Virus record (IMG/VR): IMGVR_UViG_3300030450_004218
Span: 1-22,028 of that record
Direction: 5' to 3' (one strand)
DNA length: 22,028 nucleotides
DNA from: a virus
Position 1 is the stretch's first letter. Every line of letters begins with the position of its first letter. The position numbers and the translations under genes are program-made. Positions 1-22,028 of the stretch are shown piece after piece. The notes under the pieces are model-generated. The model saw only the letters and a program-made list of their open reading frames with translations, did not search any database and was not told where the DNA came from.

Positions 1-644
1 ATGCGACGGAGCCGAGACTCATCGTCATTAGGCCCTGCCGCTCTTCCACGAGCATGTTGATCAGCTCGCAATGTTTCCCCGACACGGTTTAGCATACGAA
101 CAAGAGCAGGATTTTCTCCATACATTTTGTTCGTTTGTAAGAGAGTTAGCATCTCCTTGTCTCCATACCTTTCGGCAGCAGCAAGAACATTCGGAACAGT
201 TTCAGTCTTAAACTTATCTCCTCCGATCTCTTTGTCGCTTAGCAGTTCGCCTCGCCACTCAGAGAACTTAGTCTCCCATTCACCAATCGAATCTTTAACA
301 GACTTAGCTCTAAAATCGATGAGCTTTTGAGCATCCTCTTTAGATAATCCCTTACCGTCATTCATTTCGGCAGCGATACCCTTAAATTCTCCCAACATGT
401 TCTCATCAATTGGCATGCCTTCCGGCATAACTAAATCGTCGTAACCGATTGATTCTGCTTCACCGTCACTGTCCGCATCGTCGCTCTCAGCGTCCGCTGC
501 ATCGTCAGCTTTTTGCTCAGCAGTTTCCTCTTCTGAAAGTAAAGTTGAATCGGTCGAGGGGGATTCAACCTCAGATTCAGTCGAGATTTCTTCTTGACCA
601 TCACTAGCGGTTTCGGTGATGTCTTCCGCTTTTGCGTCAGCCAT
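1..644 (-). CDS. Probable scaffold / head-assembly protein (partial, C-terminus outside window)
   Basis: An open frame runs leftward from an ATG at 644 off the window edge, so about 214 N-terminal residues are visible and no stop is seen. An upstream GGAG supports the start. The first ~65 residues are highly acidic and low-complexity (Asp, Glu, Ser, Ala, Thr). A helical, charged domain follows, containing stretches such as LLQTNKMYGENPALVRMLNR (about residues 173-192). An acidic N-terminus plus a 'G-x-NPALVR-x-LNRVGE' segment is typical of phage proteins encoded just after the portal and annotated as scaffold or capsid-assembly protease. It overlaps the preceding gene by 8 bases and lies in the leftward head operon, which fits a head-assembly role. 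No protease triad could be identified in the visible part, so scaffold is preferred. The family assignment is from memory of similar proteins. Confidence 0.6.
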   Translation of the reverse strand, partial: MADAKAEDITETASDGQEEISTESEVESPSTDSTLLSEEETAEQKADDAADAESDDADSDGEAESIGYDDLVMPEGMPIDENMLGEFKGIAAEMNDGKGLSKEDAQKLIDFRAKSVKDSIGEWETKFSEWRGELLSDKEIGGDKFKTETVPNVLAAAERYGDKEMLTLLQTNKMYGENPALVRMLNRVGETLRADQHARGRAAGPNDDESRLRR

Positions 645-954
645 TGGTATTCTCCTTAAGTTGTTCATCCATCATCTTGACGAATGCTTTTGGTTCTGAC
701 CCCATGATTTCATTATACAACCAAAGACCGAGGTCACGTTTGCCTAGATTGTAAAAAGTCGTGCTGTTACCTGTAAACATATCTGGGGCTAACAACTTTG
801 ACTGATCCATGATTCTCCACAAAACCCTACGTCCGGCTGGCGTGTTAAGGACAGAACTGAGATCCTCATTTTCTGCTGCTTCACGAAGCTTATAAGCCTT
901 AGTTCGTTTTTTATGTTGCTTTGGATCTGTAAAATCTTCTTGCTCCTCTAACAT
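637..954 (-). CDS. Bbp19-like phage structural-module protein
   Basis: This 105-residue protein has a charged N-terminus followed by a compact domain around TPAGRRVLWRIMDQSKLLAP (residues 38-57), a TGNSTTFYNLGKRDLGLW segment (about 61-78) and a terminal helix. The arrangement 'TPxGRRxLWRIL...FTGNSxTFxNxGxRxxGLWL' is what I recall for the Bbp19-like family of BPP-1-type podoviruses, usually found between portal and scaffold genes. The position here is the same: it starts 1 base after the portal stop and overlaps the next gene by 8 bases, so the three are almost certainly co-translated. The molecular role in the family is not established. A virion or head-assembly role is inferred from context only. 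No signal peptide or membrane segment is visible. Confidence 0.65.
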   Translation of the reverse strand: MLEEQEDFTDPKQHKKRTKAYKLREAAENEDLSSVLNTPAGRRVLWRIMDQSKLLAPDMFTGNSTTFYNLGKRDLGLWLYNEIMGSEPKAFVKMMDEQLKENTNG

Positions 955-955
955 A

Positions 956-2698
956 TTAAGCTCGATTCAATCCTTCAACCATATCGCCTAAAGCATTCCC
1001 TGCAGTTGTATCAACATCACTTAGCCCTTTTGCTCCTTCCACTAATCCTTGCATCCGCTGCAGTGCTTCAGCATCCGCTGCTTGTTTAGCGCGAGCCTCC
1101 CGTTGTTCTTGAACAATCTTGTCACCTACAACAACATTGTTAGGCACCCCTAAATCATCTGCCATTACAGAAACTATCTGATCAGCATTTAATTTGTCTA
1201 GGACTTCCGGCCGCAAACCAGCTAATTGTCCTGTAAACCCAACCCAACGTTCCATTGCACCAGTAGAAACCAATTTTTGAGCTTGAGCTAAAACAGATAT
1301 ATAGTCAACTTTAATTTCGCTTCCCATCAGTTCTTCTGGTGGCGGGGGAAGCATTTGGGGGAGGCTTTCGTTTTTCCATCCGGGTTCACTCAAACGTACA
1401 AGACGGGCAAAAGTATTATCAATCAATGGATCCAAAAGCTCATCGTGCATCCCTTCAAGGACTGGCCCGAGTTGTAATAATTTCTCTTCTTGACGAGCAG
1501 AAATTTCTGTAGCTGTCCGAACATCATCTTGCCGGCTGATTAATAAGAAAAGATCTACATAGAACGCACGATTGATACGATCTTCTGTTTGCTGGATATC
1601 AGCCATGAGTTCATTAACTCTAGGATTGACTTGATATATTGGCCGGAATATGTTGTTTGGGTCATCGCTAAAGTTGTTGGCTCCTGGAAGGAGGCTGATG
1701 TTCGTGTTCTTGAGAGACGATGGCGCTGTCGTCGGTGGCGCAACCATTTTGGCAATTGCTTTCCCCTTTTCTCGTTCTTGAACCTGTAATGCACGGCTAT
1801 CTCCAAGAGCATCCATCCCAGGGCTAAATCCATAAGTATCCCCCGCCTTAGTGTCCCAACGAGGGCATAAGATCGGGAAATCCTCATAGCCTTTTACTCT
1901 TAGAAATTTTTGCTTATGAAATCCATCTGCTCCTGGTTCATAGTAAATACTACGCCAACGAAATTTCTTATCAAGCTTGAATTCTTCAAATTCCATCATA
2001 TTTGATGGCTCAATCAAATGAACAACCTTGATCCAGGAATCATAATTGCACACATCATAAAGATTTTGAACAGTTCGGCTGACGTTCTCATATCCAAACT
2101 CTTCAACAAGTTGATAAACCGTCATCTCGTATTCACGAGCAAAAGTATCAACTTTGAGTTTCCCATTCATAGCAAGATAATATTCACCGGCAGTAAAATT
2201 GGTAAATCTTGTAACATCGTCAAAATCATCTTCTTGAATCATTGCCGCCGTACCAACTACACCCGCTTCTTCATAGACTAAGGGTAAAGCCTTATAAAGA
2301 TTACTCGAGCTGAAAACTTTGTACATGAGAGTTTCTACTTGGTCTAACCACTCTCGCACTGGGCCAAATTTGTCCATATCAGGATCAGGTGGGCCCAGCC
2401 TAAACCATGGACGAGCAGGACTTGTAATCCCCGTCATTAAGCCACTGACCAGAACACGACGAGCGAACAAGGGTGTATTATTTGATAATGTGTTTCGCTT
2501 CGTTCCTCTGTTCCGATCAGTGCTTAAAAACTTTCCTCGGCGAGGAGAAAAGTTCTCAATAAGATCTTTCCAATGAAAGTCCCAGGAGGACCGTTCATTG
2601 CTCATCGCTCCAATGCGTCGAGTCACATAATCAAATGCTGTTGTTGGCTTAGTAGAGCTAGCACTAGAGCTGGAAGATCCGGAACCATAAACTGCCAT
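956..2698 (-). CDS. Portal protein (podovirus head-tail connector type)
   Basis: This 580-residue protein should form the dodecameric portal ring through which DNA is packaged and ejected. After a Ser-rich leader, residues ~20-120 carry the typical start of podovirus head-tail connector proteins: RSSWDFHWKDLIENFSPRRG, then a 'NTPLFARRVLVSGLMTGITSPARPWFRL' type segment in which the S/L-x-G-L-x-SP-x-RPWF motif is characteristic. The middle contains DAFALGDSR-like connector helices (MDALGDSRALQVQEREKGKA, about residues 305-324), and 'RTATEISARQEEK' near residue 410 matches the 'MTATEVxxRxEEK' motif of the family. The length is close to the usual 500-600 residues. An AGGA lies 7 bases before the ATG. 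It lies directly downstream of the terminase and the proline-rich genes, in standard phage head-operon order. Confidence 0.9.
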   Translation of the reverse strand: MAVYGSGSSSSSASSTKPTTAFDYVTRRIGAMSNERSSWDFHWKDLIENFSPRRGKFLSTDRNRGTKRNTLSNNTPLFARRVLVSGLMTGITSPARPWFRLGPPDPDMDKFGPVREWLDQVETLMYKVFSSSNLYKALPLVYEEAGVVGTAAMIQEDDFDDVTRFTNFTAGEYYLAMNGKLKVDTFAREYEMTVYQLVEEFGYENVSRTVQNLYDVCNYDSWIKVVHLIEPSNMMEFEEFKLDKKFRWRSIYYEPGADGFHKQKFLRVKGYEDFPILCPRWDTKAGDTYGFSPGMDALGDSRALQVQEREKGKAIAKMVAPPTTAPSSLKNTNISLLPGANNFSDDPNNIFRPIYQVNPRVNELMADIQQTEDRINRAFYVDLFLLISRQDDVRTATEISARQEEKLLQLGPVLEGMHDELLDPLIDNTFARLVRLSEPGWKNESLPQMLPPPPEELMGSEIKVDYISVLAQAQKLVSTGAMERWVGFTGQLAGLRPEVLDKLNADQIVSVMADDLGVPNNVVVGDKIVQEQREARAKQAADAEALQRMQGLVEGAKGLSDVDTTAGNALGDMVEGLNRA

Positions 2699-2699
2699 A

Positions 2700-2912
2700 T
2701 CAAGATCCTAAAAGTGTTTTGCCCGTGTCAGGGATATCTGTAGACATAAGAGTGCCTTGAGGAGCATACATCCTTGATACTGCACTACGTGAAAATGTTG
2801 CAGAATCCTGAGTCCGACGACGACCTTTTGCCTTCTTTGGCGGCAAGTTTGTTTCAACAAGAGGTGCTGGCGGGGGTGGCGTTGGCGGGTTTGATGGTCC
2901 TCCTCCACACAT
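2700..2912 (-). CDS. Small proline-rich phage protein, second paralogue
   Basis: This 70-residue protein starts MCGGGPSNPPTPPPPAPL, continues with a basic segment (KKAKGRRRTQ) and ends DTGKTLLGS. It shares the same plan with its upstream neighbour: Met-Cys start, Gly-Pro, polyproline run, basic/charged middle and a terminal 'TGKT(L/I)LG' motif. An AGGAGG lies 9 bases before the ATG, inside the stop region of the neighbour, so translation is strong and coupled. Similar mini-proteins occur between terminase and portal genes in many podoviruses and are left as hypothetical. The Cys at position 2 is not preceded by a signal peptide, so this is not a classical lipoprotein. I do not know its function; a small capsid or packaging component is a guess from position. 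Confidence 0.7.
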   Translation of the reverse strand: MCGGGPSNPPTPPPPAPLVETNLPPKKAKGRRRTQDSATFSRSAVSRMYAPQGTLMSTDIPDTGKTLLGS

Positions 2913-2914
2913 GA

Positions 2915-3145
2915 TTAATATCCTCCTAAAATAGTTTTACCAGTTTCTTCAGGAACCAATAATCCTTGTGAGCTGGTAGCAATAGTTGATTTATCTCCCG
3001 CTCTCGCCCTTGCTCTTTTTTCTGCATCTTCACGAGCTCGTCTCACAGCAGGATCAGCTTTTGTTGGTGGATCAGGTGGAGCCGGAGGTGGAGGTGGAGG
3101 TGGCGGGATGCTGGGAGCTTTAGGCGCGAGAGGTCCAATACACAT
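2915..3145 (-). CDS. Small proline-rich phage protein, first paralogue
   Basis: This 76-residue protein starts MCIGPLAPKAPSIPPPPPPP, has a highly charged Arg/Glu/Ala-rich stretch likely to be helical (about residues 33-50, RRAREDAEKRARARAGDK), a TSSQGLLVP segment and the C-terminus ETGKTILGGY. The terminal motif and Met-Cys-x-Gly-Pro start match the following gene, which indicates an old tandem duplication or a common docking tail. A TGGAGA precedes the ATG, and the start overlaps the terminase stop by one base. Function is unknown. Placement between terminase and portal in the head operon suggests a virion or packaging accessory role, but this is inference only. Confidence 0.7.
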   Translation of the reverse strand: MCIGPLAPKAPSIPPPPPPPPAPPDPPTKADPAVRRAREDAEKRARARAGDKSTIATSSQGLLVPEETGKTILGGY

Positions 3146-4668
3146 TATGCAATCTCCATAGAATATGGGTCAAAATCATGTTGAGCACGTTGTTTAGAAA
3201 CAGGGATGTGATCAACCTTGACTACAGGCATAGCGAATGTTAAAGCCAAAGCATCCGCTCTGTTTGGCGATGGAATACCACGGCGCTTCATATCTTCTTT
3301 TGATTCAAGCTGGATCTTACCATCAACTCTCGGGACAGTCTCTGGGCCAGTAAGGTCTGCACGAAGAACATCGTCCTCAGGGATGCAGCCGCCATCTTTG
3401 AGCCACTTACGAGTTTCATTCCACATGTGAGCTCTAAGATTCATACATCCAGCATCTGGGCTCTTAGCACTAAACCAAACGATCTGCCAATTGCGGCCCA
3501 TAGTCTTTCCAGCAGATACGATGCCTGTCCCAAAACCACCATCAACATGTACAGCGTCAGCTCCTTCATCGTCCTCAAACCGAGCAATGATATTGGCCAT
3601 TTCAATATCATTATCGTTCTTTTCCCATTTGCCAAGTTGCTTATAATAAAGCCCTTGCCGAATACCTATAATAAACTCATCATCGCCTGACCACGATGGG
3701 TCAACACCGATGACTTTAGGAGCAAAGTTGTAAGCTGTCTTTTTCAAATGCCTTTGTTGAGCTGCCTCAACATCAACTTCACTAATAAATTGCTTAAAAG
3801 ATGCTTTTGGAAAGTCACCTAAAACACGAACCTTAACCGTATCACTATCAAGTCCATAATCATTAATCATTTCATTAAGAAAGTTTTTATTAGTAATTTG
3901 GACCGATCTACTATCGACCTTATATGTTTTCCATCGATGCCGGAGTTTACGCCAACACTCACGAAAACGTCCTGTATTTCTAGTTGGATTGCCAAAGTTA
4001 AATTGCATCGGCTCACCGTCAGTTAAACCGCCGTCTTGAACTTCGAAGATTGCATCGGGGATAGCGGATGCTTCATCATTGATATAAAACGAGGTAGAAT
4101 TAGCCGCATGTTGGCCAGCAAATGCTTCAGAATTTTCTTCTCGGCAGGTTTGAGCAGAACAGAACCAAGAATCAGGGTAATCATTATGGACGATTTTACT
4201 AGCCCCAATCGTGAACCAATGAGATGCAACAGATAATTTCATCCATTTTTTAATCTGTGCCCAGGTTTTCGTTTCAAGTTGTTGGAAAGTATTAGCTGTA
4301 ACTGTCCCTTGGGCATAGGGCCGTGTACACATGATCCATGTTGTTATCCATCCTGTCATAGCTGACTTACCTACGCCGTGACCAGAAGCAACTGCCATAC
4401 GAATCGGATCTACTGCATCCACACCGTTAAACCCACGATCTCTAATAGCGTGACCAAGATCTTCTAAAAACTCACAAGCCCAAATATCTGGACCATAAAT
4501 AGACTTATATTTCTTTTTCCATTTACCTTGTAATTTGCAAACCTGGAGAGAGGCATCAGAATCCCAAGGGAAAGCATACATAACAAAGCCAAGAGGATCT
4601 GCATAAAATTGCCCCATATCTTTAGACAATTCCCAATCAATATCGATTTCACTTAGATTTGCTAACAC
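3145..4668 (-). CDS. terL: Terminase large subunit
   Basis: This 507-residue DNA packaging motor has an N-terminal ATPase and a C-terminal RNase H-fold nuclease. The ATPase shows Walker A at SGHGVGKS (residues 95-102), an adenine/arginine region just after it (TANTFQQLETKTW, about 124-136) and Walker B with the catalytic Glu at FYINDEAS (194-201). A coupling-type motif GNPTRNTGRF lies at about 226-235. The nuclease has the expected acidic residues at GVDPSWSGDD (D323), VDGGFG (D376) and NRADALAL near the C-terminus. The start is GTG at 4668 with AAGG about 9 bases upstream, overlapping the small terminase gene by 20 bases. All catalytic motifs are intact, so packaging function is very likely. 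The packaging type (pac or cos) cannot be read from this protein alone. Confidence 0.95.
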   Translation of the reverse strand: MLANLSEIDIDWELSKDMGQFYADPLGFVMYAFPWDSDASLQVCKLQGKWKKKYKSIYGPDIWACEFLEDLGHAIRDRGFNGVDAVDPIRMAVASGHGVGKSAMTGWITTWIMCTRPYAQGTVTANTFQQLETKTWAQIKKWMKLSVASHWFTIGASKIVHNDYPDSWFCSAQTCREENSEAFAGQHAANSTSFYINDEASAIPDAIFEVQDGGLTDGEPMQFNFGNPTRNTGRFRECWRKLRHRWKTYKVDSRSVQITNKNFLNEMINDYGLDSDTVKVRVLGDFPKASFKQFISEVDVEAAQQRHLKKTAYNFAPKVIGVDPSWSGDDEFIIGIRQGLYYKQLGKWEKNDNDIEMANIIARFEDDEGADAVHVDGGFGTGIVSAGKTMGRNWQIVWFSAKSPDAGCMNLRAHMWNETRKWLKDGGCIPEDDVLRADLTGPETVPRVDGKIQLESKEDMKRRGIPSPNRADALALTFAMPVVKVDHIPVSKQRAQHDFDPYSMEIA

Positions 4669-4924
4669 GCTTTCGACCTTCTTGGATTTGTTCTACAAGT
4701 TCGGGAGTAAATGCAAGAGTGTTACGTACTTCTTGCGGAAGCATTTTCACCCACAACTTATAAAAAGCTTCTGGTTCGGATTTACCAAACTCAATCAATT
4801 TCGGAATACCCCCAATCCCGTCAAAAGCGGCAGTCAATGCTTCTTTTACTGCAGCAGTGGATTTATTAGGAATACCTTTCCTTGATCCACCTCTTGGCAT
4901 TTTCTTTTTAGGAACATCAGCCAT
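4649..4924 (-). CDS. Putative terminase small subunit
   Basis: This protein of about 91 residues has a basic N-terminus (KKKMPRGGSRKGIPNKS), an Ala-rich helix and 'LIEFGKSEPEAFYKLWVKMLPQEV'-type helices. The GGSRKGxPNKST start followed by a helical domain is common in small phage proteins encoded just before the large terminase and resembles DUF5681-type terminase small subunits. It should bind the packaging site and recruit the motor, but this is inferred from context and general character. The start is uncertain. The ATG at 4924 has no convincing Shine-Dalgarno site; an in-frame TTG lies 6 bases upstream, and a later ATG (codon 9 from this start) follows an A-rich stretch. A promoter-like TGATACTTA lies only 7 bases before the ATG. 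Confidence 0.6.
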   Translation of the reverse strand: MADVPKKKMPRGGSRKGIPNKSTAAVKEALTAAFDGIGGIPKLIEFGKSEPEAFYKLWVKMLPQEVRNTLAFTPELVEQIQEGRKRVSKSK

Positions 4925-4931
4925 ATTCAAC

Positions 4932-4960
4932 TAAGTATCACAGATATTGCAGCAATAAAA
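4932..4960 (-). promoter_or_regulatory. Possible leftward promoter before the packaging operon
   Basis: On the minus strand TTTTAT (4960-4955) is followed after 17 bases by TACTTA (4937-4932), within the 9-mer TGATACTTA (4940-4932). The same 9-mer, with TTTACC 17 bases before TACTTA, occurs upstream of the leftward HTH gene at 7684-7712. The hexamers are weak matches to sigma70; alternatively GATACT inside the 9-mer is the -10. If it is a promoter, transcription would start at or within a few bases of the small terminase ATG. Confidence 0.25.
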
Positions 4961-4973
4961 CCTTTTTTGCAGA

Positions 4974-4982
4974 TTATCCACA
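4974..4982 (+). promoter_or_regulatory. Perfect DnaA box TTATCCACA
   Basis: The nonamer TTATCCACA matches the bacterial DnaA-box consensus TTATNCACA exactly. It stands in a non-coding gap beside the phage primase-helicase gene, next to an AT-rich tract, which makes a host DnaA-assisted origin plausible. A single nonamer can occur by chance, so the call depends on context. Confidence 0.45.
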
Positions 4983-4993
4983 CTATGTATCAG

Positions 4994-5010
4994 GGTGGTG
5001 GTGGTGGTGG
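4994..5010. repeat. GGT triplet array (five and two-thirds units)
   Basis: The plus strand reads GGTGGTGGTGGTGGTGG, giving six GG pairs in 17 bases, compatible with a two-tetrad G-quadruplex on that strand. Complementary CACCACC and ACCACC motifs lie at 5083-5089 and 5093-5098, so the array could also pair across the AT-rich tract. It is non-coding. Confidence 0.7.
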
Positions 5011-5033
5011 AATTTAGCTCTCTACTCTTTTAC

Positions 5034-5053
5034 ATATAGAGACTTCTCTATAT
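5034..5053. repeat. Perfect palindrome in AT-rich tract
   Basis: ATATAGAGA, a CT centre and TCTCTATAT form nine-base arms. The AT-rich arms and two-base centre make it a poor RNA terminator and more like a protein-binding site or melting element in the candidate origin. Confidence 0.6.
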
Positions 5054-5157
5054 ATTATTATACATATCATCTCATTATTTATCACCACCTTAACCACCAA
5101 ATAAGAAAAACATAAGGAAAATAAGGGATTTTTAGAGTGGTGTAATATCCCACCAAA

Positions 5158-7455
5158 TCACCACCCTTTAGTCTTAATATACCCCCGAATCTCTTTTAAA
5201 CTCATATCTCGCTTAGTATATACCGTTGCTTTGTCCCCTTTAAATTTGATTTGTTTTTCAAAAGGGCTTAAATTACACCTCCTTAATATCGTTGCTTTAT
5301 CCCGTCGATTTGGATCAATTGGATCATCGAACATAGTTTCATCTTTTAAATGATTAAATAATCGGGCTGTAAATACAACATTCTCATCCCAACCAATTCC
5401 CCCAGTTTTAAGTAATCGCCGGACTTCAGTTAATCCTTCTAGCTTATCTTCTTCCATCCTTATCATAATAGCCTTAGATCTTGTTTCAGGAGCTCGTACA
5501 GCGTTTTCAATTTTATCCACTGGGTATTCCATCATCCATTCACGGACTTGACCTCCATAGGTTCGTACATCTTCAAATAAAGTTTGAAAATAATCTCCAT
5601 CCGGCAAATCCGATATAGACAGAGGAGAAAAAGCTATCCAATATCTACGATCACCATCATCTAAAGGAATAGCATCTTTGTAATTAGTAAACGATATATA
5701 ATTAGTTACATTTTGAACATTATGGGCTTTGACGTTTTTTTCATTAACATCGATGACCTCATCCGTGATCATAGGTTTAAGAGCATTCGCTGTATCAAAA
5801 CGATTGTGACCAGCTAATTTTAATTCCTCTAAAATATTTACTACTGTTCCTGTTGCCCATCCGTTAAAGTCTCGGGTCAATGCTTGAGTTGGGACAATAC
5901 CAATATTTGCACTTCCAAGACCTTGGATTAGGATCTCTTTAAATAAAGATTTCCCAGCGCCTTGGCAAGACTGGATAACCGGCGACCAAAGAATTTTTTT
6001 ACCAGGGAATTGAATATTGTGAGCTAGCCATTGTAAAAGGATTTCCGTATCATCTTCATTACCAATAATCATTTGGATATGATCAATAGCCCGATTGATA
6101 ACAGATAAACCTTTTTTAGTAATTGGCTTTGATTCAGGGATACTCTCAGGGCTGAAAGTATTTAGATAGCGTTGCCCATTTACATATGGCAACGGTTCGT
6201 CACCAGCTTGGGGTAAATATTGCAAACCCGTAACTGTTTTGATCCAACCATTATCTTCTAACCAGCCAATAACATTTAGACGAGATCCTCCTTCTATCAT
6301 AGGAGCTCGTTGTTGGAATTTGTGACGAAATGTTTTCTCACGGATGCAACGTCTTTTCTTAACAGAACCATATTCCCCCGAAGCGTCGACATAAACCCAA
6401 TCTCGGGTCCAATCCGGTTCATCGCCGCCTTCACGATTAACAATTGAATATTGAAGTTGTGGCCGGATTGTCCCAATAGCTGGTTTTACCCCCGTAATTT
6501 GATGAAGCCTTCGTTGAATACTAACAGCTAAGATTTCACGATCTTGGTCAGATAATTCCATTTGGCATATTTCACTATATAAAGAAATATTGATTTCCCG
6601 TTCATCACTAACTTGGATTTTATTTAACATTTGTTGGCGGCGGTTTAAAGATTCTTCGAAATCCGAAGTTTTAGCCATATGAACTAAAGTTCCAATAGTA
6701 ACTTCACCATTGACACGGAAAGAAGGCCAACGGTTAGCAGTTTCTCCTTCTTGCCAGGTGTCCCCACCAATAGACCATTCTTCCCATAATTCTAAACCCC
6801 GATTCGGATCCCAATTCTTTAAAGCCATCCCAACACGTACCCAATCATCATTGGGGATATTGTGATCAATCTTATCTAATAAATTTAAGACCCGTTCTTC
6901 AGTTGCTGAGCCATCGCCAATTAAACCTTCAAAGTCTCCAAGGTCATCGCCAACATCAGATTTTTCATATTGTTCACGAACTAATAAATCAAGAAGATCG
7001 TTTGGGGCTTTCGATTGATGGAAACCCCCATTCGTCCATTTGTATTGTTTACTCTCAACCTTACTTCCAGCAATCACACATTGAGCACCAACAGATAAAA
7101 AATCAATACCTTCATAACCTTTAAGATTTTTTTTAAGTTTACGTCCTATATATTTTTGGGATATAGATAGATAAATATGGAAACCGCCTCCCGCGGTTTT
7201 TACCGTATTATCGAAACCCCCAAACCGATCAGCTAGCTTTTCGAAGCTAGCTGATCCCCCATTCCGAGGATCAACATCGATTACTAAATCTTTTTCACTA
7301 AGGACCCAACCGAGGTTGCCTTTATGGGCTCTTATTTTTTCTTCTGAAAGTTCCGTCGCTTGCCAATCTTTAATTAAAGGACGTTTTATTTTTAAAGGTG
7401 TTAAGTTTGCATTAGCTTCTATGTATTGATCCACATACGAGCGGTTCACCATCAT
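5158..7455 (-). CDS. Primase-polymerase / SF3 helicase (bifunctional replication protein)
   Basis: This 765-residue replication protein should unwind DNA and lay primers at the fork. The N-terminus is a prim-pol domain: LVIDVDPRNGG (catalytic D60 and D62), then TAGGGFHIYLS (His93) and EGIDFLSVGAQCVIAGS (about 115-131). Residues ~190-262 form a PriCT-2-like linker (DDWVRVGMALKNWDP ... LELWEEWS ... RWPSFRVNGEVTIGTLVHMA). The C-terminus is a superfamily 3 / VapE-like helicase: Walker A SCQGAGKS (496-503), Walker B VNILEEL (539-545) and sensor region NYISFTNYKDAIPLDDGDRR (585-604). All are intact. The ATG overlaps the HTH stop as ATGA, so the two are coupled. It is transcribed away from the polymerase module, together with packaging genes. 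A perfect 13-base inverted repeat lies inside codons 67-76. Confidence 0.93.
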   Translation of the reverse strand: MMVNRSYVDQYIEANANLTPLKIKRPLIKDWQATELSEEKIRAHKGNLGWVLSEKDLVIDVDPRNGGSASFEKLADRFGGFDNTVKTAGGGFHIYLSISQKYIGRKLKKNLKGYEGIDFLSVGAQCVIAGSKVESKQYKWTNGGFHQSKAPNDLLDLLVREQYEKSDVGDDLGDFEGLIGDGSATEERVLNLLDKIDHNIPNDDWVRVGMALKNWDPNRGLELWEEWSIGGDTWQEGETANRWPSFRVNGEVTIGTLVHMAKTSDFEESLNRRQQMLNKIQVSDEREINISLYSEICQMELSDQDREILAVSIQRRLHQITGVKPAIGTIRPQLQYSIVNREGGDEPDWTRDWVYVDASGEYGSVKKRRCIREKTFRHKFQQRAPMIEGGSRLNVIGWLEDNGWIKTVTGLQYLPQAGDEPLPYVNGQRYLNTFSPESIPESKPITKKGLSVINRAIDHIQMIIGNEDDTEILLQWLAHNIQFPGKKILWSPVIQSCQGAGKSLFKEILIQGLGSANIGIVPTQALTRDFNGWATGTVVNILEELKLAGHNRFDTANALKPMITDEVIDVNEKNVKAHNVQNVTNYISFTNYKDAIPLDDGDRRYWIAFSPLSISDLPDGDYFQTLFEDVRTYGGQVREWMMEYPVDKIENAVRAPETRSKAIMIRMEEDKLEGLTEVRRLLKTGGIGWDENVVFTARLFNHLKDETMFDDPIDPNRRDKATILRRCNLSPFEKQIKFKGDKATVYTKRDMSLKEIRGYIKTKGW
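7227..7256. repeat. Perfect 13-bp hairpin inside the primase gene
   Basis: GATCAGCTAGCTT, a TTCG loop and AAGCTAGCTGATC form an exact inverted repeat. It lies in codons for about residues 67-76 of the primase, between the metal-binding Asp pair and the GGxHxY motif. No mismatch is present even though the region is coding. Confidence 0.75.
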
Positions 7456-7646
7456 ACACCTGCCTGAACAAGAAAGTCTGTAACCTTCTTTCTTACCGAT
7501 AAATTAATATCATCAGACTCACCTTGCAGCATCCGTCTTAAAGTAGGGTATGATATCCCTGAGCCTTTAGCAACCTCAAGAAGTCTCTGCTCGCTAAGTT
7601 TGTTCATAAACTCATCACGAGTAAAAACGGTAATACTCTCTGGCAT
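7452..7646 (-). CDS. Small Cro/CI-like HTH DNA-binding protein
   Basis: This 64-residue protein contains a helix-turn-helix of the lambda repressor type: LSEQRLLEVAKGSGISYPTL (about residues 17-36) followed by RRMLQGE, where 'VAKGSGISYPTLRRMLQGE' matches the turn and recognition helix of small Xre/Cro proteins. It is only a DNA-binding domain with no dimerisation or cleavage domain. An AAAGGA lies 8 bases before the ATG. It is the first gene of the leftward operon, is coupled to the primase by ATGA, and sits beside the divergent promoter region, so autoregulation and control of early gene direction are plausible. No integrase is visible in the window, so a lysogeny role cannot be claimed. Confidence 0.75.
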   Translation of the reverse strand: MPESITVFTRDEFMNKLSEQRLLEVAKGSGISYPTLRRMLQGESDDINLSVRKKVTDFLVQAGV

Positions 7647-7669
7647 TTCAAATTCCTTTCAATAAGGGG

Positions 7670-7698
7670 TTTTCAATTGGAAATAAGTATCATAGTAT
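7670..7698 (+). promoter_or_regulatory. Probable rightward promoter for the replication module
   Basis: TTTTCA (7670-7675), 17 bases, TAGTAT (7693-7698), preceded by AATAAGGGG. The AAGGGG just before the -35 is shared with the promoter cassettes at 20313, 20830 and 13553. It lies between divergent genes and would give a leader of about 35 bases to the nuclease start at 7739. The -10 overlaps the TGATACTTA motif of the possible opposing promoter. Confidence 0.5.
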
Positions 7699-7712
7699 TC
7701 CCTTTCGGTAAA
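7684..7712 (-). promoter_or_regulatory. Possible leftward promoter for HTH-primase
   Basis: On the minus strand TTTACC (7712-7707), 17 bases, TACTTA (7689-7684), with the 9-mer TGATACTTA (7692-7684) that also lies before the small terminase gene. It overlaps the rightward promoter face to face, so the two cannot easily be occupied together. The -10 match is weak. Confidence 0.3.
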
Positions 7713-7738
7713 TAAAAACTTTTAAAGGTATTTGAATA

Positions 7739-8773
7739 ATGTTACATGCAAAATTATCCCCTTCATCTTCCTCCCGTTGGATGGCTTGCCCCGGGTCAGT
7801 TAATATGGCCGGAGAAATTACTAGAGAAGAAAAGCCATCTCCTTATGCAGAGGAAGGAACCAAAGCCCACGATCTTTCAAAGCTAATGTTCGATAACCCA
7901 GACGAAATATGGTTTGAAGGATACGATGATGAGATGCATACTTATGTTCGTGAATATTTTAACTACATAATGACCTATCATACTTCTAAAACAGGGATTT
8001 ATACTGAGGTCACATTAGCTCTCCAAAAATATATTCCTAATAGTTTTGGAACATCCGACAACGTGGTCGTGGATTTACATAATAAGTCTCTTCATGTATT
8101 TGATCTTAAATATGGCAAGGGGGTTAGAGTATCAGCAATAGGAAATCCGCAAGCAAGGATCTACGCTCTTGGCGCATTGCTTGCCTTCGATAAAGAAAAA
8201 CAAATTGAAAAAATTATAATTCATATTTGCCAACCTAGAATAAATCACTTTGAAACAGAAGAACTAACAAAAAAAGAACTTATGAAATTTGCTAAAGAAG
8301 TAAAAATTGCGGCGAAAAAAACACAAGATCCAAATGCCCCTTTAATTCCCGGTGAGACCCAATGCCGATGGTGTAAGGCAAATGCTGAATGTAAAGCTCT
8401 TAAAGATTTCACTTACGAAACTATTAGTGAAGAATTCGAAGACCTCGATATTAAACTTATGCCTTTAAAAGAATTGTCTAAAGTTCTAATGCAAAAGAAA
8501 TTAATAGAAAAATTCTTAAAGGATGTAGAAGATCGAGTTACTGAGATTTTAATTGAAGGGAGTAATGTTCCTGGCTTTCAAATTGGTTTCGGTAGGTCTA
8601 ATAGAAAATGGGATGATAATGCCGAAGAATTTTTAATCGAGAAACTTGGGAAAGACGCTTTTCAAAAAAGTCTAATTACTTTAGCTAAAGCAGAAAAGCT
8701 TTTAGGTAAAGATATTGTAGCGAAATATACTGTAAAGCCACAAGGAAAAATAATCCCAATTCAAAAAACTTAA
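7739..8773 (+). CDS. DUF2800 Cas4/RecB-like Fe-S nuclease
   Basis: This 344-residue protein belongs by motif to the PD-(D/E)XK exonucleases of the DUF2800/Cas4-AddB type. Visible elements are SSSSRWMACPGS with Cys17, AEEGTKAH with His44, GTSD with D107, HVFDLKYGKG with D122-x-K124, and NPQARIYALG with Q138 and Y142. A C-terminal CRWCKANAEC group (C209, C212, C218) with Cys17 gives the four cysteines expected for a 4Fe-4S cluster. All nuclease and cluster residues are present. It is the first rightward gene behind the divergent promoter, and its role is likely end processing during recombination-dependent replication. DUF2800 commonly neighbours DUF2815, a polymerase, VRR-NUC and an SNF2 helicase in phage replication modules, as here. 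Confidence 0.9.
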   Translation: MLHAKLSPSSSSRWMACPGSVNMAGEITREEKPSPYAEEGTKAHDLSKLMFDNPDEIWFEGYDDEMHTYVREYFNYIMTYHTSKTGIYTEVTLALQKYIPNSFGTSDNVVVDLHNKSLHVFDLKYGKGVRVSAIGNPQARIYALGALLAFDKEKQIEKIIIHICQPRINHFETEELTKKELMKFAKEVKIAAKKTQDPNAPLIPGETQCRWCKANAECKALKDFTYETISEEFEDLDIKLMPLKELSKVLMQKKLIEKFLKDVEDRVTEILIEGSNVPGFQIGFGRSNRKWDDNAEEFLIEKLGKDAFQKSLITLAKAEKLLGKDIVAKYTVKPQGKIIPIQKT

Positions 8774-8806
8774 TATATTGGGAATAGTCCAACAGGGGGA
8801 ATAGAT

Positions 8807-9280
8807 ATGACTAATAAAATTGTTGTCTATACAGGCCTGCGATCCGCTTATGCAGATAAAGGTAAAGTGCACTCAGTGTTCTACGAAATAAATAATTTTA
8901 ACGAAGACGACTCAAACCTGCTTGATGTTAAAATAGATTTAGACGACCCTATATTATTTTCTGACGCTTCAGGTATGGTTGTTGGGGGCATATATAAGAT
9001 ACCTGTTGAACCTAGAGAAGAAGGAAAATTTTCTTGGCTCTTTGGTAGGTCAGAAAGAATAGGGCATTGGCCGGACAAAGATAAAATTGCTTCTTGGCAA
9101 GCAGCCACTATGGCTGATCGCATAGCCGTTGTCCAAGAGAAGTCTTTGCTTAAGAAAGATAAAATGGATTACCTTCTCGAGACATTGTTACCGCTTCGAG
9201 AAGAATACTCGAGACTAAAAGGAAACTCTCGCCTTGCTTTTGAGGTAAGGGTATTAGCAGCAATAAGGAGGAGACCCTAA
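8807..9280 (+). CDS. Uncharacterised phage protein (157 aa)
   Basis: I do not recognise this family. The protein is soluble, with a beta-rich N-terminal half (ending near GGIYKIPVEPREEGKFSWLF, about residues 60-79) and a helical, charged C-terminal half (RIAVVQEKSLLKKDKMDYLLE and beyond) ending in RRRP. A purine-rich AGGGGG lies upstream of the ATG, and the next gene starts on its stop codon, so it is translated and coupled. It sits between the DUF2800 nuclease and the SSB gene in a replication operon, which makes a nucleic-acid or replication accessory role reasonable but unproven. Confidence 0.75.
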   Translation: MTNKIVVYTGLRSAYADKGKVHSVFYEINNFNEDDSNLLDVKIDLDDPILFSDASGMVVGGIYKIPVEPREEGKFSWLFGRSERIGHWPDKDKIASWQAATMADRIAVVQEKSLLKKDKMDYLLETLLPLREEYSRLKGNSRLAFEVRVLAAIRRRP

Positions 9281-9420
9281 TGGAAAATTTAACTTACCCA
9301 GAAATTATACGTGAACTTATTCGTTGTGGAAAGTTTACACAAAAGAAGGGAGAAGAGCGATTAGCCGAGATGGCAGAAATTCCTGTCGAAAAAGCACGCG
9401 CGATGCTAAACGATGACTAA
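9280..9420 (+). CDS. Small uncharacterised protein (46 aa)
   Basis: ATG at 9280 overlaps the previous stop (TAATG) and has a strong AAGGAGG 9 bases upstream, which makes this short frame convincing. The product begins MENLTYPEIIRELIRCGKFT and continues with a charged helix ending MLNDD. The two predicted helices could form a small HTH-like domain, but there is no clear signature. It overlaps the next gene by 8 bases. Confidence 0.65.
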   Translation: MENLTYPEIIRELIRCGKFTQKKGEERLAEMAEIPVEKARAMLNDD

Positions 9421-9631
9421 TATAATCGGATTAAAAAAATCGATCTGGCCAATAGAAATGCGGATCAATGGTAAAATTGTGAAGCTGAATTTTGATGGAT
9501 CTGTCGAAGGGGATGTTGAAGAATTCCTAGAACAAGCCGAAAGTTTTAAAGGAGACATCGGTGAAATGGGTGTACCTTTATGGTTAGTGATAAAAATGAT
9601 TCGTGAGGAAATTAACAAAGGAGAAAACTAA
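9413..9631 (+). CDS. Small uncharacterised protein (72 aa)
   Basis: This 72-residue product begins MTNIIGLKKSIWPIEMRING; a strand-rich start is followed by an acidic segment (DGSVEGDVEEFLEQAESF) and a terminal amphipathic helix. It overlaps the gene before it by 8 bases and the gene after it as TAATG, a typical coupled phage cassette. No known domain is recognised. Its start is inside the upstream gene with only weak Shine-Dalgarno character, so translation probably depends on coupling. Confidence 0.6.
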   Translation: MTNIIGLKKSIWPIEMRINGKIVKLNFDGSVEGDVEEFLEQAESFKGDIGEMGVPLWLVIKMIREEINKGEN

Positions 9632-9795
9632 TGCCTGTTCGTGTTGAAGAAAAACCGATGTATAAAGTTGTGATAAAAGATCCTAAAGGCGAAGTGATTC
9701 ACGATATAGAAATTCCAGCCGATCAAATAGATAAAAGCAATTTCACTAGAATTCATAAACTGAAAGCAGTATTAAATATTTTAAGCAAAGCGTAA
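9631..9795 (+). CDS. Small uncharacterised protein (54 aa)
   Basis: ATG at 9631 overlaps the previous stop and follows AAAGGAGA with good spacing. The product starts MPVRVEEKPMYKVVIKDPKG and ends in a basic helix (KLKAVLNILSKA). It may be a short beta-hairpin plus helix; no family is recognised. Confidence 0.65.
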   Translation: MPVRVEEKPMYKVVIKDPKGEVIHDIEIPADQIDKSNFTRIHKLKAVLNILSKA

Positions 9796-9800
9796 AAAAT

Positions 9801-9989
9801 ATGCGAAACAAAGAATATGCCGAAATGAGGGTCACTCGACTTAAAGCTCAACTTAAATGGTTATCAAAAAGCAGGGGACTAGATAATCAAAAAAAGATTA
9901 ATAGTACAAAAGAAGCTTTACGCCGTTGGCTTCGTAAGTTTCCGGACCTTGACTCCGAATTTCTAAAAACCATTACTCGAGTTAAGTAA
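9801..9989 (+). CDS. Small basic uncharacterised protein (62 aa)
   Basis: This Lys/Arg-rich, probably all-helical protein starts MRNKEYAEMRVTRLKAQLKW and ends FLKTITRVK. The ribosome binding site is poor (only A-rich bases before the ATG), but the frame continues the compact cassette with a 5-base gap and fills the space up to the next promoter. It could be a nucleic-acid-binding or coiled-coil protein on charge alone. Nothing more specific can be said. Confidence 0.5.
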   Translation: MRNKEYAEMRVTRLKAQLKWLSKSRGLDNQKKINSTKEALRRWLRKFPDLDSEFLKTITRVK

Positions 9990-9992
9990 TGG

Positions 9993-10021
9993 TTTACATT
10001 TAATATTAATAGTGGTCTAGT
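9993..10021 (+). promoter_or_regulatory. Probable promoter for the SSB-polymerase genes
   Basis: TTTACA (9993-9998), 17 bases, TCTAGT (10016-10021); TAGTAT at 10018-10023 with a 19-base spacer is an alternative. It starts just after the previous gene's stop and is preceded by AATGG, a looser form of the AAGGGG seen in the other promoters. A second GGTTTACA follows at 10027. Confidence 0.45.
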
Positions 10022-10056
10022 ATTGAGGTTTACAATCTTAAAAAGGAAAAATTGAA

Positions 10057-10647
10057 ATGCCTAAACAAATGGAAAATTCTAAAATCCACCTCAAAAATGT
10101 TCGCTTATCCTTTCCATCATTATTCCGTCGGGCACAGTTTAACCCTGGGGAAGAAGGTAAGTATGAAGCTACATTTTTGTTCTCTAAAAAAGACAAAAAG
10201 CTTAAAGCTAAAATCGACAAAGCAATTAAAACTAAAATTGCTGAATCGGGGATTAAGGTTGCTAGTGATAAGCGATGTCTTAAAGACGGAGACGAAGTAG
10301 AATATAACGGTTATGAAGGGATGTGGTCAATTAAAGCTTCTCAGTCCCGCCGACCAACCGTTATAGATCGGGATCGTACACCCATCGCCGAAGAAGATAA
10401 TGTCATATATGCAGGATGTTATGTCAATGCTATTATCGACTTGTGGGTCCAAAATAATTCTTTTGGAAAACGAGTTAACGCTAACCTTTATGGTGTTCAA
10501 TTTGTAAAGGGTGGCGAAGCATTCGGTATGGGCCCTGTTGATGTCACTGACGATTTTGATGATCTTAGTGATGACGAGGAAGATGACGACCTCGACGAGG
10601 AAGATGACGACCTCGACGAGGAAGATGACGACCTCGACGACGATTAA
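10057..10647 (+). CDS. DUF2815 single-stranded DNA-binding protein
   Basis: This 196-residue protein matches the DUF2815 / Enc34-type SSB family: KIHLKNVRLSFPSLFRRAQF (about residues 9-28), GKYEATFLFSKKD (34-46), NGYEGMWSIKAS (84-95), RPTVIDRDRTPI (99-110) and YAGCYVNAIIDLWVQNN...GKRVNANLYGVQF (118-149), an OB-fold pattern. The C-terminus is an extremely acidic tail of about 30 residues including three exact EEDDDLD repeats (174-194). Acidic tails of SSBs normally recruit replication proteins. A lone gene with its own promoter before and a terminator after, it is set up for abundant independent expression, as expected for an SSB. Confidence 0.9.
   Translation: MPKQMENSKIHLKNVRLSFPSLFRRAQFNPGEEGKYEATFLFSKKDKKLKAKIDKAIKTKIAESGIKVASDKRCLKDGDEVEYNGYEGMWSIKASQSRRPTVIDRDRTPIAEEDNVIYAGCYVNAIIDLWVQNNSFGKRVNANLYGVQFVKGGEAFGMGPVDVTDDFDDLSDDEEDDDLDEEDDDLDEEDDDLDDD
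10576..10638 (+). repeat. Three tandem 21-bp repeats in the SSB acidic tail
   Basis: The 21-base unit beginning GAGGAAGATGACGACCTCGA occurs three times without mismatch, at 10576, 10597 and 10618, each encoding EEDDDLD. Identity at synonymous sites points to recent slippage or unequal crossing-over. Confidence 0.95.
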
Positions 10648-10653
10648 TCTTTA

Positions 10654-10690
10654 GGAGGCCAATATTAGTTTATTGGCCTCCATTTCCTTT
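10654..10690 (+). terminator. Rho-independent terminator after the SSB gene
   Basis: GGAGGCCAATA (10654-10664), a 6-base loop and TATTGGCCTCC (10671-10681) form an 11-bp perfect stem, followed by ATTTCCTTTT. It lies 6 bases after the SSB stop. Some read-through to the polymerase gene is expected because no separate promoter is visible before it. Confidence 0.85.
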
Positions 10691-10703
10691 TCCGGTGAAC
10701 CCC

Positions 10704-12479
10704 ATGCAAATGAACGATATAGTTGCCTTCGATATAGAGCTCTTTCCCAATTACTTCCTTCTGTCGATGAAACATGTTAAATCTGGCAAAGTAATATCAT
10801 TTGAACTTAAATCTGGAAAAAGCTCTGTTACCACTCTTGATCGAGATCGGGTTATGAGCCTAATTAAAAAACGAATCTTGGTTGGATACAATTCTAATAA
10901 CTATGATGCCCCGATCCTCAGTCAATACCTCCATGGGGCATCTGTAACCCTTTTGAAGAAATTATCCGACTATATTATTGAAAATTCTAGCCCTGGTTGG
11001 ATGACGATGAAGAACTTTGGGATTGAGCCGATTGATATAAACCATATTGACTTAATAGAACCATCCCCTGCGGTAAAGATAGGTCTAAAGCTTTATGGGG
11101 CGAGGATGCACTCGCAGCGTCTCCAAGATCTTCCGTATCCTCCTAATAGGATCTTAACGAAGAAAGAGATGAAGAAAGTTCTATCATATTGTGAGAACGA
11201 CTTAGACACAACTATTGATCTATTTAAAGAAATGAAGCCCGCCTTAGAACTCAGAGAAAAGATTAGCAGCGAGTATCGATCTAACGTTATGAGCAAATCT
11301 GACGGGCAAATTGCTGAAGCAATTTTTAAATCCAAACTAGGTCAAGTTTCGAAGCCAGGAGAATTTAAAGGTAAAATTAGATATTTACCTCCAGAATATC
11401 TCCGCTTTAAAGACCCCCAACTTAAAGCTATTCAAGAATTTGTAGAAGAACACGAATTCGAACTTGATGGTAAAGGAGCAGTTAAACTTCCCCCAGAATT
11501 GAAAGAGATGAAGATCGAGATTGGCCGCTCTATATATCGGATCGGGATTGGTGGCCTTCACTCATCTGAGAAAGCCCAAATATTAAAACCAACGAAAAAA
11601 CAGAAACTGGTTGATCGCGACGTCACGTCTTATTACCCTATGATTATTATCAATAGAGAGCTCGCACCAAAACACCTTGGCAAACAATTTTTGAAAATCT
11701 ATAATAAAATGTTCGAAGACCGAGCAGCGGCCAAAAGAACCGGAGATAAACTTATAGATGCATCTTTAAAGCTTGCCTTGAACTCTAGTTTTGGAAAGTT
11801 AGGATCCAAATGGTCGTTCCTATATTCCCCTGAACTAATGTTAAACGTGACGTTAACCGGTCAGCTTTGTTTACTATGGCTAATTGAAGTTCTCGAACGA
11901 AATGGTATCCAAGTCATGTCAGCTAATACTGATGGCTTCGTCTCGCTAGTCGACGATATGGAAACCTTTGACAAGATCTGTAGTAAATGGGAGCGCAAAA
12001 CGAAGTTCAATTTAGAAGATACTTATTATAAGGCATTATATTCCCGAGACGTAAATAATTATCTCGCGATTACTATCGACGGTAAAACAAAAGGTAAAGG
12101 AATATTTGCTGAGACTTCGCTACGAAAAAACCCAACTGGCGATATAATTATTAAAGCTGTTATAGATTACTTATTATTAGGAACTCCAATCGAAGAAACA
12201 ATAAACGCATGTGATGATACTCGTAAATTTATTTTTGCTCGTACAGTTAAAGGTGGAGCTGTTTGGAAAGATCAATATCTTGGTCGGGTCGTCCGTTGGA
12301 TTCATTCTACTCAAGGGGAAGCTATAAGGTATGAGAGCAATAACAACCGAGTTCCAAAATCCGATATGGCTTGGGCAATGATGGAAATGTCTGATGTCCC
12401 ACTTCATCTTGATCGAACTCGATATATTGATGAAGCCCGTGACGTACTGGGATCTTTAGGAATTAATTATGGAAGCTAA
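10704..12479 (+). CDS. Family B DNA polymerase with 3'-5' exonuclease
   Basis: The phage replicative polymerase, 591 residues from the ATG at 10704. That start is chosen because GGTGA lies 5 bases upstream; an in-frame GTG at 10695 is the alternative. Exonuclease motifs are FDIELF (D10, E12), GYNSNNYDAP (D68) and YCENDLD (Y162, D166). Polymerase motif A is VDRDVTSYYP (D306), motif B KLALNSSFGKLGS (K356, N360, G364) and motif C SANTDGF (N408, D410). Motif C departs from the usual DTDS, with Asn for the first Asp, but keeps the second. A GIGGLHS segment lies before motif A. It is much shorter than cellular B polymerases, as in compact phage forms, and there is no sign of a terminal-protein region. 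It overlaps the VRR-NUC gene by 11 bases. Confidence 0.93.
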   Translation: MQMNDIVAFDIELFPNYFLLSMKHVKSGKVISFELKSGKSSVTTLDRDRVMSLIKKRILVGYNSNNYDAPILSQYLHGASVTLLKKLSDYIIENSSPGWMTMKNFGIEPIDINHIDLIEPSPAVKIGLKLYGARMHSQRLQDLPYPPNRILTKKEMKKVLSYCENDLDTTIDLFKEMKPALELREKISSEYRSNVMSKSDGQIAEAIFKSKLGQVSKPGEFKGKIRYLPPEYLRFKDPQLKAIQEFVEEHEFELDGKGAVKLPPELKEMKIEIGRSIYRIGIGGLHSSEKAQILKPTKKQKLVDRDVTSYYPMIIINRELAPKHLGKQFLKIYNKMFEDRAAAKRTGDKLIDASLKLALNSSFGKLGSKWSFLYSPELMLNVTLTGQLCLLWLIEVLERNGIQVMSANTDGFVSLVDDMETFDKICSKWERKTKFNLEDTYYKALYSRDVNNYLAITIDGKTKGKGIFAETSLRKNPTGDIIIKAVIDYLLLGTPIEETINACDDTRKFIFARTVKGGAVWKDQYLGRVVRWIHSTQGEAIRYESNNNRVPKSDMAWAMMEMSDVPLHLDRTRYIDEARDVLGSLGINYGS

Positions 12480-12750
12480 TATAGAAAAACAACTTATAAA
12501 GTCTATTAAAAAAATGAAAGGAAGATGCATTAAGTTAAACCCCCTTTGGAATATAGGTATTCCAGATCGTATGATATTGCTTCCTAAATCTAAGATTTAT
12601 TTTATTGAGTTAAAAGATAGGAGCAAAGTATCTAAAGCCCAAAAGGTTTGGATTTCATGGTTATTAAATGCTGGCTTCGATACTCGAATAATAAGAGGGC
12701 GAACAGAATTAAAAGCTTTTCTAAAGGAAATAGAAGATGAATCCAATTGA
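12469..12750 (+). CDS. VRR-NUC domain nuclease
   Basis: This 93-residue stand-alone VRR-NUC protein belongs to a PD-(D/E)XK family cutting branched DNA. Motifs are IEKQLIKSIKKMKG with an N-terminal Glu, NIGIPDRMILLP (G30, P32, D33), FIELKDRSKVSKAQ (E47, K49, Q58) and WLLNAGFDTRII. These match the family's 'G-x-PD ... ElK ... lsxxQ ... l-x-x-G' pattern with all catalytic residues kept. The length is typical of phage stand-alone forms. It probably resolves junctions or flaps made during replication and packaging. It overlaps the polymerase before and the next gene after (14 bases), so it is part of one translational chain. Confidence 0.9.
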   Translation: MEANIEKQLIKSIKKMKGRCIKLNPLWNIGIPDRMILLPKSKIYFIELKDRSKVSKAQKVWISWLLNAGFDTRIIRGRTELKAFLKEIEDESN

Positions 12751-13546
12751 TCAAATAACAAAAACTTTTTTACAAACAGCTAGGCCTGTCCATACAGAAA
12801 AGTGGCAAGGAGTAGATATCAAGGATCGTCCCGAAGCAGAAATGATGGAACAATTATTTGCAACTCTTCGCATGCCAGTACCGACTGAACTCAGTGAACT
12901 TCGTGAACTTTGCCAGCCAAACCTGCCATGGGCTGATGATCACTTCGAACAGGAACGAGTCAGTGGCGAACCGATCAACCCTGGTAAGACTTGGGAATAT
13001 TGGCCTTGGGCAAGTTCGGCAAATAAGTTTAGAGATAAAGACGAACAATTCAATCATTCTTATGCCGAACGTTATTGGCCAAAGTTTGCAGGGCTTACTA
13101 AGGATGGGCATTTGCATGAAAAAAATAATTCCTCAAAAAGTAGCAATTGGAAACCGCCAATAGTAATCAATGGGATCAGGGAACCATATGGCGATCTTAA
13201 CGACGTAGTATCACTCCTGATTCGAGAGCCACATACTCGGCAAGCTTATTTACCTATATTTTTTCCCGAGGATACAGGGGTAGTTCATGGGGGCCGAGTA
13301 CCGTGTTCACTAGGTTACCATTTTATTCAACGAGAAACTTATCTTCATATTATTTACCAACTTCGATCTTGTGATATCGTTCGACATATGAGAGATGATA
13401 TTTATCTGACCTGCCGTCTCCTCCTTTGGGTCCTTGATAAATTGAAGATCGAATATCCATGGATGCAACCTGGCTTCCTCGATATGCAAATGACTTCGTT
13501 GCATTGCTTTACAAACGATTTTAGAAAAATGAAAAATAATTTTTAA
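12737..13546 (+). CDS. Thymidylate-synthase-family enzyme, probably dCMP-specific (hydroxymethylase-like)
   Basis: This 269-residue protein has the thymidylate synthase fold signature: FNHSYAERYWPKFAG (about 105-119, the YG-x-x-W region), PYGDLNDVVSLLIREPHTRQ (150-169, with R168 of the phosphate-binding pair), RVPCSLGYHFIQRE (catalytic Cys190), LRSCDIVRHMRDDIY (R210, S211, D213) and SLHCFTND (His256, with Phe at the usual Tyr position). In RSxD-x6-7-FN, the Asn that selects dUMP is Asp221 here. The same exchange occurs in T4 dCMP hydroxymethylase and favours cytosine. The enzyme therefore probably methylates or hydroxymethylates dCMP with methylene-tetrahydrofolate. The N-terminus is divergent. 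It sits in a nucleotide-metabolism block; the exact reaction is unproven. Confidence 0.75.
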   Translation: MNPIDQITKTFLQTARPVHTEKWQGVDIKDRPEAEMMEQLFATLRMPVPTELSELRELCQPNLPWADDHFEQERVSGEPINPGKTWEYWPWASSANKFRDKDEQFNHSYAERYWPKFAGLTKDGHLHEKNNSSKSSNWKPPIVINGIREPYGDLNDVVSLLIREPHTRQAYLPIFFPEDTGVVHGGRVPCSLGYHFIQRETYLHIIYQLRSCDIVRHMRDDIYLTCRLLLWVLDKLKIEYPWMQPGFLDMQMTSLHCFTNDFRKMKNNF

Positions 13547-13552
13547 AGGGGG

Positions 13553-13581
13553 TTTACTTATTTTGAGTTAGGGCTCAATAT
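13553..13581 (+). promoter_or_regulatory. Promoter before the DUF932-like gene
   Basis: TTTACT (13553-13558), 17 bases, CAATAT (13576-13581), preceded by AAAGGGGG. Exactly 6 bases after the -10 comes ATCATCAAC, the same element at the same distance as in the promoter copies at 20313 and 21395. This makes it a member of one phage promoter family. Confidence 0.65.
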
Positions 13582-13616
13582 CTTGAAATCATCAACATTT
13601 AGAACGGAGTTAAAAC

Positions 13617-14363
13617 ATGACCTTTATATATAACCCTAAAAACGAAGCCCTTCTCAATCGCGACCAGTTGTCCAAGGTGGTCACTCCGGATCCTCTTGGC
13701 CGCTTCCACCGCCCAGTCGATTACGCTGACTTCATTGTTATGATCGACGGCAAACTAGCCGACCATGAAATCGAAATCGTCGATGAGCAGTTCGCTGTCA
13801 AACACGACGGTTCGCAATTTTTCGGTCTAATGGAAGTCACTACTCCACAAACCGAAAACCTTGATTGGTCGATGAAGATCGGCGTTCGTGGTTCTCACGA
13901 CGGTCGCGTCTCCCGAGGCATTACTTTCGGTTCGAATGTCCTCGTATGTTCTAACCTTTGCTTCCACGGCGATCTCGGCGTCTTTCGTACTCGCCAGACC
14001 TTAAATGTCATGGACCGCCTTCCGCCGATGATCGATGAAGCAATTGCAAAGATCCCTCACATGGCCCAAGAAAACGTGGTTCGCTTCGACAGTTTCCGCA
14101 CAACCCAGATGACCGAAAAGGACGGCAACCACGCCCTCGTTCACATGCACCGCGAAGGCATCCTCTCGGCCAACCAGCTCAGCACGGCGATCGACGAATG
14201 GGTCGAGCCCCGCCACGAAGAGCACAACGAAGACGGCGCTACTTTATGGCGTCTGTTCAACTCCGCCACCGAAGCCATCAAACCGGCCACCGGCGGTAAC
14301 ATGGCCACGCTGCAAGATCGGTCCCGTCGCATCAGCGACTTCGCTGATCGGCTGGCCGCTTAA
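13617..14363 (+). CDS. DUF932-like phage protein
   Basis: This 248-residue soluble protein has a central KIGVRGSHDGRVSRGITFGSNVLVCSNLCF-type segment (about residues 84-113) in which 'SHDGxxxxxxxxGxxVxVCxNLxF' resembles the DUF932 family, and a helical C-terminal half. DUF932 proteins are frequent in phages and plasmids near replication genes, but their biochemical function is not established. It has its own promoter and a strong hairpin after the stop, so it can be expressed separately and probably highly. Its base composition is clearly more GC-rich, with C-ending codons, than adjacent genes, suggesting either expression-tuned codons or separate acquisition. A GGAG precedes the ATG. Confidence 0.65.
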   Translation: MTFIYNPKNEALLNRDQLSKVVTPDPLGRFHRPVDYADFIVMIDGKLADHEIEIVDEQFAVKHDGSQFFGLMEVTTPQTENLDWSMKIGVRGSHDGRVSRGITFGSNVLVCSNLCFHGDLGVFRTRQTLNVMDRLPPMIDEAIAKIPHMAQENVVRFDSFRTTQMTEKDGNHALVHMHREGILSANQLSTAIDEWVEPRHEEHNEDGATLWRLFNSATEAIKPATGGNMATLQDRSRRISDFADRLAA

Positions 14364-14367
14364 TCAT

Positions 14368-14401
14368 CTGATGAGCCGGTCCTAAAAGACCGGCTCATCA
14401 G
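14368..14401 (+). terminator. Strong hairpin after the DUF932-like gene
   Basis: CTGATGAGCCGGTC (14368-14381), a 6-base loop CTAAAA and GACCGGCTCATCAG (14388-14401) make a perfect 14-bp stem 4 bases after the stop. It lacks a run of U's (ACCTTAAT follows), so it may be an mRNA 3' end stabiliser or partial terminator rather than a classical terminator. Confidence 0.65.
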
Positions 14402-14435
14402 ACCTTAATATTAAACCCTAAAAGGAGATAAAATC

Positions 14436-14876
14436 ATGTCACGCACTTACGAATTCATCCTTAAAAATCCCGGCTCAACTGTTGCCGATATTGTTAACGC
14501 CATGCCGATCACTGAAGACAAAGTTCGGTATCAGATCAAAATGTCTGGAGATATGCTTCTCAAAGACGATGGTCGTCCGGCCCGCTACACGGCAGCCCCG
14601 ATCGACGAAGATATCGATGAAGACATCGACGAAGCCCCAGTTAAATCTGATGAGTCGCAAGGCGACAAGCCGAAGCGAGTCATCCTAAACCCACAACCCG
14701 TGATCAACAAAATGATTGCCACGGCAAAAGAAGCCGGTGTCAATATGACATATAATAAGGCCGATCGGACTTGGTATTTTTCAAAAGGAAAATTATCAGC
14801 TTTTAAAAAGTCCCAAGAACTTCCCAATATCCGGGAAAAGGGTTTTGAAAAATGGCTTGGAAATAATTTCTCTTGA
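14436..14876 (+). CDS. Uncharacterised protein with winged-helix-like start (146 aa)
   Basis: The N-terminal ~50 residues (MSRTYEFILKNPGSTVADIV, then ITEDKVRYQIKMSGDMLLKD) resemble a small winged-helix domain of the kind in which 'GSTVADIVNAM-x-x-x-x-x-KVRYQI' forms helices 2 and 3. An acidic linker with repeated DED/DEDI (about residues 57-67) follows. The C-terminal half is basic (GVNMTYNKADRTWYFSKGKL) and might be a second nucleic-acid-binding domain. An AAGGAGAT lies 7 bases before the ATG. It overlaps the SNF2 helicase start by 4 bases, so it is probably a partner in the same process. No named family is recognised. Confidence 0.65.
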   Translation: MSRTYEFILKNPGSTVADIVNAMPITEDKVRYQIKMSGDMLLKDDGRPARYTAAPIDEDIDEDIDEAPVKSDESQGDKPKRVILNPQPVINKMIATAKEAGVNMTYNKADRTWYFSKGKLSAFKKSQELPNIREKGFEKWLGNNFS

Positions 14877-16192
14877 GGAAACTTCGGCCCGATCAAAAGG
14901 TTATGGTCCAGCATTTGCTGGACCATAACTGTGCCGGTTTATTTGTTGAAATGGGATGGGGCAAAACTATCGCAACACTTATAGCATTACATCAGATGAA
15001 AGAAAGACCAATCCTTTTAGTTGCTCCTATACGAGTCATCCAATCTGTATGGATGCAAGAAGATAAGAAATGGAATGTCGGTCTTTCGTTTTCTCTTGTA
15101 TATGGCAAACCCGAAGAACGAATTACTGCTTTAAATAAGAAAGCAGATATCTATTTGATTAACCCAGAAAACCTTGTATGGATGTTTGATCAACGCCAAT
15201 TACCGGATTTTCAGATCCTAGTTGTCGATGAAAGCAGTATGTTCAAAAACGTTGGATCTAAACGATTCAGAAAGCTTCGTTATAAAATTAAAGATTTCAA
15301 AAGACGGTATATCCTAACTGGAACTCCAACACCAAATTCTTTATTAGAATTGTGGCCTCAGATGTTTATCGTCGACCGAGGAGAAAGGTTAGGCCAAACG
15401 GCCGGAGCTTACAAAGCCAGGTTTTTTCATCCTGTTGATTATCACGGATGGAAATTCGAACCCAACCCTGGTGCAAAGAAAGCCATTTATGAACGAGTAC
15501 AAGATGTCGTATTACAACAAGGTGGAAATCTACCTGATCTACCTAGTTTTAAGTATAATCGAATCAGGGTTGAATTGGATCCTGGGCACAAACAATTTTA
15601 TGACGACATCGAGGAGGAAGCTTTAGCTACTTTCGATGGTGTTACGATTACGGCAGCCAACGTTGTAGCCGGAATGATGAAATGCCGGCAGATTGCTAAC
15701 GGGATATTTTACGATGACGACGGTGAGTCGGTCGAACTGCACACTAAGAAACTAGATGCTCTCCAAGAGGTGATCGAGGAAACTGGTTCGAACGTGATCG
15801 TCGTTTACAACTTCCGACATGAACTCACTGTTATACAAAAGAAACTTAAAGAGTATAAGCCAGTTATATTAAACGAAGATAAGAATGCAATTAATAATTG
15901 GAATAATGGAAAGGTTCGTGTTCTTCTTCTCCATCCCGCTTCGGGGGGTCATGGACTTAACCTCCAGGACGGTGGTCACACTATGGTTTGGTTTGGGCTA
16001 ACATTCTCGTATGAACAGTTTGCCCAGACGGTCGCCAGGATCCATCGTAGTGGGCAAAAGAATTCAGTTGTCTGCCATTTCATCACAAGCCGAGGAACAG
16101 TTGACCAACTCATGTGGAAAGCTCTCAATGTTAAAAAGAAAGGTCAAGGTGAATTGCTAAAAGCCCTTAAAGATTATAGGAGCAAGAAATGA
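14873..16192 (+). CDS. SNF2-family DNA helicase / ATPase
   Basis: This 439-residue superfamily 2 translocase shows all helicase motifs in order: KLRPDQ (Q-like, residues 3-8), EMGWGKT (motif I, 26-32), LLVAPIRVIQSVW (Ia), VVDESS (II, 117-122), LTGTPTPN (III, 148-155), an IVVYNFRHEL segment (IV), LLHPASGGHGLNLQDGG (V) and QTVARIHRSGQ (VI). The start is taken as TTG at 14873 because it keeps the LRPDQ motif; the next ATG (14903) would remove it. It is coupled to both neighbours by TTGA and ATGA overlaps. Phage SNF2 proteins of this size belong to replication modules and probably remodel forks or displace bound proteins. A perfect 12-bp hairpin lies at codons 10-19. Confidence 0.93.
   Translation: MRKLRPDQKVMVQHLLDHNCAGLFVEMGWGKTIATLIALHQMKERPILLVAPIRVIQSVWMQEDKKWNVGLSFSLVYGKPEERITALNKKADIYLINPENLVWMFDQRQLPDFQILVVDESSMFKNVGSKRFRKLRYKIKDFKRRYILTGTPTPNSLLELWPQMFIVDRGERLGQTAGAYKARFFHPVDYHGWKFEPNPGAKKAIYERVQDVVLQQGGNLPDLPSFKYNRIRVELDPGHKQFYDDIEEEALATFDGVTITAANVVAGMMKCRQIANGIFYDDDGESVELHTKKLDALQEVIEETGSNVIVVYNFRHELTVIQKKLKEYKPVILNEDKNAINNWNNGKVRVLLLHPASGGHGLNLQDGGHTMVWFGLTFSYEQFAQTVARIHRSGQKNSVVCHFITSRGTVDQLMWKALNVKKKGQGELLKALKDYRSKK
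14901..14928. repeat. Perfect 12-bp hairpin at the 5' end of the helicase gene
   Basis: TTATGGTCCAGC, an ATTT loop and GCTGGACCATAA form an exact inverted repeat within codons 10-19 of the helicase. It starts 25 bases downstream of the TTG start codon, and the in-frame ATG at 14903 is inside its left arm. Confidence 0.8.
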
Positions 16193-16656
16193 TAATTGTC
16201 GAAGGTCCAGATGGATCAGGGAAGTCAACCCTGGGCAAGAAACTAGGAGGGCGTGTTCTCCATTCTGGCGGACCATGCACAGATCCTGACGAACTTATGG
16301 CCAGAGTTAAAAGATTGTCAGAACAATATCGAGAGGGAGATGTTATTGACCGCTTCCCTTATTTGTCTGAAATCGTCTACGGACAACCCGCTATCATAGA
16401 TCCGATGCTGCTTATATCGATGTGGGAAGAATTCCAGGAAAAGCGTAACGCCCGACTGATCTATTGCCGCACGGACATCCCAACGATGTATAAGAATATC
16501 TCTCATAAGGCAAAGGAACATAAATCAGCAGAATATCTTGAAGAAGTTAAAAGCCGATATTTTGAAATTGTTACGAAATACGACGAATTGTTCAGCATAG
16601 TTAGTGTGAATCATATTTTTGATTGGCAAAAGGACGACTTACCATGTGTGGATTAG
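16189..16656 (+). CDS. P-loop (deoxy)nucleotide kinase
   Basis: This 155-residue kinase of the thymidylate/deoxynucleoside kinase type starts MIIVEGPDGSGKST, with Walker A at residues 6-13, and has DRFPYLSEIVYG (54-65), matching the DR(F/Y) motif that binds substrate, plus a helical lid region (NISHKAKEHKSAEYLEEVKS, about 104-123). It is short compared with bacterial thymidylate kinases (about 210 residues). AGGAG precedes the ATG, which overlaps the helicase stop as ATGA. It probably phosphorylates a deoxynucleotide or modified dNMP to feed the polymerase. A DNA-level 5-hydroxymethyl kinase, as in hypermodified phages, is an alternative that motifs alone cannot exclude. Confidence 0.8.
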   Translation: MIIVEGPDGSGKSTLGKKLGGRVLHSGGPCTDPDELMARVKRLSEQYREGDVIDRFPYLSEIVYGQPAIIDPMLLISMWEEFQEKRNARLIYCRTDIPTMYKNISHKAKEHKSAEYLEEVKSRYFEIVTKYDELFSIVSVNHIFDWQKDDLPCVD

Positions 16657-17969
16657 TTTTAAGATTTGAAACGAAAACCTGGGAACAGGCGTCCGAACGT
16701 AATCGTATCATATGCGGGGCATTGGATAAGATGAAGCATAGAGGAACAAAAGACCCAACTATACATCACTTTGGAAATGTCTCAGTTGGTCATATTCGAT
16801 TACCAATCATCAACCTTGATAACGGATTACAACCTTATTGCGGCAAGGAAGGCAAAACTTGGTTAGTCGGTGAAATATTTAATTATAAAGAATATCTCAA
16901 TGGAGAAGCCGAGACCGATACGGAGGTGCTTCAACATCTGGTTAGACATACACTGGATCCCCTACATTACGCTGATGGGATGTGGGCCGGCATCCATCGC
17001 TATCCCACGGGGGAAACGATCGCATTCAACGATTATCTGTCCCAAAAACCATTATACTATTCTGAGAAATATAAGATGGTTGCATCCGAACCTGATGCCT
17101 TCTTGATCTTTAATTTAACGCCCGATCGTATCCATCTAGGATCATGTATTAAATGGGGTTATGATCCAACAGGCCGAACACCCTGGGAAGAAGTCAAACA
17201 GCTCCCAGCGGGCCATTATATCAGTGAAGATATGATTCCTCGGCCTTACTGGGATTGGTCAAAAGTAGATACTCCCAATGACTTGACTGCTGCATTCCGA
17301 GAATCTGTTAAGAACCGTCTCGTCTCGGATCAACCCGTGGCTATGTTACTATCTGGCGGCCTGGATAGCACACTGACTTTCAAAGTGGCTCAGGAGTTGG
17401 GCGCAGATCTAAAGGTTTTCCATGTAGACAACGACGAGAAGGATATGTTCCTGGAAGCCGTCGGAAATCATCCGTATGAAAAGCTTGTCGGAGAATACCC
17501 AGGGCAACCCGCAGCGATCATGGCGATGCAGTCCCCGGCCGACGCTGGATCACTCTTGCCGCAGTATGCCTTGGGCGCTGCGGTTAAGGAGAAAGGATAT
17601 CATGTCACCTTATCGGGAGACGGAGCCGACGAACTATTCGGAGGGTATCGAAGGGCCAAGGAATATGACAGCCAATATTCTGATGTGTTTATCGAATTAC
17701 CTTACTGGCACTTTCCCCGCCTTGATCGGGTAATGATGAAACATACTATCGAACACCGGACCCCGTTTCTAGCACCAAGAATCGTGAAATATGCTTTGGA
17801 ACTACAATGGATCCAGCGAACACAAAAGCAGGAATTAAAAAGGATCGCTCAAGGGATTGTCCCTGATGCGATTATCAATCAACCGAAGAAGCCGCTAAAA
17901 TCTTTTGGCTTCGGCCAAGAGCATCGAATTCAACTTTCAAACACGTGGAGATATATCTATGATTACTGA
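16644..17969 (+). CDS. Asparagine-synthetase-like glutamine amidotransferase
   Basis: The start at 16644 puts the catalytic Cys directly after Met (MCGLVLRF) and has AAAGGA upstream. The N-terminal class II glutaminase shows MKHRG, HIRLPIIN (R52), GEIFNYKEY, TDTEVL and NDYLSQKPLYY. The C-terminal ATP-pyrophosphatase synthetase shows LLSGGLDST (PP-loop, 236-244), LSGDGADELFGGY (323-335), KHTIEHRTPFL (366-376) and KKPLKSFGFG. At 441 residues it is about 110 shorter than E. coli AsnB. The oxyanion-hole Asn of 'VNGEIYN' is Val75 here, so the glutaminase may be altered. The synthetase half looks active. It lies between a kinase and MazG genes, overlapping both. It could make asparagine, or amidate another substrate such as a modified base. 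Confidence 0.85.
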   Translation: MCGLVLRFETKTWEQASERNRIICGALDKMKHRGTKDPTIHHFGNVSVGHIRLPIINLDNGLQPYCGKEGKTWLVGEIFNYKEYLNGEAETDTEVLQHLVRHTLDPLHYADGMWAGIHRYPTGETIAFNDYLSQKPLYYSEKYKMVASEPDAFLIFNLTPDRIHLGSCIKWGYDPTGRTPWEEVKQLPAGHYISEDMIPRPYWDWSKVDTPNDLTAAFRESVKNRLVSDQPVAMLLSGGLDSTLTFKVAQELGADLKVFHVDNDEKDMFLEAVGNHPYEKLVGEYPGQPAAIMAMQSPADAGSLLPQYALGAAVKEKGYHVTLSGDGADELFGGYRRAKEYDSQYSDVFIELPYWHFPRLDRVMMKHTIEHRTPFLAPRIVKYALELQWIQRTQKQELKRIAQGIVPDAIINQPKKPLKSFGFGQEHRIQLSNTWRYIYDY

Positions 17970-18342
17970 AATTTATAAATTCAATCGCCAGGTTCTTGGC
18001 AGAGCAGAAACACAAATGGTTCTTCCGCTCGATCTCCCAGAACATGAATGGCTAGTCGCTGCCTTAAAGGAAGAGGTTCAGGAGTTCGAAGATAGTAAGA
18101 CCCCAGCCGAAGAAGTTGATGCTTTGATCGACCTATGCTACTTTGCGATCGGAGGATTATCCCGGCTTGGACTTAGCGAACAGCAAGCTTGGGAATGCTT
18201 CGATGCAGTTCACAACGCCAATATGACAAAGAAAATTGGTGTCAAGGTAACACGACCTAATGATGGATCAGTCGACGACGCTGTCAAAGATGAAACTTTT
18301 AAAGATCCTGTTGAAAAAATCAAGGAGATTATAAGTGGTTGA
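17959..18342 (+). CDS. MazG-like nucleotide pyrophosphohydrolase
   Basis: The start is the ATG at 17959, with GGAG 8 bases upstream; a longer frame exists but lacks a ribosome site. The 127-residue all-helical protein carries the MazG/PRA-PH metal motif LKEEVQEFEDS (E38, E39, E42) with EEVDALIDLCYF (E51/E52, D54, D58) and the FDAVHNANMTKK region (81-92) that binds nucleotide. The family hydrolyses dNTPs or NTPs to monophosphates and pyrophosphate. With a dCMP-specific synthase and a dCMP deaminase nearby, a dCTPase-like role that removes unmodified dCTP is attractive but inferred. It overlaps the amidotransferase by 11 bases and the methyltransferase by 8. Confidence 0.8.
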   Translation: MITEIYKFNRQVLGRAETQMVLPLDLPEHEWLVAALKEEVQEFEDSKTPAEEVDALIDLCYFAIGGLSRLGLSEQQAWECFDAVHNANMTKKIGVKVTRPNDGSVDDAVKDETFKDPVEKIKEIISG

Positions 18343-19639
18343 TTACAAACGATCACTAACACAACGACCACCTAAAACCCAGCCAGCTTATATTGAGCCT
18401 AAAGGAAAACTCAAAGGAAGGAAACTTAAAGCTATAGGGCTTACTTCCGGTGTTGGTTCGATGTTGATTGGAGCAGACATAGCAGGATTTGATGTTATTG
18501 GTAATATCGAATGGAGGAATTACTATCGTCTTAAAGATCATAATGAACAAAATACATTTATTGAAAATTTTCCAGGGGCATTCTTAGCTCGGGGTTTAGC
18601 TGACGTTCCCGAAGGCATGCTTCCTTATGATATAGATTTGGCTATGGGTCATCCGGAATGTGGACTATATAGCGTACTTAATAGCCCAAACAAAAATTCA
18701 AAATTAGATAAACTCGATGCTGGTGATATTCCTTTATTCTTAGAATATGTATCGAAAATTAAGCCTCGATATTTTGTTATGGATGATTTGCCTCAATGCT
18801 TTAACGCATTGCCAATGGAAAGCTATATTGACTTATTACCCGAATATGATTTATTCCCTGAATGGATATCTAATTATCATTATGGGAATATCCAAAAACA
18901 TAGAAAAAGAATGTTTATGATCGGATCTCTTAAATCTGAAAATTATGTTTTTGAACCAGGTGAGTTAGAAGAATTCCCCGAATGGACTATCCGAAGCAAG
19001 ATCGAAGATATAGAAGGCAAATGGGGATGTTTACCTAATCATGAAAAACATACTACAAATAATAATCGACCCGGAAGATTTCTTCATATGCGATATCGGG
19101 GCGATCGACCAACCTGGAAAGAAGTCCAAAAATTCTTTAAAGAAAATCAAAAACCCCGTGAGAACTTTCAATATTACGGAAAGGATGGAGATATGAAAGT
19201 CCGTCCTTCATTACCTAAAATGGATTACGATTGGACTTCTAATGTTTTGACAGGAGGCAATCCTACAATGCACCCAACTATCTGCCTTCCAATCTCGATT
19301 CGAGAACGAGCTAGAATCCAAGGATTTCCAGATAATTTTGAATTTTTTGGTACAAGACTCGAATCAGATGGTAGTTGGGAACACAGCTCAAAAAATATTT
19401 CGATGGTAAAACAAACTGGCAAAGCTATGCCGATTGAATTTAATGAACATGTGTCTCGACATATTATGGGTCACATTGAAAGAAAACCTATTAACGTTTC
19501 GGGGCAACGGTTTTTAAAACCTAACGACAAAATTACAGAAGCTAAGTTAGAATTTTGTACAATCTCAGGATATGCTAATCAAGAAAAAGCATGTGATACT
19601 TGCTGGATAAAGGAGACATGCCATGTCAAGAATGGATAA
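18335..19639 (+). CDS. Divergent DNA cytosine-C5 methyltransferase homologue
   Basis: The GTG start at 18335 has AAGGAG about 8 bases upstream, settling an unusual start. The 434-residue protein follows the C5-methyltransferase plan: motif I AIGLTSGVGSMLIGADIAGF (33-52), motif IV LAMGHPECGLYS (catalytic Cys109), motif VI position YFVMDDLPQ (146-154, Asp-Asp in place of Glu-Asn-Val), motif VIII NIQKHRKRMFMIGS (185-198), motif IX ISIRERARIQGFPDNFEFFG (320-339) and motif X KQTGKAMP (359-366). The C-terminus adds Cys408 and CDTCWIKETC (C420, C423, C429), a possible metal site unusual for the family. Cys109 suggests attack on cytosine C6, but the changed motif VI and motif I may mean altered chemistry. 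It is in the chain MazG-methyltransferase-deaminase. Confidence 0.82.
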   Translation: MVDYKRSLTQRPPKTQPAYIEPKGKLKGRKLKAIGLTSGVGSMLIGADIAGFDVIGNIEWRNYYRLKDHNEQNTFIENFPGAFLARGLADVPEGMLPYDIDLAMGHPECGLYSVLNSPNKNSKLDKLDAGDIPLFLEYVSKIKPRYFVMDDLPQCFNALPMESYIDLLPEYDLFPEWISNYHYGNIQKHRKRMFMIGSLKSENYVFEPGELEEFPEWTIRSKIEDIEGKWGCLPNHEKHTTNNNRPGRFLHMRYRGDRPTWKEVQKFFKENQKPRENFQYYGKDGDMKVRPSLPKMDYDWTSNVLTGGNPTMHPTICLPISIRERARIQGFPDNFEFFGTRLESDGSWEHSSKNISMVKQTGKAMPIEFNEHVSRHIMGHIERKPINVSGQRFLKPNDKITEAKLEFCTISGYANQEKACDTCWIKETCHVKNG

Positions 19640-20051
19640 ACATGAAGCGATGATGCAAATGGCTGAAATCATAGCACAGAGGGCCACATGCGCCAGAAGA
19701 GTAGTAGGTGCTGTAATCACAGATGTATCCGGTATCGTCCTCGCTACGGGTTTCAATGGTGTTCCTCAGGGATTAAGCCATTGTAATGAGGGAAACCCAT
19801 GTGCGGGCGCTAAAGCGGAATCTGGGACCCGTTTAGATGAATGTTTAGCTATACATGCTGAACAAAATGCTTTGATTCAACTTCCTAATCCTCGAGAGGC
19901 TAGCAACATTTATGTAACTACTTTTCCCTGTATTCATTGTAGTAAAATGTTGTTAAATACCAATATTCAAACAATATACTATCGAGAATTATATCCTGGA
20001 GGAGGTTGGAAACTTTGGATTGAATCTGGTCGTAAGGAGATTAAGTTATGA
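19623..20051 (+). CDS. dCMP deaminase
   Basis: This 142-residue zinc deaminase has catalytic IHAEQNAL (His78, Glu80) and FPCIHCSKML (Cys103, Cys106), VVGAVITDVSGIVLATGFNG (28-47) and the Cys-rich insert CNEGNPC ... DEC (C54, C60, C74) seen in T4-type dCMP deaminases, which binds a second zinc. It converts dCMP to dUMP, normally for dTMP synthesis, and is usually regulated by dCTP and dTTP. AAAGGAG precedes the ATG. It overlaps the methyltransferase by 17 bases. A deaminase next to a probable dCMP-modifying synthase implies competition for, or partition of, the same substrate. No standard thymidylate synthase is visible in the window. Confidence 0.93.
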   Translation: MSRMDKHEAMMQMAEIIAQRATCARRVVGAVITDVSGIVLATGFNGVPQGLSHCNEGNPCAGAKAESGTRLDECLAIHAEQNALIQLPNPREASNIYVTTFPCIHCSKMLLNTNIQTIYYRELYPGGGWKLWIESGRKEIKL

Positions 20052-20308
20052 AACTTGGAAGCCCTTCAAAATATCAAGGTCAGATCGGAGGTAAGACCTT
20101 CGATCGGATTATCGAAAAACACCGCAGCCACTATCGATCGCAGATGACAGAGCATATTGCTATCGCGCTGCGGGAATACTTAGTCGAAGGAAAACCAGCG
20201 GCGAAGACATCGTACGATGGAACTCGGCAAGCTTTCAGATCTCGATTAATTTACTACATCGCGGCATGGGAAAAGACTGGTAACTTAAGTGAAAAAGATT
20301 TCAAGTAA
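20048..20308 (+). CDS. Uncharacterised basic protein (86 aa)
   Basis: An ATGA overlap couples this frame to the deaminase, and AAGGAGAT lies before the ATG. The product is basic and helical, starting MKLGSPSKYQGQIGGKTFDR and ending AAWEKTGNLSEKDFK. The pattern of Lys, Arg and His suggests nucleic-acid binding, but no family is recognised. Its last codons (from 20282) belong to the repeat whose copy at 20799 is non-coding, so this gene is the source of that relic. Confidence 0.65.
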   Translation: MKLGSPSKYQGQIGGKTFDRIIEKHRSHYRSQMTEHIAIALREYLVEGKPAAKTSYDGTRQAFRSRLIYYIAAWEKTGNLSEKDFK

Positions 20309-20372
20309 GGGGTTTACATATTAAGCAGAAAAGACCATGATCATAATATCATCAACCACTAAAAAGGATTTA
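20282..20372 (+). repeat. Promoter cassette repeat, copy A
   Basis: This 91-base copy runs from the 3' codons of the 86-aa gene to the ribosome site of the next gene. It matches copy B (20799-20890) almost base for base, with differences only around the -10 (CATGAT against CATAAT, and one inserted base). Its right part also matches copy C. Confidence 0.95.
20313..20341 (+). promoter_or_regulatory. Promoter in cassette A
   Basis: AAGGGG, then TTTACA (20313-20318), 17 bases, CATGAT (20336-20341), 6 bases, ATCATCAACCAC. The sigma70-like hexamers and exact 17-base spacing are the same in the copies, and the expected start falls on the conserved ATCATCAAC. It drives the gene at 20378. Confidence 0.75.
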
Positions 20373-20377
20373 AAAGC

Positions 20378-20770
20378 ATGTTCCACGTATATCAAATCAA
20401 TTTAACTGACGAACTCTATAACGAGATTAATACCAATCCTTCTAGCGAAAAAGCTTTGGCTTACCGTCGTGGCATGATAGGTGACATCGACAAAGCAATA
20501 GATCTTGAACTTTTTGAACACGTTGCTAACGTCGATACAGACAACGTTGAAGAGGCCTTCGTGATCATGAATCGTTGGTCAGACGAAGACGAAGTTAAGG
20601 TCGATCGTTTCCGTCAGCTTTGCAGCCTTTCAGTTGGTAACGTTCTCATAAATACTTCGGAACTAACTATGCACGTATGCAAAACGATAGGCTGGGAAGA
20701 AAAGACCGAGAAAGAACGTAAATACTTTGAATCTAAAACCTCAACACTTATACGAAACCATCTTGCTTAA
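20378..20770 (+). CDS. Uncharacterised acidic protein (130 aa)
   Basis: This gene has its own promoter (cassette A) and AAAAAGGA before the ATG. The product starts MFHVYQINLTDELYNEINTN, has the acidic segment HVANVDTDNVEEAFVIMNRW and ends with a charged helix. It looks soluble, with no membrane segment or signal. I do not recognise the family. The independent promoter and following hairpin mark it as an accessory ('moron'-like) gene. Confidence 0.65.
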   Translation: MFHVYQINLTDELYNEINTNPSSEKALAYRRGMIGDIDKAIDLELFEHVANVDTDNVEEAFVIMNRWSDEDEVKVDRFRQLCSLSVGNVLINTSELTMHVCKTIGWEEKTEKERKYFESKTSTLIRNHLA

Positions 20771-20778
20771 TCTAACTC

Positions 20779-20798
20779 GGGAGGCCTTCGGGCCTCCC
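20779..20798 (+). terminator. Hairpin terminator after the 130-aa gene
   Basis: GGGAGGCC, TTCG and GGCCTCCC form a perfect 8-bp GC-rich stem with a stable UUCG loop, 8 bases after the stop. No U tract follows (AACTTAAG), so termination may be partial. Copy B of the promoter cassette begins directly after it. Confidence 0.7.
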
Positions 20799-20890
20799 AA
20801 CTTAAGTGAAAAAGATTTCAAGTAAGGGGTTTACATATTAAGCAGAAAAGACCATAATCATAATCATAATCAACCACTAAAAAGGATTTA
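20799..20890 (+). repeat. Promoter cassette repeat, copy B, with relic of the 86-aa gene's tail
   Basis: This copy repeats copy A including its first 27 bases, which in copy A encode the last residues and stop of the 86-aa gene (NLSEKDFK). Here those bases follow a terminator and have no gene in front, so they are a relic showing that the cassette was copied from the copy A locus. Confidence 0.95.
20830..20858 (+). promoter_or_regulatory. Promoter in cassette B
   Basis: TTTACA (20830-20835), 17 bases, CATAAT (20853-20858), then CATAATCATAATCAACCAC. The -10 region holds three CATAAT units, one more base overall than copy A. It drives the gene at 20903. Confidence 0.75.
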
Positions 20891-20902
20891 ACGGAGAAAA
20901 AA

Positions 20903-21145
20903 ATGGTAAACAGAATTGATTATGTAGACGCAAGGGACGGCGGCCTAGAGTTTTACAAGCACGTTAACGGCAAGAGCCAATTTGTAGGTTTTGCTAAAAC
21001 ACCAGAGAAAGCGGCAGAGCTTTTCAACCAGCATGGCGTTGGCGATATGTACGGCGGTTCCAGTATAGATTTTGCGACAGAAGCTGGGTTTGCTACGGAT
21101 GACGGCGCGGAGCTAATGCTTAAGAGAGCTTTCGAGCTAATCTAA
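20903..21145 (+). CDS. Uncharacterised protein (80 aa)
   Basis: Behind promoter cassette B with ACGGAG before the ATG. The product starts MVNRIDYVDARDGGLEFYKH and contains GFAKTPEKAAELFNQHGVGD followed by an Asp/Gly/Ala-rich stretch and a terminal helix. It is small, acidic and soluble. No family is recognised. It shares no obvious similarity with its neighbours despite the shared promoter. Confidence 0.6.
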   Translation: MVNRIDYVDARDGGLEFYKHVNGKSQFVGFAKTPEKAAELFNQHGVGDMYGGSSIDFATEAGFATDDGAELMLKRAFELI

Positions 21146-21159
21146 TTGGAGATGAGAAA

Positions 21160-21444
21160 ATGGATCACACACAACCAATATCAACAATCAAGGGCGCAAA
21201 AGCATACATTGAACGTCTAGTTCAACATGATCTGCTTTTTCATTTTGATGATGATGTTTCTGAACTTGGCTGTTTTACAGATGAAGAAGTTCCCCAAGTT
21301 GAAGCTCGAATGAATGAAATCTATTCGGATAGCTTTGATTGGAGAGAAGATGAATGCCCAATCGGTTACGCATTAAAAGTTTCTGGATTAGGGGTTTACA
21401 TATTAAGCAGAAAAGATCATAATCATAATATCATCAACCACTAA
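21160..21444 (+). CDS. Uncharacterised acidic protein whose C-terminus is read through a promoter repeat (94 aa)
   Basis: A GGAGATGAG precedes the ATG, and the gene follows the 80-aa gene by 14 bases as a two-gene unit. It starts MDHTQPISTIKGAKAYIERL and is acidic in the middle (FHFDDDVSELGCFTDEEVPQ). Residues 78-94 (GVYILSRKDHNHNIINH) are simply the translation of promoter cassette C in this frame, so the natural C-terminus has probably been replaced by recombination at the repeat. Function is unknown, and the protein may be a truncated form. Confidence 0.6.
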   Translation: MDHTQPISTIKGAKAYIERLVQHDLLFHFDDDVSELGCFTDEEVPQVEARMNEIYSDSFDWREDECPIGYALKVSGLGVYILSRKDHNHNIINH

Positions 21445-21462
21445 AAAGGATTTAAAAGCATG
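21390..21462 (+). repeat. Promoter cassette repeat, copy C
   Basis: This 73-base copy begins at the AGGGG before the -35 and extends through the ribosome site AAAAAGGATTTAAAAGC to the next ATG, where it matches copy A to the start codon. The 5' part carried by copies A and B is absent. Its left two thirds overlap the coding end of the 94-aa gene. Confidence 0.95.
21395..21423 (+). promoter_or_regulatory. Promoter in cassette C (inside the 94-aa gene)
   Basis: TTTACA (21395-21400), 17 bases, CATAAT (21418-21423), 6 bases, ATCATCAACCAC. It is the best -10 match of the set and lies fully within the end of the upstream reading frame. It drives the gene at 21460. Confidence 0.75.
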
Positions 21463-21774
21463 AACCCAACAAAAACATTTTTCACCATCAAAGGATACGA
21501 CAGTTTTTTAGGTGAATATTACACCAAGACTGAAACGTATGTATCGCAGCATCCCACCCTTTGGAATAAAAAGGGCAGAGAATATGTAACTGAGGTGACT
21601 TTCAAGTGTGTCGATGAAGCGAAAGAAAATTGTCGGTCGAACGAGTGGGTCGAGGAGTGGACATTCGAGAAAGAACTACGTTGCATGGATAACTCCTCAA
21701 ACCTTATTTATCGAAATCGCACGGGCGAAGAAAAGAGTCGGACTGGGATGTTCTCGCATGGTGATCTCTGCTGA
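21460..21774 (+). CDS. Uncharacterised protein (104 aa)
   Basis: Behind promoter cassette C, with AAAAAGGA and the same leader as the gene at 20378. The product starts MNPTKTFFTIKGYDSFLGEY and alternates aromatic and charged residues (EVTFKCVDEAKENC, WVEEWTFEKELRC), suggesting a small beta-rich fold; it has four cysteines. A second frame in the same region (21608-21844) has no ribosome site and is disregarded. No family is recognised. Confidence 0.6.
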   Translation: MNPTKTFFTIKGYDSFLGEYYTKTETYVSQHPTLWNKKGREYVTEVTFKCVDEAKENCRSNEWVEEWTFEKELRCMDNSSNLIYRNRTGEEKSRTGMFSHGDLC

Positions 21775-21803
21775 TCCCCCCATCGAGCTAAACGCTCCCG
21801 TTG

Positions 21804-21829
21804 CCCCGGAGCCTAACAGGTGGCCGGGG
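21804..21829 (+). other. Possible hairpin between accessory genes
   Basis: CCCCGG (21804-21809) and CCGGGG (21824-21829) can pair, with a nested CCT/AGG pairing inside. No U tract follows and a gene starts 30 bases later, so it may be a weak terminator or leader structure. Confidence 0.35.
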
Positions 21830-21859
21830 TCAAGGCGTAGGTAAACAAGGAGAGAGAAG

Positions 21860-22028
21860 ATGACTAAAGTTAGACCAATCGTAAACGCCGCCTTCAAAGT
21901 CGATGAGCTTAGTTATCAGTTTTGCGACATTGACGTTTCTGACGGGTTGTTGCCTGACGGCACAGACAAAGAAATTATGAAAGCCGTCAACGAAAAGTAT
22001 GACGATGCCTACATTGTTGGCGAGGCTC
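21860..22028 (+). CDS. Uncharacterised protein (partial, 3' end outside window)
   Basis: An ATG at 21860 with AAGGAGAG upstream opens a frame that runs off the window after 56 residues. It starts MTKVRPIVNAAFKVDELSYQ and is acidic thereafter (CDIDVSDGLLPDGTDKEIM). The ribosome site and uninterrupted frame support a real gene. Nothing in the visible part identifies it. Confidence 0.6.
   Translation, partial: MTKVRPIVNAAFKVDELSYQFCDIDVSDGLLPDGTDKEIMKAVNEKYDDAYIVGEA

Follow-up and report, generated by a model that had tools for sequence, protein, structure and literature searches.

The window analysed here is a 22,028-nt stretch of viral DNA, filed as a phage rather than a PICI satellite because TerL and portal genes are present on the contig. 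Between the stop of a primase-helicase gene at 5158 and the start of a TerS-like gene at 4930 lies a gap of 227 nt (4931-5157). The primase-helicase (5158..7455, minus strand), our candidate initiator, combines PrimPol, PriCT_2 and DUF5906/SF3 helicase domains (Pfam matches: Prim-Pol 4.7e-11, PriCT_2 1.1e-16, DUF5906 5.3e-17). It is a relative of NrS-1 polymerase, whose C-terminal region was the best fold match (E 7e-19); the SaPI5 primase-helicase 7ola was also found. The C-terminal domain of the initiator (5161..5484, minus strand) is a predicted winged helix in a structure model with the topology H-H-E-H-H-E-E-H and a pLDDT of 87. Winged-helix proteins were among the best matches to this model with Z scores of 5-6, all under 8, and a Foldseek E of just 0.03; no SaPI or P4 initiator domain was among the Foldseek and PDB matches listed for it. 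Directly upstream of the initiator gene is a small HTH protein (7452..7646, minus strand) with weak matches to DUF2089-HTH and a repressor PHROG. The TerS-like gene (4649..4930, minus strand) is named by position and belongs to a PHROG of unknown function, and the terminase large subunit (3145..4668, minus strand) has tblastn relatives annotated as terminase. A phage DNA polymerase (10695-12479) and an SSB (10057-10647) are also encoded. Scans for Rfam families and tRNAs in the window found nothing, and no primase relatives were confirmed by a close-relative scan of viral contigs or by a primase-profile scan of genome contigs.

An earlier note had listed a DnaA box, a GGT array, a palindrome and CACC clusters in the gap, and all of these are present in the sequence. 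The GGT array GGTGGTGGTGGTGGTGG (4994..5010, minus strand) reads as five CCACC copies on the primase-sense strand and is the inverted partner of a second arm on the primase side (5083..5098, minus strand), which consists of two units, GGTGGTTAA and GGTGGTG, on the same strand. CACC clusters are found at 5083-5098, 5150-5154 and 5159-5167. The GGT array and the CACC cluster at 5083-5098 are two inverted iteron sets around an AT-rich core (5011..5082; 77% AT, with a spacer of 73 nt between the 16-nt arms), which is likely the melting region. Within this core is the 9+9 palindrome, ATATAGAGA-CT-TCTCTATAT (5034..5053; halves 5034-5042 and 5045-5053). Extra iteron copies occupy 5134..5167 (GTGGTG at 5137, CCACC at 5150 and CACCACCC at 5159-5167), the last of them within the last codons of the primase. 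The DnaA-box match TTATCCACA is an exact copy on the plus strand (4974..4982).

The iteron words are concentrated in the gap and at its edge. GTGGTG/CACCAC occurs seven times in the 22 kb, each time inside 4931-5170, where 7 of the 11 copies of GGTGGT/ACCACC are also found, and GGTGGTGG gave four overlapping matches against 0.19 expected, a number reached in none of 100 shuffles. GC-containing 7-mer pairs, inverted and direct, were significant in the gap (0/500 shuffles). By inverted 7-mer pairs the gap was the top 300-nt interval of the contig, by a narrow margin (18 versus 16 for the best of 849 intervals outside it). The 9-nt tandem of the primase-side arm was matched by 30 of 1000 mononucleotide shuffles. 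In an ungapped test, the long inverted repeat GGTGGTTAAGGTGGTG / CACCACCACCACCACC (13/16 paired) was not significant, being equalled by 107 of 300 dinucleotide shuffles. Taken by itself, this repeat of the window is thus weak, and the strong evidence is the comparison with relatives. GC skew, which the earlier note had offered as a check, changes sign at ~7.65 kb, where transcription diverges, and not at the gap.

Most of the relatives that were examined have this layout too, again 3' of the primase. Inverted iterons around an AT core were found at this position in the window and in related contigs (L006-L008, L010, L022, L024, L026-L028, L031, L034, L037, L039-L041, L043 and L044), as well as in the named phages LP.1, Nsp-JY18, BPP-1, PCA1, Vibrio 1.017.O and SS2019XI. 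In most loci the arms are tandem 6-9-nt units, and the inverted sets are spaced 71-98 nt apart. The iteron sequence differs between phages and lineages, while the two arms of each still match each other, so that they change together. Pairing of the arms is imperfect in several loci, the window included, and copies beyond the arms, in both orientations, occur in L010, L026, L027, L034, LP.1 and L044. The stretch after the primase was examined in L022-L045 (24 of 80 loci, with stronger matches than the 54 loci L046-L099), of which four ended too early and five were duplicates (L025 of L023, L029 and L030 of L028, L035 of L010 and L045 of L044). Arm pairs were placed by hand, and L007, L026 and L032, which had none, were left out of the arm and spacer comparison and of the motif test described below.

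Direct and inverted 7-mers reached ≤1/500 shuffles in 21 of the 26 tested gaps, two of these (L023/L025) through coding repeats, with 16 of the 26 stretches being fixed 400-nt windows that may include coding DNA. Ranked against all non-overlapping windows of their own locus, 20 of 25 target gaps came first, the exceptions being L022, L023, L031, L043 and L012. The first rank of L032 is due to a hairpin just past the primase stop and not to iterons, and terminator-like hairpins also raise the scores of L006-L008. The array of L023 is 1.4 kb downstream, beyond three opposite-strand ORFs, and the gap that follows the primase gene of Alteromonas phage ZP6 is just 1 nt long. Together, the gap and its counterparts suggest, with a probability of about 0.85, that this sequence is the phage's own replication origin.

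A T-rich motif, TTGNTTTTATTA, was observed 13-16 nt outside the primase-side arm in most rows of the comparison. An unrestricted k-mer search of the gaps yielded merely AT-rich words, slightly above shuffles, and therefore a position-restricted test was used. For this motif, which was picked after the sequences were seen, 5 of 19 test loci were within one mismatch against 0.38 expected (0/1000), the near-duplicates L008 and L043 having been removed from the test set. In the window, the computed best match has two mismatches and is 3 nt from the arm; a degenerate copy spotted by eye (5113..5124, minus strand; three mismatches) is 14 nt outside it.

The earlier note had proposed a DnaA-dependent origin with a G-quadruplex in the GGT array. 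Its conclusion that the gap is an origin is supported, but most of the reasons given for it are not. Comparison with relatives, which it had named as a check, showed that the inverted GGT/CACC pair and the AT-rich core are kept as a layout, with no conservation of the DnaA box, the G-quadruplex or the full palindrome. The box, present once in the gap, was found exactly in 1 of 23 comparable gaps and with at most one mismatch in 2 of 23, and it was rejected as the key element. Because copies with at most one mismatch number five in the window against 6.4 expected, a single exact TTATCCACA in 227 nt is suggestive only post hoc. The GG-run pattern is not common to the iterons of most relatives. 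The GGT run resembles an iteron that has expanded locally and that is a different 6-9-mer in most of them, so that a G-quadruplex is not conserved. A single half of the palindrome (ATATAGAGA) recurs in L006-L008: the window's TATAATAATATATAGAGA, on the primase-sense strand, resembles TATAATATATAGAGA of these contigs, which do not have the other half. These three elements are probably incidental, the DnaA-dependent reading is hardly tenable, and the initiator is more likely to be the neighbouring PrimPol-helicase than DnaA.

The repeats could instead be a packaging site (pac/cos) to which the small terminase, the product of the adjacent gene, binds. In favour of this, the element is found immediately before TerS in the window, L003/L011, L006-L010 and L012, and L009, L011 and L012 have a primase that is related only distantly (26-27% in the helicase part) and is at least 1 kb away. 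In PS25B.1, too, the top inverted-repeat window is near TerS and far from its D5-like helicase gene. Against this, TerL relatives (43-55% identity) also occur in phages that have no such primase next door; in these, TerS is preceded by 12 bp (BIS08P22) or 3 bp (HB2107-3I), and no array stands out. In Vibrio phage LP.1 and Nostoc phage Nsp-JY18 the array adjoins the primase, 1.4-2.1 kb from TerS; the packaging module of LP.1 differs, and the array is still beside the primase. In PCA1 and BPP-1 the array is likewise 3' of the primase. Apart from the counter-case PS25B.1, the element does not stay with the terminase genes. Judged from gene order, the layout goes with the primase and not with the terminase, and a packaging site is improbable. 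A regulatory spacer, holding the terminator of the primase operon and the promoter or operators of the packaging operon, is more improbable still. A terminator-like hairpin does follow the primase directly in L006-L008 and LP.1, and the window has a promoter-like match at 5085-5057 (minus strand), but promoter- and terminator-like matches are no commoner than in shuffles. A regulator site would also leave unexplained why inverted tandem iterons lie 71-98 nt apart and turn over in sequence with their arms still matching. Regulatory functions could coexist with an origin.

Known replicons of this kind suggest a further alternative. The pRN1 study describes an AEP primase with an SF3 helicase and a C-terminal winged helix, with a small regulator gene upstream, and reports for pRN1, and predicts for BIP-1/BPP-1, a symmetric element of ~100 nt that lies 3' of the gene and lacks sequence conservation (PMC4234260). 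The window is similar in its AEP PrimPol domain, helical PriCT/HBD domain, SF3/D5-like helicase domain, small upstream regulator gene and ~100-nt symmetric element 3' of the initiator. Instead of providing iterons for a protein to bind, the long inverted repeat might be extruded into a hairpin, the mechanism proposed for pRN1 and BIP-1. Stem symmetry matters in the pRN1 work (PMC4234260), and the long near-perfect arms of L009 and L011 (inverted-repeat scores 28 and 21; 0/300 shuffles) fit a stem-loop. The window differs from pRN1 in lacking a large perfect stem-loop, its 13/16 paired positions not exceeding shuffles. A stem-loop without iterons was described there, whereas the arms here and in the re-inspected BPP-1, whose stem is itself built of tandem GCCTCGTTT units, are tandem iterons. 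A plain hairpin would not need the tandem units that form each arm in most loci, nor the copies outside the arms in both orientations, and several arm pairs are imperfect. We consider a stem-loop origin unlikely, though less so than the packaging or regulatory readings.

An iteron origin recognised by the adjacent initiator has parallels of its own. PICI/SaPI origins are 3' of the initiator-helicase gene (PMC6092414), and the window gap likewise starts at the primase stop, directly 3' of its initiator, which has the SaPI5 primase-helicase as a fold match. As in PICI/SaPI origins, two iteron sets flank an AT-rich region, a feature that is weak in the window by the long-arm test and strong across relatives. 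Unlike a PICI, the putative replicon here is not a satellite but a podovirus-like phage that encodes a terminase, a portal and a polymerase itself, and unlike that of SaPI, its initiator has NrS-1 phage polymerase as the closest solved relative. At the putative SCCmec origin, the initiator helicase Cch2 binds repeats 3' of its gene via its C-terminal domain, and this binding requires the direct repeats but not the inverted ones (PMC7581432); it differs in belonging to a staphylococcal element with a separate polymerase-type primase.

We propose that the primase-helicase encoded next door recognises the gap, its C-terminal winged helix, as modelled, being the likely iteron binder. An SF3 hexamer would form at each arm, the two facing opposite ways, and together they would open the AT core and/or the T-rich stretch beside it. 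Priming on the exposed strands would then fall to the PrimPol domain, and the phage DNA polymerase and SSB would take over, probably in both directions.

In a Mantel test on 15 loci, iteron similarity correlated with initiator identity for every domain (rho 0.44-0.66), and thus reflects relatedness without singling out the C-terminus. We tentatively suggest, as a possibility at somewhat less than even odds, that the 'stem-loop' origins of pRN1/BPP-1 and the 'iteron' origins of PICI/SCCmec are one class, built of tandem iterons in inverted sets on either side of an AT core and located 3' of the primase-helicase, in which iterons were swapped many times in free-living phages with initiator recognition changing in step. 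If so, each phage's origin would respond only to the initiator of that phage and be closed to others, such as those of co-infecting relatives or satellites. The pRN1 study described the origin motifs of this phage PrimPol-helicase family as 'not yet identified' (PMC4234260), and the iterons are proposed here as its recognition sequences. They offer more than 12 natural iteron/initiator pairs on which the evolution of origin specificity can be tested, and a rule for finding the origin in phages with this primase, which is to look 3' of the gene.

NrS-1 polymerase prefers GTGG/GTGA priming sites (PMC8718748), and this motif is abundant in the window's iterons. In contrast, most relatives have iterons without GTG (GGTTACAAG, AAGTTTTAAG, TATCCG, GGTTCCTAG and others), so priming at iterons cannot be general, and we rejected the iterons as universal GTG priming sites. 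The NrS-1 phage genome has two TTTGGTTA sites (PMC7102993).

The window spans an entire viral contig (22,028 nt); its genes run leftward to ~7.65 kb and rightward beyond. Between the stop of a 765-aa initiator candidate (5158-7455, minus strand), which carries Prim-Pol, PriCT_2 and DUF5906 domains, and the start of a TerS-like gene (4930, minus strand) lies a gap at 4931-5157. The helicase part of the initiator matched the NrS-1 phage polymerase (sequence E 9e-11, fold E 7e-19), and the SaPI5 primase-helicase structure 7ola was a further fold match. All seven of the contig's GTGGTG/CACCAC hexamers fall within 4931-5170, and the level of GC-containing 7-mers, direct and inverted, in the gap was matched by 0/500 shuffles. 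The contig's top inverted-7-mer window also lies in the gap, by a narrow lead (18 vs 16; 849 outside windows), and the long inverted repeat alone was not significant (107/300 shuffles). The final codons and stop of the initiator (GGG TGG TGA, 5158-5167) form an iteron copy, so the array extends into the coding region. The gap is probably (about 85%) a replication origin recognised by the adjoining primase-helicase. The earlier note had proposed an origin here and every element that it listed is present, but the DnaA box, G-quadruplex and palindrome on which it drew appear mostly incidental.

Related loci (L-numbers) were taken from viral contigs by two routes, as TerL relatives and as primase-profile relatives. 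Each arm, in the window at 4994-5010 and 5083-5098, consists in most loci of 6-9-nt units in tandem, and several loci carry additional iteron copies beyond the arms. The arms are 71-98 nt apart in 21 of the 22 measured loci (50 in L009), around a core of 51-92% AT. The interesting part of the finding is the turnover of the iteron: L006-L008 have AAGTGGTTAAGGTGTCTA ... TAGACACCTTGACCACTT or a near variant (spacer 81-82, measured for two of them), L010 has GGTAACAAG, L024 AAGTTTTAAG and L037 GGTTCCTAG, some form of (GG)TTACAAG occurs in L023, L027, L028, L031 and L034, and units starting with GGGG occur in L040-L044. Across 22 loci, some of them close relatives, mean T/(A+T) is 0.63 on the strand outside the primase-side arm, which is thus T-rich, and 0.34 on the A-rich strand inside it. 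The motif TTGNTTTTATTA, picked after viewing all sequences, derived from five loci and tested on 19 others, was found with ≤1 mismatch in 5/19 test loci (0.38 expected, 0/1000) and with ≤2 mismatches in 9/19 (2.9 expected, 0/1000), mostly 13-16 nt from the arm. The window copy is degenerate (3 mismatches by eye) and 14 nt from the arm.

Shuffling gave ≤1/500 in 21 of 26 stretches (16 of the 26 being fixed 400-nt stretches), with L023 and L025 scoring via coding repeats. Against their own loci, 20/25 targets outranked all outside windows; L022, L023, L031, L043 and L012 were not first. The L023 array is present and shifted by 1.4 kb; three opposite-strand ORFs separate the primase from the GTTACAAG iterons (L023 5964-7061 and 7220-7580). 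One of these ORFs is rich in NIN-A-(F/R) repeats, and the close relative L025 differs in this tract. L032 lacks iterons and owes its score to a hairpin immediately 3' of the primase stop. Terminator-like hairpins raise the L006-L008 scores as well; the top-scoring inverted repeat of L007 is a hairpin of this sort and not the arm pair.

The element usually sits where the replication module borders the packaging module, and its position by itself therefore does not decide whether it belongs with the primase or the terminase; natural comparisons between phages are of help. Inverted iterons lie 3' of the primase relative in six of the seven named phages in which that region was examined: TATCCG type in LP.1 and Vibrio 1.017.O, ACCCGGGTCC type in Nsp-JY18, GGTTCC type in PCA1, TCCCGG type in SS2019XI and, beyond a small opposite-strand ORF, GCCTCGTTT type in BPP-1. 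In the seventh, ZP6, the gap 3' of the primase is 1 nt. Within the fetched 7 kb of Curvibacter phage PCA1, the post-primase gap was outscored by another stretch (6401-6700), which holds more inverted 7-mer repeats. In LP.1 and Nsp-JY18 the array adjoins the primase while TerS is 1.4-2.1 kb off. Where TerL is related and such a primase is not next door, TerS is preceded by a spacer of 12 bp in BIS08P22 and of 3 bp in HB2107-3I, and neither the Carin1 record nor the sequence fetched for L013, L015 and L018 showed a standout array. The opposite is suggested by L009, L011 and L012, where the element adjoins TerS and the primase relative is only a distant one and lies at least 1 kb upstream, and by Vibrio phage PS25B.1, whose top inverted-repeat window in the 44-kb genome (34597-35075) is near TerS and far from the D5-like helicase gene. 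That region contains TTGACACT copies resembling iterons, together with an inverted repeat of 21 bp (spacer 91); it may represent an origin that has been displaced, or a different kind of element.

The C-terminal 108 residues of the initiator were predicted to form helix-helix-strand-helix-helix-strand-strand-helix (pLDDT 87). Winged-helix proteins were prominent among the best structural matches (Z 5-6), a shared fold that shows no function. The portions consulted of PMC4234260 and PMC7581432 describe C-terminal DNA-binding domains contacting origin or DNA in P4 alpha, pRN1 ORF904 and Cch2. For an origin recognised by the primase-helicase, the predicted winged helix would attach to the iterons, two initiator hexamers could assemble face to face, the AT core would then open and PrimPol would lay primers. 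NrS-1 polymerase favours GTGG/GTGA, according to the consulted part of PMC8718748. GTGG is present in the window iterons and absent from those of most relatives, and priming at iterons was therefore rejected as a general rule.

As described in the portions consulted of PMC4234260, pRN1 requires a 100-nt stem-loop 3' of the PrimPol gene, and a stem-loop was observed in phage BIP-1, to which BPP-1 is called nearly identical, without origin-like iterons being found. In contrast, our re-inspection of BPP-1 revealed that the stem consists of tandem repeats. Among open-licence full texts, no description of this layout across phages with NrS-1-type primases was found. The window gap is probably an origin whose general type is already known, and its phage setting seems undescribed.

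Elsewhere in the window, 10057-10647 encodes a single-stranded DNA-binding protein with an acidic repeated tail (DEEDDDLDEEDDDLDD). The stretch 13500-15000, which takes in the gene at 13617-14363 and an adjacent one, has a G+C of ~0.49-0.50 vs ~0.38-0.43 nearby, which suggests that it is of separate origin.
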